Assembly: GCF_001866075.3 (NCBI RefSeq) | Contig: NZ_CP063356.1 | Span: forward strand, 3,462,164 to 3,526,163 | Direction of reading: 5' to 3' | Length of the DNA stretch: 64,000 nt | Source: Anaerobacillus isosaccharinicus | GTDB lineage: Bacteria > Bacillota > Bacilli > Bacillales > Anaerobacillaceae | Shown: piece after piece, positions 1-64,000 of the stretch | How positions within the stretch are numbered: position 1 is the stretch's first letter | Layout of the letters: the number at the start of each line of letters is the position of its first letter | Notes under the pieces: model-generated | The model's database searches: none | The model's input: only the letters and a program-made list of their open reading frames with translations | Told to the model about the DNA's origin: nothing | Translations under genes and position numbers: made by a program

Positions 1-169
<169 letters not shown>

Positions 170-179
170 TTTTTAAACT

Positions 180-209
180 GGTACCTTGCCTTTTGAGGTA
201 CCTTTTATA
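180..209 (+). terminator. Intrinsic terminator of proS
   Basis: A 7-bp perfect stem (GGTACCT at 180-186, AGGTACC at 196-202) with a 9-base loop is followed by TTTTATAT. It lies directly after the proS stop codon. Confidence 0.75.
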
Positions 210-250
210 TTCCATAAATTAATTTATACCCTAGAAGACAAGATGAAATA

Positions 251-616
251 GGGCTTACGTCAATTGATCGACGTCGAGCCAAGTATTACTAATCAAAAAG
301 AAAACGTATTTTGTTATACTATCGTTAGTAAACAATTTACTTTGAACGTAAGGATTAGCTAACCAAAGCGGTAGTGTCAAAAGTTCTATGAAAACTAAAG
401 GCTGATGACACTTTCTACCAATTAACTGGTGGTAGCTCTCGCCATCGCTCTTGACAAACACGCCAATGGTTTAGCGAGAGGTTTAACAAGGGCGAAGAGG
501 ACAAAAGAAGGCATAGCTAAATAAGCCCTTGGTACTTCCATTTTAAACCATTGGCAAGTTCGGTTTGTCAAGAGTGCGCTCCGCCGATGGCTAGGAAGGG
601 CTCAGCTAAACAAAAG
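251..616. repeat. Nested inverted repeats downstream of the transposase
   Basis: This noncoding part is a chain of complementary arms. ACGTC and GACGT pair around 258-275. AGTGTCA (373-379) pairs with TGACACT (406-412). A large set of nested arms spans 441-591: GCCATCG (441-447) with CGATGGC (585-591); CTCTTGACAAAC (448-459) with GTTTGTCAAGAG (563-574); CCAATGGTTTA (463-473) with TAAACCATTGG (544-554); AAGGGC (488-493) with GCCCTT (525-530). The 68-codon open frame on the minus strand here looks incidental. Confidence 0.7.
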
Positions 617-2098
617 TTAGGCAGTTTGCTTACTTATCCAATCCTGGGCAAGACCAATAAGAGTTGTCCATCTAGCAGGCATGTTTGGAAGCTTCTCTAA
701 CTCAGGAATTGTTACTGGTACTTTTCCTTCCAAAGCTGAATGTGGTCTTAAAAAGTTAAAGTAAGCAACGAACAAGGTCACAAAAGAAACAGAACCATGT
801 TCTGAACCGAAACCATGAGTGGATCGATAGTTTCCTTTAAAGGTACGATTTAGCCGCTCGATAATTTGTTTGAGAGGTCGATATTCTTTTGACACCTCGT
901 CTTCGTTCGTTAAGCCAATTACCTGAATGACCTCAAACGGGATTTGGTGCTGGGCATAAAAGTGTTGTGCTAATAAGTAAATGGGATTGCCATCGACAAC
1001 GAAAGTTAGGTTTTCTGGGATTTTCCTAAGCTTTAACAACACTTCGTCTATCGCTTTAATAGCTGTAGCTGTATCTCGATTAGGTGACACAGGATAAGAG
1101 AGAATGACTTTCTTCACGGCATCAAAAAAGAAAAACAGGTAATGCCAACGGCCATTTACGCGGATGTATGTTTCGTCACCACAAAATTGATCTGAGAGTT
1201 CGTAAGGATAGTGATCAATATACGGTTTCAACCACAATGCCACACTGTTTTCGTAGTTTAAAATGCTTTGATGAGAAATTGAAACACCGTGTACATCTTT
1301 CATCAACGCTGCTGTTTTACGGGCTGAAAGTCCATAATTGACGTGATAAGTCAAAATCAGTCCAAGCGTATGTGGAGACACATAAATTCTTGATAGATCA
1401 ACTCTCGGTCTCTTTGGTGAATGCTTCGCTAATGGTTGAAAATCAATGTGAAACTGGCGGTAAATATAGCGAAGTTTAAAGGCTTGAGGATCTTCTTTGA
1501 ACCGATTTTTCTCTTTTTGAGTCATCGCATTACGTTTCTGTTGGTAATAAGAACAAGCGTCGTTTTTACACTTGTACACATGGAAGTCTTTTCTTTCTTT
1601 CACTTTTTCGAGTGTTTTTGAACAGTGAGGGCATTTCAGGATTGCTTCCTTGAGATAACGATTTTTCTCACTGAAAAGGCACGAACACACCTTACATTGA
1701 TATTGTCCTTTCGCTCCATTGTTCGCATATAAATACTCAGCTGGAGCACCACACGTAGGACATTTCATTGATGAAGGAACGGGTGTTGAATTCGACCGTC
1801 TTTGTACTGGTTTGAGAGGTTTACCTTTAGACTCAAGATGCTCGGTTAATAAAACTTGAAAATCTAGTTTTTTTGGAACTTCAATGATCGGTAGATCATC
1901 AACTTGAAGCTTGCGATAAGGTTTATTAACTGGAGCCTCAGTCGGTTTATCAAACATGCTCTTCCCGATTAAAAGGGTAAGGAGCGTTCGAATTACTTGT
2001 TCTTGGTAGTTTATAAAGGTAAGTAAATAGGTTATAATTTGAGGTAACAACTTGTCACTTTCCTTTCTTTTGGGATGTTGGGTGTGTGGTAACCTCAA
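617..2098 (-). CDS. DDE transposase with two zinc ribbons (IS6/IS240-like)
   Basis: This 493-residue protein has, in order: two CxxC zinc-ribbon units (Cys 113/116/135/138 and 156/159/177/182), a helix-turn-helix region (about 255-283, LSARKTAALM then SISHQSILNYE), and an RNase H-like catalytic core. The core starts with D308 in GDETYIRV, has D369 in VVDGNP and E414 in IIERLNRTFK, giving an intact DDE triad. The C-terminus carries the NFLRPHSAL block typical of integrase-fold transposases. The core resembles IS6/IS240 enzymes, but the long N-terminal zinc part is unlike the short IS6 proteins, so I leave the family open. Translation may start at an internal Met (M48). The frame is intact, and the gene points away from polC. 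Confidence 0.85.
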   Translation of the reverse strand: MRLPHTQHPKRKESDKLLPQIITYLLTFINYQEQVIRTLLTLLIGKSMFDKPTEAPVNKPYRKLQVDDLPIIEVPKKLDFQVLLTEHLESKGKPLKPVQRRSNSTPVPSSMKCPTCGAPAEYLYANNGAKGQYQCKVCSCLFSEKNRYLKEAILKCPHCSKTLEKVKERKDFHVYKCKNDACSYYQQKRNAMTQKEKNRFKEDPQAFKLRYIYRQFHIDFQPLAKHSPKRPRVDLSRIYVSPHTLGLILTYHVNYGLSARKTAALMKDVHGVSISHQSILNYENSVALWLKPYIDHYPYELSDQFCGDETYIRVNGRWHYLFFFFDAVKKVILSYPVSPNRDTATAIKAIDEVLLKLRKIPENLTFVVDGNPIYLLAQHFYAQHQIPFEVIQVIGLTNEDEVSKEYRPLKQIIERLNRTFKGNYRSTHGFGSEHGSVSFVTLFVAYFNFLRPHSALEGKVPVTIPELEKLPNMPARWTTLIGLAQDWISKQTA

Positions 2099-2218
2099 TT
2101 ATCTACAAAATTCAGGGGGTGGCAAGTTTTTTGCTTATAAAGCCCTTTAAACTAGGATTTAATAGCCTATTTCTATATAAAGTTTTGACAATACGACCAA
2201 AGCAGAGGGAGGATTTAT

Positions 2219-5200
2219 ATGAGTGAAGAAAAGCAGATACGGCAAGAACGGTTTCAACTACTCCTCCAACAAATTTTATTTCCAACTGATCTTTCGGAAC
2301 AGTTTTTTAAGGATGGACTCATTCATAAACTAACAATCTATAAAAATGAAAAAAAGTGGCAATTTGATTTCCAGTTAGAAAAGCCATTGCCGTTCCAAGT
2401 TTTTCAAATTTTTCAAGAACGTTTAGGACAAGCTTTCGGACATATTGCTTCAGTTACATTTACCCTAAGCTATTCACAGAATGAGACTAACGAAGCGCTA
2501 ATTGTAAACTATTGGCCATTTTTAGTTGAGAGCTTAGAAGGTTTTTCACCTTCAATTTTGCACTATTTAAAAGGGCAAACACCAACGATTCAAGGGCAAA
2601 AACTGACGATATCGGTCCGAAATGAAACTGAAGGTACCGCCCTTAGCAGAAAGCTTAGAGAACCTTTAAAAGAGGCATTTTTAAAATACGGGTTTCCAAA
2701 CTATCAATTAGAAACAGCTGTGAAACAATCAAAAAAGGAATTTCAACAGTTTGTTGAACAAAAAGAACAAGAAGACCATTCCAAAAGTGTTGCTGCAATG
2801 ATTGAAAAGCAAAAGCTTGAAAAAAGAGCTGATAAAATAGCTCAGTCAGGCCAAGCACTTACAATTGGTTACCAAATTAAAGATGATATTGTTCCTATTA
2901 ATTCCATTCAAGATGAAGAGAAGAAAATTGCGGTACAAGGGTATGTATTTGACGCAGAAACTAGAGAGTTAAGAAGTGGTCGAACGTTATTAACGTTTAA
3001 AATTACTGACTACACTGATTCAATTTTAATAAAAATATTTTCCAATGATAAAGAAGACGTGCCTTTGCTCCAAGCAGTGAAAAAGGGCATGTGGGTTAAA
3101 GTACGGGGTGGCGTCCAACACGATACCTTTGTACGTGATTTAGTGATGATGGCTAAAGATATTAATGAGGTCAAACCTGTTGAAAAGCAAGATTTAGCTC
3201 CAGAAAATGAAAAACGTGTTGAATTGCATCTTCATACTCCAATGAGCCAAATGGATGCCATTACCCCTTGTAGTAGAATTATTGAGCAAGCCAGCAAATG
3301 GGGACATAAAGCAATTGCCATTACCGATCATGGAATTGTTCAATCGTTTCCAGAGGCCTATGGGGCTGGTAAAAAGCATGGTGTAAAAATTTTATATGGA
3401 CTTGAAGCGAATTTAGTCGATGATGGTGTTCCAATTGCTTATAATACTCAACATCGAAAATTAAGTGATGAGATTTATATTGTTTTTGACGTTGAGACAA
3501 CTGGTTTGTCTGCTGTCTATAATACGATTATTGAGTTAGCAGCTGTAAAAATAAGGAACGGAGAAATTATCGATCGTTTTGAATCATTTGCTAATCCACA
3601 TGAAAAATTAACGAATTTAATCATTGATTTAACTGGAATTACTGATGATATGCTTGTTAATGCTCCAGAAATAGAAGATGTTTTGAAAGACTTCAGATCA
3701 TGGATTGGTGATGATATATTAGTTGCCCATAACGCTAGCTTCGATATGGGATTTATTAACGCAGGGTTTCGTAAAATAGGACTGTCTGATGCTGAAAATC
3801 CTGTAATCGACACGTTAGAGCTTGCTAGATTTTTATACCCTGAGTTAAAAAATCACCGTTTAAATAATCTTTGTAAAAAGTTTGATATCGAGCTTGTTAG
3901 TCATCATAGAGCGATATACGATGCAGAAGCTACAGGTTATTTAATGTGGAAGTTATTAAAAGATTGTTTCGAGCGAGAAATTGAATTTCACGATCAGTTA
4001 AATGACAACATGGGCAAAGGGGATTTTCATCGCCTCCGACCATCACATTGTATCTTGCTAGCGAAAACTCAAGCAGGGCTAAAAAACTTATATAAATTAG
4101 TTTCATTTTCACACTTAGAATATTTTTTCCGAACACCACGAATTCCAAGATCACTATTACAAAAATACCGTGAAGGAATAATTGTAGGGTCAGGCTGTGA
4201 TAAAGGTGAAGTCTTTGAAGCAATGATGCAAAAATCTAACGATGAAGTTGAAAAGATAGCTAAATTTTATGACTACCTTGAAATTCAACCACCGTCTAAT
4301 TACAATCATTTAATCGAAAAAGAAATAGTTCGTGATGAATTAGCGTTAAAAGAAATTACCACAAAAATTGTAGCCCTTGGTGAAAAACTTGGAAAGCCAG
4401 TTGTAGCCACCGGTAATGTTCACTACCTAACAAAAAATGACGCGATTTATAGAAAAATATTAATTGCAAGTCAAGGTGGAGCGAACCCCTTAAATAAACA
4501 AACGCTTCCTGAAGTTCATTTTCGTACAACAGACGAAATGCTAGAAATTTTTGGGTTTTTAGGGGAGGAAAAGGCGAAAGAAGTAGTCGTTACAAACACA
4601 CAAAAAGTTGCTGACGAAATCGAGGAGATTAAACCCATCCCTGATGATCTTTATACACCTAAAATTGAAGGTGCTGACGAAGAAATTCGTAACATGAGCT
4701 ATAACCGTGCTAGAAGTATTTATGGTGAAAATTTACCTGAAATAGTTGAAGCGAGGATTGAAAAAGAATTAAAAAGTATCATTGGTCACGGGTTTGCTGT
4801 AATTTATTTAATTTCTCATAAACTTGTAAAAAAATCATTGGATGATGGCTATCTAGTTGGGTCACGGGGTTCAGTTGGTTCGTCTTTTGTTGCCACAATG
4901 ACGGAAATAACAGAAGTTAACCCATTACCACCTCATTATGTTTGCCCAAGTTGTCATCATTCGCACTTTTTTGATGATGGTTCAGTTGGTTCTGGCTTCG
5001 ACTTACCTGATAAAGACTGTCCACAATGTGGCACAAAGTATGTTAAAGATGGACATGATATTCCCTTTGAAACATTCCTTGGTTTTAAAGGAGATAAAGT
5101 ACCTGATATCGATCTTAATTTCTCAGGTGATTATCAACCTAAAGCTCATAACTACACAAAGGAATTGTTCGGTGAAGAATTTGTTTATAAAGCCGGAACG

Positions 5201-6523
5201 ATCGGTACAGTTGCCGAAAAAACAGCCTATGGTTATGTCAAAGGTTATCAAAATGACTTTGGTTTGCAGATGCGCGGGGCAGAAATAGATCGGCTTGTTT
5301 CAGGATGTACAGGTGTTAAAAGAACAACTGGACAGCATCCTGGTGGAATTATTGTTGTACCTGATTACATGGAGATTTATGACTTTTGTCCGATTCAATT
5401 TCCAGCCGATGATAAAACAGCCGAATGGAAAACAACCCATTTTGATTTTCATTCGATTCATGATAATATGCTAAAACTTGATATACTTGGCCATGATGAC
5501 CCGACAGTTATTAGAATGCTCCAAGACTTAAGTGGGATGGATCCAAAGACAATACCAACTGACGATGCTGAAGTGTTTAAGCTATTTAGTGGAACAGAAG
5601 CTTTAGGTGTTACTGAAGAACAAATTATGTGCAAAACAGGTACTTATGGAATACCTGAATTTGGAACGAAATTCGTAAGACAAATGCTAGAAGAAACAAA
5701 ACCTTCTACTTTTAGTGAGCTTGTCCAAATCTCTGGTTTATCACATGGTACAGATGTGTGGCTAAATAATGCAAATGAACTTATTTATAATGGCACATGT
5801 GTCCTTAAAGAAGTTATTGGTTGTCGTGATGATATTATGGTCTATTTAATTTATAAAGGCTTGGAACCATCATTAGCCTTTAAAATCATGGAAAACGTTC
5901 GTAAAGGTAAAGGGCTACCTGAAGAATGGATTGACGAAATGAAGAAAAATAATGTTCCCGACTGGTACATCGGTTCATGTTTAAAAATAAAATACATGTT
6001 CCCAAAAGCCCATGCAGCAGCTTATGTCCTGATGGCTGTTCGAATAGCTTACTTCAAAGTTCATCATCCCATTTTGTTTTATGCTGCGTACTTTACCGTT
6101 AGGGCAGATGACTTTGACTTAGATACGATGATCCGCGGTTCGGCCTCAATTAGAGCTAAGCTAGAGGAAATTAGTCAAAAAGGCTTAGATGCTTCGCCGA
6201 AGGAAAAAAGTTTGCAAACTGTGCTTGAATTAGCGTTAGAGATGGTTGAGAGAGGATATTCATTTAAAAGAGTAGACTTATACAAATCTAGTGCTACTGA
6301 TTTCATTGTTGAGGGAGACACATTATTACCACCTTTCAATGCAATGACCGGAGTTGGAACTAATGCCGCACTTAACATTGTTAAGGCGAGGGAACAAGGT
6401 GAATTTTTATCAAAGGAAGACTTGCAACAAAGAAGTAAGATTACAAAAACAGTGCTAGAAAACCTAAATGATCATGGATGCCTCGAAGGAATGCCAGATT
6501 CAAATCAATTATCGTTATTTTAA
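2219..6523 (+). CDS. polC: DNA polymerase III alpha subunit, PolC type
   Basis: This is the replicative DNA polymerase of low-GC Gram-positive bacteria, acting at the fork with the beta clamp. Its 1434 residues match the usual length (about 1437). Visible order: N-terminal domain; OB fold (about 225-325); PHP domain starting ELHLHTPMS near residue 334; a DEDDh proofreading exonuclease inserted into it (FDVETTGL near 422, then HNASFD and [11 protein letters not shown]); the second half of PHP; a zinc-binding CPSC...CPQC near 908; and the polymerase core with PDIDLNFSG. The C-terminus QLSLF is a clamp-binding motif. The ATG at 2219 follows the ribosome-binding site GGGAGGA. The IS lies directly upstream, so the original promoter spacing may be altered. 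Confidence 0.97.
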
Positions 6524-6845
6524 TTAAAAAATTACCTCGTAAACCTAACGAACTTGCATAAAATTAGGGATTATGTTATATTTTTGAGGTAATACTTAGA
6601 ATAGGTGCACACAAAAAGAGTGGGGAAACCCACTCTTTCGTTTTACTCTAAATGGCTATCCTATATAATATTCAAGTGCTATCCACAATAATATAGGGGT
6701 TAGGTTTCAGTTTATTTATTAATAACCATTTTGCTATTACATAGAACTTACATACAAGTAATTAACTCGTTTCATACTATAGTTAAAGATGTGAATTATG
6801 AAGGTTACATGTACAAGTTATGTTCGTTTAAGGAGGGATAAATAA
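6524..6845. other. polC-rimP intergenic region
   Basis: These 322 bases contain no supported gene. An imperfect fold directly after polC pairs ATTACCTC (6531-6538) with GAGGTAAT (6586-6593) around CCTAA/TTAGG. Next comes a strong intrinsic terminator (6615-6643). The remaining ~200 AT-rich bases must hold the promoter of the rimP-nusA-infB operon, but I cannot pick one with confidence. Confidence 0.5.
6615..6643 (+). terminator. Intrinsic terminator of polC
   Basis: A perfect 10-bp stem AAAGAGTGGG/CCCACTCTTT is closed by a GAAA loop (6625-6628) and followed by CGTTTTAC. It separates polC from the rimP operon. Confidence 0.85.
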
Positions 6846-7316
6846 GTGAGTGATAAGGTGACCACCATTGTAGAACAACTAGTAACACCTATTGTAACTG
6901 AATTGCAGCTTGAACTTGTTGATGTTGAATTTAAAAAAGAGGGCAAAAATTGGTTTCTACGTGTATACATTGACACAGAAAACGGTGTAGATATTGAAGA
7001 CTGTGGTACTGTAAGTGAACGATTGAGCGAACTTTTAGATGAAAAAGATCCAATTCCACAAGCTTACTTTTTAGAAGTTTCGTCACCAGGTGCTGAAAGA
7101 CCACTTAAAAAAGCAACTGATATCGAAAAAGCTGTAGGAAAGAATATTCATGTTACTTTATATGAACCAATTCAAGGTGAAAAAGCCTTTGAAGGAAAAT
7201 TAGCATCTTTTGATGGAAATGAATTAACACTTCAGACAAAACAAAAAACGAGAGTACTCGAAGTTGTCATACCATATGAAAAAGTTGCAAGTGCTAGATT
7301 AGCTGTTGTTTTTTAA
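6846..7316 (+). CDS. rimP: Ribosome maturation factor RimP
   Basis: RimP assists late assembly of the 30S ribosomal subunit. The 156-residue product has the family features: an N-terminal alpha/beta domain with [21 protein letters not shown], the signature SSPGAERPL near residue 80, and a C-terminal SH3-like barrel. The start is GTG at 6846, preceded by AGGAGGGA at 6831. It heads the nusA-infB operon, as in B. subtilis. The 222-base gap to nusA is much longer than usual and contains folded sequence. Confidence 0.95.
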
Positions 7317-7538
7317 GCCCTTAGCGAGGGTATATTTTGCTGAAATATCAGATTAAGGGTATTCATGATCTTTGTGTCAAGTTCCTCATGATGATATTTT
7401 CAATTATAAAAAAGCCAAGTAATTAAATTACGAAAGATTATTATGAGCAAAGAAAGCTATTGCCAAAGTGAGCCGAGAGTTTAGGCCATGACCTTAGTTG
7501 CTTATGCTCTTCTAAATTGAAAGGGGGAGAAAAGCTCC

Positions 7539-8669
7539 ATGAATACCGATTTTATGGAAGCATTAACTACGTTAGAAAAAGAAAAAGGGATTGGGAAAGA
7601 AATTATTATCGAAGCTATCGAGGCTGCTTTAATTTCTGGTTATAAACGTAACTTTAATCAAGCACAAAATGTTCGTGTAGATATTAACCGGAAGAATGGT
7701 AGTATCCGCGTCTTCGCTAGAAAGCAAGTAGTAGAAGAAGTTTTTGATTCGAGATTGGAAATTTCGGAGGATGCTGCAAAAGCAATGAATCCGCAATATG
7801 AAGTGGATGATATTGTTGAAATTGAAGTAACTCCTAAAGATTTTGGTCGTATTGCTGCTCAAACAGCAAAACAAGTTGTAACACAACGTGTTCGAGAGGC
7901 TGAAAGAGGAATTATTTATGCTGACTTTATTGACCGTGAAGAAGACATCATGACAGGAATTGTTCAACGACAAGATAGTCGTTTTATTTATGTGGACCTA
8001 GGAAAAGTTGAAGCGCTATTACCATTAAGTGAACAAATGCCTAATGAAACTTATAAGCACAACGACCGTATCAAAGCCTACATAACAAAGGTAGAAAAGA
8101 CGACTAAAGGGCCGCAAATCTTAATTTCTAGAACACATCCTGGTTTATTAAAAAGATTGTTTGAATTAGAAGTTCCCGAGATTTTTGATGGTACAGTTGA
8201 ATTGAAATCAGTAGCTCGCGAGGCTGGTGACCGTTCGAAAGTTGCTGTCCACGCAGAAAATCCAGAGGTAGATCCTGTAGGCTCATGTGTTGGTCCAAAG
8301 GGACAACGTGTCCAAACCATCGTAAATGAACTTAAAGGTGAAAAGATCGATATCGTTCAGTGGTCAGAAGACCCTGTTGAATATGTTGCTAATGCATTGA
8401 GTCCTGCAAAAGTTGTGCAAGTGAAAGTAAACGAAGAAGAAAAGATGACTCAAGTGATTGTACCTGATTACCAATTATCATTGGCAATTGGTAAAAGAGG
8501 GCAAAATGCTCGTCTTGCAGCTAAATTAACTGGTTGGAAAATTGATATAAAGAGTCAGTCCGAGGCAGAGAGCTTAGGGTTATATGATCCAAATCAAGCT
8601 AATGACGATGAATATGAGACCGACGTTGATGAATTTAGTAATCAAGAAAGTCAAGACGAACTAGAGTAA
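7539..8669 (+). CDS. nusA: Transcription termination/antitermination factor NusA
   Basis: NusA binds RNA polymerase and nascent RNA and modulates pausing and intrinsic termination. Its 376 residues (B. subtilis about 371) contain an N-terminal polymerase-binding domain (1 to about 130), an S1 domain (about 135-200, GIVQRQDSRFIYVDLGKVEALLP), and two KH domains (DPVGSCVGPKG and LAIGKRGQNARLAAKLTGW). An acidic tail (about 350-376) closes the protein. The start ATG at 7539 follows AAAGGGGGAG. It is followed after a few bases by rnpM. Confidence 0.97.
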   Translation: MNTDFMEALTTLEKEKGIGKEIIIEAIEAALISGYKRNFNQAQNVRVDINRKNGSIRVFARKQVVEEVFDSRLEISEDAAKAMNPQYEVDDIVEIEVTPKDFGRIAAQTAKQVVTQRVREAERGIIYADFIDREEDIMTGIVQRQDSRFIYVDLGKVEALLPLSEQMPNETYKHNDRIKAYITKVEKTTKGPQILISRTHPGLLKRLFELEVPEIFDGTVELKSVAREAGDRSKVAVHAENPEVDPVGSCVGPKGQRVQTIVNELKGEKIDIVQWSEDPVEYVANALSPAKVVQVKVNEEEKMTQVIVPDYQLSLAIGKRGQNARLAAKLTGWKIDIKSQSEAESLGLYDPNQANDDEYETDVDEFSNQESQDELE

Positions 8670-8685
8670 TAAGGAGTTGGAGCCG

Positions 8686-8961
8686 ATGATGAAGAACCGT
8701 AAAGTTCCACTTCGTAAATGTGTCGTTACAAATGAAATGAAACCGAAAAAAGAATTAATTCGTATCGTACGTACCCCTGAAGGAGAGGTCGTTATCGATT
8801 TTACCGGGAAAAAGTCCGGAAGAGGTGCCTATGTCAGCAACAACACAGAATGCTTTGAAGAAGCAAAGAAGAAAGATGTATTTTCAAGACACTTAAATGT
8901 AAAAGTTAGTTCGGAAATTTATGATCAACTTATTAAAGATCGAACAAAAGGAGACTTATAA
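8686..8961 (+). CDS. rnpM: RnpM (YlxR), RNase P-binding protein
   Basis: This small basic protein of the YlxR family (DUF448) has recently been described in B. subtilis as binding RNase P RNA and modulating its activity. Family marks are PLRKCVVT, MKPKKELIRIVRTPEG, DFTGKKSGRGAYV and a Cys near NNTECFEEA. The chosen start is ATG 8686 (91 residues), because an upstream TTG at 8677 touches the Shine-Dalgarno AAGGAG (8671-8676) and cannot be used. A second ATG at 8689 is possible. The TAA overlaps the ylxQ ATG by one base, suggesting translational coupling. Confidence 0.93.
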   Translation: MMKNRKVPLRKCVVTNEMKPKKELIRIVRTPEGEVVIDFTGKKSGRGAYVSNNTECFEEAKKKDVFSRHLNVKVSSEIYDQLIKDRTKGDL

Positions 8962-9260
8962 TGAAGCAACCGCAATGGTTCTCACTCTTAGGTCTTGCTG
9001 CTAGAGCTAGAATGCTCGCTACTGGGGAAGAGCTAGTAATTAAAAGTATCCGCAAGAAAGAAGTTTATCTCGTAATAGTAGCAGACGATGCCTCAGAGTC
9101 GACGAAAAAAAAATTACAGGATAAATGCAATTTTTACAACGTTACGTTGAAATTTGCTGCGGACCGCGGGCAGCTAGGTGCAGCTATTGGCAAACATGAG
9201 AGAGTCGTTATTGGTGTAACTGACAAGGGATTCGCTCAAAAGCTCCTTTCAATTCTTTAA
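8961..9260 (+). CDS. ylxQ: L7Ae-family ribosomal-like protein YlxQ
   Basis: This 99-residue member of the L7Ae/L30e/S12e/Gadd45 family is predicted to bind RNA kink-turns. Seen in the sequence: LLGLAARARMLATGEELVIKSIRKK, VIVADDASESTKKKL and the later RGQLGAAIGKHERVVIGVTD. It is conserved between rnpM and infB across Bacilli. It begins on the last base of the rnpM stop codon, and the overlap suggests coupled translation. Its exact cellular partner is not shown by the sequence. Confidence 0.92.
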   Translation: MKQPQWFSLLGLAARARMLATGEELVIKSIRKKEVYLVIVADDASESTKKKLQDKCNFYNVTLKFAADRGQLGAAIGKHERVVIGVTDKGFAQKLLSIL

Positions 9261-9314
9261 ATAAAAGCTAAAATGCTGGATGAACAAGACCATGTTCACA
9301 AGGGAGGAAAGCAA

Positions 9315-11447
9315 ATGAGGAAGATGCGAGTATATGAATACGCAAAAGAGAAAAATATTTCTAGTAAAGAAATAATTGAGAAATTAAAGTCACTAAATAT
9401 CGAGGTAACTAACCATATGTCAGTCATCACTGAAGATGCGATGAAACAATTAGAGGGTCCTAAAAAAGAAGCTCCACAAAAAGAAGTGCCGAAAAAAACG
9501 CCACAAACGAACCAAGGCGCTAATCAATCAGCTAATACTAAAAAAAAAGGTAAGGTTGATCAAAAGCCTGCTAACAAAGGAAATTTTAATCAAAACAATA
9601 ATTCAAACCAAAAAAATAAAAAGCAAAACAAGAAAAATCATCAAAACAATAACAATAAGCCACAAATAGAAGAGAAGAAAGAAACTATGCAGACACCGTC
9701 TAAAATTACGTACTCAGGTTCTTTAACTGTTGGAGAACTAGCAAAATTACTTTACAAAGAGCCTTCAGAGCTTATTAAAAAATTATTATTTTTAGGAGTA
9801 ATGGCTACAATTAATCAAGAATTAGATAAAGATTCAATTGAATTAATTGCTAGTGATTATGGTGTTGAAGTTGAAGAAGAAATTATTTTGGAAGCTACTG
9901 ATTTTGAGAGATACGAAGAAGATGATGATCCAAAAGATTTAAAAGAAAGGCCACCAGTTGTTACAATCATGGGTCACGTTGACCACGGTAAGACAACACT
10001 TTTGGATTCGATTCGTCATACAAAAGTAACTGCAGGTGAAGCAGGAGGAATTACCCAACATATCGGTGCATACCAAGTTGACATTAATGGTAAGAAAATT
10101 ACGTTTTTAGATACACCTGGTCACGCCGCTTTTACAACTATGCGTGCTCGTGGAGCGCAAGTTACTGATATTACCATTCTAGTTGTTGCTGCTGATGATG
10201 GTGTAATGCCACAAACAGTAGAAGCCATTAATCATGCTAAAGCTGCAGAAGTACCAATTATTGTAGCTGTGAATAAAATGGATAAAGAAGGTGCTAATCC
10301 TGACCGTGTTATGCAGGAGTTAACGGAACACGGCTTAGTATCTGAAGCTTGGGGTGGAGATACAATTTTCGTATCTGTATCTGCACTTAAAGGTGAAGGT
10401 ATCGATGAACTGTTAGAAATGATTTTACTTGTTTCTGAAGTAGAAGAATATAAAGCAAATCCAAAAGCATATGCACGTGGGACGGTTGTTGAAGCGGAAC
10501 TTGATAAAGGACGTGGTGCAGTTGCTACTTTACTAGTTCAATCAGGAACGTTGCATGTAGGGGATCCTATAGTTGTTGGTAACACGTTCGGACGCGTTAG
10601 AGCAATGGTTAACGATTTAGGCCGCCGTGTGAAAATTGCTGGTCCATCTGCACCTGTAGAAATTACTGGACTTAGTGATGTTCCTCAAGCTGGAGATCAA
10701 TTCTTAGTATTCAAAGACGAAAAAACAGCTAGGTCAGTTGGTGAAGCTCGTGCAAGTAAACAACGTGATGCAGAGCGTTCTGAAAATAGTAAAGTTAGCT
10801 TAGATGATTTGTTTAACCGAATTCAACAAGGTGAAATAAAAGAAATTAACGTCATCATTAAAGGTGATGTACAAGGATCGGTTGAAGCTATGAGAGGTTC
10901 ACTTGAGAAAATAGATGTTGAAGGTGTTAAAGTTAACATCATTCACACAGGTGTAGGTGCAATTACCGAATCAGACATCATTTTAGCTAGTGCATCAAAT
11001 GCAATCGTTATTGGGTTCAATGTGCGCCCTGATGTAAATGCTAAGCGTACCGCTGATAGTGAAAAAGTAGATATTCGTCTTCACCGTGTTATTTATAATG
11101 CGATTGATGAAATCGAGGCGGCAATGAAGGGGATGCTTGACCCTGAATTTGAAGAAAAGGTGATTGGCCAAGTTGAAGTTCGTACAACATTTAAAGTTTC
11201 AAAAGTTGGAACAATTGCTGGTTGTTACGTTACGGAAGGGAAAATCACACGTGATGCTACTGTTCGTTTAATTCGTGATGGTGTTGTTATTTATGAAGGT
11301 AAGATCGATGCACTTAAGCGTTTTAAAGATGATGCTAAAGAAGTTGCAACTAACTATGAGTGTGGTATTACCTTAGAAAAATTCAATGATATCAAAGAAG
11401 GCGATATTATTGAAGCTTATGTAATGGAGGAAATTAAACGTACATGA
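9315..11447 (+). CDS. infB: Translation initiation factor IF-2
   Basis: IF-2 is the GTPase that brings initiator tRNA to the 30S subunit and promotes subunit joining. From ATG 9315 it has 710 residues. An upstream in-frame ATG at 9273 is less likely: GGGAGGA (9302-9308) is spaced for 9315, and the protein then begins [12 protein letters not shown] as in relatives. Order: N-terminal IF2 motif; a low-complexity Asn/Lys-rich linker (about 50-130); a second IF2 N-domain; the GTPase with GHVDHGKTT (near 219), DTPGH and NKMD; then the beta-barrel, C1 and C2 domains. It overlaps ylxP by 4 bases. Confidence 0.97.
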
Positions 11448-11722
11448 TCGGTGCTGTAACATGTGAATGTTTAATTTATGATGTCCAATCATTAAAGGGA
11501 AAGCGAGCTGTCCTTAAGAGTATAATAACTCGCTTAAAGCAAAGGCTAAACATATCAGTTTCTGAAACAGCCTACCAAGATTTGTGGCAACGAACTGAAA
11601 TATCGATTGTTACTGTTGCTAGTAATCGCGTAGTCGCTGAAAAAGAACTAAACAAAGCTTTAGCAATGATTGACTCCACTCCAGAAATTGAACGAACCAT
11701 TACAAACTTTGAATGGTTTTAA
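11444..11722 (+). CDS. ylxP: DUF503 protein YlxP
   Basis: This 92-residue DUF503 protein starts [21 protein letters not shown] and has the central [26 protein letters not shown]. The family is conserved between infB and rbfA in Bacilli. The fold is ferredoxin-like; the function is not settled, although its setting suggests a role in ribosome assembly or translation. The start ATG overlaps the infB stop (ATGA), and rbfA begins 14 bases after its stop, so the three are almost certainly cotranslated. Confidence 0.92.
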
Positions 11723-11736
11723 ATTGAGGTGAGATT

Positions 11737-12090
11737 ATGAGTGTTCGTGCCAATCGTGTTGGTGAACAAATAAAAAAAGAAATGACAGACATTCTTCAAC
11801 GAGAACTAAAAGATCCAAGAATTGGTTTTGTTACTGTTACTGGTGTTGAAGTTACAGGAGATTTACAACAAGCAACAATTTATATTACTGTTCTTGGAAA
11901 TGAAGAACAAAAAGAAGCTACGTTACAAGGGCTTTCAAAAGCAACTGGCTTTATCCGCTCAGAAATTGGGAAAAGAATTAGGCTCAGAAAAACTCCAGAA
12001 CTTATCTTTAAGTTTGATGAGTCTACTGAGTATGGAAATAAAATTGCAACACTTCTATTAGAACTTAACAGACAGCAAGATCAACAATAA
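11737..12090 (+). CDS. rbfA: 30S ribosome-binding factor RbfA
   Basis: RbfA binds immature 30S subunits and helps 16S rRNA 5'-end maturation, including in the cold. The 117-residue protein shows the single KH-like domain: [47 protein letters not shown] and [17 protein letters not shown]. The start ATG 11737 follows GAGGTGAG. A possible terminator lies just downstream, before truB. Confidence 0.95.
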
Positions 12091-12098
12091 TAAGAACT

Positions 12099-12126
12099 GG
12101 GGGATAGTTTATTCTATCTCCTTTCT
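12099..12126 (+). terminator. Terminator-like hairpin after rbfA
   Basis: GGGGATAG (12100-12107) pairs with CTATCTCC (12114-12121) across a 6-base loop, followed by TTTCTTG. The T-run is broken, and truB is normally in the same operon, so this could be a partial terminator. Confidence 0.5.
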
Positions 12127-12238
12127 TGTGTTAAAGTTGTCGTTCAAAAGTTATGCCATAAAGCTAGGCTGGCTACGAAAGCATTAGACCGAGGTGGCCG
12201 CTATTGCTACAGAAAGATAATGAAAAGTGGTGAATTAA

Positions 12239-13162
12239 ATGGAGTTTCAAGGAATTTTACCTTTACATAAACCAAAAGGAATGACTTCACATGATTGTGT
12301 TGCCAAACTAAGACGAATTTTGAGGACGAGAAAAATTGGTCACACGGGTACACTAGACCCAGAGGTTACTGGAGTACTACCAATATGCATTGGCCGGGCA
12401 ACGAAAGTAGCCCAGTATATGTCCGACTATTCAAAGACATATGAAGGAGAAGTAACAATTGGTTATTCTACGACAACAGAAGATTTTACTGGAGATGTTG
12501 TTGATAAAAAGTGCGTTAAAAGTTTATTCTCTAGACAAGAAATTGAAGAAGTACTACAATCTTTTACAGGAGAAATTAAGCAAATTCCACCGATGTATTC
12601 TGCTGTAAAGGTTAATGGAAAAAAGCTATATGAATATGCAAGAGCAGGTATTGAAGTTGACCGACCAGAGCGTTTGGTATTTATTCATGAGTTGGCCTTA
12701 CTTACAGAACCAAAAATAGTTGATGGCTATAAACTTAAATTTTCATTCCGAGCACATTGTAGCAAAGGGACGTACATTCGTACATTAGCAGTAGATATCG
12801 GAAAAAAATTAGGTTTTCCTGCTCACATGTCAGCCTTAATTAGAACTGCATCTGGTCCTTTTACTCTTGAAGATTGCCTTACATTTGAAGAAATTGAAAA
12901 TGCTGTTGCAACAGAGGGACTTCAAGGAAAGTTACTGAAGCTAGAGGATGCGTTGTCATTTTTAGGAAAGATTGTAGTAGATGAAGCTACAGCGGCTAAA
13001 GTAATGAATGGAATGGTATTACCCGTGCCAAAAGAGTTAGACGATAACCGTTTCACCGTTTATAATGAAGAAGGTGAATGTATCGCTATCTATATAAAAC
13101 ATCCTACTAAAGCAGGTTTAATGAAACCTGAAAAAATATTAAAAAATGATGTGTTAGGATAA
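12239..13162 (+). CDS. truB: tRNA pseudouridine(55) synthase TruB
   Basis: TruB converts U55 in the T-loop of tRNAs to pseudouridine. The 307-residue protein has the catalytic-loop signature GHTGTLDPEVTGVLP with the conserved Asp. It also has KTYEGEVTIGYSTTTEDFTGD, the KQIPPMYSAVKVNGKKLYEYAR motif, SKGTYIRTLAVDIG, and a C-terminal PUA-like domain. The ATG at 12239 follows AAAGTGGTG. The upstream gap of about 150 bases is longer than in B. subtilis. Confidence 0.96.
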   Translation: MEFQGILPLHKPKGMTSHDCVAKLRRILRTRKIGHTGTLDPEVTGVLPICIGRATKVAQYMSDYSKTYEGEVTIGYSTTTEDFTGDVVDKKCVKSLFSRQEIEEVLQSFTGEIKQIPPMYSAVKVNGKKLYEYARAGIEVDRPERLVFIHELALLTEPKIVDGYKLKFSFRAHCSKGTYIRTLAVDIGKKLGFPAHMSALIRTASGPFTLEDCLTFEEIENAVATEGLQGKLLKLEDALSFLGKIVVDEATAAKVMNGMVLPVPKELDDNRFTVYNEEGECIAIYIKHPTKAGLMKPEKILKNDVLG

Positions 13163-13208
13163 TGCAATCAAAAATAAATGAGCATTACACAAAATCGAGG
13201 TGATAAAG

Positions 13209-14168
13209 TTGGAAACGATTATGCTCTCACATCCTCATCAGTTAAAGAAAGAAAATATAAGAGAAACAGTAATCGCCCTAGGATTTTTTGATGGTGTTCA
13301 TTTAGGTCATCAGCAAGTAATTAAAACTGCTAAACAGTTAGCTGAGCAAAAGCAAATGCAATCTGCAGTTATGACTTTTAGCCCGCATCCAAAAGAAATA
13401 CTTCGAGGACAGTCTGAGAAATTAGATTACTTAAGTCCCTTGCCAGAAAAGAGCAAGCTAATTGAAGAAATTGGTGTCGATGTTTTATATGTCATTCAAT
13501 TTACGCAAGACTTTGCAAATCTAACGCCACAACAGTTCGTTGACGATTACTTAATCGGGTTAAATGTAAAACATGTAGTTGCAGGCTTTGATTACTCATA
13601 TGGTAAACTTGGGAAAGGAACCATGGAAACTCTCCCTTTTCATTCGAGAAAAGCATTTACACAAACGACCATCTCTAAAGTTGAAAACCAACAAGAGAAA
13701 GTTAGTTCTACCTATATTCGTAATCTATTAACGAGTGGTGATGTAGCCTCTATCCCCCCTGTTTTAGGGAGATACTATGAGGTCAAAGGAACTGTAGTGC
13801 ATGGTGAAAAGCGTGGTAGACAAATTGGCTTTCCAACAGCTAATATTGACACTGAGAGGTACTTTCTCCCAACTACAGGTGTTTATGCAGTGTGTCTAAA
13901 AGTGAAGAACCGAACATATGAAGGCGTGTGTAATATCGGTTATAAACCGACGTTTCATGATAATAAATCTTATAAATCTGTCGAAGTTCACTTATTTGAT
14001 TTTGATGATCAAATTTACAACGAAAAAGTGATTATTCAATGGATTGATCGGATTAGAAGTGAGAAAAAGTTTAATTCAATTGAAGAATTGGTTGAGCAAA
14101 TTCATCAAGATAAAGAGAAAGCTAAGCTAATTTTAAATAAAATAAACATGTGTTCTTGCAATTTGTAG
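13209..14168 (+). CDS. ribF: Bifunctional riboflavin kinase/FAD synthetase
   Basis: This enzyme phosphorylates riboflavin to FMN and adenylates FMN to FAD. The N-terminal nucleotidyltransferase domain has GFFDGVHLGHQ and TFSPHPKE; the C-terminal flavokinase domain has HGEKRGRQIGFPTANI and GVYAV. The start is judged to be TTG 13209 (319 residues), because the upstream GTG at 13200 lies within the Shine-Dalgarno GAGGTGA. The last residues (INMCSCNL) look non-conserved. The rpsO promoter overlaps its stop. Called ribC in B. subtilis. Confidence 0.94.
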   Translation: METIMLSHPHQLKKENIRETVIALGFFDGVHLGHQQVIKTAKQLAEQKQMQSAVMTFSPHPKEILRGQSEKLDYLSPLPEKSKLIEEIGVDVLYVIQFTQDFANLTPQQFVDDYLIGLNVKHVVAGFDYSYGKLGKGTMETLPFHSRKAFTQTTISKVENQQEKVSSTYIRNLLTSGDVASIPPVLGRYYEVKGTVVHGEKRGRQIGFPTANIDTERYFLPTTGVYAVCLKVKNRTYEGVCNIGYKPTFHDNKSYKSVEVHLFDFDDQIYNEKVIIQWIDRIRSEKKFNSIEELVEQIHQDKEKAKLILNKINMCSCNL

Positions 14169-14184
14169 CAAAACAATGTATTCT
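14156..14184 (+). promoter_or_regulatory. Putative sigma-A promoter of rpsO
   Basis: TTGCAA (14156-14161) and TATTCT (14179-14184) are separated by exactly 17 bases. The site overlaps the ribF stop and leaves a ~95-base leader. Confidence 0.5.
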
Positions 14185-14213
14185 TATTACTGTACGTTTG
14201 TACAAAACCTTTT

Positions 14214-14246
14214 CTTGGCAAGATCGATTCACCGACGATTGCTAGG
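14214..14246 (+). promoter_or_regulatory. Leader hairpin upstream of rpsO
   Basis: CTTGGCAAGATCG (14214-14226) can pair with CGATTGCTAGG (14236-14246) with wobble pairs and a bulge, in the leader just ahead of the S15 Shine-Dalgarno. Autoregulation of rpsO by S15 binding to its own leader is known in several bacteria; that it occurs here is inferred. Confidence 0.4.
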
Positions 14247-14279
14247 GAAATGGGGATTATGAAAAGGAGGTGAATTAGG

Positions 14280-14549
14280 ATGGCATTAACTCAAGAGCGT
14301 AAAAATGAAATCATTGAAACGTTTAAAGTGCACGATACTGATACTGGATCTCCAGAAGTTCAGATCGCTATCCTAACGGAGCAAATCAATACGTTAAACG
14401 GTCATTTACGTACCCACAAGAAGGATCATCACTCACGTCGTGGTCTTTTAAAAATGGTTGGACAACGTCGTAACTTACTTACGTACCTACGTAACAACGA
14501 TGTTACACGTTACCGTAACTTAGTTGACAAGCTTGGTTTACGTAGATAA
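14280..14549 (+). CDS. rpsO: 30S ribosomal protein S15
   Basis: S15 is a primary binder of the central domain of 16S rRNA. The 89-residue product is full length with all hallmarks: [41 protein letters not shown] and LLTYL then the terminal KLGLRR. A very strong Shine-Dalgarno AAAAGGAGGTGA precedes the ATG. It has its own probable promoter and a strong terminator, so it may form a single-gene unit upstream of pnp. Confidence 0.98.
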
Positions 14550-14559
14550 TGAAGACTTG

Positions 14560-14586
14560 AAAGCGGGATTTTTCCCGCTTTTTTGT
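14560..14586 (+). terminator. Intrinsic terminator of rpsO
   Basis: AAAGCGGG and CCCGCTTT form an 8-bp stem around a short AT loop, followed by TTTTG. Confidence 0.9.
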
Positions 14587-14720
14587 TAGATTTCTTTATT
14601 GGAAAATATTAATAATTAATGACTTTTTATCCAGAACAAAAAAATGCTTTTTAATTTACATATTTAAGGAAATAATAAAAGTTAGGTATGAAAATAACCT
14701 TTTTAAGGTTTAAAAATACA

Positions 14721-14759
14721 TAGCTTCATTATTAATCAGCACTATATGGTAAGAAGCTA
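14721..14759 (+). promoter_or_regulatory. Inverted repeat in pnp leader
   Basis: TAGCTTC (14721-14727) and GAAGCTA (14753-14759) are perfect complements about 40 bases upstream of the pnp start. They could fold in the 5' leader. PNPase autoregulation through its leader is known in E. coli; no such role is shown here. Confidence 0.35.
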
Positions 14760-14801
14760 AGGTTAATCAAATTTAAGAAAACGAGAGGAGCACTCGTACT
14801 A

Positions 14802-16907
14802 ATGGAACATGAAACAAAAAAGTTTTCAATGGATTGGGCAGGTAGAGAGTTAACGTTTGAAATTGGCGAGTTTGCAAAACAAGCAAATGGTGCTGTCATG
14901 GTAAGATATGGAGAAACAGCGGTACTAGCAACTGTAACAGCATCTAAATCACCAAAACCATTAAATTTCTTTCCGCTTACAGTAAACTATGAAGAGCGTT
15001 TATATGCGGCTGGTAAAATCCCTGGAGGTTTTATTAAACGAGAAGGTCGACCGAGTGAAAATGCGATTTTAACGAGTAGATTAATTGACAGACCTATTCG
15101 TCCGCTTTTCCCTGACGGTTTCCGTAACGAAGTACAGGTTATAAGTATCGTCATGAGTATCGATCAAAATTGTTCTCCAGAAATGGCAGCGATGGTAGGT
15201 TCATCATTAGCGCTATCAATTTCTGATATTCCGTTTGATGGTCCAATTGCTGGAGTAACTATTGGAAGAATTGACGGTGAATTCATTATCAATCCAACTA
15301 CAGAACAATTAGAGAAAAGCGATATTCACTTAGTTGTTGCAGGGACTAAGGATGGAATTAACATGGTTGAAGCAGGTGCTGAGGAAGTATCAGAAGAAGT
15401 TATGTTAGAAGCAATTATGTTTGGTCATGAAGAAATCAAACGTCTAGTTGCTTTCCAAGAAGAAATTGTTGCGAAACTTGGTACGATTGAAAAAACAGAA
15501 ATCATTCTTCATAAAATAGATGCTGATATTGAATCTTCAGTTCGCGAACTTGCAGACCTTGAATTAAGACAAGCAGTTCAAGTGAATGAGAAGCATGCTA
15601 GACAAGCCGCTATTGATGCAGTTATGGAGAAAACTGTGACACATTTCGAAGAGCAAGAAGAAGAAATCAATATTGCTGAAGTTAAAGAAGTTCTTCATAA
15701 AATTGTCAAGGAAGAAGTAAGACGTTTAATTACGAAAGAAAAAGTTCGACCAGATGGACGAGCTAAAGATGAAATTCGTCCACTTAGTTCTAAAATCGAT
15801 ATATTACCAAGAACACACGGTTCTGGTTTATTTACTAGAGGACAAACTCAAGCATTAAGCATTTGTACGCTTGGCGCGTTAGGTGATGTTCAAATCCTTG
15901 ATGGATTAGGAATCGAAGAATCAAAACGTTTTATGCACCACTATAACTTCCCGTTATTTAGTGTTGGTGAAACTGGACCGATTCGTGGGCCAGGTCGTCG
16001 AGAAATTGGTCATGGTGCCCTTGGTGAGCGTGCATTAGATCCAGTTATTCCTTCTGAGAAGACATTCCCGTATACGATTCGTCTGGTATCAGAAGTATTA
16101 GAATCTAACGGTTCTACATCTCAAGCAAGTATTTGTGCTAGTACTCTTGCGATGATGGCTGCTGGTGTTCCAATTAAAGCTCCAGTTGCAGGTATTGCGA
16201 TGGGTCTTATTGCAGAAGGCGAAGACTATACAGTTTTAACTGACATTCAAGGTATGGAAGATCATTTAGGAGATATGGACTTTAAAGTAGCAGGTACAAA
16301 AGACGGAATTACTGCACTGCAAATGGACATTAAAATTTCCGGCATCAATAAACCTATCTTAGAAGAAGCGTTAGAACAAGCTAGACAAGGTCGTTTGCAT
16401 ATTTTAGAAAACATGCTTGAGGCGATTAGCGAGCCAAAAGAAGAGCTTTCCCAGTATGCACCAAAGATCGTAATCTTGAAAATTAATCCTGATAAAATCC
16501 GTGATGTAATTGGACCAAGTGGGAAAATAATTAACAAGATTATTGAAGAAACTGGTGTAAAAATTGATATCGAACAGGATGGTACTGTGTTTATCGGTTC
16601 GATTAATCAAGAGATGAATGCACGAGCAAAACAAATAATTGAAGATATCGTCCGTGAAGTTGAAGTAGGCGAAACATATCTTGGAACAGTTAAACGAATC
16701 GAAAAATTCGGTGCTTTTGTAGAAATCTTTAAAGGGAAAGATGGACTTGTTCACATCTCACAACTTGCTGAAGAGCGTGTTAATAAAGTTGAGGATGTTA
16801 TTGCAATAGGTGACCAGATTTTAGTTAAGGTAACCGAAGTTGATAACCAAGGCAGAGTGAACCTATCACGTAAAGCTGTCCTAAAAGAACAAAAGCAAGA
16901 AAGTTAA
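14802..16907 (+). CDS. pnp: Polyribonucleotide nucleotidyltransferase (PNPase)
   Basis: PNPase is a phosphorolytic 3'-5' exoribonuclease and a member of the RNA-decay machinery with RNase Y and RNase J. The 701 residues comprise two RNase PH domains (the second with [27 protein letters not shown] and [13 protein letters not shown]), the linking helical domain, a KH domain ([21 protein letters not shown]) and an S1 domain ([15 protein letters not shown]). The length is normal. The ATG at 14802 follows GAGAGGAG. The gene has its own terminator and a long leader after rpsO. Confidence 0.97.
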
Positions 16908-16911
16908 ACGA

Positions 16912-16942
16912 AGAGGCTGGGGCTTTAGCCAGTCTCTTTTTC
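16912..16942 (+). terminator. Intrinsic terminator of pnp
   Basis: AGAGGCTGG pairs with CCAGTCTCT around GGCTTTAG, with one mismatch, followed by TTTTTCT. Confidence 0.8.
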
Positions 16943-17043
16943 TAATTATGAATTGATAATTATGAATTATGAATTGTTGAGGGTATTGCTTCGAAGCTAT
17001 ACTGAAAAGTAATTCATAATTCATAATTCATAATTCACAATTA
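16943..17043. repeat. Long AT-rich inverted repeat (MITE-like) after pnp
   Basis: Arm 16943-16975 and arm 17011-17043 are 33 bases each and complementary at 29 of 33 positions. Both are built from repeats of the heptamer AATTATG/CATAATT. A 35-base spacer separates them. A related tandem run lies after korB at 50114-50147. Confidence 0.75.
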
Positions 17044-17104
17044 ACAGGATTTGTTCTACCTCGTCCTACCTTTGCATATTTTTTAGTACAAGGGGGGACA
17101 GTTA

Positions 17105-18091
17105 ATGTTGAAGAAGTTTATTTTACAAATTTGCACTTTTTTTATTATATTTGTTTTGTCATTTGGTACAATTCAAAATCCATATACGTCTAATTACATA
17201 GAGAATATAAAAAGGGAGAGTATTACAGTATCTACCTTCAATGATCCTCTTTTTATAGAGTTAAAGCAGTATGCCGAGAAACATAACAAGGCGCCGATTA
17301 ATGCAGTAGTAGATAAAGTGTGGAAAGCTATTCCCGGACTTAATGGTTTGGAAGTTGATATTGAAGCATCTTATGAAAAAATGCGAAAAGATGGGAATTT
17401 TTCGGAAAGTAAGGTAGTATATAAACAAGTGCAACCTGAAATTAAGTTAAGTGATTTACCACCTGTACCGATTTATCGAGGCAACCCCGAAAAACAAATG
17501 GTTACATTACTCGTTAATGTTGCTTGGGGAAATGAATATTTACCATCAATGTTAAAAATTATGCAAGCGCATAATGTAAAATCAACTTTCTTTCTAGATG
17601 GTTCTTGGACAAAGAAAAATCCTACTTTAGCAAAAATGATTATAGATGAAGGACATGAAATTGGAAATCACGCTTATTCTCATCCGGACATGAAAAAGTT
17701 GTCTAATGGGAGGATCAGTGATGAAATAAAAAAGACAAATGAAGTAATCAAGGCAACTTTAGACGTTACGCCTAAATGGTTTGCACCACCAAGTGGAAGC
17801 TTTCGACAGGATGTTGTTGATATAGCAAAGAAAATGGATATGTATACGATACTTTGGACAGTGGATACTGTAGATTGGCGAAATCCTGAACCATCTGCAA
17901 TGGTCACTCGTGTTCTGCAAAAAGTAGAGCCTGGCGCAATGATCTTAATGCATCCAACCGCTAGTAGCACTGGTGGATTAGAGCAACTAATTACAGGCTT
18001 AAAAGCAAAGGGATATCAAATTAGTACTGTTACTAATCTCCTTAGTGAGGAGAGGACTGGTGTTCCTAGTGAGACTCTAGAGTCATATTGA
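17105..18091 (+). CDS. ylxY: Polysaccharide deacetylase-like protein YlxY
   Basis: This secreted or membrane-anchored protein has a NodB-fold domain and is conserved after pnp in Bacilli, where ylxY is linked to sporulation. The 328 residues begin with a hydrophobic signal or anchor segment (about 4-22), then an N-terminal region, then the NodB domain (about 130-310) with STFFLDGSW and the metal motif NHAYSHPDM (188-196). The usual first motif TFDDG is replaced by LLVNVAWGNE (135-144), so the Asp pair that serves as base and metal ligand is absent. It may be inactive or altered. The start ATG 17105 follows AAGGGGGGAC. Confidence 0.88.
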   Translation: MLKKFILQICTFFIIFVLSFGTIQNPYTSNYIENIKRESITVSTFNDPLFIELKQYAEKHNKAPINAVVDKVWKAIPGLNGLEVDIEASYEKMRKDGNFSESKVVYKQVQPEIKLSDLPPVPIYRGNPEKQMVTLLVNVAWGNEYLPSMLKIMQAHNVKSTFFLDGSWTKKNPTLAKMIIDEGHEIGNHAYSHPDMKKLSNGRISDEIKKTNEVIKATLDVTPKWFAPPSGSFRQDVVDIAKKMDMYTILWTVDTVDWRNPEPSAMVTRVLQKVEPGAMILMHPTASSTGGLEQLITGLKAKGYQISTVTNLLSEERTGVPSETLESY

Positions 18092-18111
18092 ACAATAGGA
18101 GGAAATTTAGC

Positions 18112-19350
18112 TTGATACAAAAATTTGAAACTCCCAATGGTTTAAGAATCGTATTAGAAAAAATTCCAACAGTGAGATCGGTTTCTATAGGTATATGGAT
18201 TGGAACTGGCTCTCGGTTTGAGTCTACTGAAGTAAATGGTGTTTCGCATTTTTTGGAGCATATGTTTTTTAAAGGAACCAAAAAGCGTACAGCTCAAGAA
18301 ATTGCAGAAGCATTTGATGGTATTGGTGGTCAAGTTAATGCTTTTACGTCTAAAGAGTATACTTGTTACTATGCCAAAGTTTTAGATGATCATGCCCAAA
18401 TTGCATTAGATGTATTATCCGATATGTTTTTTCATTCTCTTTTTGAAGAACATGAGTTAGAAAAAGAGAAAAATGTTGTTCTTGAAGAAATAAAAATGTA
18501 CGAAGATGCTCCAGATGATATTGTTCATGATTTATTAGCAGTGGCAAGCTTCGGAACGCATTCACTAGGGTACCCAATTTTAGGGACGAAGGAAACGTTA
18601 AAGTCTTTTTCTGATAAGACTTTAAGAGATTATATGAATGATCAGTATACCGCTGAGAATGTTGTTATTTCAGTTGCCGGAAATGTTGATGAAAGCTTTA
18701 TTCAACAGATCGAATCAATTTTCAAGGATGTCGATAAGAGTAAGCAAAAACGTGAATATATCACGCCTGCTTTTTTAGCAGAAAAGGTTGTTCGAAAAAA
18801 GGAAACCGAGCAAGCGCATCTTTGTATAGGATTTAACGGCCTAGGAATTGGACACGAGGACATTTACAGTCTTGTCCTTTTAAATAACATCTTAGGCGGA
18901 AGTATGAGTAGTCGCTTGTTTCAAGAGGTAAGAGAGAAAAGAGGTCTTGCGTATTCAGTATTCTCTTACCATTCCTCATACCATGATAACGGGATGTTGA
19001 CAGTGTATAGCGGCACTGCCCCTCATCAGCTTGATGAGTTATATGAAACAATTATGGCGACTTTAGATAACATATCTAAAAATGGGATTACTGAAAAAGA
19101 GTTAACAAAAGGAAAAGAACAATTAAAAGGAAATCTAATGCTTAGCTTAGAAAGCACAAATAGCAGAATGAGCCGAAATGGAAAAAATGAGCTTCTTTTA
19201 AAACGTCACAGGTCATTGGATGAAACGATTGAAGAAATTAATAATGTTTCACTGACAAACGTTAATAATTTGAGTTTTGAGATATTTTCTAAAGCTTATT
19301 CAACAGCTTTAATTAGTCCTCAAGGAGAACTTCCTAAAAACTTTAAATAA
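18112..19350 (+). CDS. mlpA: Zinc-dependent M16 processing peptidase
   Basis: This is an M16 family (pitrilysin/mitochondrial processing peptidase-like) protease. The inverted zinc motif HFLEH is in VSHFLEHMFFKGT with the downstream Glu in the EEIKMYEDAPDD block. The C-terminal half carries the substrate-binding motif VREKRGLAYSV. The chosen start is TTG 18112 (412 residues), preceded by AGGAGG at 18098-18103; the frame is open further upstream to 18088, overlapping ylxY, but lacks a ribosome-binding site there. In B. subtilis mlpA (ymxG) follows ylxY. A terminator follows. Confidence 0.93.
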   Translation: MIQKFETPNGLRIVLEKIPTVRSVSIGIWIGTGSRFESTEVNGVSHFLEHMFFKGTKKRTAQEIAEAFDGIGGQVNAFTSKEYTCYYAKVLDDHAQIALDVLSDMFFHSLFEEHELEKEKNVVLEEIKMYEDAPDDIVHDLLAVASFGTHSLGYPILGTKETLKSFSDKTLRDYMNDQYTAENVVISVAGNVDESFIQQIESIFKDVDKSKQKREYITPAFLAEKVVRKKETEQAHLCIGFNGLGIGHEDIYSLVLLNNILGGSMSSRLFQEVREKRGLAYSVFSYHSSYHDNGMLTVYSGTAPHQLDELYETIMATLDNISKNGITEKELTKGKEQLKGNLMLSLESTNSRMSRNGKNELLLKRHRSLDETIEEINNVSLTNVNNLSFEIFSKAYSTALISPQGELPKNFK

Positions 19351-19368
19351 CCATAGTTAAATCTTGAA

Positions 19369-19398
19369 AATACCAGCTCTAGGTTGGTATTTTTTTTA
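19369..19398 (+). terminator. Intrinsic terminator of mlpA
   Basis: AATACCA (19369-19375) and TGGTATT (19385-19391) pair, and a run of eight T follows. Confidence 0.85.
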
Positions 19399-19499
19399 AT
19401 TGTCCACATAAAAATGAAGTAACTAGATAAGCGAAGAGAACTGTTTAGTGGCACAAGTGTACTTTTCTCTTTTAAAACAATTAACAAGGGGGGACGTTC

Positions 19500-19739
19500 G
19501 TGAGATTAAGTGAAATTAGCGGAAAAGAAATTATTGATTACGATAAGGGAGAAAGACTAGGAGTGTTAGGGCAAACAGATCTAGTCATTGATGAAGAAAC
19601 AGGGAAAATCGAATCATTTATTATACCCTCAATGAAATGGTTTGGTTTAGGAAAGAAAGAAAAGGAAGTTACGGTTTATTGGCGTCAAATCATTAAGATT
19701 GGTGCCGACATGATTATCATAGATGTTGATAAAGAATAG
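19500..19739 (+). CDS. ymxH: PRC-barrel protein YmxH (YlmC/YmxH family)
   Basis: This 79-residue protein belongs to the YlmC/YmxH sporulation-associated PRC-barrel family: MRLSEISGKEIIDYDKGERLG, TDLVIDEETGKIESFIIP and WRQIIKIGADMIIID. PRC barrels are small all-beta modules that bind RNA or protein partners; the precise role is unknown. The start is GTG 19500 after AGGGGGGA. It is a stand-alone transcript by the look of its flanking terminators. The place between mlpA and dpaA is conserved. Confidence 0.9.
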   Translation: MRLSEISGKEIIDYDKGERLGVLGQTDLVIDEETGKIESFIIPSMKWFGLGKKEKEVTVYWRQIIKIGADMIIIDVDKE

Positions 19740-19755
19740 ATCTATATTTTAAAAA

Positions 19756-19785
19756 AGTCATGCTTAGGCATGGCTATTTTTTTTA
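19756..19785 (+). terminator. Intrinsic terminator of ymxH
   Basis: AGTCATGC (19756-19763) pairs with GCATGGCT (19768-19775), with one wobble pair and a TTAG loop, followed by ATTTTTTTT. Confidence 0.9.
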
Positions 19786-19923
19786 ATGAAGTAATTTACG
19801 ATGAATAGGTAGTAGTTACAAGAAAGAATTTCTAAAGAGACATTTAAGTAGCAATATTGTAAACATAGCAATTAGATTATAATTTTTCTGCTTTTCTGCG
19901 AATAAATCGCACCTCCACCATTC

Positions 19924-19951
19924 ACCGATTAAGGCGTTTATACATAATATG
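19924..19951 (+). promoter_or_regulatory. Putative sigma-K promoter of dpaAB
   Basis: AC (19924-19925), a 17-base gap, then CATAATATG (19943-19951) fits the sigma-K pattern AC-N16/17-CATANNNTA apart from the last base. In B. subtilis dpaAB is transcribed by sigma-K in the mother cell. The match is short, so chance is possible. Confidence 0.45.
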
Positions 19952-20024
19952 ATTTTGAATTCAATAGGAGTATTCCCCTGTGTAACGTTTAACAACGAAA
20001 CAACAGTGAGAAAGGGGAGGAGCA

Positions 20025-20927
20025 ATGTTAACAGGGAAACATGTTGCGATTATTGGTGGAGATGCAAGACAACTTGAAGTGATCCGCAAACTAATCGAAC
20101 TTGATGCAAAAATATCATTAATTGGCTTTGATCAACTAGACGAGGGCTTTGTTGGTGCGACGAAAACGCAGCTTAGTCAAGTTGACTTTCGTACGGTGGA
20201 AGCAATCATGCTGCCCGTTAGTGGAACTAGTTTAGAAGGTGAAGTAGAGACAATTTTTTCTAATGAAAAAATTATTTTAAAGGAAGACCACCTAAAATCA
20301 ACGCCAAAGCATTGTACAGTTTATTCAGGAATTAGTAATCAGTATTTAAAAAATATCGTTCAAGCTTCAGACAGAAAGCTTGTAGAACTATTTGAACGGG
20401 ATGATGTAGCTATTTATAATTCTATACCAACTATGGAAGGAACGCTTATGATGGTGATACAGAATACGGATATTACCATTCACCGTTCAAATGTAGTTGT
20501 TTTAGGATTTGGTAGGGTAGGGATGTCTGTGGCTAGAGCATTTCATGCGTTGGGAGCCAATGTAAAAGTGGCTGCCATTGAAAGTGACCTCCTCGCTAGA
20601 GTATTTGAGATGGGGTTCCAACCTGTAGAGTTAGCTCACCTTGCTAAGGAAATTGAAAACACAGATGTTTGTATTAATACAATTCCCGCCAAAGTCCTAA
20701 CCGGTAATATTTTAGCAAAGATGCCTACACGATCACTTATTATCGATTTAGCTTCAAAACCAGGAGGCACAGATTTTCGCTATGCAGAGAAAAGAGGAAT
20801 TAAGGCAATGCTTGTTCCTGGATTACCAGGCATTGTTGCCCCGAAAACAGCAGGACAGATTATCGCAAATGTTCTTTCCAAATTGCTGCTAGAAGAACAA
20901 CACAACATTGAGGAGGAACAATCATGA
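20025..20927 (+). CDS. dpaA: Dipicolinate synthase subunit A
   Basis: DpaA with DpaB converts the diaminopimelate-pathway intermediate dihydroxy-tetrahydrodipicolinate to dipicolinic acid, the calcium chelator of the spore core. The 300-residue protein has a C-terminal Rossmann domain with VVLGFGRVGMSVARAFHALGANV (about 160-182) and a later PGLPGIVAPKTAG motif. The ATG at 20025 follows AAGGGGAGGAG. It overlaps dpaB by 4 bases. Also called spoVFA. It stands upstream of asd-dapG-dapA, which supply its substrate. Confidence 0.96.
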   Translation: MLTGKHVAIIGGDARQLEVIRKLIELDAKISLIGFDQLDEGFVGATKTQLSQVDFRTVEAIMLPVSGTSLEGEVETIFSNEKIILKEDHLKSTPKHCTVYSGISNQYLKNIVQASDRKLVELFERDDVAIYNSIPTMEGTLMMVIQNTDITIHRSNVVVLGFGRVGMSVARAFHALGANVKVAAIESDLLARVFEMGFQPVELAHLAKEIENTDVCINTIPAKVLTGNILAKMPTRSLIIDLASKPGGTDFRYAEKRGIKAMLVPGLPGIVAPKTAGQIIANVLSKLLLEEQHNIEEEQS

Positions 20928-21517
20928 AATTAAAAGGAAAACACATTGGCTTTGGGTTAACAGGCTCTCATTGTACGTACAGTGCCGTTATCCCAGAAAT
21001 GAAAAGATTAGTTGATGCCGGAGCGAAGGTTACACCATTTGTTAGTCATACGGTCAAATCAACAGACACAAAGTTTGGTGATAGTGAAGATTGGATCAAA
21101 GCAATTATGGAAGTGACAGATGAGGAAATCGTCGACTCAATTGTCAAAGCAGAGCCATTTGGGCCAAAAACACCATTAGATTGTATGGTGATTGCTCCTT
21201 TAACAGGAAATTCGGCAAGTAAGTTCGCTAATGCCCTCACCGATTCACCGGTGTTAATGGCAGCTAAGGCAACGCTACGTAACTTAAACCCAGTAGTATT
21301 AGGGATTAGTACAAACGATGCGTTAGGCCTAAATGGAATGAACATTATGAAGTTAATGGCGACAAAAAATATTTATTTTATTCCATATGGTCAAGACGAT
21401 CCATTTAAGAAGCCAAATTCACTTGTTGCAAGAATGAGTTCACTGCAAGACACTGTGGAAGCTGCAATTGAAGGTAGACAATTTCAGCCGGTACTAGTTG
21501 AACGTTATAAAGATTAA
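20924..21517 (+). CDS. dpaB: Dipicolinate synthase subunit B
   Basis: DpaB (SpoVFB) is the flavoprotein subunit of dipicolinate synthase, with a flavodoxin-like fold of the HFCD type. The 197 residues show GFGLTGSHCTYSAVIPEMKRLVDAGA near the start and the flavin-binding MVIAPLTGNSASKFANALTDSPVLMAAKATL. The ATGA overlap with dpaA implies coupling. No terminator is evident directly after it, but a 411-base gap follows. Confidence 0.96.
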   Translation: MKLKGKHIGFGLTGSHCTYSAVIPEMKRLVDAGAKVTPFVSHTVKSTDTKFGDSEDWIKAIMEVTDEEIVDSIVKAEPFGPKTPLDCMVIAPLTGNSASKFANALTDSPVLMAAKATLRNLNPVVLGISTNDALGLNGMNIMKLMATKNIYFIPYGQDDPFKKPNSLVARMSSLQDTVEAAIEGRQFQPVLVERYKD

Positions 21518-21928
21518 GAGTAAAGCTCTATCAAAGACTAATCAATGACCCGTTTTCAATTGCTTCATATTATGATAAGATATTATCCATATGTATGGGT
21601 AATCACAGACTATTAATTTATTATTATTAACAAGGCTTCGATGTTTTATACTTTTCAATATTTTTAATTAATTTTTTTTACTATTAATATTGGTTTCGAC
21701 GTTGCCCACAAACGTGGGCGCTTTCAGTCGAAATTGTTATTTTAACTATGAAGTATTTCTGCATAGCAACGTAAAATTAATTGAACGATTTGAATATGTT
21801 TAAGATAGCCTTATTTTTTAATAATAGTTAACAATCTGACTATCTAATTTATAGAGGATAGTATAAATTTAGGCTGAAATTTTTATCGTGGTCTAAGTTT
21901 TCTAAATATAAGGAGGGAATCTTTCATA
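21518..21928 (+). promoter_or_regulatory. dpaB-asd intergenic region with a stepped hairpin
   Basis: This AT-rich gap holds no supported gene. Its one clear structure is a two-step stem: TTTCGAC (21694-21700) with GTCGAAA (21727-21733), enclosing GCCCAC (21704-21709) and GTGGGC (21714-21719). No T-run follows directly, so it is not a classic terminator. I looked for lysine-riboswitch (L-box) core sequence and did not see it. A vegetative promoter for asd must lie in here but is not clear. Confidence 0.5.
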
Positions 21929-22978
21929 ATGGCAATGGAAACAGGATTTCATGTAGCGGTAGTTGGAGCAACAGGTGCAGTTGGAGAACAAATGCTAAAA
22001 ACATTAGCAGAACGTAATTTCCCAATTTCAAAACTTACATTACTATCATCAAAACGTTCAGCAGGGAAAACAATCACTTTTAAAGAGGAAGAAATAGTTA
22101 TTCAAGAAGCAACTCCTGATAGTTTCGAAGGTGTTCAACTTGCTTTATTTAGTGCAGGTGGATCTGTTTCAAAAGCGTTAGCCCCCCAAGCGGTTAAAAG
22201 AGGTGCTATCGTTGTTGATAATACAAGTGCTTTTAGAATGGACGCTGAAATACCTTTAGTAGTTCCTGAAGTAAATGAAGCAGATTTACAGAAACATAAT
22301 GGAATTATTGCTAATCCAAATTGTTCAACCATTCAAATGGTTGTAGCATTAGAGCCTATTCGTAAGAAGTACGGACTTAAAAAAGTTGTTGTTTCTACGT
22401 ATCAAGCAGTTAGTGGCGCAGGGGCAAATGCAATAAAGGAAATGAAAGACCAGACGAAAGCTATTTTAGCAGGCGAAGATTTTACCCCTGAGATATTGCC
22501 TTGTGGCTCTGATAAGAAACATTATCAAATTGCATTTAATGCAGTTCCACAAATTGATAAGTTTCAGGAAAATGGTTATACATTTGAAGAAATGAAAATG
22601 ATTAATGAAACAAAGAAAATTATGCATTTACCAAATCTTCATGTTGCAGCAACTTGTGTTCGTATTCCAGTGGAAACTGGCCATTCTGAATCAGTTTATT
22701 TTGAGACTGAAGAAGCTGGTTTAACTGCTTCTGAAATGAAGGCGATGTTAAAAGATGCGCCTGGTGTTGTTTTAGAAGATGACATTAACGAACAACTTTA
22801 TCCAATGGCAACAAATTGCGTAAATAAAAACGACGTTTTTGTAGGTAGGGTTCGTCAAGATTTAGATAATGAAAACGGCTTCCATATGTGGGTTGTATCT
22901 GACAACTTATTAAAAGGAGCGGCATGGAATTCTGTGCAAATTTCAGAAAGCTTAGTGAAGTTAGGGCTACTAAAATAA
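21929..22978 (+). CDS. asd: Aspartate-semialdehyde dehydrogenase
   Basis: This enzyme reduces aspartyl phosphate to aspartate semialdehyde with NADPH, the branch point to lysine/diaminopimelate, threonine and methionine. The 349-residue protein shows [15 protein letters not shown] (NADP binding), SKRSAGKTI, the catalytic Cys in [20 protein letters not shown] and the active-site His in [10 protein letters not shown]. The ATG at 21929 follows AAGGAGGGA. It heads the asd-dapG-dapA cluster. Confidence 0.97.
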
Positions 22979-22994
22979 AATTGTAATTTATAGA

Positions 22995-23100
22995 AGGCTG
23001 ACATTAAAAGAGCGCAATTAGCCCATCACCCTAAGGATTGGTGATCACAGATAAGCAACTGTTTATCTTTTGGGAGGAGCTAGTCCTTTTGAGTCAGCCT
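22995..23100 (+). promoter_or_regulatory. Structured element between asd and dapG
   Basis: The outer stem AGGCTGAC (22995-23002) with GTCAGCCT (23093-23100) is perfect and can be extended inward (AAAAG with CTTTT, then TAGC with the GCTA of gagcta). It encloses two local hairpins: ATCACC (23025-23030) with GGTGAT (23040-23045), and GATAAGC (23050-23056) with GTTTATC (23061-23067). The arrangement resembles a three-way junction. It may control or process the dapG message. No known riboswitch core was recognised. Confidence 0.5.
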
Positions 23101-23150
23101 ATTTTCATATAGTTAATTTAATTATGTTTACAACAAAAAAGAGGTGTAAC

Positions 23151-24374
23151 ATGAAGGTCATCGTTCAAAAATTTGGTGGAACTTCACTAAAAGATGAAGA
23201 ATCAAGAAATCAAGCAGCTGGGCATGTTTTAGCTGCAGTAAAAAAAGGTTATAAAGTAGTCGTAGTAGTATCAGCAATTGGAAGAAAAGGCGATCCATAT
23301 GCAACAGATACTCTCCTTAATTTAGTAGGTGGAACAACAAATACACATGTAGCTAAACGGGAACTTGATTTATTAATGTCATGTGGAGAATTAATCTCTT
23401 CTGTAGTTTTCTGTAATTTACTTGGTAGTTTAAAACTTAAATCTATGTCCATGACAGGAGCACAAGCTGGATTTCGTACGAATGAAGACTTTTCAAATTC
23501 AAAAATTATTGAAATGAAATGTGAGTATTTACTTCATAAATTAGAAGAACATGATTGTGTTGTTGTTACTGGATTTCAAGGAATATCAGAAAATGGCGAA
23601 TTAACAACGTTAGGTAGAGGTGGAAGTGATACTTCAGCAACAGCTATCGGTGCTGCAATTCAAGCTGAATGGGTCGATATCTTTACGGATGTTGAAGGAC
23701 TAATGACTGCAGATCCGCGCATTGTTGAAGATGCAAAATCAATCTCTACTGTAACATATAACGAAGTGTGTAACATGGCCTATCAAGGAGCTAAAGTCAT
23801 TCATCCCCGAGCTGTAGAGATCGCGATGAATTCAAAAGTGCCTATCAAAATTCGCTCAACATTTTCCGATTTAGAGGGAACTTTAGTCACGTCTGGTACT
23901 GGAAAAAAAGCTGGAATGGATGTTGCAGAGCGACTAATTACCGGTATCGCTTATGTGTCCAATGTTACGCAAATTAAAGTATTAGCGAAAGATGGAGAAT
24001 ACAATCTTCAATCTCAAGTATTTAAAGCGATGGCAAATGAAGGAATTAGTGTTGATTTTATTAATATAAATCTCATGGGCGTTGTCTACACAATAACTGA
24101 CGAAAATACGAATAGAGCTATTGAGTTGTTACAGCAAATGGGCTATGAACCAATTGTCACGAGAAATTGTGCAAAAGTATCTGCTATTGGTGCTGGAATG
24201 ACTGGCGTTCCTGGTGTTACAGCACAAATCGTTGGAAGCCTTGCTGAAGAAAACATTGCTATTCTTCAATCTGCAGACTCCCATACAACAATATGGGTAT
24301 TAGTAAAAGAAGAAGACAAAGTAAAAGCTGTTAATGCTTTACACAAAATTTTTAGATTAGATCAACGAAATTAA
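23151..24374 (+). CDS. dapG: Aspartokinase (DapG type)
   Basis: Aspartokinase phosphorylates aspartate, the first step of the aspartate family; the B. subtilis DapG isozyme is inhibited by meso-diaminopimelate. From ATG 23151 (after GAGGTG) it has 407 residues; an open frame reaches back to 23070 but without a fitting start. Seen: VQKFGGTSL at the N-terminus, VSAIGRKGDPYATD, TLGRGGSDTSATA, FTDVEGLMTADPR, and two C-terminal ACT domains (from about residue 265). The isozyme is inferred from its place between asd and dapA. Confidence 0.96.
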   Translation: MKVIVQKFGGTSLKDEESRNQAAGHVLAAVKKGYKVVVVVSAIGRKGDPYATDTLLNLVGGTTNTHVAKRELDLLMSCGELISSVVFCNLLGSLKLKSMSMTGAQAGFRTNEDFSNSKIIEMKCEYLLHKLEEHDCVVVTGFQGISENGELTTLGRGGSDTSATAIGAAIQAEWVDIFTDVEGLMTADPRIVEDAKSISTVTYNEVCNMAYQGAKVIHPRAVEIAMNSKVPIKIRSTFSDLEGTLVTSGTGKKAGMDVAERLITGIAYVSNVTQIKVLAKDGEYNLQSQVFKAMANEGISVDFININLMGVVYTITDENTNRAIELLQQMGYEPIVTRNCAKVSAIGAGMTGVPGVTAQIVGSLAEENIAILQSADSHTTIWVLVKEEDKVKAVNALHKIFRLDQRN

Positions 24375-24396
24375 CTCTAGGTGCATAGCGCCTCTG

Positions 24397-24561
24397 TTAA
24401 AAGATAAGAAAGTATAAATTTTTGAAGTTGTCTAGCTCCGAGCGCCAGCTGCTCCTGCGGTTACTCTTCGCAAAGCTTGCAAGATGATTATTCAAGAAGT
24501 TTCTTGTCAGTACATTTGCTTGTCGCCGCTAGGCGGGCGCTCTACGCTTTTCTTAACAAAA
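24397..24561. repeat. Interspersed Bacillus-type repeat, full copy
   Basis: The ends of this 165-base element recur at 46241-46331 in the same orientation. Shared left end: TTAAAAGATAA then AAAGTATAA and TTTTTGAA. Shared right end: CTTGTCG then GCGGGCGCTCT and CGCTTTTCTTAA. Its ends are partly complementary to each other, and inside are GAGCGCC and GGGCGCTC arms. Similar GC-rich, hairpin-forming blocks beginning GTCTAGCTCC occur between genes in many Bacillus genomes. Confidence 0.7.
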
Positions 24562-24586
24562 CCGAGTGATGAAAGGGTGAAAGAAT

Positions 24587-25450
24587 GTGAATTTTGGGCA
24601 AGTAGTTACTGCGATGGTAACTCCTTTTGATCTTAACGGCCAAATTGATTTTGCTAAAACAACAGACTTAATTGAGCACCTAATTACTAATGGTACAGAT
24701 GCATTAGTCGTAGCGGGCACTACAGGTGAGTCACCTACGTTAACATCTGATGAAAAAGTGGCCTTATTTGAACACACAGTAAAAGTTGTGGCAGGTCGAA
24801 TTCCTGTAATAGCAGGAACTGGGAGTAATAGTACGGCTAGTTCTATTGAATTAACAAAAAAAGCAGAGAGCATTGGTGTAGACGGTATCATGCTCGTTGC
24901 ACCATACTACAATAAACCTTCTCAGATAGGTATGTATGAACATTTCAAAGCGATTGCAGGAGTAACTAGCCTACCTGTCATGCTTTATAATATACCAGGT
25001 CGATCCACCGTTAATATGTCTGTGGAATTAGTCCAAGAGCTCTCTAAAATAAAAAACATTGTTGCGATGAAAGAAGCAAGTGGAGACCTTGACCAGATTA
25101 CGAAGATTATCTCAGAGACTTCAGACGATTTTTTTGTCTATAGTGGTGATGATAGTTTAACATTGCCTGTCCTTGCCATCGGTGGCAATGGAGTAGTTTC
25201 AGTTGCGGCTCATGTCGTCGGTAACGAAATAAATGAGATGGTTTCAGCATTTCATGCTGGCAATTTCAAAAAAGCCGCTAAGCTTCATCAAGCGCTATTA
25301 CCAAAAGTGAAAGTCCTTTTTATGGCTCCAAACCCAAGTCCAGTAAAAGAAGCCCTTCGATTAAAAGGATTGGATGTAGGTGGTGTTCGATTACCACTTG
25401 TACCATTAACTGAAAATGAAAAACTAGAATTAGCGAAAGAATTAGGATGA
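24587..25450 (+). CDS. dapA: 4-hydroxy-tetrahydrodipicolinate synthase
   Basis: DapA condenses aspartate semialdehyde with pyruvate, committing carbon to diaminopimelate, lysine and dipicolinate. The 287-residue TIM-barrel protein shows VTAMVTPFD, the substrate motif GTTGESPTL, catalytic Tyr in MLYNIPGRS, and Schiff-base Lys in VAMKEASGD. The start is GTG 24587, preceded by AAGGGTGA; an overlapping ATG at 24585 is out of frame. The interspersed repeat sits directly upstream, in the dapG-dapA gap. Confidence 0.96.
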   Translation: MNFGQVVTAMVTPFDLNGQIDFAKTTDLIEHLITNGTDALVVAGTTGESPTLTSDEKVALFEHTVKVVAGRIPVIAGTGSNSTASSIELTKKAESIGVDGIMLVAPYYNKPSQIGMYEHFKAIAGVTSLPVMLYNIPGRSTVNMSVELVQELSKIKNIVAMKEASGDLDQITKIISETSDDFFVYSGDDSLTLPVLAIGGNGVVSVAAHVVGNEINEMVSAFHAGNFKKAAKLHQALLPKVKVLFMAPNPSPVKEALRLKGLDVGGVRLPLVPLTENEKLELAKELG

Positions 25451-25454
25451 AAAC

Positions 25455-25498
25455 TAGAACATTGCCTTAGTCATTTATGATTAAGGTTCTTTTTTTTC
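25455..25498 (+). terminator. Intrinsic terminator of dapA
   Basis: AGAAC...CCTTAGTCAT (25456-25474) pairs with ATGATTAAGGTTCT (25477-25490), with a small internal loop, followed by seven T. Confidence 0.85.
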
Positions 25499-25687
25499 GC
25501 CTAGAAAACCACTTTTAAAAGATGTATGTTCATGGCAAGTCAATAAATTTATTTTTCCAATTCTAGATAAATGTTCTTGTCCTTCATTTTAGAAATAAGT
25601 TATACTACATACAAGTGATTAGTTCGGGGCTAAAAGTAACAAACGATAATATTTTTTTTAATTGAAAATTTAATACAGGAGGAACAA

Positions 25688-27361
25688 ATGACATTGACTA
25701 AGCAAGGAACAGAAAAAATACGTGTTTTTGCCCTGGGCGGTGTAGGAGAAATAGGGAAGAACATGTATGTTATAGAGGTAGACAATGATCTTATCGTCAT
25801 CGATTCGGGTTTAATGTTTCCTGATGATGACATGCTCGGGGTCGATATTGTCATACCAGATATATCATATTTAGAGGAAAACCGTGAGCGAGTACGAGGA
25901 ATTATTTTAACACATGGTCACGAAGACCATATCGGTGCTCTCCCTTATGTAATTAGAAAGCTTAATGTTCCAATTTACGGAACAAAGTTGACGCTTGGTA
26001 TTGTTAAAGCAAAGCTAGCCGAAAATTCCTTGGACAAAGTGGTTGATTTACGAATCATTGACTGTAAATCACAAATTTTAGTAGGTACGACAACAGTTAA
26101 TTTCTTTAGGACTAATCACAGCATTCCAGATTCTGTTGGCGTAAGTATTGAAACAATTCAAGGTTCTATCGTACATACAGGCGATTTTAAATTTGATCAA
26201 AATCCAGTTGATGGTATATACGCAGATATTGGAAAAATGGCTACAATTGGTGAAAAAGGTGTATTATGTTTACTATCTGATAGTACAAATGCCGAACGAC
26301 CAGGTGTTTCCATGTCAGAGACTGTTGTTGGACAAGGGATAAAGGAAGCCTTTTACGGAGCAAAAGGCAGGATTATTGTAGCAACCTTTGCTTCTAATTT
26401 ACACCGGGTTCAGCAAGTAATAAATGCAGCCGTAGCAGTAAATCGGAAAGTAACAGTATCTGGACGTAGTATGGTGAAGATTGTATCCATTGCTATGGAG
26501 TTAGGTTATTTAAAAGTTGACCTTGACACGCTAATTAAAGTGGAAGACATAGATAAGTACTCTGATGATGAAATTACGATATTAACTACAGGTAGCCAGG
26601 GTGAACCGATGTCAGCTCTTTCTAGAATGGCTAAAGGAGCACATCGACAAATTACTATTAAACCATCAGACACAATTATTATTTCCGCTACACCTATTCC
26701 TGGGAATGAAAAATCAGTAACGAAAATTGTTGATTTATTATTCCGTACAGGAGCTGAAGTTATTTTTGGTCAAAAAAATGTTCACACGACTGGACATGGT
26801 TGTCAAGAAGAACTAAAACTAATGCTTAACTTAATGCGCCCTAAATATTTTATTCCAATTCATGGTGAATATCGGATGCAACATGAACATTGCAAAATCG
26901 CAAAAACTTGTGGCGTTAAAGACGATCACGTGTTTTTGATTGAAAAAGGTGATGTCATTGAATTTACAAATGGTGAAGCTAAATTAAGTGGGAAAGTTCC
27001 TTCAGGAAATATTCTCATTGATGGTATTGGTGTAGGAGATGTTGGAAATATCGTTCTGCGTGATCGTAGACTCTTATCAAAGGATGGAATTTTAGTAGTA
27101 GTTGTAACTTTAAATAAAGCGAGTAATGCCATTATTTCAGGTCCTGATATTATTTCAAGAGGATTTGTTTATGTAAGAGAAAGTGAACAATTATTAGAAG
27201 AAGCTGGTGTTTTAGTCACACAAACATTGACAAAATGCATGGTGGAAAACGTTAATGAGTGGTCATTATTAAAAAGTAATATTCGAGATGTTCTCAGTAG
27301 ATACCTTTTTGAAAAAACGCGTCGTCGACCAATGATCTTACCGATTATTATGGAAGTTTAA
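25688..27361 (+). CDS. rnjB: Ribonuclease J (RNase J2 position) with intact metal motif
   Basis: RNase J enzymes are metallo-beta-lactamase/beta-CASP ribonucleases with endonuclease and 5'-3' exonuclease activity. The 557 residues include GVGEIGKNMYVIE, the metal motif HGHEDHIGA (76-81), SDSTNAERPG, and the beta-CASP and C-terminal motifs GSQGEP, TTGHG and IHGEYRM. The gene holds the place of B. subtilis rnjB (ymfA) between dapA and tepA. There, as I recall it, the product has a degenerate HGHDEN motif. Here every metal ligand seems present, so this copy may be catalytic. Whether a separate rnjA exists cannot be seen. Confidence 0.93.
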   Translation: MTLTKQGTEKIRVFALGGVGEIGKNMYVIEVDNDLIVIDSGLMFPDDDMLGVDIVIPDISYLEENRERVRGIILTHGHEDHIGALPYVIRKLNVPIYGTKLTLGIVKAKLAENSLDKVVDLRIIDCKSQILVGTTTVNFFRTNHSIPDSVGVSIETIQGSIVHTGDFKFDQNPVDGIYADIGKMATIGEKGVLCLLSDSTNAERPGVSMSETVVGQGIKEAFYGAKGRIIVATFASNLHRVQQVINAAVAVNRKVTVSGRSMVKIVSIAMELGYLKVDLDTLIKVEDIDKYSDDEITILTTGSQGEPMSALSRMAKGAHRQITIKPSDTIIISATPIPGNEKSVTKIVDLLFRTGAEVIFGQKNVHTTGHGCQEELKLMLNLMRPKYFIPIHGEYRMQHEHCKIAKTCGVKDDHVFLIEKGDVIEFTNGEAKLSGKVPSGNILIDGIGVGDVGNIVLRDRRLLSKDGILVVVVTLNKASNAIISGPDIISRGFVYVRESEQLLEEAGVLVTQTLTKCMVENVNEWSLLKSNIRDVLSRYLFEKTRRRPMILPIIMEV

Positions 27362-27413
27362 GCTTTAAAATGGCATTTATCCTAGGTAAAACTCATAGAT
27401 AAGCTATAAAAAT

Positions 27414-27450
27414 AGGTTGTTGAAGCATCTTGCTTTAACAACCTTTTTAT
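27414..27450 (+). terminator. Intrinsic terminator of rnjB
   Basis: AGGTTGTTGAAGCA (27414-27427) pairs with TGCTTTAACAACCT (27431-27444) at 13 of 14 positions, followed by TTTTTAT. Confidence 0.92.
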
Positions 27451-27575
27451 CTCTCTAAAGAATAGCCAATGAAACCATAGCTCAAAAATCAAAACTTAAA
27501 ACTACACTTGATCATTCATAATTATGGTGAACTCTCCTCATACTACTAATAGCTCAGAATAAGAGGAGGATCATT

Positions 27576-28310
27576 ATGGATAACCAAAACCAAAAGGCAG
27601 AATCACAACCAGAAGAAAAGGAAAAGCAATCAAGCATCGTAGAAAAAATTCAACAATTAGGGCAAACAAATGTGCCACAAATGGAACAATCAAATATACA
27701 CGTTGTAACGATTATCGGACAAATAGAAGGGCATATGCAGCTTCCGCCACAAAATAAAACAACGAAATATGAACACATCATTCCCCAACTAGTAGCAGCT
27801 GAGCAAAATCCAAAGCTTGAGGGAATGTTAGTTATTTTGAACACAGTAGGAGGAGATGTTGAAGCGGGACTAGCAATTGCGGAAATGATTGCTTCAATGT
27901 CTAAACCGACAGTAACATTAGTTTTAGGTGGTGGGCACTCCATCGGTGTTCCAATTGCTGTTGCTTCAGACTATAGCTACATAGCAGAAACAGCAACAAT
28001 GACAATCCATCCAGTTCGTTTAACAGGACTTGTTATTGGTGTTCCACAAACCTTTGAATATTTAGATAAGATGCAAGAAAGAGTCATAAAATTTGTGACA
28101 AGGCATTCGGGAATTACCGAAGAGAAGTTTAAAGAACTAATGTTTTCAAAGGGGAATTTAACAAGAGATATTGGTACAAATGTAGTAGGACCCGACGCTG
28201 TTGATTATGGGATGATCCATGAGGTAGGAGGTATCGGAAAAGCAATTCGCAAACTAAATGAGCTTATCGAGGATTATAGAAGTAATCAAGGTGGGGAGCT
28301 GGTCCAATGA
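27576..28310 (+). CDS. tepA: ClpP-like protease TepA
   Basis: TepA (YmfB) is a ClpP/crotonase-fold serine protease-like protein; in B. subtilis it has been associated with protein translocation/export and degradation of spore proteins. The 244-residue product has a charged Gln/Glu-rich N-terminus (1-35), then the fold with [17 protein letters not shown], the nucleophile Ser in [11 protein letters not shown], and His in [10 protein letters not shown]. The ATG follows AGAGGAGGA. It overlaps ylzJ by 4 bases. Confidence 0.92.
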
Positions 28311-28516
28311 TTCTCTATACAATGATGCCACAGGAAATGATATTTCCTGAAGAAAATACAGCTACGAAGCAAATTCTCATTGATATTAATGAAGGGCATT
28401 TAGTTTTAGAACAAGTATCTAACCAGGAATTTAGAGTTGTTCGGTTAATAAGCACAGATCCAAATGCTTATTTAAACGAAAATTATACACCTGGAAAAAT
28501 GATTTCTTTATTCTAA
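28307..28516 (+). CDS. ylzJ: YlzJ-like small protein
   Basis: This 69-residue protein of unknown function belongs to the YlzJ family, conserved between tepA and spoIIIE in Bacilli. The sequence begins [17 protein letters not shown], which is typical of the family. No catalytic motif or membrane segment is visible. The ATG overlaps the tepA stop (ATGA), so the two are cotranslated. A terminator follows before spoIIIE. Confidence 0.85.
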
Positions 28517-28597
28517 CCTATTGATTTTTCTAGTTTTTAAAGTTGTTATTATGGTATAATAACCATAATAAAGAAACAATTAGCAACTACAAACATA

Positions 28598-28637
28598 GAA
28601 GCAGCCGTTTCTTTTTCGGCTGCTTCTTCATTCTTTA
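28598..28637 (+). terminator. Intrinsic terminator of tepA-ylzJ
   Basis: A perfect 10-bp stem GAAGCAGCCG (28598-28607)/CGGCTGCTTC (28617-28626) is followed by TTCATTCTTTATTC, a U-rich but interrupted tail. Confidence 0.8.
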
Positions 28638-28728
28638 TTCTTCTCATGATAAAATAAGTTTTTTGCATTAGAAAAAAACTAGTTAAATTGTTTATTTTTA
28701 ATAGATTCTTAAGTAAAGTGGTGAAACA

Positions 28729-31059
28729 ATGGCTACACGAAAAAAACAAAAAAAAACGGAATGGAAAAGACAACTTAGTTTTGAACTTGTCGGTCTTTTT
28801 CTAATTGTATTAGCTTCGGTTGCTTTTGCTAGACTTGGCAGCGTTGGACAAGGATTAACTCATCTGTTTCGCTTTTTTCTTGGGGAATGGCATGTTGCAT
28901 TAACAATTGGTTTGTTTGTGATTTCTCTTTATATGATGATTAAAAGACAAGTGCCTCAATTTTTTTCTAGAAGGTTAATTGGCGTTTATTTGCTCGTCTT
29001 CGCTATTGTACTGTTAAGTCATATTCGCTTGTTTGATTTATTTTCGAAACAAGGTGACTTCATCGATGGGTCGGTTATTCGAAATACTTGGGAATTGTAC
29101 TGGCTACAAATCCAAGGAGATACTGCGATTAACGACTTAGGTGGAGGGATGATTGGAGCGATTGGTTTTGCGATTACCCACTTTTTATTTGCTTCTAGTG
29201 GGACAGTTGTTTTTTCATTGTTTGTCATTATCACGGCATTAATTTTAATTACTGGAAAGTCTTTTACAGATCTAATTTTAAATTTTATTACTCAATTCGG
29301 TGCAGTTTTTACGAATGTTTATACTAGCATCAAACAATATCTCATTAATGTAAAACAGCAATTTTTTGACAAGTGGGAACAAAAAAAACAAACAAAAAAA
29401 CAAAAAGAATCAGTTGTCATAGTCGGTGGTTCAACATCTGCAAAACCAACTGAAGATCAAAGCACTCCCGAGCCTGAACCAATCATTTATGATTTTACTA
29501 GTAAAGCATATCAAAATGACAATGGTAGTAATAGTAGTGTTTTACCCCAAAATCAAGAGGTTGAACAAGAAGAAGTTGTTGATATAAATATTGAAACGGC
29601 GGGAATTGTTGCAGCCGAGGAGAATGAGAACTACTTAGTTCCAACATTAGATCTACTAAATAATCCGAAGAAAAATAACCAATTTCAAGAAAGACAACAT
29701 ATTTCAGCCAATGCTAAAAAGTTAGAGCAAACATTAGAGAGTTTTGGTGTAAAGGCAAAAGTTTCGAAAGTCCACCTAGGGCCAGCTGTAACCAAATATG
29801 AAGTATATCCTAGTGTTGGTGTAAAAGTGAGTAAGATTGTCAATTTAGCTGACGATTTAGCATTAGCATTAGCTGCAAAAGATATTCGCATTGAAGCACC
29901 AATTCCTGGGAAGTCAGCTATTGGGATTGAGGTACCGAACCAAGAAGTAGCGATCGTCATGTTGAAAGAGGTTCTAGAAGCTACTAGTACCTTTCCAGAT
30001 GCATCTAAACTATTAATTGGCCTTGGTCGGGATATTTCAGGTGACCCGATTTTAGCAGAGCTAAACAAAATGCCACATTTACTTGTTGCAGGAGCAACAG
30101 GAAGCGGAAAAAGTGTATGTATTAATGGCATCATTGTTAGTATTTTACTTCGAGCTAAGCCACATGAAGTTAAACTAATGATGATTGATCCGAAAATGGT
30201 TGAGCTCAATGTTTATAACGGGATTCCTCATTTATTAGCACCTGTTGTGACAGAGCCGAAGAAAGCATCTCAAGCGTTGAAAAAAGTAGTAAATGAAATG
30301 GAACGGCGTTACGAGCATTTTGCTCACACAGGCACGAAAAATATTGAAGGATATAATACACTTATTAAAAATCAGAATGAAAAAGGTGAGGCAAAACAAC
30401 CTACTTTACCATACATTGTGGTTATAGTGGACGAGCTTGCTGATTTAATGATGGTTGCCTCTAGTGATGTAGAAGACAGTATTACTAGACTTGCACAAAT
30501 GGCACGTGCTGCAGGAATACATTTAATTATTGCAACACAAAGACCATCGGTAGATGTTATTACCGGTGTCATAAAAGCAAATATTCCATCGAGAATTGCT
30601 TTTGGTGTTTCTTCGCAAACCGATTCCCGAACAATACTAGACATGGGTGGAGCCGAGAAATTACTTGGTCGGGGTGATATGTTATTTCTACCTGTAGGCG
30701 CTTCAAAACCAGTTCGAGTTCAAGGGGCATTTTTATCTGATGACGAAGTTGAAAATGTTGTTAATTTTGTTATTGCACAACAGAAGGCCCAGTACCAAGA
30801 AGAGATGATGTCTAAAGAGGAAGATGTGGTTAAAGGCGAAGTGGCTGACGAATTATACGAATCTGCAGTGGACTTAATCATTGAAATGAACACGGCGTCT
30901 GTATCGATGTTACAACGAAGATTTCGCATCGGGTATACAAGAGCTGCCCGTTTAATTGACGAAATGGAAGCAAGAGGCATCGTTGGCCCTTACGAAGGAA
31001 GTAAGCCTAGGGAAGTGTTAATTACTAAAAAAGTAGATGAGGACGTCTCTAACGGCTAA
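28729..31059 (+). CDS. spoIIIE: DNA translocase SpoIIIE/FtsK family
   Basis: SpoIIIE pumps the chromosome into the forespore through the septum and clears trapped DNA. The 776-residue protein has a basic start, four membrane segments (about 17-165), a variable acidic linker (about 215-300), a RecA-like motor (alpha-beta domains with Walker [10 protein letters not shown] and Walker [14 protein letters not shown]) and a C-terminal winged-helix gamma domain ([22 protein letters not shown]) that reads SRS-type DNA sites. It matches B. subtilis SpoIIIE by position after ylzJ and by length (787). The ATG at 28729 follows AAAGTGG. Confidence 0.95.
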
Positions 31060-31093
31060 ACATATATTCTTTAAAAGTTGTTACACTAATTAG

Positions 31094-31212
31094 TGAATTT
31101 CATAATTACCAAAAACGAGTCAGATGAGGCAATATATAGTTTGCGAATGGTTTTGACCCAACTATAACTATATATTGATTATAGTGATGAAAATACGAAA
31201 TTATGAAATTCA
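31094..31212. repeat. Nested palindromic element between spoIIIE and ymfC
   Basis: Outer arms TGAATTTCATAATT (31094-31107) and AATTATGAAATTCA (31199-31212) are perfect 14-bp complements. Inside, CAATATATAGTT (31130-31141) and AACTATATATTG (31166-31177) are perfect 12-bp complements. ACTATAA (31161-31167) with TTATAGT (31179-31185) offers an alternative pairing. The element could be a small MITE or a cruciform/RNA structure. Confidence 0.7.
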
Positions 31213-31333
31213 TTGTAATGAAGAAATTATAGTCGTGCGTTTAAGATCTGTATAAATTTTGAACAAATAAAGTCCTAAGAACAAGGAGAACAAAGCTTAT
31301 TTGCAAGCCACGTTTTTCTAAGGGGGAAAAGTT

Positions 31334-32053
31334 GTGATAAAAGCTGACCATCGACCATTATATTTACAAGTCATAGACAAAATAAAGATGGATATTGAAA
31401 CAGGGAATTACGAAGCTGGTGAGCGACTTCCTTCTGAATTTGAACTGTCAAAACAATTAGGAATCAGTCGAGCAACACTTCGTGAGGCACTTAGAATTCT
31501 TGAGGATGAAGGTATCATTACAAGACGGCATGGTGTTGGAACTTTTGTTTGTAGCAAGCCGTTATTCACCTCTGGCATTGAAGAACTCTTCAGTGTGACC
31601 GAAATGATAAAGCGAGGAAATCAGAACCCAGGCACAATTTTTCTTTCCTCTAATATAAATCCTGCTACTAGTGATGACTGGGAGAAGTTTCATTTAGATG
31701 AATTTGATGATTTAATTGTTGTCGAGCGTGTACGTACGGCTGACGAGGAGCCTGTTGTGTATTGTCTTGATAAAATACCAAAGCTATATTTACCGAACTA
31801 TACGTCTCGTGAGGACCAATCAATTTTTGATCGACTAGAAAAAGAAGGGACAACAATTTCCTATGCGATTACACAAATTGAACCAATCGGTTATCATGAG
31901 AGTGTATCAGACATTTTAAATTGTGATCCTGAAACATCGTTATTAGTATTAAAGCAAATGCATTATGATGATCGGGAGCGACCAATCCTTTATTCCATAA
32001 ATTACTTTCGTTCAGATAAATTTAAGTTTCATGTCCTTCGTAAACGTGTATAA
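31334..32053 (+). CDS. ymfC: GntR/HutC-family transcriptional regulator YmfC
   Basis: This 239-residue regulator has an N-terminal winged helix (residues 8-75: [28 protein letters not shown] split by the helix [18 protein letters not shown] and the wing RRHGVGTF). A C-terminal UTRA ligand domain (about 95-235) is followed by a terminator. Its ligand is unknown. The gene holds the same place after spoIIIE as in B. subtilis. The start is GTG 31334 with AAGGGGGAAA upstream. The palindromes upstream (31094-31212) might include an operator, but no motif proves it. Confidence 0.9.
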
Positions 32054-32063
32054 ACTAAAGTAT

Positions 32064-32092
32064 AGAGATCCGATTCATAGGGGTCTCTTTTT
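32064..32092 (+). terminator. Intrinsic terminator of ymfC
   Basis: AGAGATCC (32064-32071) pairs with GGGTCTCT (32081-32088), with one wobble pair, followed by TTTTT. Confidence 0.8.
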
Positions 32093-32187
32093 GCTTGATC
32101 TAGTAGGTCTAGATGATAAGATTTTCTAGTCACTTAGGGTATAATAAAAAGTAACATTACACAAAATTGGAAAAAGGAGTGAGTCTA

Positions 32188-33471
32188 ATGAGCACGAAAA
32201 TAGCAGATACAAAGGTAAATGGATTGAACCTTCATGTAATTGAAACGGATAAATATAAAACAAACACGATCGTACTACATATTAGAACACCACTAAACAA
32301 AGATACGGTGACGAAGCGGGCACTAATACCTTACGTCCTACAAAGTGGCACAGAAGCTCTACCATCAAGACTAGAGATCAGAAGTTACTTAGATGAATTG
32401 TATGGCGCAACACTAACCGTCGATGTAAGTAAAAAAGGTGAAAATCAAATTTTATCATTCCGTATGGACATCGCCAATGAAAATTATTTAAAAGAGAAAA
32501 CACCATTGTTAGAAGAAGCAGTGAAACTACTGTCTGAAATTCTTTTAAAGCCAGCGCTAGATAATGGTGTTTTTCATTCGACAACTGTTGCTAATGAAAA
32601 AAGAAATTTAAAACAGAGAATTCAATCGATTTTTGATGATAAAATTCGTTATGCGAATATGCGGATAACTGAAGAAATGTGTAAAAATGAGCCTTATGGA
32701 GTTTCTGTATGGGGCTACGAAGATGAAATAGATGCCGTAACTGCCCAAGAGTTGCATCAACAATATGGGATGATGCTTCAAAATGACGAGGTTGATTTAT
32801 ACATTGTTGGTGATGTCCAATCAGATCAAATTACCCAAATGGTCGAAAAGTACTTTGTTTTTCCTAAGGATCGTAATCAACCAGAAGTAAGTGGAGAAGA
32901 GAAAAAGGTTGACGCGATTGTACCAAAAGAGAATGTTATTTTTGAAGATCAAGATGTAAAGCAAGGAAAACTGCATATTGGTTTTCGAACGAACACAACT
33001 TTTAGTGATGATGATTATTTTGCGTTGCAAATGTTTAACGGACTATTCGGCGGTTTCTCCCATTCGAAGTTATTTATTAACGTCAGAGAAAAGGCAAGCT
33101 TGGCTTATTATGCTTCTTCTCGCTATGAGAGCCACAAGGGTATTTTAATGGTCATGTCTGGTATTGAATTTAAGAATTATGATCAAGCTGTTACGATCAT
33201 TAAAGAACAATTAAAAAGTATGCAAGCCGGTGACTTTACAGATAGTGAAATAGAGCAAACGAAGGCAGTCATTAAAAATCAAATCCTTGAAACGGTTGAC
33301 GTTGCAAAAGGTTATGTAGAGTTACTCTATCACAATGCGGTAGCTAACAAATCTCGAATGATTGAGGATTGGATTTTGGGAATTGATCAAGTAACAAAAG
33401 AAGATATCGTAAAAGTAGGGCAAAAAGTTCATTTAGATACCATTTACTTTTTAAAAGGGAAGGAGGAATAA
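32188..33471 (+). CDS. ymfF: M16-family peptidase-like protein YmfF (no zinc motif)
   Basis: This 427-residue M16-fold protein lacks the HxxEH zinc motif in its N-terminal half (the region reads YVLQSGTEALPSRLEIRSYLDELYGA). It keeps the C-terminal substrate-binding block LFINVREKASLAYYASS. It is followed after 2 bases by ymfH, which has the zinc motif. The pair probably forms a heterodimer, as other M16B pairs do. The start ATG 32188 has AAAGGAG at 32174-32180; an upstream in-frame start at 32167 is less likely. A TATAAT-like box at 32140-32145 may belong to its promoter. Confidence 0.92.
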   Translation: MSTKIADTKVNGLNLHVIETDKYKTNTIVLHIRTPLNKDTVTKRALIPYVLQSGTEALPSRLEIRSYLDELYGATLTVDVSKKGENQILSFRMDIANENYLKEKTPLLEEAVKLLSEILLKPALDNGVFHSTTVANEKRNLKQRIQSIFDDKIRYANMRITEEMCKNEPYGVSVWGYEDEIDAVTAQELHQQYGMMLQNDEVDLYIVGDVQSDQITQMVEKYFVFPKDRNQPEVSGEEKKVDAIVPKENVIFEDQDVKQGKLHIGFRTNTTFSDDDYFALQMFNGLFGGFSHSKLFINVREKASLAYYASSRYESHKGILMVMSGIEFKNYDQAVTIIKEQLKSMQAGDFTDSEIEQTKAVIKNQILETVDVAKGYVELLYHNAVANKSRMIEDWILGIDQVTKEDIVKVGQKVHLDTIYFLKGKEE

Positions 33472-33473
33472 TC

Positions 33474-34757
33474 ATGAAAAAAGTTGTATTTGAGCAACTT
33501 AACGAAACACTATATCATGAAACACTTGAAAACGGACTAGAAGTTTATATATTGCCTAAACAAGGCTTTAATAAAACGTATGCCACATTTACAACAAAAT
33601 ATGGGTCTGTGGATAACCACTTTATTCCAATTGGAGAAAAAGAGCTATTAAAGGTTCCTGATGGAATTGCCCATTTTTTGGAACATAAAATGTTCGAGGA
33701 TGAAGATGGAGATGTGTTTCAGCAGTTCAGTAAACAAGGTGCGTCAGCTAATGCATTCACAAGCTTTACAAGAACTGCTTATTTGTTTTCAAGCACATCT
33801 GAAGTCGAAAAAAACTTAGAAACCCTTATCGACTTTGTTCAACACCCTTATTTTACCGAAGAAAGTGTTGAAAAAGAAAAGGGGATCATTGGCCAAGAAA
33901 TTACGATGTATGATGATAATCCTGACTGGCGTGTGTATTTTGGTGTAATTGAAAACATGTATCAAAACCACCCAGTTAAAATTGATATTGCAGGGACAAT
34001 CGAATCGATTGATAAAATAACGAAAGACTTACTTTATAAATGTTATGAAACGTTTTATCACCCAAAAAATATGGTGTTATTCGTGATCGGTTCTCTAAAT
34101 CCAGAGGAAATTCTTGAGCTTGTCAAAGAGAACCAAAGTAAGAAAACATTTAAAGAGATAGAAAAAATTGAACGATTCTTTGAGGAAGAGCCGACAGCGG
34201 TTGCCAAAAAGATAGAAACTTTGAAGATGTCTGTTCATACACCAAAATGTTTAGTAGGATTCAAAGAAAAAAATCAAACGAGGCAAGGAAAAGAACTTCT
34301 AAAACACGAGTTAGCTGTAAACGTTCTTTTAGATTTAATGCTCGGGCAAAGCTCAAGTAACTATGAAAAACTTTATAACATAGGGTTAATTGACGATTCA
34401 TTTTCCTTTGATTTCTCAGCAGAACAAGGCTTTGGTTTTTCGATAATTGGTGGGGATACAAAAGACCCTGATAAATTAGTTAGTACTCTTGAAGAAATGA
34501 TTAGTTCATTTATTCAAGTTCCACTTGATGAAAACGCAGTTAAACGTGCAATCAAGAAAAAAATCGGTGCATTCTTGAGAGCGGTTAATTCTCCTGAATA
34601 TATCGCAAATCAATTTACACGTTACCAATTTAATGATATGAACTTATTTGATGTCGTAGAGACATTAGAAAATCTAACAAAGGATGAGCTAGAACAAAAA
34701 GCAAAAGAGCACTTTGATCCAACGATGTTCACAGTTTGTCAAGTTCTTCCGAAATAA
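33474..34757 (+). CDS. ymfH: M16-family zinc peptidase YmfH
   Basis: This is the active partner of an M16 pair: IAHFLEHKMFEDEDGD carries HxxEH, and EKEKGIIGQEITMYDDNPDWR carries the downstream Glu ligand. The 427-residue chain has both M16 halves, but the C-terminal block lacks the VRExxxLAY motif seen in YmfF. The stop of ymfF and the ATG at 33474 are 2 bases apart, with the Shine-Dalgarno AAGGAGGA inside the end of ymfF. The substrate is unknown. Confidence 0.93.
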   Translation: MKKVVFEQLNETLYHETLENGLEVYILPKQGFNKTYATFTTKYGSVDNHFIPIGEKELLKVPDGIAHFLEHKMFEDEDGDVFQQFSKQGASANAFTSFTRTAYLFSSTSEVEKNLETLIDFVQHPYFTEESVEKEKGIIGQEITMYDDNPDWRVYFGVIENMYQNHPVKIDIAGTIESIDKITKDLLYKCYETFYHPKNMVLFVIGSLNPEEILELVKENQSKKTFKEIEKIERFFEEEPTAVAKKIETLKMSVHTPKCLVGFKEKNQTRQGKELLKHELAVNVLLDLMLGQSSSNYEKLYNIGLIDDSFSFDFSAEQGFGFSIIGGDTKDPDKLVSTLEEMISSFIQVPLDENAVKRAIKKKIGAFLRAVNSPEYIANQFTRYQFNDMNLFDVVETLENLTKDELEQKAKEHFDPTMFTVCQVLPK

Positions 34758-34781
34758 AAGATAAAAGGTTGAGGAGAAAAC

Positions 34782-35498
34782 GTGAAATATGCATTAATTA
34801 CTGGAGCAAGTGGGGGAATTGGTCGGGAAATCGCGATAGCTTTAGCGAAAGAAGGTTATTGTCTTTACTTGCATTACCATACAAATGAACAAAGTATTGA
34901 TGATTTAAGGGAGCATTTAGCTAGCACGCAAACATGGAAAATAAAGGCTAATTTAGCAGCTAAAACGGGAGTGTCAAAAATCTTAGAAGCAATTCCAACT
35001 TCTATTGATGTTCTGGTCTTAAATAGTGGTAATAGCTATGTCGGTTTAATGACAGATATGGAAGACACCCAAGTTGAAGAGATGATCCAACTTCATTTGA
35101 CTAGCCCATTTCTACTGACAAAGGCATTATTGCCTCTTATGGTTCAAAAAAAAGCGGGTAATATAGTTGCTGTCTCGTCAATTTGGGGTGTAACAGGAGC
35201 CTCATGCGAAGTGTTATACTCAACTTTAAAAGGTGGTCTCAACACATTTGTCAAAGCTCTGGCAAAAGAAGTGGCACCAAGTGGAATTCGAGTAAATGGT
35301 GTAGCTCCTGGAGCGATTGCCACAAAAATGATGGGTAATTTTTCCGATGATGAAATTGAATCCCTCTGTGATGAAATCCCTATGGGTAGGTTAGGAGAGC
35401 CAAAAGAAGTAGCAGCGCTTATCGCTTTTTTAATATCAAATCAAGCTCCGTATTTGAACGGCCAAATTATTAATATTAATGGCGCGTGGTATTGTTAA
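34782..35498 (+). CDS. ymfI: Short-chain dehydrogenase/reductase YmfI
   Basis: This 238-residue classical SDR resembles 3-oxoacyl-ACP reductases. Seen: NAD(P)-binding TGASGGIGREIA (7-18), NSG in VLVLNSGNSYVG, catalytic Ser in VAVSSIWG, and Tyr/Lys in YSTLKGG. The C-terminal GQIININGAW is typical. The native substrate is not known. The start is GTG 34782 after GAGGAG. The gene follows ymfH by 24 bases, as in B. subtilis. Confidence 0.92.
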   Translation: MKYALITGASGGIGREIAIALAKEGYCLYLHYHTNEQSIDDLREHLASTQTWKIKANLAAKTGVSKILEAIPTSIDVLVLNSGNSYVGLMTDMEDTQVEEMIQLHLTSPFLLTKALLPLMVQKKAGNIVAVSSIWGVTGASCEVLYSTLKGGLNTFVKALAKEVAPSGIRVNGVAPGAIATKMMGNFSDDEIESLCDEIPMGRLGEPKEVAALIAFLISNQAPYLNGQIININGAWYC

Positions 35499-35605
35499 AG
35501 TCATCCAATTTTATGAAAAAAAGTTGAACTTCATAATGGAACGAATATATTTGCCGTTATTTTGACAAAATAACTTCGAAGTACATTACAAGGAGGGACA
35601 ACATA

Positions 35606-35863
35606 ATGTCTGTATTAGATAATTGGGATCAATGGAAAGGTTTTTTAAGTGAACGACTTCAACAAGCTGAGCAAGAAGGTATGAACCAACAAGTGGTTAA
35701 TGATGTTGCGTATCAAGTAGGAGAATACTTGGCACAACAAGTTGATCCTAAAAATGAACAAGAACGCGTTTTAGCAGACCTTTGGAAAGTTGCTTCTGAA
35801 GAGGAACAACACGCTATTGCCAATATGATGGTTAAATTAGTGAAAAACAATCAAGGGATGTAA
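35606..35863 (+). CDS. ymfJ: DUF3243 protein YmfJ
   Basis: This small acidic, Gln-rich 85-residue protein is of the DUF3243 family (YmfJ), with the family pattern WDQWKGFLSERLQQAEQEG and VAYQVGEYLAQQVDPKNEQE. It is mainly helical. Its function is unknown. The gene has an ATG after AAGGAGGGA and is followed by a perfect terminator, so it ends the ymfF-ymfJ unit. Confidence 0.9.
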   Translation: MSVLDNWDQWKGFLSERLQQAEQEGMNQQVVNDVAYQVGEYLAQQVDPKNEQERVLADLWKVASEEEQHAIANMMVKLVKNNQGM

Positions 35864-35869
35864 TGGACT

Positions 35870-35902
35870 ATGGGTGTTGCAATACGCAACACCCATTTTT
35901 TT
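35870..35902 (+). terminator. Intrinsic terminator of ymfJ
   Basis: A perfect 11-bp stem ATGGGTGTTGC (35870-35880)/GCAACACCCAT (35886-35896) is followed by seven T. Confidence 0.95.
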
Positions 35903-36107
35903 AGATAAGTTAGCAGCAATTTCTATAATATAATGTATTCGTTCTTTCTAATTGACTAATTTATTTGGTAAATATAAAAATTAGCGAATCATATCACTTT
36001 CTTTCATGAAAAAAATGAATTATGATAGAAAAAAGGATCTTTTGTATGATTTTGGACTATTATTATTTTTACTCTATTATGAGTGTGTTTGTGAGAAGGA
36101 GTTGAAG

Positions 36108-36881
36108 ATGCTGAAAAAAGAATGGTATTTAGAATATCAAATACACAAAAATCGCCCCGGTTTATTAGGAGATATAGCATCACTTCTCGGTATGTTATCG
36201 ATAAACATTGTAACAATTAACGGTGTTGATCATATGAGACGGGGAATGCTAATTCTTAGTGAAGATGATGAACAGATTCAAAGACTTACGATGATTTTAA
36301 ACACGATGGATAATATTTCAGTAACAAAAATTAGAGAACCAAAACTTCGTGACCGACTAGCTGTAAGACACGGTCATTTTATTGAGCGAGACGGTGACGA
36401 AAAGAAAATTTTCCGTTTTGTTCGTGATGAGTTAGGAATTCTCGTCGACTTTATGGCAGAGTTGTTTAAAAAAGATGGTCACAAATTAATTGGAATACGT
36501 GGCATGCCTCGAGTTGGAAAAACAGAATCAATCGTTGCTGCAAGTGTTTGTGCAAATAAGCGTTGGTCATTTATTTCCTCAACACTCCTTCGTCAAACAA
36601 TTCGTAGCCAATTAGCAGATGATGAATTGTCAGAAAACAACATTTACATCATTGACGGGATTGTAACGACGATGCGAGCAACAGAAAAACATCGAATGCT
36701 CGTAAATGATGTTATGCGACTTAGCTCAACGAAAGTTATTGAACATCCAGATTTTTTTGTTAGAGAAACAGAGTATACGTTAGACGACTTTGATTACATA
36801 ATAGAGCTAAGGAACAATCATGATGAAACAATTACTTATGAAGTTATAGACTCAGGTTTTTCTTCATTTGATATTAGTTAA
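36108..36881 (+). CDS. ymfK: DUF3388 protein YmfK (ACT-like N-terminus)
   Basis: This 257-residue protein of the YmfK/DUF3388 family begins with an ACT-like stretch (YLEYQIHKNRPGLLGDIASLLGMLSINIVTINGVD) and later has RGMPRVGKTESI, which resembles a P-loop with a Gly-rich turn. Its function is unknown. ATG 36108 is chosen because AAGGAG (36096-36101) fits and the family starts here; an open frame extends to 36006 but is low-complexity and has no ribosome-binding site. Confidence 0.88.
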   Translation: MLKKEWYLEYQIHKNRPGLLGDIASLLGMLSINIVTINGVDHMRRGMLILSEDDEQIQRLTMILNTMDNISVTKIREPKLRDRLAVRHGHFIERDGDEKKIFRFVRDELGILVDFMAELFKKDGHKLIGIRGMPRVGKTESIVAASVCANKRWSFISSTLLRQTIRSQLADDELSENNIYIIDGIVTTMRATEKHRMLVNDVMRLSSTKVIEHPDFFVRETEYTLDDFDYIIELRNNHDETITYEVIDSGFSSFDIS

Positions 36882-36899
36882 AGTTGGTAGGTGTTAGCA

Positions 36900-37769
36900 T
36901 TGTCAGAATTAGGGCTTAGGCTAAAAAATGCAAGGGAAGAAAAAAAGATAACTCTAGATGAGCTTCAAAATATCACCAAAATTCAAAAGCGCTATTTACA
37001 GGCGATTGAAGAAGGGAAATTGGAGATGCTACCAGGGCAATTCTATGCTCGAGCGTTTGTTAAAAGCTATTCAGAGGCAGTAGGGATCGATCCTGAACTA
37101 TTGTTTGAAGAGCATGCTAGCGAACTTCCTGCTTCCAACAAACAGAAAGTTGCTGAGATCCCTCCTAGAGTACAGACGAGAAAAACAGGTGGTACGAAGA
37201 AAACACGGAGATTTTTGGCACTTTTACCTTCCGTAGTGGCAATCGTCTTTATTATTTCAATTTTTGTTGGGGTATGGTATTTTCTACAAGGGAACTCTGC
37301 TAATAATGAGGGAATTCCAAAAAATCAGGTTCAATCCCCTGTTGAGGGAGGAAGAGATAACGTAGCTCTTAATCCACCAGGTGAAGAAGATGAACCAGAG
37401 GAAGCAGAAGTTCCAGAGGAAGAAGAGCTAATAGAGGAAATTCCAGAGCAAGAATTAATTGTTGTTGAGACAAAAGGAAATGAAACTATTTATAATTTAG
37501 TGAATGCCAATGAATTTGCATTTAAGGTAGAACTTCAAGGGAAAAGCTATGTTGGTATTGATAATCGTAAAGGGAAGACGTTTCATGCTTCTAACGTTGA
37601 TGGTGGCAAATCACTAACGTTCGATTTTTCGGAAGAAGAAACAATCCAATTTAACTTTGGGGCATCAAACAATGTTAATTTATTTGTAAATGATATACCT
37701 TTTGAATTCCCGCAAGATATTGTCCATCAGAAAGTGACGTTTCATTTTCAAAAGGATCGCTCTGAGTAA
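36900..37769 (+). CDS. rodZ: Cell-shape protein RodZ (YmfM)
   Basis: RodZ links MreB to the elongation machinery at the membrane. Order: N-terminal Cro/C1-type helix-turn-helix (about 1-70, LGLRLKNAREEKKITLDELQ split by IQKRYLQAIEEG and GQFYARAFVKSYSEAVG), a basic stretch (RKTGGTKKTRRF), one membrane segment (about 107-130), a Glu/Pro-rich linker, and a DUF4115 C-terminal domain. The start is taken as TTG 36900 (290 residues), since the GTG at 36891 overlaps the GGTAGGTG Shine-Dalgarno. It lies 18 bases after ymfK. Confidence 0.92.
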   Translation: MSELGLRLKNAREEKKITLDELQNITKIQKRYLQAIEEGKLEMLPGQFYARAFVKSYSEAVGIDPELLFEEHASELPASNKQKVAEIPPRVQTRKTGGTKKTRRFLALLPSVVAIVFIISIFVGVWYFLQGNSANNEGIPKNQVQSPVEGGRDNVALNPPGEEDEPEEAEVPEEEELIEEIPEQELIVVETKGNETIYNLVNANEFAFKVELQGKSYVGIDNRKGKTFHASNVDGGKSLTFDFSEEETIQFNFGASNNVNLFVNDIPFEFPQDIVHQKVTFHFQKDRSE

Positions 37770-37776
37770 ACTGTTT

Positions 37777-37805
37777 GAGTCATCTATAAAGGATGGCTCT
37801 TTTTA
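37777..37805 (+). terminator. Intrinsic terminator of rodZ
   Basis: GAGTCATC (37777-37784) pairs with GATGGCTC (37792-37799), with one wobble pair, followed by TTTTTA. Confidence 0.8.
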
Positions 37806-37842
37806 CGGTATCAGAATAGCTGTTTTTAAAAAAATGCTAAAA

Positions 37843-37872
37843 TTACACATCAGAGAAGGAATATGTTAAAAT
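37843..37872 (+). promoter_or_regulatory. Possible sigma-A promoter of yajQ
   Basis: TTACAC (37843-37848), an 18-base gap and TAAAAT (37867-37872) lie after the rodZ terminator and 30 bases before the yajQ start. Confidence 0.35.
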
Positions 37873-37903
37873 TAGAGTTATGTTTAATGAAAGGATGATG
37901 ATT

Positions 37904-38398
37904 ATGGCAAAGGAGCATTCTTTTGACATTGTTTCAGAAGTAAATATGCAGGAAGTGGATAATGCAATTGTCCAGGCAGTTAAAGAAATTAAAACCCGTT
38001 ATGACTTTAAAGGATCTAAAAGTAGCATTGAACGGACTGGAGATCACCAAATTACAATTATTTCAGATGATGAATATAAATTAGAAAGTGTTATTGATAT
38101 TTTACAAATGAAATTTATAAAAAGAGGTTTATCTCAAAAGGTTATGGATTTTCAAAAAGTGGAGAAAGCTTCTGGTGGTTCAGTTAGACAAGTCATTTCT
38201 TTAGTAGCTGGAATAAGCTCTGAACGGGCAAAAAAGATAACTGTAGCAATTCGTGACTCAAAGTTAAAGGTCAAAGCCCAAATTCAAAATGATCAAATTC
38301 GAGTAACGGCTAAAAATATTGATGATTTGCAAGCGATTATTCAACTTGTAAAAGAATTGAATTTAGAATTCCCTGTTCAATATGTTAATATGAGGTAG
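37904..38398 (+). CDS. yajQ: YajQ-family nucleotide-binding protein
   Basis: This 164-residue YajQ protein has two ferredoxin-like domains. Family members bind nucleotides, and some bind cyclic di-GMP or RNA. The sequence is typical: [44 protein letters not shown] and [14 protein letters not shown]. The start is ATG 37904 with GAAAGGA upstream; an earlier in-frame ATG at 37880 is less well placed. In B. subtilis a yajQ homologue (yitK) lies elsewhere, so this place between rodZ and pgsA is a local difference. Confidence 0.92.
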
Positions 38399-38534
38399 TT
38401 TTTTACATAATTTTTTAAAACTTGCAAAACTATAACGTACCTTTCTGTTTTTCTACCTATAAATTTGAAAATGAAGGTGTACGGCTGTGGATTCTGCAGA
38501 AATTCAAGTTTTTTTAATGATAGGGAGGGTACCC

Positions 38535-39113
38535 GTGAACATACCGAATAAAATTACTATATCTAGAATTATTCTTATTCCCCTATTTATGTTTTTTTTA
38601 CTAGCTCCGCTAGGTTTAGGTGATATTCTAATAGCTGGATACGTATTACCTTGGGCTCATTTTCTTGGGGCATTACTTTTTATTCTTGCAGCTAGTACTG
38701 ATTGGCTTGATGGTTACTATGCTAGGAAATATAATTTAGTTACGAATCTCGGAAAATTTTTAGATCCATTGGCAGACAAATTATTAATGACAGCAGCTCT
38801 AATTGCCCTTGTTGAATTAGCATTATTACCTGCATGGATTGCCGTTATTATTATTAGCAGAGAGTTTGCTGTAACTGGTATCCGTCTTGTAGCAGCTGCC
38901 GATGGACAAGTAATTGCAGCTAGCAATTTAGGGAAATGGAAAACAGTATTCCAAATCATTGCTGTTTCTGCGTTAATGCTACACAATATTCCTTTTGAGC
39001 TGATTGGTTTTCCCTTTGCTTCAATTACTGTATGGATTGCGACAATTTTAACAATTATTTCAGGTTGGGATTATTTTGTTAAAAATAAGCATATTGTCCT
39101 AAAATCAAAGTAA
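38535..39113 (+). CDS. pgsA: CDP-diacylglycerol-glycerol-3-phosphate 3-phosphatidyltransferase
   Basis: PgsA makes phosphatidylglycerol phosphate, the first step of acidic phospholipid synthesis, in the membrane. The 192-residue protein carries the CDP-alcohol phosphotransferase motif in DWLDGYYARKYNLVTNLGKF followed by LDPLADK (spacing DG-x2-AR-x8-G-x3-D-x3-D). Several hydrophobic helices are evident. The start is GTG 38535 after GGGAGGG; an in-frame upstream GTG at 38487 would give 16 extra residues without support. Confidence 0.95.
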   Translation: MNIPNKITISRIILIPLFMFFLLAPLGLGDILIAGYVLPWAHFLGALLFILAASTDWLDGYYARKYNLVTNLGKFLDPLADKLLMTAALIALVELALLPAWIAVIIISREFAVTGIRLVAAADGQVIAASNLGKWKTVFQIIAVSALMLHNIPFELIGFPFASITVWIATILTIISGWDYFVKNKHIVLKSK

Positions 39114-39128
39114 CCGGGAGGTATTCTT

Positions 39129-40364
39129 TTGAATGCAGAAATTATTGCGATTGGTTCAGAGCTTTTACTTGGACAAATAACGAATACAAATGCACAATAT
39201 ATATCAAAGCAATTAGCGAACGTCGGGATTAATGTTTATTATCATACGGTTGTTGGTGACAATAGTGTAAGGTTATCAGAAGCGATTGATCAAGCCCAAA
39301 AGCGGTCTAATTTAATTATTTTTACGGGTGGATTAGGTCCAACAAAAGATGATCTTACAAAAGAGACAATTACTGCTTCAGTAGGACGTTCTCTAGTCAC
39401 TGATCAAGAAGCACTTGATAGTATTGAGGCGTATTTTAAACGTCGTAATCGCGTCATGACCGATAATAACCGTAAACAGGCATTAGTCATTGAAGGATCA
39501 AGCATTCTTCGAAACGACCACGGTATGGCTCCAGGAATGGTTTTTAAAGACAACGGTGTTTACTATCTCCTTTTGCCTGGCCCACCTAAAGAAATGGAAC
39601 CGATGTTTATGACATATGCTCTCCCGTTTCTGCTGACACAACTTGATGAATCGGCACAAATCGTTTCAAGAGTTTTGAATTTTTATGGTATTGGCGAATC
39701 GCAATTAGAAACTGAACTTATTGATTTAATTGAAGCACAAACAAATCCAACGATTGCGCCACTAGCTAAAGATGGAGAAGTCACAATTCGCTTAACTGTC
39801 AAGCATGAAAACGAAGTCGAAGGTGCGAAACTACTAGATGAATTAGAGAAAAAGATTTTGACGAGAGTCGGGTCGTTTTTTTATGGATATAACGAAACTT
39901 CTTTAACAAAAGAAGTAGCCTTGGTCTTTGGTGAAAAAAAACTTAGAATTGCAGCTGCTGAAAGCATCACCGGGGGACTTTTCTCAAGCGAACTAACTCA
40001 AAATCCAGGTGTTTCAGAATTTTTTGTCGGTGGAGTAACTTGTTATAGTAACGAGGTGAAACAATCACTACTTAACGTTCCAAAAGAAGTGATTGATGAA
40101 TTCGGTGCTGTGAGCGAAGAGTGCGCGAGATTTCTTGCGGAAAATGTAAGAGAACTTCTTAAAACAGATGTAGGCATTAGTTTTACTGGAATTGCAGGTC
40201 CAACAGAAATTGAGGGCAAAGAAATTGGAACAGTCTTTATAGGAGTATCCAAATTAGGAGAACAAACTCGTATTTACCCTATAAAGCTAGCGGGAACAAG
40301 AGAACAAATTCAAGGAAGGTCAGTTAAATATGGCCTGTATTGTTTATTGAAACAATTTTCTTAA
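39129..40364 (+). CDS. cinA: CinA family protein (competence/damage-inducible, nicotinamide-nucleotide amidase)
   Basis: CinA has an N-terminal MoaB/MogA-like domain ([21 protein letters not shown] then [19 protein letters not shown]) and a C-terminal PncC-type nicotinamide-mononucleotide deamidase domain ([22 protein letters not shown] from about residue 277, and [13 protein letters not shown]). The 411-residue length is usual. The TTG start at 39129 has CGGGAGG at 39115-39121. In B. subtilis cinA and recA are adjacent and induced in competence. Here a helicase gene lies between. Confidence 0.95.
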
Positions 40365-40378
40365 AGGTGGCAAAAACA

Positions 40379-41965
40379 ATGTATTTTGATGATTTTCAAA
40401 TATCAAATGATATCAAAAAAGCTATAAAAGACATGGGCTTTGAAGCTCCGTCTCCAATCCAAGAAAAAGTAATTCCTGTCATCCTTGAAGGTGGAGATGT
40501 TATTGGACAAGCGCAAACTGGTACAGGGAAAACGGCGGCATTCGGGATTCCGTTGCTAGATAAAGTTTCAAATGCTCCGTATGTTCAATCCATCATTTTA
40601 ACACCGACTAGAGAACTAGCGATACAAGTGGCTGGTGAATTACAAAAGCTATCTAAATTTAAAGGAACTCGCACATTACCTATTTATGGTGGTCAATCAA
40701 TTGGCCATCAAATTCGTGCGTTAAAGCAAGGGGTTCATGTTGTCATTGGTACTCCTGGACGTGTATTAGACCATCTACGTCGTAAAACGTTAAAATTAGA
40801 TCGAGTGCATACAGTTGTACTAGATGAGGCCGATGAAATGCTAGATATGGGCTTTGTAGATGATATTGAAATGATCCTAAAAGATGTGAACAGTAAGCGT
40901 CAAACACTCCTATTTTCAGCAACGATGCCTCATGAGATTGTGAAGCTATCTCGAAAATATATGTCCGAACCAAAGGTTGTTTCTATTAATAAGGGTGAAG
41001 TAACGGCTCCTTCTATTGATCAAGTCTATTTTAAAGTGTTAGAAAGAAATAAATTAGATTCTCTTTGTCGCATCATTGATAGCGAAGAAATTGATTTAGG
41101 TATCCTATTTTGTCGCACGAAAAAAGGGGTTGCTGAATTGGCAGAAGCGCTTCAAGCCAGAGGGTATATGGCTGACGGTCTTCATGGAGATTTAACACAA
41201 ATGCAACGTGATAGCGTTATGAAGAAGTTTCGCGATTCGACGATCGAGTTTTTAATTGCTACGGATGTTGCAGCTCGTGGTATTGATGTTGATAATGTGA
41301 CACACGTAATTAATTATGATATTCCACAGGACCCAGAAAGTTACGTTCATCGTATCGGACGAACAGGTCGTGCTGGCCGTAAAGGTTTAGCTTTAACATT
41401 GGTGACGCCAAGAGAGATGAAACATTTACGTTCAATTGAAGCAGAAATTAAAATGGCCATTCCATCTCAAGAAATACCATCGATTGAAGATGTTGTTGAA
41501 AAACAACAGGAATCTTGGAAGCAACAGCTTATTTCAATCATTGAAGCAGATGAGGATCTGGCATTATTTGACCCGTTAGTAGACGAAATGCTTAGCAAGT
41601 ATCCAGCAGAAAAGGTTACTAGCGCTCTTATGAAAATCGCCTTTCATCGGGAGTTTAACCTTGAAGACGATAGCTACAATTTTGGTGACACGGGTGCTGC
41701 CAAGGGAATGGTTCGCTTCTTTATTAACGTGGGAAGAAATGTCCAATTAACACCAAAAATTATTATTGATGAGGTTTCAGAATTAGTTGGAATTCCTCCA
41801 AAATCCCTTGGGAGAATTGATATTTTTGAAAACTTCACGTTTATCGAAGTTCCTGAAGACAGTGCACCATTTGTTTATGAAGCACTCCGTTACTCAAGAT
41901 TAAATGGGGCTCGCGTTAATTTAGAGCCTGCAAAACCAAGACCAAAAAGAGAAAAGAAATTTTAA
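40379..41965 (+). CDS. DEAD-box ATP-dependent RNA helicase with DbpA-type C-terminal domain
   Basis: This 528-residue protein has the full set of DEAD motifs: Q motif (FEAPSPIQEKVIPVI), I (AQTGTGKTAAF), Ia (PTRELAIQ), II (VLDEADEML), III (SATM), V (ATDVAARGID) and VI (HRIGRTGRAGRKG). An RRM-like DbpA domain follows (about 440-515, MVRFFINVGRNVQLTPK). It is related to CshA/DbpA helicases, which act on rRNA or in mRNA decay. ATG 40379 lies 14 bases after the cinA stop, with AAAGGTGG between. The position between cinA and recA is unlike B. subtilis. Confidence 0.93.
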   Translation: MYFDDFQISNDIKKAIKDMGFEAPSPIQEKVIPVILEGGDVIGQAQTGTGKTAAFGIPLLDKVSNAPYVQSIILTPTRELAIQVAGELQKLSKFKGTRTLPIYGGQSIGHQIRALKQGVHVVIGTPGRVLDHLRRKTLKLDRVHTVVLDEADEMLDMGFVDDIEMILKDVNSKRQTLLFSATMPHEIVKLSRKYMSEPKVVSINKGEVTAPSIDQVYFKVLERNKLDSLCRIIDSEEIDLGILFCRTKKGVAELAEALQARGYMADGLHGDLTQMQRDSVMKKFRDSTIEFLIATDVAARGIDVDNVTHVINYDIPQDPESYVHRIGRTGRAGRKGLALTLVTPREMKHLRSIEAEIKMAIPSQEIPSIEDVVEKQQESWKQQLISIIEADEDLALFDPLVDEMLSKYPAEKVTSALMKIAFHREFNLEDDSYNFGDTGAAKGMVRFFINVGRNVQLTPKIIIDEVSELVGIPPKSLGRIDIFENFTFIEVPEDSAPFVYEALRYSRLNGARVNLEPAKPRPKREKKF

Positions 41966-42150
41966 TTAAAATTAATAAATTTGCAGGAGGCTGACTCCTC
42001 TGCCTAAAGTTTGTTTGAAAAACAGATTAGTTGTGTTTTTCACTCGTCTTACTTTATGATAGAGGTCGTTAGCTTTTTTTTTGGAGTTTTCTACAGAAGC
42101 TACTAGCAGGTGACTTTTTGAGCACTTGGAAATAAAACACTAAAAAAAGA

Positions 42151-42164
42151 CGAATAAATGTTCG
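42151..42164. promoter_or_regulatory. LexA (DinR) operator of recA
   Basis: CGAATAAATGTTCG fits the Bacillus SOS box CGAACRNRYGTTYG with one change in each half and resembles the B. subtilis recA box. It lies 10 bases upstream of the -35, so LexA binding would abut the promoter. Confidence 0.85.
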
Positions 42165-42173
42165 GAAAAACTA

Positions 42174-42202
42174 TTGGCAAATCTCAAAAAACGAGTTATG
42201 AT
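42174..42202 (+). promoter_or_regulatory. Sigma-A promoter of recA
   Basis: TTGGCA (42174-42179), 17 bases, TATGAT (42197-42202). The start codon is 68 bases downstream. Confidence 0.75.
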
Positions 42203-42269
42203 ATTGATATAGGTTTTGAACTGATTAAATAAATTAATTTTAAAGATACATATAAGGAGAGATGAAACA

Positions 42270-43313
42270 ATGAGTGATCGTAAAGCGGCATTAGACATGG
42301 CGTTACGCCAAATTGAAAAACAGTTTGGAAAAGGTTCAATTATGAAGTTGGGGGAACAGGCTGGACAAAGAGTTTCAACAACTTCTAGTGGTTCACTAGC
42401 ATTAGATATTGCCTTAGGGGTAGGTGGCTATCCAAAAGGAAGAATTATTGAAATTTACGGCCCTGAGTCTTCAGGTAAAACGACAGTTGCTCTTCATGCC
42501 ATTGCTGAAGTACAACGACAAGGTGGACAAGCTGCATTTATTGATGCAGAGCATGCACTTGATCCTGTTTATGCACAGAAGTTAGGTGTAAATATTGATG
42601 AGTTACTTCTATCACAACCAGACACTGGGGAGCAAGCGTTAGAAATTGCTGAAGCATTAGTTCGTAGTGGTGCAGTTGACATCCTTGTTATTGACTCAGT
42701 AGCAGCCCTTGTACCAAAAGCTGAGATTGAGGGTGAAATGGGAGACAGTCATGTTGGACTTCAAGCACGTTTAATGTCTCAGGCTTTAAGAAAGCTGTCG
42801 GGTGCCATTAATAAATCAAAAATTATTGCGATTTTCATTAACCAAATCCGTGAAAAAGTTGGCGTCATGTTTGGTAACCCTGAAGTAACACCTGGTGGAA
42901 GAGCACTTAAATTTTATTCGTCAGTTCGTTTAGAAGTTCGTAGAGCAGAAGTGTTAAAGCAAGGAAATGACATGGTTGGTAACAAAACAAAAATTAAAGT
43001 CGTAAAGAACAAGGTTGCTCCGCCATTTAAACAAGCGGAAGTAGATATCATGTATGGAGAAGGAATATCAAGAGAAGGTTCAATTTTAGATATTGGATCT
43101 GAACTAGATATCGTTGCAAAAAGTGGTGCATGGTATTCATATAATGAGGAGCGTTTAGGACAAGGTCGAGAAAACTCTAAACAGTTTCTAAAGGAAAATC
43201 CAGATATTAAAGATGCAATTGAGCTGAAAATTCGTGAGCATTACGGATTAAACGGTGAAATTAAAGTTGATCTGCCAACAGAAGATGAGTTTGGTGAACT
43301 TCCGTTAGATTAA
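42270..43313 (+). CDS. recA: Recombinase RecA
   Basis: RecA forms filaments on single-stranded DNA, catalyses strand exchange and activates LexA self-cleavage. The 347-residue protein is complete: Walker [10 protein letters not shown] (64-72), Walker [40 protein letters not shown] split across loops L1/L2, and an acidic C-terminus. No intein is present. The ATG at 42270 follows AAGGAGAG. It has its own LexA box upstream and a strong terminator downstream. Confidence 0.98.
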
Positions 43314-43331
43314 TAAGATAATAATTTAGAG

Positions 43332-43403
43332 AATGACTAATAAGCGGTTATACTTCTTTAAGTAATTTATACAGAAGTGTAATGGATATTAGTCATTTTT
43401 TTC
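43332..43403 (+). terminator. Long branched terminator of recA
   Basis: A perfect outer 11-bp stem AATGACTAATA (43332-43342)/TATTAGTCATT (43387-43397) encloses ACTTC (43352-43356)/GAAGT (43374-43378), and seven T follow. Confidence 0.85.
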
Positions 43404-43483
43404 TTTATTTAAGATTGATTTCATAATTTAATGAAAACTTTATACAGCAAATTATGTTTAGAACCAATGAATATTGACAAAGC

Positions 43484-43512
43484 TTGACAATAACAGTAAC
43501 GAATTATACAAT
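43484..43512 (+). promoter_or_regulatory. Sigma-A promoter of rny
   Basis: TTGACA (43484-43489), exactly 17 bases, TACAAT (43507-43512). This near-consensus promoter leaves a leader of ~140 bases before rny. A second TTGACA at 43474-43479 is nearby. No gene lies in the 343-base recA-rny gap, which otherwise holds only the recA terminator. Confidence 0.8.
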
Positions 43513-43656
43513 TGTGAAGAATACCCGCATTTTACTATTGGCTATTTTTTTTATTTTTATAAGAAAAGTAACCTGTGCTGGATGTGCACACCTTACTACG
43601 AATGAAATTATGTATGATGAAAACCCAACAATTAGATAGCAAGGGGAGGTGAAAGT

Positions 43657-45228
43657 ATGGAAGGACTTAGCATTTACGCGTTCATCTTCATTTTGCTTGT
43701 CTCTGCCGCAATCAGTGCAGTTGTTGGATATCTTGTTCGAAAATCCATTGCAGAAGCGAAAATTTCTAGTGCAGAACATGCAGCAAATCAAATTATTGAA
43801 GAGAGTAAACGTGAAGCAGATCGACTAAAGAAGGAAACTGTCCTCGAGGGGAAAGATGAAATTCATAAATTACGTCAAGATGCTGAACGTGATGTTCGTG
43901 AACGAAGAAATGAGATTCAAAAACAAGAGAATCGTTTGGTTCAAAAAGAAGAGATCCTTGATCGAAAAAGTGAAACCTTAGATAAAAAAGAGGAATCATT
44001 GGAAAAGCGAGAGGAAGCTCTCACCAAAAAACAACGACATATTGAAGAGATGGATAGCAAAGTGGAGGAACTCTTACAAAAGCAGCAAGCTGAGCTTGAG
44101 CGTATTTCAGGATTTACTAGAGAAGAAGCTAGAGAAATCATTATGAAAGACGTAAAAGATGAGTTAACTCACGAAACAGCGTTAATGGTTAAAGAATTAG
44201 TTACTCGGGCGAAAGAAGAAGCTGATAAGAAGGCGAAGGAAATCGTTTCACTTGCGATTCAACGCTGTTCAGCCGACCATGTTGCAGAAACTACGGTGTC
44301 TGTCGTAACTCTTCCTAACGATGAAATGAAAGGAAGAATTATCGGACGAGAAGGACGTAACATCCGTGCCCTTGAAACGTTAACTGGTATTGATCTCATT
44401 ATTGATGATACACCTGAAGCAGTCATTCTTTCTGGATTTGATCCAATAAGAAGGGAAATTGCCCGTACTGCTCTTGAAAAGTTAGTTCAGGATGGACGAA
44501 TTCATCCAGCTCGAATTGAGGAAATGGTTGACAAGTCTAGACGTGAAGTTGATGAAATGATTAGAGATTATGGTGAACAAACGACGTTTGAAATCGGAAT
44601 TCACGGTTTACATCCAGATCTAATTAAGATTTTAGGACGACTGAAGTTTAGAACGAGTTATGGACAAAATGTTCTTAAGCATTCTATTGAGGTTGCTCAA
44701 TTAGCAGGAATTATGGCTGCTGAATTAGGAGAAGATGTTCAACTGGCAAAAAGAGCAGGACTTCTCCATGATATCGGTAAAGCTATTGACCATGAGGTTG
44801 AAGGAAGCCATGTGGAAATTGGTGTTGAATTAGCAGTGAAATATAAGGAACATCCAGTTGTTATTAATAGTATTGCTTCGCATCATGGTGATACAGAAGC
44901 AACGTCTATTATTGCAAGCCTTGTTGCGGCTGCAGACGCTCTTTCAGCTGCGCGACCAGGCGCAAGACGAGAAACTCTTGAGACGTATATTCGTCGCTTA
45001 GAGAAACTAGAAGAAATTTCTGAGTCTTTTGATGGCGTTGAGAAAACATATGCTATTCAAGCAGGTCGTGAAGTAAGAATCATGGTTAAACCAGAACTAA
45101 TTGGTGATAGTGAAGCTTATCTATTAGCAAGAGATATTACAAAGAGAATTGAAGAAGAGCTTGACTATCCGGGTCACATTAAAGTAACGGTTATTCGTGA
45201 AACGAGAGCAGTTGAGTATGCAAAATAA
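43657..45228 (+). CDS. rny: Ribonuclease Y
   Basis: RNase Y is the main membrane-bound endoribonuclease that starts mRNA decay in Bacilli. The 523-residue protein has one N-terminal membrane helix (about 4-25), a long coiled coil rich in Lys/Glu (about 30-200), a KH domain ([17 protein letters not shown], about 220-240), and an HD domain ([12 protein letters not shown] with ASHHGDTE) that holds the catalytic metal. The ATG at 43657 follows GGGGAGGTG. A terminator follows directly. Confidence 0.97.
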
Positions 45229-45256
45229 AGTGGCGTAATGCCGCTTTATTTTTTTT
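45224..45256 (+). terminator. Intrinsic terminator of rny
   Basis: AATAAAGTGGC (45224-45234) pairs with GCCGCTTTATT (45240-45250) at 10 of 11 positions plus a wobble, followed by a T-run. The stem includes the rny stop codon. Confidence 0.9.
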
Positions 45257-45333
45257 GCGAAAGAAAATAGTCCGTAGAAAAACTTGGAAGTGGTTTTTCA
45301 TTATGGGATTACTGCTTGATTGTTATATCATCG

Positions 45334-45362
45334 TTGGTTTTAACTCAACAATATGATAAAAT
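45334..45362 (+). promoter_or_regulatory. Possible sigma-A promoter of ymdB
   Basis: TTGGTT (45334-45339), 17 bases, TAAAAT (45357-45362), placed after the rny terminator and 33 bases before the ymdB start. Confidence 0.5.
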
Positions 45363-45394
45363 CCAAGACAAACGTAAAAATAGAGGTGTTGAAG

Positions 45395-46189
45395 TTGAAA
45401 TTATTATTTATTGGTGATGTTGTAGGTTCTCCAGGAAGGGATATGCTTGCAACTTATTTACCAAGGTTAAAAAACAAATATAAACCAACGATCACAATTG
45501 TCAACGGTGAAAATTCGGCAAACGGTAAAGGGATTACAGAAAAAATATATAAACAAATTCTTGATTTAGGTGCCCAAGTTGTTACATTAGGAAATCATAC
45601 TTGGGACCAACGAGAACTAATTGAAGTGATTGACCATTGCCCTAATCTAGTTCGCCCTGCTAACTTCCCCGAGGAAGTACCAGGTAAGGGCTATACAATT
45701 GTTAAAATAAATCAGCTCGAAGTAGGAGTCATAAGTATACAGGGAAGAACATTCTTGCCACCTTTAGATTGTCCTTTTAAAAAAGCAGATGAATTAATCG
45801 CCATTATTAAAAAACGAACACCGATAATTTTTGTCGATTTTCATGCAGAAGCTACAAGTGAGAAGCAAGCAATGGGTTGGTATTTAGATGGGAGAGTTAC
45901 AGCAGTTATTGGCACCCATACACATGTTCAAACGGCTGATTATCGCATCTTACCGAATAAAACAGCTTATATGACTGATGTTGGTATGACAGGGCCGTAT
46001 GATGGCATATTAGGGATGGAACGGGGAGCAGTATTACATAGGTTCTTAACAAGTTTGCCAGTTAGGTTTGAGGTTGCTGCGGGACGTGAGCAATTAAATG
46101 GGGTGTTAATAGACATAGACCCTAAAACTGGGGCAGCCAAATCGATTTCTCCAATCAATATTAATGAAGATCATCCATTTTTTGACTAA
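45395..46189 (+). CDS. ymdB: Metallophosphoesterase YmdB
   Basis: YmdB is a calcineurin-like phosphodiesterase; in B. subtilis it acts on 2',3'-cyclic nucleotides and affects biofilm, motility and nanotube traits. From TTG 45395 (after GAGGTG at 45383-45388) it has 264 residues beginning MKLLFIGDVVGSPGRDM. Metal ligands are visible in GDVVGS, NGENSANGKG, GNHTWDQRE, DFHAEATSE and GTHTHVQTAD. The open frame reaches back to 45353, but those codons lack a ribosome-binding site. In B. subtilis ymdB follows rny, as here. Confidence 0.94.
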   Translation: MKLLFIGDVVGSPGRDMLATYLPRLKNKYKPTITIVNGENSANGKGITEKIYKQILDLGAQVVTLGNHTWDQRELIEVIDHCPNLVRPANFPEEVPGKGYTIVKINQLEVGVISIQGRTFLPPLDCPFKKADELIAIIKKRTPIIFVDFHAEATSEKQAMGWYLDGRVTAVIGTHTHVQTADYRILPNKTAYMTDVGMTGPYDGILGMERGAVLHRFLTSLPVRFEVAAGREQLNGVLIDIDPKTGAAKSISPININEDHPFFD

Positions 46190-46210
46190 CCCAATTAAGG
46201 ATCTTTGAAT

Positions 46211-46240
46211 AGAGCTCTAGGCGCCTGCCTAGGGCTCTTC
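46211..46240 (+). terminator. Intrinsic terminator of ymdB
   Basis: AGAGCTCTAGGC (46211-46222) pairs with GCCTAGGGCTCT (46227-46238) at 11 of 12 positions plus a wobble, with a GCCT loop. The T-run is short (TTCTT). Confidence 0.7.
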
Positions 46241-46331
46241 TTAAAAGATAAAAAAGTATAACTTTTTGAATTTTAAAAGGTGTCTTGCTTGTCGAAGTAC
46301 AGCGGGCGCTCTTCGCTTTTCTTAATAAAAC
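46241..46331. repeat. Interspersed Bacillus-type repeat, internally deleted copy
   Basis: This copy keeps both ends of the 165-base element at 24397-24561 (TTAAAAGATAAAAAAGTATA at the left; GCGGGCGCTCT and CGCTTTTCTTAA at the right) but lacks about 75 internal bases. The orientation is the same. Confidence 0.7.
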
Positions 46332-46342
46332 TTCCCTTGATG

Positions 46343-46369
46343 TGGAATATCGCGTTCGTTTTTGAATAT
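46343..46369 (+). promoter_or_regulatory. Possible sigma-H promoter of spoVS
   Basis: TGGAATA (46343-46349), 11 bases, TTTGAATAT (46361-46369) resembles the sigma-H pattern AGGAWWW-N11/12-RNNGAATWW with a mismatch in each box. In B. subtilis spoVS is a sigma-H gene. Confidence 0.4.
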
Positions 46370-46476
46370 ATAGAGAACAAGGCAGATTTAGGGAGCACAT
46401 ACAACAAACTGAAGAACAGCGCTTATCATTCCACTAATGATAAAACAAGTTTCACATTTTGAGGAGGTTCAAGGAA

Positions 46477-46737
46477 ATGGAAGTATTAAAAGTTTCAGCA
46501 AAATCTAACCCTAATTCAGTAGCTGGTGCCCTTGCAGGTGTTATTCGAGAACGAGGAGCTGCTGAAATTCAAGCAATTGGTGCAGGTGCGTTAAACCAAT
46601 CCGTTAAAGCAGTCGCTATTGCAAGAGGATTTGTAGCCCCAAGTGGAATTGATTTAATTTGTATACCAGCATTTACAGACATAAAAATTGATGGGGAAGA
46701 ACGAACTGCCATAAAGTTAATTATCGAGCCAAGATAA
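46477..46737 (+). CDS. spoVS: Stage V sporulation protein S
   Basis: SpoVS is a small Alba-like protein needed for spore development; its biochemical role is unsettled. The 86 residues are almost identical to the B. subtilis protein: MEVLKVSAKSNPNSVAGALA then GAAEIQAIGAGALNQSVKA and CIPAFTDIKIDGEERTAIKL. The start is ATG 46477 after GAGGAGG (46461-46467). It has its own terminator. The degenerate interspersed repeat lies upstream. Confidence 0.97.
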   Translation: MEVLKVSAKSNPNSVAGALAGVIRERGAAEIQAIGAGALNQSVKAVAIARGFVAPSGIDLICIPAFTDIKIDGEERTAIKLIIEPR

Positions 46738-46766
46738 CTATTTTTAAGGCACGTTTTTTATTAAAC

Positions 46767-46809
46767 AAAAATCCTGTTTATTCTTTTGAATAGACAGGAT
46801 TTTTGTTAT
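46767..46809 (+). terminator. Intrinsic terminator of spoVS
   Basis: AAAAATCCTGTTTATTC (46767-46783) pairs with GAATAGACAGGATTTTT (46788-46804) at 16 of 17 positions around a TTTT loop. The A/T-rich arms could terminate in both directions. Confidence 0.95.
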
Positions 46810-46978
46810 ACTTTAAGAGACTTAAACTTTGTTTAGGTAGATTATGATTTAAATGGCAATTATCAAGTTTTGAATATTGATGTTAAAAAACAAACTAGAT
46901 ATTTGCAGGATTTTATCGATTAATGGTGAAATCATTATATGTAACAAACTATTTTATTGTTTAAAAACTAAGGGGATC

Positions 46979-47054
46979 CCTATTAGGAAAAGCGAGTGAT
47001 GCTATGGCTTAACAAAGACTTATTCATTCAATAGGAAGGATGGTAGTCTTTTTT
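46979..47054 (+). promoter_or_regulatory. Attenuator-like alternative fold
   Basis: CCTATT (46979-46984) can pair with AATAGG (47030-47035). AAAGACT (47014-47020) can pair with AGTCTTT (47045-47051) with a T-rich tail. The first pairing uses the loop of the second, so the two are mutually exclusive, as in transcription attenuators. No known riboswitch class was recognised, and the terminator loop is long (24 bases). Confidence 0.3.
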
Positions 47055-47067
47055 GTAAACGCTTACT
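47053..47067. promoter_or_regulatory. CcpA binding site (cre)
   Basis: TTGTAAACGCTTACT fits the cre consensus WTGNAANCGNWNNCW at every fixed position. It lies about 410 bases upstream of korA. CcpA control of korAB by carbon source is inferred. Confidence 0.65.
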
Positions 47068-47479
47068 AAATAGATCGGTGAAGTCTATTGAAAACATCTA
47101 CGTTATCTCCTTACTAGTGTAAGTGTAAAAGGGGAACTGATTTACATTTTATTGCATCATAAACATATAACTCTCAATCTGTTGAATTTAATTTAAATAC
47201 ATATCTTGTGTTGCGATAATACCTGTCGCTCTATAATAATATTAAATAGAGTATAGGACTGCACTTAAGCTTAGTTTGAAGCTAGGTTTTATAAACTTCA
47301 TTTAGGGAAATCTGGTAATATATTTATTCTAAATTGAATGAAAAATTGCTTGATTTTTCCGTATTTTAGGTCTATCATTGTAATCGTTCGAACTATTAAC
47401 AAATTTGTCACATTTTATTTTAGGTTAACAATGTAATAGTGACATTAGACATTGTCATTTACCAAAAGGGGTGGAGAAC

Positions 47480-49216
47480 ATGATCAATCAACTTTCTTGG
47501 AAAGTTGGAGGACAACAAGGGGAAGGTATTGAAAGTACCGGAGAAATATTTGCTATAGCACTAAATCGACAAGGCTATTATCTTTACGGTTACCGTCATT
47601 TTTCTTCTCGTATTAAAGGCGGTCATACGAACAACAAAATTCGTGTAAGTGCAAAAGCTATTAACTCAATTTCCGATGATTTAGATATACTAGTGGCGTT
47701 TGATCAAGAAACAATTGATGTAAATATTCACGAATTAAGAGAAGGTGGAGTTGTCATTGCAGACTCTAAATTCAACCCGAAACTTCCAGAAGGTGCAAAA
47801 GGAACTATGTATGCGGTTCCATTTACAGATATAGCAAGTGAGTTAGGAACTACTTTAATGAAAAACATGGTAGCAGTAGGTGCTTCAAGTGCAGTCCTTG
47901 GTTTAGCTCCTGAGGCATACCGTGAAGTAGTAGAAGAAATCTTTTCACGCAAAGGCAGTTCAGTTGTAGAAAAGAATATGGAAGCCATTAAACGTGGCTC
48001 AGAATACTTAAATGAGCAAGCAGGTGGACAAATTCAATCATTTGAGCTTGAAAAAGCTGATGGTAAGAAGAGAATGTTTATGATTGGTAATCATGCGATT
48101 GCACTTGGTGCTCTTGCAGGTGGAGCTAGATTTATGCCAGCATATCCAATTACACCGGCTTCAGAGATTATGGAATACTTAACAAAGAAATTACCTGAGT
48201 TTGGTGGAGCGGTTATCCAAACTGAAGATGAAATTTCTGCTTGTACAATGGCAATCGGTGGAAACTACGCTGGTGTCCGCACGTTAACTGCATCAGCAGG
48301 TCCTGGTCTTTCATTAATGATGGAAGCAATTGGGTTAGCAGGAATTACTGAAATTCCTTTAGTCATTGTTAATACACAACGTGGTGGCCCAAGTACTGGC
48401 TTACCAACTAAGCAAGAGCAATCTGACTTAATGGCGATGATCTACGGGACACATGGTGAAATTCCAAAAGTAGTTATTGCACCTAGTACTGTAGAAGAAG
48501 CGTTCTATGATAGCGCTGAAGCGTTTAATATTGCAGAAGAATATCAATGTCCTGTTATTATTCTTACAGACTTAGCTTTATCTTTAGGAAAACAAACGGT
48601 TGAGCCGCTTGACCATAATCGTCTGCAAATTCGTCGAGGCAAGCTTGATTTAAATGCTGAGCTTCCTGACTTAAATGGTGAGTACTTTAAACGTTATGAA
48701 GTAACTGAGGATGGACTTTCGCCACGTGTAGTACCTGGAATGAAGAATGGTATCCACCATGTAACAGGTGTTGAACATAACGAGCAAGGAAAACCATCGG
48801 AAGATCCGACTAATCGTATTAATCAAATGAATAAGCGTTTAACTAAGCTTAATACATTACATGAGACTTTCTCTAATCCGATTTTTGCTAATGCTCCTCA
48901 TGAAGAAGCTGATTTACTGATTATCGGATTTAATTCAACTAGAGGAACGATTGAAGAGATACTACCACGCTTTGATGCTGATGGTTTAAAAGTAAATCAT
49001 GCTCAAGTCCGTTTAGTACATCCGTTTCCAGTAGATGAGCTTAAGCCATTAATGGATAAAGCTAAAAAGGTTGTTGTTGTTGAAAATAATGCAACTGGAC
49101 AACTTGCTTCAATTATTAAGATGAATATTAATTGTACATTAGAAAATATTCTGAAGTATGACGGAAACCCATTCTTACCATCAGAAATTTATAATCAATG
49201 CAAGGAGTTGTTATAA
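47480..49216 (+). CDS. korA: 2-oxoacid:ferredoxin oxidoreductase, alpha subunit (gamma-alpha fusion)
   Basis: With KorB this enzyme decarboxylates a 2-oxoacid (probably 2-oxoglutarate) to the acyl-CoA and passes electrons to ferredoxin. The 578-residue chain fuses the gamma domain at the N-terminus (WKVGGQQGEGIEST, then RHFSSRIKGGHTNNKIRVS), the pyrimidine-binding alpha domain (FMPAYPITPASEIMEYL, QTEDEISACTMAIGG, ASAGPGLSLMMEAIGLAG) and a C-terminal transketolase-like domain. The start is ATG 47480 after GGGGTGG; a GTG at 47471 lies within that ribosome-binding site. It is joined to korB, and the stop and ATG abut. Confidence 0.95.
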   Translation: MINQLSWKVGGQQGEGIESTGEIFAIALNRQGYYLYGYRHFSSRIKGGHTNNKIRVSAKAINSISDDLDILVAFDQETIDVNIHELREGGVVIADSKFNPKLPEGAKGTMYAVPFTDIASELGTTLMKNMVAVGASSAVLGLAPEAYREVVEEIFSRKGSSVVEKNMEAIKRGSEYLNEQAGGQIQSFELEKADGKKRMFMIGNHAIALGALAGGARFMPAYPITPASEIMEYLTKKLPEFGGAVIQTEDEISACTMAIGGNYAGVRTLTASAGPGLSLMMEAIGLAGITEIPLVIVNTQRGGPSTGLPTKQEQSDLMAMIYGTHGEIPKVVIAPSTVEEAFYDSAEAFNIAEEYQCPVIILTDLALSLGKQTVEPLDHNRLQIRRGKLDLNAELPDLNGEYFKRYEVTEDGLSPRVVPGMKNGIHHVTGVEHNEQGKPSEDPTNRINQMNKRLTKLNTLHETFSNPIFANAPHEEADLLIIGFNSTRGTIEEILPRFDADGLKVNHAQVRLVHPFPVDELKPLMDKAKKVVVVENNATGQLASIIKMNINCTLENILKYDGNPFLPSEIYNQCKELL

Positions 49217-50083
49217 ATGTCTACATTTAAAGACTTCCGAAATAATATAAAGCCTAACTGGTGTCCAGGATGTGGTGACTTCTCAGTACAAGCAGCTATT
49301 CAAAGAGCAGCTGCAAATGTAGGGCTAGAGCCAGAAAACCTTGCAGTAGTGTCAGGAATTGGATGTTCAGGTCGTATCTCAGGTTATATAAACTCATATG
49401 GCTTCCATGGAATTCATGGTCGTTCATTACCGATTGCCCAAGGTGTAAAAATGGCTAATCGTGACTTAACTGTTATTGCTTCTGGTGGAGACGGCGATGG
49501 GTTTGCCATCGGGATGGGTCACACTGTCCACGCGATCAGAAGAAACATTGATGTGACTTATATCGTTATGGATAATCAAATCTACGGCTTAACAAAAGGT
49601 CAAACATCACCTCGAAGTGAAATGGGCTTTAAAACTAAGAGTACGCCAACGGGTTCAATAGAATCAGCGATTGGTATCATGGAGTTAGCAATCTCTGCTG
49701 GCGCTGGATTCGTTGCTCAAAGTTTTTCAAGTGACCTAAAAGAATTAACGTCGATTATTGAACAAGGAATTAACCATAAAGGATTTTCATTCATTAATGT
49801 ATTTAGCCCATGCGTAACGTTTAACAAAGTTAATACTTATGAATGGTTTAAAGAAAACATTGTGAAGTTAGACTCAATTGAAGGTTATGACCCAACAAGT
49901 CGTGCTCAAGCTGTTAATACTTTAATGGAACACAATGGATTAGTTACAGGATTAATCTATCAAAATAAAGAGAGACCTTCATATGAGCAATTAGTTCATG
50001 GCTTTAAAGAAACTCCTTTAGTTAATCAAGACATTACTCTTGAAAAAGATACATTTGATCAATTGCTAACTGAATTTATGTAG
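49217..50083 (+). CDS. korB: 2-oxoacid:ferredoxin oxidoreductase, beta subunit
   Basis: KorB binds thiamine diphosphate and one [4Fe-4S] cluster. The 288 residues include the cluster cysteines in WCPGCGD (15-18), GIGCSGR and SPCVTFN, and the TPP/Mg motif ASGGDGDGFAIGMGH followed by DNQIYGLTKGQ. No separate delta (ferredoxin) subunit is present, so this is the two-subunit type. It starts directly after the korA stop, with AAGGAG in the korA end. A strong terminator follows. Confidence 0.95.
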   Translation: MSTFKDFRNNIKPNWCPGCGDFSVQAAIQRAAANVGLEPENLAVVSGIGCSGRISGYINSYGFHGIHGRSLPIAQGVKMANRDLTVIASGGDGDGFAIGMGHTVHAIRRNIDVTYIVMDNQIYGLTKGQTSPRSEMGFKTKSTPTGSIESAIGIMELAISAGAGFVAQSFSSDLKELTSIIEQGINHKGFSFINVFSPCVTFNKVNTYEWFKENIVKLDSIEGYDPTSRAQAVNTLMEHNGLVTGLIYQNKERPSYEQLVHGFKETPLVNQDITLEKDTFDQLLTEFM

Positions 50084-50084
50084 A

Positions 50085-50113
50085 AAAAAGCTGACGAAAG
50101 TCAGCTTTTTTTA
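50085..50113 (+). terminator. Intrinsic terminator of korAB
   Basis: A perfect 11-bp stem AAAAAGCTGAC (50085-50095)/GTCAGCTTTTT (50100-50110) is closed by GAAA, with T extending to 50112. Confidence 0.95.
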
Positions 50114-50147
50114 ATTTTGAATTATGAATTATGAATTATGAATGAAA
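50114..50147. repeat. Tandem AATTATG repeat after korB
   Basis: Three or more copies of GAATTAT follow the korB terminator. They match one arm of the inverted repeat after pnp (16943-17043). A run of CTACATT-like repeats (TTCTACATT, TTACATT, CTACATT) follows at 50174-50198. Confidence 0.6.
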
Positions 50148-50284
50148 TTGACTTAAGAACCGCTTCCAATAATTCTACATTTTACATTCTACATTTATAA
50201 GGGAATCGGTACACTATTGAGTTTACCTTAAAAACCATATATACTAGAACATTGGTACGTATATAAAAGAAAAGGAGAATTGCC

Positions 50285-51829
50285 ATGAATGAACAACAAA
50301 AAAAGCAAATGACAATAAACCTAGAACCTTCTTCTGCGGACAAAAAATCCGGCCAGAAAAAAGACTATGGTGTATACTTTCAAACAACGTTTACCCAACC
50401 TAGCTTAAAAGAAGCAAAACGTCGTGGAAAAGAAGATGTTCAAGTCCATTATGATTTTGATATACCTGAAGATATGCGCGGCTTAGGAAAAGGAAGGAAG
50501 TTTCTTGTCCGGACTTATGGCTGTCAAATGAATGAGCATGATTCGGAAAATATGGCAGGGATTTTATTGGACATGGGGTTTGAACCAACAACTCAAACCG
50601 AAGAAGCTGATGTGATCCTTCTAAATACTTGTGCAATTCGTGAAAATGCTGAAAATAAAGTGTTTGGAGAAATTGGTCACTTAAAGCCTTTAAAAACAGA
50701 GAAGCCTGGTCTGATTATTGGTGTTTGTGGCTGTATGTCGCAAGAGGAATCCGTTGTAAATAAAATTTTAAAGAAGCATCAACATGTTGATCTTATTTTT
50801 GGTACACACAACATTCATCGCCTTCCTTTCTTATTAAAAGATGCAATCTTTAATAAAGAAATGGTGATTGAAGTTTGGTCTAAAGAAGGCGATATTATAG
50901 AGAATATGCCTCGTGCTCGCCGTGGTCAATTACAAGGATGGGTCAATATCATGTATGGCTGTGACAAGTTTTGTACGTACTGCATTGTTCCCTATACGAG
51001 AGGGAAAGAAAGAAGTCGTCTCCCAGAAGATATTATTGCTGAAGTTCGCGATTTAGCTCGTCTAGGCTATAAAGAAATTACGCTCCTTGGACAAAATGTA
51101 AATGCATACGGAAAAGACTTTGATGATATGAATTATGGTTTAGGTGATTTAATGGACGAAATCCGGAAGATTGATATTCCGAGAATTCGATTTACGACAA
51201 GTCATCCCCGTGATTTTGACGACCGCCTAATTGAAGTACTTGCAAAAGGTGGAAACCTCGTTGAGCATATTCATTTACCAGTTCAAAGTGGGAATACAGA
51301 AATTTTAAAATTAATGGCCCGAAAATATACAAGAGAACAATATATAGAACTTGCAAATAAAATCAAAGAAAAAATTCCAAACTCTACGCTTACAACAGAT
51401 ATCATCGTTGGTTTTCCTAATGAAACAGAAGAGCAGTTTGCAGATACGTTATCGCTGATGAAAGAGATGGAGTTTGATAGTGCGTATACGTATATTTATT
51501 CACCGCGAGAAGGTACTCCTGCAGCTGGTATGGAGGATAATGTTCCGCTAGAAGTAAAACGTGATCGACTTCAACGCTTAAATGATGTAATTAATGAACT
51601 ATCAGCATTAAAGAATAAACAATTAGAAGGTAAGATTGTTGAAGTTTTAGTAGAAGGTGAAAGTAAGAAAAACCCTGAAATACTTTCAGGGAGAACACGA
51701 ACAAATAAAATGGTCAATTTTGCAGGAGATAAATCTATTATTGGAGAGATTGTTTATGTTAAAATAATAGAAGCAAAGACATGGTCACTAAATGGCCAAG
51801 TAGTTGAAAATGTAGAGGTGAAAGTATAA
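50285..51829 (+). CDS. miaB: tRNA-2-methylthio-N6-dimethylallyladenosine synthase MiaB
   Basis: MiaB is a radical-SAM methylthiotransferase that modifies i6A37 made by MiaA (also in this window). The 514-residue protein has an N-terminal extension, the UPF0004 domain with three cluster cysteines ([29 protein letters not shown]), the radical-SAM motif CDKFCTYC (about 226-233), and a C-terminal TRAM domain. The ATG at 50285 follows AAAGGAG. It overlaps ricA by one base, so the two are coupled. Confidence 0.96.
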
Positions 51830-52260
51830 TGACAAAATTATATACAAAAGATGAAATCGTCCTAAAAGCACAAGAAATCGCAAAAATGATCTCAGAAACA
51901 GAAGAAGTAGAATTTTTTAAACAAGCTGAAGTTCAAGTAAATGAAAACTTAAAAATTCAACAACTGATTAGCAAAATTAAAAGAACTCAAAAAGAGGCTG
52001 TAAACTTAGAGCATTATGGGAAATCTGAAGCTCAAAAACAAGCTGATATCAAAATTGAAGCTCTTCAAGACGAACTAGATGAAATCCCTTTAGTTAAAGA
52101 ATTTAAGCAAAGTCAAATGGATGTAAATAATTTATTACAACTAGTTGCTACTACGATTACAAATACAGTAACAGATGAGATTATTAAATCAACTGGCGGT
52201 GACGTTTTAAGAGGAACAACGACACCGAAGAACAAGCGAGGCAAACTCGATTTAATGTAA
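51829..52260 (+). CDS. ricA: RicA (YmcA), RNA-maturation/biofilm complex subunit
   Basis: RicA forms the RicA-RicF-RicT (Y-) complex that helps RNase Y cleave messages and affects biofilm, competence and sporulation in B. subtilis. The 143-residue, mostly helical protein matches: AKMISETEEVEFFKQAE, EAVNLEHYGKSEAQKQAD, EIPLVKEFKQSQMDVNNLLQLV and STGGD. No cysteine is present, whereas the B. subtilis protein has one in its C-terminal tail that is thought to help bind the complex's iron-sulfur clusters. The stop is followed by a strong terminator. Confidence 0.93.
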   Translation: MTKLYTKDEIVLKAQEIAKMISETEEVEFFKQAEVQVNENLKIQQLISKIKRTQKEAVNLEHYGKSEAQKQADIKIEALQDELDEIPLVKEFKQSQMDVNNLLQLVATTITNTVTDEIIKSTGGDVLRGTTTPKNKRGKLDLM

Positions 52261-52270
52261 TAAAAAATGA

Positions 52271-52322
52271 AATAACTAGCTCCTACTTAAGTAAACTTAG
52301 TAGAAGAGCTAGTTATTTTTCT
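52271..52322 (+). terminator. Long terminator of miaB-ricA
   Basis: A perfect 12-bp stem AATAACTAGCTC (52271-52282)/GAGCTAGTTATT (52306-52317) encloses CTACT (52283-52287)/AGTAG (52299-52303), followed by TTTCTTTT. It also sits at the end of the minus-strand remnant and may work in both directions. Confidence 0.9.
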
Positions 52323-52546
52323 TTTAAACTCAAAATTTCACGTACCGTACTTAATTTATTTAAAAATTTTGGCATGAAACGAACAAAGCTTCCATATATA
52401 TGAATGAAAAAGCTAATAGAATTTAGCACAACTAAGAATGTTTTCACATATGCTTTAATATCAATGTAATAGGGAAGTAATAGAACGATTTTCGTAGTTT
52501 GAAAAAGAAGAAAAATAAGGACACTACGCCTAATTATTAGGCTAAG
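52313..52546 (-). pseudogene. Possible decayed hydrophobic gene between ricA and cotE
   Basis: On the minus strand a frame of 77 codons is open with no ATG or GTG at its beginning. It encodes segments such as SVLIFLLFQTTKIVLLLPYY, KTFLVVLNSISFFIHIYGSF and VREILSLKEK before TAA (52313-52315). This looks like two membrane helices with a basic tail. An internal GTG would give a 44-residue peptide, but no ribosome-binding site is evident. Upstream, a 16-codon frame starting MTIVLTIWVK lies in another phase, so a frameshifted remnant is possible. The function is not recognised, and it may be noise. Confidence 0.25.
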
Positions 52547-52581
52547 TTAAGTTTTTCTTACTTTTAACCCAAATTGTTAGC

Positions 52582-52609
52582 ACAATAGTCATTTGTCTTG
52601 CATAGGATG
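52582..52609 (+). promoter_or_regulatory. Possible sigma-K promoter of cotE
   Basis: AC (52582-52583), 17 bases, CATAGGATG (52601-52609) fits AC-N16/17-CATANNNTA apart from the last base. B. subtilis cotE has sigma-E and sigma-K promoters. Confidence 0.45.
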
Positions 52610-52695
52610 AGAGTGAAGACTGTTTGGGGAGGAACTTTTAGACAAAATAGAAGTTCCGCGGAGAACAACCAATTGTTTGAGGAGGGTAAAAACAA

Positions 52696-53268
52696 ATGTC
52701 ACAAACAGAAAAAGAACTAAACTACAGAGAGATTATAACAAAAGCCGTTTGTGGAAAAGGGAGAAAATTCTCACAGGCTAGTCATACGATACGCCCTTCC
52801 CATAAGCCGTCAAGTATTTTAGGGTGCTGGATTATCAACCATAAGTATGAAGCGGAGAAAAAGGGAGATTGTATTGAGGTTCGTGGAAGTTACGATATTA
52901 ATAATTGGTATTCGTATAGTAACAACACGAAAACAGAAGTTGCTACAGAAACTGTTACTTACACTGACGTAGTTCCACTAACTCTACAAGACAAAAACGT
53001 ATTGAGTGATGACCTAGAAGTAATTGCAAGAGCTATTCAACAGCCAAATACGCTGGAGGCCACGATTGCACCTAATGGAACTAGTGTCATTGTTCAAGTA
53101 GAGCGAGAGTTTTTAGTTGAAGTGATTGGTGAAACAAAAGTTTGTGTTTATGTAAACCCAGACGGTATATCAGATGATCTTGATGCTAAAACTTGGGACT
53201 ATGATGTTGAAGACGAAGAGTTTGAAGATTTAGATCCTAATTTCTTAACTGGCGAATTAGAAGAATAG
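52696..53268 (+). CDS. cotE: Outer spore coat morphogenetic protein CotE
   Basis: CotE directs assembly of the outer spore coat in the mother cell. The 190-residue protein is typical: [58 protein letters not shown] and a C-terminal Asp/Glu-rich tail. The ATG at 52696 follows GAGGAGG. The length (181 in B. subtilis) is close. The upstream 435-base gap holds its likely sporulation promoters. A perfect terminator follows. Confidence 0.97.
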
Positions 53269-53274
53269 TACTGG

Positions 53275-53304
53275 TAGGAAGAAGTTTACTTCTTCCTATT
53301 TTTT
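53275..53304 (+). terminator. Intrinsic terminator of cotE
   Basis: A perfect 10-bp stem TAGGAAGAAG (53275-53284)/CTTCTTCCTA (53289-53298) with a TTTA loop is followed by TTTTTTA. Confidence 0.95.
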
Positions 53305-53335
53305 ATATTTTAGATGAGAAAGAGGGTTGACAGAT

Positions 53336-54490
53336 ATGAACCTTGAAAATGAAATTCGAGGTTTTCATGAAAGTATAAATTATCGACTCGAGCAACAGTC
53401 ATTGTCCACGTTACAATATCATGGCATTAAAAGAACTCCAATCGATAAAGGCAACAGAAAACAGCTTAAGGTCAGAGCCTTTCACTATCAAATTTTATCA
53501 ACATCACGTTCTGTAAATTCTCCCGAGATGTTTAAAAGTGAGGGGAGTGACTGGGAAGGATTAACGGGGAATTCTCTCTATTTTGAAAAAGAGTTACAAG
53601 AGTTTGCCCTGCAATGCTTATATTTAACGAATACACCATTAGGCGAATGTGTTGTCCAACGAAATGGGAAAAGGGATGTAGCCGTTGTTCAATTAAAAAA
53701 GCTTACTGCTCGAGAATTATTGAAAACAGAACAGCTTGCTTTGCAGTATGAATTAGAAAAATCTCATCTAAAACAAACGATGACATTTGGTGCTGACCTA
53801 GAACTTATGTTCCAAAACGAAATAACAAAAAGGTTTATGAATGGGGGGGAGTTGACAACTAATGAATTTGGCTATGATCAGGCTGTAGCCGTTCACCAAA
53901 ATCGAGTATTTCACCCGATAATTGAAATTCGCCCTAAGCCATCAGCAATTAGTGAAGAACTACATAATAACCTACTCGTGCTATATCAAAAGGTGATTAA
54001 TCAAACATCAAAGTTTCATTTAAACATTAATACAAATCCAAATCCGTTAAGTCGATTTTTTCTAGGTGGTCACATCCACTTTGGAAATGTACCATTTACA
54101 TTTCAACATGTTCGCTTACTGGATCAATTTGTCGCTATTCCGTTTGCAATAGCAGAGGTTGAACCTTCATTTATCCGAAGAAAGAATTATGGTAGGCTTG
54201 GTTCGGTTCGGAGGAATTCTTATAAAGGGTTTGAATATAGAGTTTTGCCCACATGGTTCCATCTAATTCCGATCTCTTTACCACTATTAGAATGGATTGA
54301 ATATATTATGAAAAATGCATATAGACTTGATGCTACATTGTTTGAAGAAAATAGTTTGAAAAGATACTATGATCAACGATTTCAAGATTTCTCAATAGAT
54401 CAATGGGCTTTTAAGTATAGAGAATACATCGTTGAAGAAAAGGGGAAATTGCTTTTTGATAACTTTGTAACCTATCTTAAAAAACTTTGA
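53336..54490 (+). CDS. Putative amidoligase (COOH-NH2 ligase type 2)
   Basis: This 384-residue protein resembles the phage phiEco32-like COOH-NH2 ligase type 2 family, relatives of glutamine synthetase and gamma-glutamylcysteine ligase that use ATP to join a carboxyl to an amine. Motifs in order: FGADLELMF (about 151), IIEIRPKPS (195), GGHIHFG (244), EYRVLPTWF (300), with Glu and His residues suited to metal and ATP binding. The first ~145 residues are less familiar. The gene lies between cotE and mutS, preceded by the cotE terminator. ATG 53336 has AGAGGG 9 bases upstream. The substrate is unknown; a role in spore coat or peptide modification is inferred from position only. Confidence 0.78.
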   Translation: MNLENEIRGFHESINYRLEQQSLSTLQYHGIKRTPIDKGNRKQLKVRAFHYQILSTSRSVNSPEMFKSEGSDWEGLTGNSLYFEKELQEFALQCLYLTNTPLGECVVQRNGKRDVAVVQLKKLTARELLKTEQLALQYELEKSHLKQTMTFGADLELMFQNEITKRFMNGGELTTNEFGYDQAVAVHQNRVFHPIIEIRPKPSAISEELHNNLLVLYQKVINQTSKFHLNINTNPNPLSRFFLGGHIHFGNVPFTFQHVRLLDQFVAIPFAIAEVEPSFIRRKNYGRLGSVRRNSYKGFEYRVLPTWFHLIPISLPLLEWIEYIMKNAYRLDATLFEENSLKRYYDQRFQDFSIDQWAFKYREYIVEEKGKLLFDNFVTYLKKL

Positions 54491-54516
54491 AATACTCGAG
54501 AAATCCTCTATGAATA

Positions 54517-54525
54517 TGGTATACT
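54517..54525 (+). promoter_or_regulatory. Possible extended -10 promoter of mutS
   Basis: TGGTATACT has a TGN extension ahead of the -10 box TATACT (54520-54525), 37 bases before the mutS start. No good -35 is visible. Confidence 0.4.
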
Positions 54526-54562
54526 ATTAACTGTTGAATACAAAGACATGGGGGAAAAATCA

Positions 54563-57151
54563 ATGGCAGAACATACGCCTATGATAAAACAATACTTAAC
54601 GATAAAGGCACAATATTTAGATGCCTTTTTATTTTTTCGTTTAGGAGATTTTTATGAAATGTTTTTTGATGATGCGAAACTAGCATCTCAAGAACTAGAA
54701 ATAACGCTAACAAGTCGAGGTACAGGCACAGATAGCGAAAGAATTCCGATGTGTGGTGTGCCACATCATGCAGCTGAGCATTATATCCAGCAATTAATTG
54801 AAAAAGGCTACAAGGTAGCTCTATGTGAACAAACAGAAGATCCAAAGCATGCAAAAGGAGTTGTTAGACGTGAAGTTGTGAAATTAATTACTCCTGGAAC
54901 TGTGATGGAAGGAAAAATCATCCAAGAAAAAGAGAATAATTACATTGCGTCTGTCACTGATTTTCTTGATGACACATACGGCTTTGCTTTAACCGATTTA
55001 ACAACCGGTGAAAATTATGTCACGCTTCTACAAGGCAGCTGGCAAGACGTCATCAATGAGATTGCTACCTCAGGGGCAAAAGAAATTATTTTTGCTACCA
55101 ATCACTGTGAAACAAAGATCAAACAATTGCTCCAACAAATTCAGGTTACTCCATCTTACGAAGACAGTGAACAACCACCAGAAGCGTTTTTGGCGTTATG
55201 TGTTGAACTAGAGCAACAAAAGCTTCTTCAAACGTTTGGTCGATTAAGTTCATATTTAGTCCGAACACAAAAACGTTCGCTAGATCACCTACAGCCTGTC
55301 GTTTATTTTACACCAACAGAGTATATGAGACTTGATCTTCATTCGAAACGAAATTTAGAATTGATAGAAACAATACGTGATAAGAAGAAAAAAGGCTCAC
55401 TTTTGTGGTTAGTAGATAAAACTGTAACAGCTATGGGCGGAAGATTATTAAAACAATGGATTGAGCGTCCGTTAATAAATAAAGAGCAAATCGAAAAGCG
55501 TTTAAGCATGGTTGAAACACTACTAGGAGAGTTTTTCAAACGTGAAGAGTTACGCGAAGCGTTAAAAGAGGTTTATGATTTAGAGCGTCTTGCTGGAAAA
55601 GTTGCCTACGGGAATGTGAATGCTAGGGAACTTGTGCAGTTGAAACGATCATTACAACAAATTCCAAATATTGTCCTAACGGTTCAAGAATTGAAAAACC
55701 CATATGGAGAAGAGCTTGTGAATGATATTGATTTATGTGAGGACCTTCTCACCACCCTAGCAAACTCACTAAAGGAAGATCCACCTATTTCGATTAAGGA
55801 AGGTGGAATTATTCGAGATGGCTACAACGCGCAGCTTGATCAATATCGAGACGCCAGTAGAAACGGGAAAAGTTGGATAACTGAACTTGAGCAAAAAGAA
55901 CGACAAGTAACCGGAATTAGATCATTAAAGGTCGGCTATAACAAAGTCTTTGGCTATTATATTGAAGTGACAAGGGCAAATCTCGCAAATCTTCCAGAGG
56001 GTCGTTACGAGAGAAAACAAACTCTTTCAAATGCGGAGCGGTTTATTACCCCGGAACTAAAAGAAAAAGAAACACTGATCCTTGAAGCTGAAGAGAAAAT
56101 TGAGCAGCTTGAATATGATTTATTTTTGCAGATCCGTGAAGATGTGAAGCGATATATTTCAAAACTACAATTTGTTGCGAAAAAAGTTAGTGAGCTAGAT
56201 TGTTTACAAAGCTTTGCTTTAGTTAGTGAAGGCAATCATTATACGAAGCCAGAATTTAATGAGGATCGTCAAATTGTTATTGTCGAAGGGCGTCACCCTG
56301 TTGTGGAAAAAGTCCTACAATCAGGGGAATATGTCCCTAATGATGTGCAAATGAACAAGGAAAGAGAAATTTTATTAATTACCGGGCCGAATATGGCTGG
56401 TAAAAGTACGTATATGCGACAATTGGCGTTAATTTCGATCTTAGCCCAAGTTGGTTGTTACGTACCTGCCACATCAGCTGTGATTCCAATTTTTGATCAA
56501 GTGTTTACAAGAATAGGTGCTGCCGATGACCTTGCAAGTGGACAAAGTACATTTATGGTGGAAATGCTAGAGACGAAAAATGCAATCTCTAAGGCAACAC
56601 AAGAAAGCTTAATATTATTAGATGAAATTGGTAGAGGAACGTCCACTTATGATGGGATGGCGTTGGCTCAGGCGATTATCGAGTATATTCATGAGGAAGT
56701 TGGCGCAAAAACATTGTTCTCTACCCACTATCATGAGTTAACAATACTTGAGGAACAGCTAACTTCTTTAAAAAATGTTCACGTCAGTGCCGTCGAGGAA
56801 AGTGGAAAGGTAGTCTTTTTGCACAAAGTAGTTGATGGACAAGCTGATAAAAGTTATGGAATTTATGTGGCTGAATTAGCAGACCTACCTCTTCAAGTGA
56901 TTTCTAGAGCAAAAACGATTTTAGCCACTTTAGAAAATCAGCCAAAGGTAAAGCAAATCACTGAACCTGAAGAGCCAATTCAACTATCGTTATTCACAGA
57001 AAATACCGAAGTGGCTAAAAAACAATCAAAAGCAAGTGTAAGTGATGATGAAAAAAAAGTTCTTGCTTCATTAAAAAAAATAGATATCTTGAACCTTACT
57101 CCAATTGAAGCGTTACAAAAGCTAAACGATTTACAAAAAAAGCTAAAGTAG
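54563..57151 (+). CDS. mutS: DNA mismatch repair protein MutS
   Basis: MutS recognises mismatches and recruits MutL. The chosen start ATG 54563 (862 residues) gives [12 protein letters not shown] as in relatives and has GGGGGAA at 54551; ATG 54548 is in frame but lies before that. The N-terminal mismatch motif is RLGDFYEMF, followed by connector, lever and clamp domains, then the ATPase with Walker [12 protein letters not shown] (near 608), [14 protein letters not shown] and STHYHEL. A C-terminal QLSLF near residue 808 resembles a beta-clamp-binding motif. Confidence 0.97.
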
Positions 57152-57217
57152 TTTTGATACATGAATGAATTTTATAATGCCAGGATGTTGCCTAACGAGC
57201 GCTAAAAGGTATCAAAA
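57152..57217 (+). repeat. Inverted repeat between mutS and mutL
   Basis: TTTTGATAC (57152-57160) and GTATCAAAA (57209-57217) are perfect 9-bp complements around a 48-base centre. ATGAATTTT-like segments offer other pairings. This may be a weak terminator or a regulatory fold inside the mutSL operon. Confidence 0.45.
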
Positions 57218-57247
57218 AATTCATCACATAGAAAAGAGTGAATTCCA

Positions 57248-59077
57248 ATGGGTAAAATTATTAAATTAGATGAATATTTATCAAATAAAATTGCCGCTGG
57301 AGAAGTAGTAGAACGACCTGCATCAATCGTAAAAGAACTAGCGGAAAATTCAATTGACGCCAACAGTACAACCATCCATATTGAAGTTGAAGAAGGTGGA
57401 TTACAAAAAATTCGAATTGTTGATAACGGGGATGGTATCGATGAAGAAGATTGTTTAGTAGCTTTTCATCGCCATGCCACTAGTAAAATTAGCACAGATA
57501 AAGATCTTTTCAGAATCCGTACGTTAGGGTTTCGGGGCGAAGCATTGCCTAGTATCGCGTCTGTGTCGTATTTAACATTAAAAACATGTACTGGTAATCA
57601 AGTAGGAACAGCTGTGGTTATCGAAGGTGGCAAAATCGTTGAGCATGGACCGTCACCAAGTCGAAAAGGCACGGACATTACGGTGACAAATCTTTTTTAT
57701 AACACACCTGCTAGATTAAAGTATTTGAAAACGATTCATACAGAGCTTGGAAATATTACCGATTATGTTTATCGACTAGCACTTGCTTATCCGAGTATTT
57801 CTTTTCGCCTAGATCATAATGGAAAAAAGGTTTTTTCATCTAATGGAAACGGTGATTTAAGGCAAGTCATAGCTTCGATCTATGGAATGAACATTGCAAA
57901 ACAAATGCTCTACTTTGAGAACTCGTCGCTAGATTTCAAAATTTCTGGTTATGTGTGTAAACCAGAGGTTACTAGAGCGTCAAGACAATATATGTCTACG
58001 TTCATCAATTATCGATATATTAAAAACTTTCCGTTGTCAAAGGCAATCCAAGATGGTTACCATACGCTATTACCTATTGGCCGTTATCCAGTAGTCGTTC
58101 TCCAAGTAGAAATGGATCCGACGCTAATTGATGTAAACGTTCATCCGTCTAAGTTAGAGGTACGGTTAAGTAAGGAAGATGAATTAAATAAACTTGTTAC
58201 TGAAACAATTAAATTGACGTTTAAACAAGTACAGCTAATTCCTGAAGTGAAAAGACCACCTATTGAAAAAGAAAAATCAGAACAAATAGCTTTTTCACTT
58301 GAGCATCAAATAAAGAAGATAAATGTAGATGAAGATCAAAATAGCGTGAGTTTTCGAAAAGATGACGAATTGATTTTGCGCGAAACCGCAAAAGTTCAAG
58401 AATTTGAGGAGTTAGCACCTAGATCAAAAATAGTTAATCCTGTTAAAGAGGTAGAACGATATACGTCAATTGAAAATAAAGTACCACTAGAAGAACGAGT
58501 TCCTGTTCTTTATCCAATTGGTCAAATGCACGGAACATATATTCTAGCTCAAAATGAAAAAGGTTTATATATCCTTGATCAACATGCAGCTCAAGAGCGG
58601 ATTAAATACGAGTATTATCGACAGAAGGTTGGAGAAGATGACAAGCAGTTACAAGACTTGTTAGTGCCTATATCCTTCGAGTTTACAGGCTCAGAAATCG
58701 ACCGTATTAAAGCAAATGAAGGCTCGCTTCAAGACTTAGGGATTTTTATGGAACCATTTGGTCAGCATAGCTTTATCGTCCGTTCCCATCCAACTTGGTT
58801 TCCGACTGGATTAGAAGAAGAAGTCATCAAAGATATAGTTGAAGAAGTATTGAACGGTAAGAAGGTTACGGTAGGTAAACTCCGTGAGGAAGCAGCGATT
58901 TTAATGTCTTGTAAAGCTTCAATTAAAGCAAATCGGCATTTACGAAATGATGAAATGTTTTCTCTCCTTGAAACGTTGCGAAAATGTGAGGATCCATTTA
59001 CATGTCCTCATGGAAGGCCAATTTTTGTTCACTTCACAACATATGAAATGGAAAAGATGTTTAAACGAATTATGTAA
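57248..59077 (+). CDS. mutL: DNA mismatch repair protein MutL
   Basis: MutL is the ATPase and nicking endonuclease that follows MutS. The 609-residue protein has the GHKL ATPase ([40 protein letters not shown]), a linker (about 330-420), and the C-terminal endonuclease domain with [14 protein letters not shown] (about 444), [12 protein letters not shown] and [11 protein letters not shown], marking the endonuclease type present in bacteria without MutH. The ATG at 57248 is preceded by AAAAGAG. A strong terminator follows. Confidence 0.97.
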
Positions 59078-59086
59078 AATCCTAAC

Positions 59087-59128
59087 TTGCTCATGCATTT
59101 CTCAATTATGCATGGGCAGTTTTTTTTA
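59087..59128 (+). terminator. Intrinsic terminator of mutL
   Basis: TTGCTCATGCAT (59087-59098) pairs with ATGCATGGGCAG (59108-59119) with wobble pairs, followed by eight T. Confidence 0.9.
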
Positions 59129-59262
59129 TTATTCTCGATTAAATGATAGTCAAATTTGCAAGGGAACAAAGAAGAGACTATAATATTAGAAAACTTAGGC
59201 TGTGGCTAAAGTTTTTAATTTTTCAATTTATAGAAATGGTGATAAACCATAAGAGGAGAAAC

Positions 59263-60033
59263 ATGATTGTTACAACTTCACTGCGTCCAACTGAGCCTAT
59301 CATTGCCAAAGCAGAAAAGATTGCTTTAGACCTTAATTTACCCTTTGTTAGACGTAATAAAGAACCAATAGCTACCTTACACAATCAATATGGATGTAAT
59401 ATTTTTGTTGTTAGCTCAAACCGACTATCAATTTCCCAAATAGAAACTGAATTGCCGTTATTCTTTCATCCAAACTCGGCAATGTTTAGAGTTAAACGGG
59501 TGCTAAGAGGCGAAACAGATCCTTTTTTGCAAGCGACGAAACTAACATCAAATATGTCAATCCTCGATTGTACATTAGGTCTTGCATCTGATAGTATAGT
59601 ATCAAGTGTAGTTGTTGGAAAAAATGGGAAAGTAGTTGGTACGGAAGGAAATCAATTTTTAGCTTATTTAGTTAGACATGGGCTAAAGAACTGGGATAGT
59701 GGACTACCTGAAATGGATGAAGCTATGCAGCGGATAAACGTTATAGCCATAGAAAACCTTGAGTATTTACGTAACGAAAAAACAAACGCCTTTGATGTTG
59801 TCTATTTTGATCCAATGTTTGAGTTAAAAATCGAATCAGAAGGTATAAATGCAATTAGAAAAATGGCGTTATATTCTGATCTAGATGAGGAAACAATTGA
59901 AGAGGCAAAACGTGTTGCGAAACATCGTGTAGTATTAAAGGATCATTGGCAAAGTACTCGTTTTCATCGGTTTAATTTCCATGTGTATAAGCGTACTACA
60001 TCTCAATTCCATTATGCATCCATTGAATTATGA
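59263..60033 (+). CDS. Class I SAM-dependent methyltransferase (RsmJ-like)
   Basis: This 256-residue protein has a SAM-binding fold like the RsmJ/PF04445 group: motif I SILDCTLGLASDSIVSS (about 98-115), VVGTEGN (acidic end of strand 2), and VVYFDPMFE (about 179) as the catalytic D-P-x-F type motif. Its target (rRNA?) is not known. The start is ATG 59263 with AAGAGGAG upstream; an upstream open frame to 59143 overlaps the mutL terminator and is unlikely. It lies 21 bases before miaA. Confidence 0.82.
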   Translation: MIVTTSLRPTEPIIAKAEKIALDLNLPFVRRNKEPIATLHNQYGCNIFVVSSNRLSISQIETELPLFFHPNSAMFRVKRVLRGETDPFLQATKLTSNMSILDCTLGLASDSIVSSVVVGKNGKVVGTEGNQFLAYLVRHGLKNWDSGLPEMDEAMQRINVIAIENLEYLRNEKTNAFDVVYFDPMFELKIESEGINAIRKMALYSDLDEETIEEAKRVAKHRVVLKDHWQSTRFHRFNFHVYKRTTSQFHYASIEL

Positions 60034-60054
60034 GTGTTTGAAAAGGAGTCATTC

Positions 60055-60981
60055 ATGAAAGAAAAGCTTGTTGTCATTGTTGGTCCTACTGCAGTAGGTA
60101 AAACAAAGTTAGGTGTTGAATTAGCCAAAAAGTTAAACGGGGAAGTAATTAGCGGTGATTCAATGCAGATCTATAAACAAATGGATATAGGTACAGCGAA
60201 AGTAACTGAAGGTGAAATGGAAGGTATTCGTCATCATCTAATTGATATTAAGGAACCAACGGAAAGCTTTTCTGTAGCAGAATTTCAAAGTTTAGTTAAA
60301 CCGTTAATTACAAAGTTAAATGGAGAAAGTAAACTCCCTTTACTTGTAGGTGGAACGGGTTTATATGTTAGTTCTGTCATATTTGATTACAATTTCCCTG
60401 ACGTACCTAGTGACCTTGAATATCGGCAAAAAATGGAGGACTTCGTAGAAAAAAATGGGGTTGAAAAACTTCATGATAAACTAAAAGAAGTTGATCAAAT
60501 AAGCTTCGAAACGATTCATCCTAATAATTATCGTAGGGTGATTAGAGCTCTTGAAGTTTTTCATGTAACGAATAAAACCATTCATGATTTTCAAAGTGAC
60601 CAACCTAAATTAAGTCAATATGATTTAGTCTTAATTGGCTTAACGATGGACCGAAATTTGTTATACGAACGAATTAATGCTAGAGTAGATATGATGATTG
60701 CTCAAGGTCTCATTGAAGAAGCACGCAAGTTATATGAAATTGGTGTGAGAGATTGTCAATCAGTGCAAGCGATCGGTTATAAAGAAATTTATGACTACAT
60801 AGAAGGCCGAACGACAAAAGAACAGGCCATTGAAACCTTAAAGCAAAACTCAAGAAGATATGCTAAAAGACAACTTACTTGGTTCCGCAATAAAATGGAT
60901 ATCAATTGGTTTGAATTAACTGAAACAAATTTTCAAGAAAATATGCAACAAATTCTCAAATTAATAGAGGAAAGCTTATAA
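60055..60981 (+). CDS. miaA: tRNA dimethylallyltransferase MiaA
   Basis: MiaA adds a dimethylallyl group to A37 of tRNAs that read codons starting with U, the substrate for MiaB. The 308-residue protein has the P-loop GPTAVGKTK (10-18), DSMQIYKQMDIGTAK, VGGTGLYVSS and the later QAIGYKEI and RRYAKRQLTWFRNK motifs. The start is ATG 60055 after AAAAGGAG (60041-60048). It is followed by hfq after 44 bases. Confidence 0.97.
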   Translation: MKEKLVVIVGPTAVGKTKLGVELAKKLNGEVISGDSMQIYKQMDIGTAKVTEGEMEGIRHHLIDIKEPTESFSVAEFQSLVKPLITKLNGESKLPLLVGGTGLYVSSVIFDYNFPDVPSDLEYRQKMEDFVEKNGVEKLHDKLKEVDQISFETIHPNNYRRVIRALEVFHVTNKTIHDFQSDQPKLSQYDLVLIGLTMDRNLLYERINARVDMMIAQGLIEEARKLYEIGVRDCQSVQAIGYKEIYDYIEGRTTKEQAIETLKQNSRRYAKRQLTWFRNKMDINWFELTETNFQENMQQILKLIEESL

Positions 60982-61025
60982 AAAAGGCGAAATAATAATG
61001 TATAGATATTAGAGGAGGACTGTTC

Positions 61026-61256
61026 ATGAAGCAACAATCGGTCAACATTCAAGATGTATTTTTAAATCAACTAAGAAAAGAAAGCATTCCAGTTACCGTT
61101 TTTCTTTTAAATGGATTTCAACTAAGAGGTCTTATTAAAGGGTTCGATAACTTTACGGTTATTTTAGAAACTGAAGGTAAACAACAACTAGTTTATAAAC
61201 ATGCGATCTCAACATTCTCGCCACAAAAAAATGTACCTTTAAACCCTGAAGCATAA
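61026..61256 (+). CDS. hfq: RNA chaperone Hfq
   Basis: Hfq is a hexameric Sm-like RNA-binding protein. The 76 residues carry Sm1 ([21 protein letters not shown], split across the beta strands) and Sm2 ([12 protein letters not shown]). The N-terminal [17 protein letters not shown] is typical of Bacilli. The start ATG follows AGAGGAGG. A strong terminator lies between it and the opposing recombinase-like gene. Confidence 0.97.
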
Positions 61257-61262
61257 TATCAG

Positions 61263-61290
61263 AAAAGCTCCCTTATTGGGAGCTTTTTAT
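61263..61290. terminator. Terminator between hfq and the opposing gene
   Basis: AAAAGCTCCC (61263-61272) and GGGAGCTTTT (61278-61287) form a perfect stem with a TTATT loop, then TTTA. The A-run on the left and the T-run on the right suit both hfq and the minus-strand gene ending at 61287. Confidence 0.92.
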
Positions 61291-62255
61291 ACTTGAGTTG
61301 CAAATTGGAAGAATTTCTTTAAAGATATATCTGTTTTTAAACCTAATTGCTGTTGTATCGTACTAATTGATTTACCTGCTAATATTTCAGTTAAGATAAA
61401 CGTGTTTCGTAAATGCTGAGCAGAAATCCCTTTCCTTAAACCACTCCGTTTAACTTCTTTTTGGATCATCCTCTGAATCGCAATATTCGTTAATTGCTTC
61501 GGTTTATTTTCTTCTTCATATACCCAACGATAAGTACCTCTTTGAAAGTCAAAGGCGACAAAAAAAGGATCGTTTTCATGGTATCTTGGCCGAACAGGTT
61601 TTGGTATTGTTTCGTAGTACTTGTACATAACTTGCTTATGTTCTGACGATAAATGAATGGTTTTCTCATGGTCTAATGATGCAACAGTAATGGTGTTTGT
61701 TTCGAAATGAATATGGTTCATTTGCAAATTGGTTAGTTCTTGAAGAGTGAGTCCATGATACAAAAACAAAAGGAATATTGCTTCATTACGGTCAACAATC
61801 AAATGCCTTGTTTCCAATTGTTTTTCTGATAGATCATGAGTTGAATGAAGCGATAAGAATAGTTGTTTCACTTCTTTTTCGTTAAGAAAATCATGAGAAG
61901 TCATAGGGACTTCGCCGCAATCAATTATATTTATCTCAAGAATGGGGTTTTTGGATAAGCCTAAGTTGTCATAATATTTATAGAGTTGATTTAAAACAGT
62001 TAGTACTCTTTTAGTCGTTCTAGGGCTATAGCTTCTTGATTCTGTCAGAATAGATAAATAACGTTGAATGTCATCATGTGTTAAATTAGCCCATGTTACA
62101 AAAGATTGATTTCTTTTTTCGATTTCAAGCCAGATAAAGAAATCTTCAAGATCATATATGTAACGTTTAACTGTTGAAGGTTTACGTTTCTTTTTTACTA
62201 AAGAATATAAATATTCCTTTACAAAGCTAGGCAAAGAGGTCTTAAAGCCATCCAT
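61287..62255 (-). CDS. Tyrosine-recombinase-fold protein lacking catalytic residues
   Basis: This 322-residue protein has a SAM-like core-binding N-terminal domain (about 10-105) and a C-terminal integrase-like domain. Catalytic positions seem lost: the first Arg is Thr (LYHGLTLQEL, T170, usually GLRxSEL); the HxLR box reads AQHLRNTF with Gln280 for His and Arg283 kept; the nucleophile Tyr is Phe (SLKKFFQF, 315-316). The length and fold otherwise match XerC/XerD. The ATG at 62255 has AGGAGGA upstream. The gene is intact, so it is probably maintained for a non-cleaving DNA-binding role. Confidence 0.72.
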   Translation of the reverse strand: MDGFKTSLPSFVKEYLYSLVKKKRKPSTVKRYIYDLEDFFIWLEIEKRNQSFVTWANLTHDDIQRYLSILTESRSYSPRTTKRVLTVLNQLYKYYDNLGLSKNPILEINIIDCGEVPMTSHDFLNEKEVKQLFLSLHSTHDLSEKQLETRHLIVDRNEAIFLLFLYHGLTLQELTNLQMNHIHFETNTITVASLDHEKTIHLSSEHKQVMYKYYETIPKPVRPRYHENDPFFVAFDFQRGTYRWVYEEENKPKQLTNIAIQRMIQKEVKRSGLRKGISAQHLRNTFILTEILAGKSISTIQQQLGLKTDISLKKFFQFATQV

Positions 62256-62295
62256 TTAAATTCCTCCTATCATGGTATAAATGTATTATAACAAT

Positions 62296-62330
62296 CATTT
62301 TCACTACTCTGTTAGTTAGAAGTGAAAATG
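62296..62330. repeat. Palindrome in the divergent intergenic region
   Basis: CATTTTCACT (62296-62305) and AGTGAAAATG (62321-62330) are perfect 10-bp complements with a 15-base centre, between the divergent recombinase-like gene and spoVK. It could be an operator site. Confidence 0.55.
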
Positions 62331-62447
62331 GGCATTTGTCACCTTTTTTAAGTTTACGAGTATAATGTCATATCGAATATATAGTCATCTTCAATAGTCA
62401 CTGGATAAAACAAAGACTTATAATTCCTTTTTAGGGTGGTGAGGCTC

Positions 62448-63398
62448 TTGGAAAAACCCTTGTCTCTGAAGTCAAGAGGTCAGATTAATATAGTTCTAAA
62501 TCAAAAAGAGTTGAAACAAAGTAGTGAATCGACGATTGGATTTTCAGAAGCAGATCGAGAAAAGCATTATATTCTTGAAAAAATAGAAAAAGAATTAGAG
62601 GAGCTAGTTGGTTTAAAAGAAATGAAACGGTTTATTAAAGAAATTTACGCTTGGCTCTATATTAATAAATGTCGAAAAGAACAAGGATTAAAAACAGGAA
62701 ATCAAGTATTGCATATGATTTTTAAAGGAAATCCAGGCACTGGAAAAACAACCGTCGCTAGATTATTAGCTAAATTATTTAAGGATATGGAAGTTTTATC
62801 TAAAGGACATTTACATGAAGTGGAACGCGCAGATCTAGTTGGCGAATATATCGGTCATACAGCACAAAAAACACGTGACTTAGTTAAAAAATCGGTAGGT
62901 GGTATTCTTTTTATAGACGAAGCTTATAGTCTAGCTAGAGGCGGGGAGAAAGATTTTGGCAAAGAAGCGATTGATACCCTTGTAAAAGCGATGGAAGACC
63001 AGCAACACGACTTTGTTTTAATCCTTGCCGGTTATTCAAGGGAGATGGACCACTTTCTATCATTAAATCCAGGTTTACCTTCAAGGTTTCCAATCACAAT
63101 GAAATTTCCCGATTATACAAATGATGAGCTGATTGAAATTGCTAGAAAAATGGTAGGAGATCGCCAGTATGAGCTTGAAAGAGAAGCTGAATTGAAATTA
63201 CGAGATTATCTACGAAGTCTAAAGGCAGAACGTAGCTTTAACTTTAGCAATGGTAGATTGATCCGAAATATCATTGAAAAAGCGGTGAGAGCACAAGCAG
63301 TAAGACTATTGTATCAAGGAAAGTATGATCGTAAAGCTCTACTTACTTTAACAAAGGACGATATTAAAGTGGAGAAAATGCAAAATGAGGAACTTTAG
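62448..63398 (+). CDS. spoVK: Stage V sporulation protein K (AAA+ ATPase)
   Basis: SpoVK is a CbbX-like AAA+ ATPase needed for spore maturation in the mother cell. The 316-residue protein has Walker A FKGNPGTGKTTVA, Walker B GGILFIDEAYSLARGG, sensor 1 in LILAGYSREMDHFL and the Arg finger region NPGLPSRFP. The chosen start is TTG 62448, giving MEKPLSLKSRGQINI in line with relatives; the GTG at 62436 is inside the GGGTGGTGAGG ribosome-binding site. It is divergent from the recombinase-like gene. Confidence 0.94.
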   Translation: MEKPLSLKSRGQINIVLNQKELKQSSESTIGFSEADREKHYILEKIEKELEELVGLKEMKRFIKEIYAWLYINKCRKEQGLKTGNQVLHMIFKGNPGTGKTTVARLLAKLFKDMEVLSKGHLHEVERADLVGEYIGHTAQKTRDLVKKSVGGILFIDEAYSLARGGEKDFGKEAIDTLVKAMEDQQHDFVLILAGYSREMDHFLSLNPGLPSRFPITMKFPDYTNDELIEIARKMVGDRQYELEREAELKLRDYLRSLKAERSFNFSNGRLIRNIIEKAVRAQAVRLLYQGKYDRKALLTLTKDDIKVEKMQNEEL

Positions 63399-63426
63399 TC
63401 ATTATAGTTCCTCTAAAATTAGAGAA

Positions 63427-63493
63427 AAAGTAGTGCAAGTTTCCGGTAAAGAAAGTTATGAAACTTTACTAACCGTACTTGCACTTTTCTTAT
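63427..63493 (+). terminator. Long imperfect terminator of spoVK
   Basis: GTGCAAGT (63433-63440) pairs with ACTTGCAC (63477-63484), extended by AGT and inner GGTAAAG/CTTTACTAACC partial pairing, followed by TTTTCTTATT. Confidence 0.75.
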
Positions 63494-63564
63494 TGGAAAG
63501 ATTATAGTAAAGATTGGCAATAATATTTGGTAAGGCACAAGTTTAAAGAAAAGGTTGTGAAGCT

Positions 63565-64000
63565 TTGGTTGAAACAACTAAAAGTACGGAAGAAAAAGTA
63601 TTACTTGTCGGCTGTAAATTAACAGATGTACAAGAAGAACGCTTCCTCTATTCAATGCAAGAATTAGCAGCTCTTACGAAAACTGCAGGAGGGGTAATTT
63701 TTAGTACTGTTATTCAAAATCGACATAGCTTAGATCGAGCTACATATATCGGAAAAGGGAAAATTGAAGAAATTATTCCACTAGTAGAAGAACAAGAAAT
63801 TGATGTGGTCATTTTTAATGATGAGCTGTCAACTAGCCAAGTTCGAAATTTAACCGCACAAATACCAGCAAGAATTATTGATCGAACACAGCTTATTTTA
63901 GATATTTTTTCAAAACGTGCAAAATCAAAAGAAGGTAAGCTTCAGGTAGAATTGGCGCAGCTAAATTATTTGTTACCTCGTTTGTCAGGACAAGGCCACT
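63565..64000 (+). CDS. hflX: GTPase HflX, N-terminal part (partial)
   Basis: HflX is a ribosome-associated GTPase that splits stalled ribosomes. The visible 145 residues are the N-terminal HflX domain: [94 protein letters not shown] split by the window end. The GTPase domain lies beyond base 64000. The probable TTG start at 63565 has AAAGG upstream. In B. subtilis ynbA (hflX) follows spoVK. Confidence 0.9.

What the first reader, a model, noticed from the sequence alone, without database searches (positions are those of the whole stretch)
61287..62255. Tyrosine-recombinase-fold protein that has lost R, H and Y, encoded opposite hfq and divergent from spoVK
The protein has the length and two-domain layout of XerC/XerD, but the first catalytic Arg is Thr170, the HxLR His is Gln280, and the nucleophile Tyr region has Phe315/316. 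The reading frame and ribosome-binding site are intact, so decay looks unlikely. A recombinase fold kept without chemistry suggests a DNA-binding or structural job, perhaps in sporulation given spoVK beside it.
Basis: partly seen in the sequence, partly recalled or inferred. Interest (0 to 1): 0.72.

Follow-up and report, generated by a model that had tools for sequence, protein, structure and literature searches.

The report
Dead recombinase kept as DNA binder
A gene that looks like a DNA-cutting recombinase but has lost its cutting residues has been kept in one fixed spot of many Bacillus-like genomes, most likely as a DNA-binding regulator rather than an enzyme, and probably not as a sporulation gene.

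Summary
The ORF at 61287-62255 (-) encodes a 322-aa protein with the two-domain tyrosine-recombinase fold (model pLDDT 93.1). Arg I is Thr170, His II Gln280, His III Leu306, the nucleophile position Phe315; of these five only Arg II (R283) remains. It is no decaying copy: of 70 full-length relatives from 16 host families, most beside hfq and spoVK, none keeps more than three of the five. Arg I is kept in 8, His II in 1, His III in 0, Arg II in 70, Tyr in 59. dN/dS is 0.04-0.16 in 17 pairs. The sporulation idea is not supported: 28 carriers lack SpoIVA, 216 of 288 SpoIVA-positive genomes of the order sample have no orthologue found, and the promoter looks sigma-A type. Related dead copies lie beside rep or par genes on plasmids and one phage-plasmid. 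The closest precedent is MrpR, the SPbeta repressor with a dead recombinase fold. Best reading: a vertically inherited chromosomal DNA-binding regulator on a dead Xer fold. DNA binding and targets are untested.

The parts
61287..62255 (-). CDS of the dead Xer-like protein (called XLP here), 322 aa
61311..61313 (-). codon F315, position of the nucleophilic Tyr
   Evidence: Y in 59 of 70 rows
61338..61340 (-). codon L306, position of His III
   Evidence: H in 0 of 70 rows
61407..61409 (-). codon R283, Arg II, kept
   Evidence: R in 70 of 70 rows
61416..61418 (-). codon Q280, position of His II
   Evidence: H in 1 of 70 rows
61746..61748 (-). codon T170, position of Arg I
   Evidence: R in 8 of 70 rows
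62263..62268 (-). AGGAGG ribosome-binding site, 7 nt before the ATG
   Evidence: sequence
62285..62293 (-). TGTTATAAT, extended -10 element (sigma-A type, consensus recalled) upstream of XLP
   Evidence: perfect in 45 of 70 rows, 0.2% of shuffles; 12 of 16 families
61263..61287 (.). inverted repeat AAAAGCTCCC-TTATT-GGGAGCTTTT between hfq and XLP, probable shared terminator
   Evidence: seen by eye; the pattern scan did not list it
61026..61256 (+). hfq, convergent neighbour
62436..63398 (+). spoVK, divergent neighbour
62331..62342 (+). GGCATTTGTCAC, conserved element upstream of spoVK, also found without XLP

Best explanation
A chromosomal gene family, vertically inherited in Bacillales, that lost the recombinase chemistry and kept the DNA clamp. 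Shown here: the predicted fold, the loss of catalytic residues, the fixed locus, purifying selection and a conserved -10 element. Inferred: descent from an active Xer-type enzyme (tree); that the protein embraces DNA as Xer and Cre do; that Arg II, and the Tyr where kept, hold the phosphate backbone; and that it recognises specific sites and represses or organises genes or replicon-maintenance regions without cutting, as MrpR does for SPbeta.
Against: No DNA binding shown and no operator found. No sequence link to MrpR: not among the 12 PDB sequences at E<=0.01. MrpR lacks a clear Arg II, which XLP always keeps. Plasmid neighbours fit a replication or segregation role as well. 219 of 299 order genomes have no match at E<=1e-12. 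dN/dS of XLP is above that of spoVK in all 16 pairs where both are finite. One of 7 Anaerobacillus genomes has the gene split in two frames. The fold model leans on viral integrases in its alignment; without them it was poor.
Confidence: 0.55

Rival explanations
1. Replicon-maintenance factor: a site-bound architectural protein that helps replication, segregation or dimer handling, possibly as a non-catalytic partner of XerC/XerD, rather than a transcription regulator.
For: Plasmid relatives lie 169-182 nt downstream of the replication initiator in 8 of 8 Priestia plasmids opened, between RepFR55 and ParM in B. arachidis and 82 nt before ParA in a Rossellomorea phage-plasmid.
Against: The chromosomal copy sits by hfq and spoVK, not by a replication or segregation gene. 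The eight Priestia plasmids share one replicon type, so they are not independent. The Virgibacillus plasmid copy has no annotated rep or par gene within 5 kb. The rep neighbour may only reflect regulation of rep.
Confidence: 0.25
2. Sporulation-linked DNA-binding protein acting with spoVK.
For: Divergent from spoVK in 68 of 70 loci (plus the window).
Against: 0 of 26 f62 carriers have SpoIVA; G137 and G256 lack SpoIVA and a spoVK match at the locus but keep XLP; 216 of 288 SpoIVA-positive order genomes have no orthologue found; sigma-A-type -10 element; the spoVK element is also there without XLP.
Confidence: 0.07
3. Residual or altered catalysis, for instance nicking, in lineages that keep more residues.
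For: Tyr in 59 of 70; Arg I in 8 of 70, all in family f35, and in the 4 f62 rows looked at. A hairpin Lys cannot be excluded in part of the family.
Against: His III is lost in 70 of 70 and His II in 69 of 70; Tyr is F, C or H in 11 of 70, at least 9 changes on the tree. The window protein has Phe and Thr.
Confidence: 0.05
4. Slowly decaying relic of a mobile integrase without function.
For: Patchy presence; split in G005; a fragment with a stop in G238.
Against: dN/dS 0.04-0.16, in the range of miaA (0.042-0.160) in the same pairs; 26 invariant columns in 43 diverse members; fixed locus in 16 host families.
Confidence: 0.03

Closest known systems
MrpR (YopR), SPbeta prophage master repressor
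   Same: Tyrosine-recombinase fold, Arg I and both His lost, no recombinase role; MrpR binds DNA and represses (PMC10516654, passages)
   Different: Phage gene; keeps hairpin Lys and Tyr but has V257/R258 at Arg II; no sequence link to this family at E<=0.01; XLP is chromosomal at a fixed locus
SroF of phage phi3T
   Different: Phage protein; its active-site residues were not looked at here
XerC/XerD/XerA/XerS recombinases
   Same: Two-domain fold, length, Arg II, Glu of the active site
   Different: Arg I, His II, His III and, here, hairpin Lys and Tyr are missing; scores far below NCBIfam cut-offs
Plasmid 'tyrosine-type recombinase/integrase' next to rep in Priestia
   Same: Inside the same clade, with the same broken set
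   Different: On plasmids, beside the replication initiator

Membership tests
XerC/XerD/XerS tyrosine recombinase | Two-domain core-binding plus catalytic fold | tested here: met
XerC/XerD/XerS tyrosine recombinase | Catalytic R-K-H-R-H with Tyr | tested here: not met
   T170, no hairpin K, Q280, R283, L306, F315
XerC/XerD/XerS tyrosine recombinase | NCBIfam equivalog cut-off | tested here: not met
   XerA 80.2 vs 220, XerD 75.0 vs 329.6, XerC 71.2 vs 335.2, XerS 67.4 vs 267 bits; controls: the genome's own XerD and XerC pass
XerC/XerD/XerS tyrosine recombinase | Recombination at dif | not testable with these tools
   needs biochemistry
MrpR-type dead-recombinase repressor | Recombinase fold without the catalytic set | tested here: met
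MrpR-type dead-recombinase repressor | Detectable sequence relation to MrpR | tested here: not met
   profile of 43 members, 12 PDB sequences at E<=0.01, none named MrpR or YopR
MrpR-type dead-recombinase repressor | Encoded in a prophage | tested here: not met
   between chromosomal hfq and spoVK
MrpR-type dead-recombinase repressor | Specific DNA binding and repression | not testable with these tools
   no operator found

The most novel reading that the evidence does not exclude
An anciently domesticated Xer pseudo-enzyme: a host-encoded, vertically inherited Bacillales DNA-binding regulator or replicon-maintenance factor with its own regulon, which also moved several times onto plasmids and phage-plasmids, and which would show that dead tyrosine recombinases are a general class of bacterial DNA-binding protein, not only a phage repressor oddity.
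Probability: 0.5. Interest if true: 0.75.

Novelty: new variant of a known kind. Interest (0 to 1): 0.6.

Why it matters
[quoted passage not shown] This would be a host-encoded, conserved case. The plasmid relatives are annotated as site-specific integrase or tyrosine-type recombinase, so that name does not prove a working or mobile element. Priestia megaterium, a culturable species, carries a plasmid relative and gives a test system.

Tried and rejected
Sporulation link: tested by SpoIVA presence, -10 element and the spoVK element; rejected as the main explanation.

GGCATTTGTCAC as the XLP binding site: at least 10 of 12 bases in 23 of 45 loci with XLP and a short gap (both strands; the pattern was taken from the window and its congeners, so 3 of the 23 are circular; L084 gave only 38 bases) and in 18 of 30 other spoVK loci (one strand, 520 bases). 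Leaving out G032 and G192, which hold an unlinked or plasmid relative, it is 17 of 28. Those 30 are the loci returned for 40 genomes given. No shuffle control was run for this pattern.

Operator search upstream of XLP in six family groups (30 loci): no conserved palindrome seen by eye; the -10 element stood out in most groups. Genes between XLP and its neighbours in 11 loci look unrelated from family to family (read by eye).

First structure with 4 sequences was poor (pLDDT 59.5, pTM 0.36) and not used. Phylum sample: only the window's own genome of 299 at E<=1e-35. Phage records: 9 at E<=1e-3, at 28% identity or less. Viral contigs: 2 relatives with the family profile, none with a paralogue as query. 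PHROGs gave only integrase families.

My first label 'XerS-like' for the 355-371-aa paralogues is dropped: four of them scored 163-189 bits on XerS (cut-off 267) and no better than on XerC or XerD. Lys of the hairpin as a family-wide loss is also dropped: 12 of 70 rows have GK and 35 of 70 some K in the six residues before column 198, not all at the catalytic place.

Literature: ten searches; no listed title or abstract is about this gene, but four searches matched 21 to 90 papers of which 10 to 15 were listed. Only passages of PMC10516654 and two passages of PMC8138268 were read; subscription papers are mostly not held.

Full report
What is there. The ORF at 61287-62255 (-) is intact, 322 aa, with AGGAGG 7 nt before the ATG. 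Both Pfam domains of tyrosine recombinases pass their cut-offs; NCBIfam models for XerA, XerC, XerD and XerS match at 67-80 bits against cut-offs of 220-335, while the genome's own XerC and XerD pass.

The family. All 7 Anaerobacillus genomes carry it, one (G005) split in two frames. In 299 genomes of the order, 80 matched at E<=1e-12 (at most 7 candidates scored per genome, so misses are possible). Of these I count 74 orthologues; G032 has an unlinked relative, G192 and G283 relatives of the Priestia plasmid type, G238 a fragment with a stop, G030 and G073 only a paralogue. I compared 70 full-length rows: the window, 67 loci of other families (L037-L103) and two congeners (L110, L111), 16 families in all. 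G001, G003 and G004 were aligned apart and agree at Arg I, His II, Arg II and His III; G005 was left out. Residues in the 70: Arg I T49 S11 R8 C1 Q1; His II Q55 K8 R3 M2 H1 T1; Arg II R70; His III L45 F19 M5 Y1; Tyr Y59 F7 C3 H1. Nine rows keep three of the five, 50 two, 11 one. All 8 Arg I keepers are in family f35 (8 of its 10 rows). In the genus 4 of 6 intact copies have Tyr.

Locus. hfq lies on the convergent side in 66 of 70 and spoVK on the divergent side in 68 of 70, within the stretches fetched and at up to 2.4 and 4.9 kb (plus the window); L074 begins at a contig end. A class-wide sample of 299 found 26 further genomes of one family, f62, at E<=1e-40; whether other f62 genomes were sampled and lack it is not shown. 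In 18 f62 loci examined hflX lies beside the gene in 18, hfq in 6 (genus g155); the 12 of genus g131 have no hfq within 1.5 kb, and none of the 18 has a spoVK match. Four f62 rows keep Arg I and Tyr but have Ser at His II and L or M at His III. A phylum sample found no further genome.

Selection and descent. In 18 close pairs XLP dN/dS is 0.038-0.159 (17 finite), miaA 0.042-0.160 (18), spoVK 0.008-0.097 (16). The XLP clade has full support on a long stem (2.3 and 2.15 changes per column); the nearest rows are the intact 355-371-aa paralogues, and the tool warns of long branches. The 11 families with two or more chromosomal rows group together in the first tree. In the second, f35 branches first (86/83), which would fit Arg I as an ancestral remnant, but support is modest, and the place of f62 is weak. 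Minimum changes on the tree: Arg I 12, His II 13, His III 16, Tyr 9, Arg II 0.

Probably not a sporulation gene. SpoIVA is found in 288 of 299 order genomes; of the 11 without, G137 and G256 keep XLP and have no spoVK match at the locus, the other 9 have no XLP match. Of the 26 f62 genomes, 0 have SpoIVA. Of 288 SpoIVA-positive genomes, 72 have an orthologue. Of 70 XLP upstream regions, 45 hold a perfect TGnTATAAT within 90 bp and 56 at least 7 of 8 bases, against 0.2% and 8.5% of shuffles; many rows are close kin, but 12 of 16 families have at least one perfect copy, and start codons were chosen by my script. GGCATTTGTCAC beside it is also upstream of spoVK in genomes without XLP (17 of 28 at >=10 of 12 bases; 23 of 45 with XLP).

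Plasmid relatives. tblastn found 474 plasmid records, 372 of them Enterococcus; of the Enterococcus rows listed, nearly all are XerS at 23-27%. Stronger hits: Bacillaceae C02 43%, Virgibacillus 40%, B. arachidis 37%, Priestia 31-34%, Rossellomorea 27.5%. Six plasmid proteins examined lack Arg I and both His and keep Arg II; Tyr is kept in four. In 8 of 8 Priestia plasmids opened, all of one replicon type, the gene follows the replication initiator by 169-182 nt. In B. arachidis it lies between RepFR55 and ParM with an AimR gene nearby. In Rossellomorea p6, which carries terminase, portal and capsid genes, it precedes ParA by 82 nt and is called hypothetical. The Virgibacillus copy has no annotated rep or par gene within 5 kb; the C02 record has no annotation. 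The plasmid rows fall inside the XLP clade, two of them (B. arachidis, Rossellomorea) on long branches.

Mechanism. MrpR of SPbeta has this fold, lost Arg I and both His, and binds DNA as a repressor; Y304F weakens binding (passages of PMC10516654). XLP keeps Arg II always and Tyr usually, residues expected to touch the backbone (established for the family, not tested here), and has lost those needed for chemistry. I therefore think it is a site-specific DNA-binding regulator; the plasmid neighbours keep a replicon-maintenance role open. DNA binding, oligomer state and targets are inference.

Noticed in passing
window genome G000, e.g. C1:759321-761789 and C1:582041-584484: Phage_integrase hits occur as neighbouring trios with equal scores, one trio in 6 places and another in 4, resembling recombinase-in-trio elements (name recalled). 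Sequence identity of the copies was not checked.
   Followed up: no
62331-62370 (+): Conserved GGCATTTGTCAC followed at about 16 nt by a GTATA-type element upstream of spoVK in many Bacillales, with or without XLP; may be a sporulation-sigma promoter.
   Followed up: partly
L112 / L008 (G005): One Anaerobacillus genome has the orthologue split into two overlapping frames; real or assembly error unknown.
   Followed up: no
PDB 9i5v chain 14: A 401-aa chain named RaiA matches the recombinase profile over residues 2-216 (E 1.8e-9); perhaps a fused or misnamed record.
   Followed up: no
L291 38335-42945: On a B. arachidis plasmid an arbitrium receptor gene (AimR) lies near the dead recombinase; MrpR acts on the aimR promoter in SPbeta.
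   Followed up: partly
L155 1055-1456: In one f62 locus an ORF of about 134 codons lies between hfq and XLP, on the XLP strand.
   Followed up: no
L167, L168: In two contigs of the viral collection XLP lies between spoVK and a collagen-like repeat protein, as in Bacillus cereus-group exosporium genes (the group is a guess).
   Followed up: no
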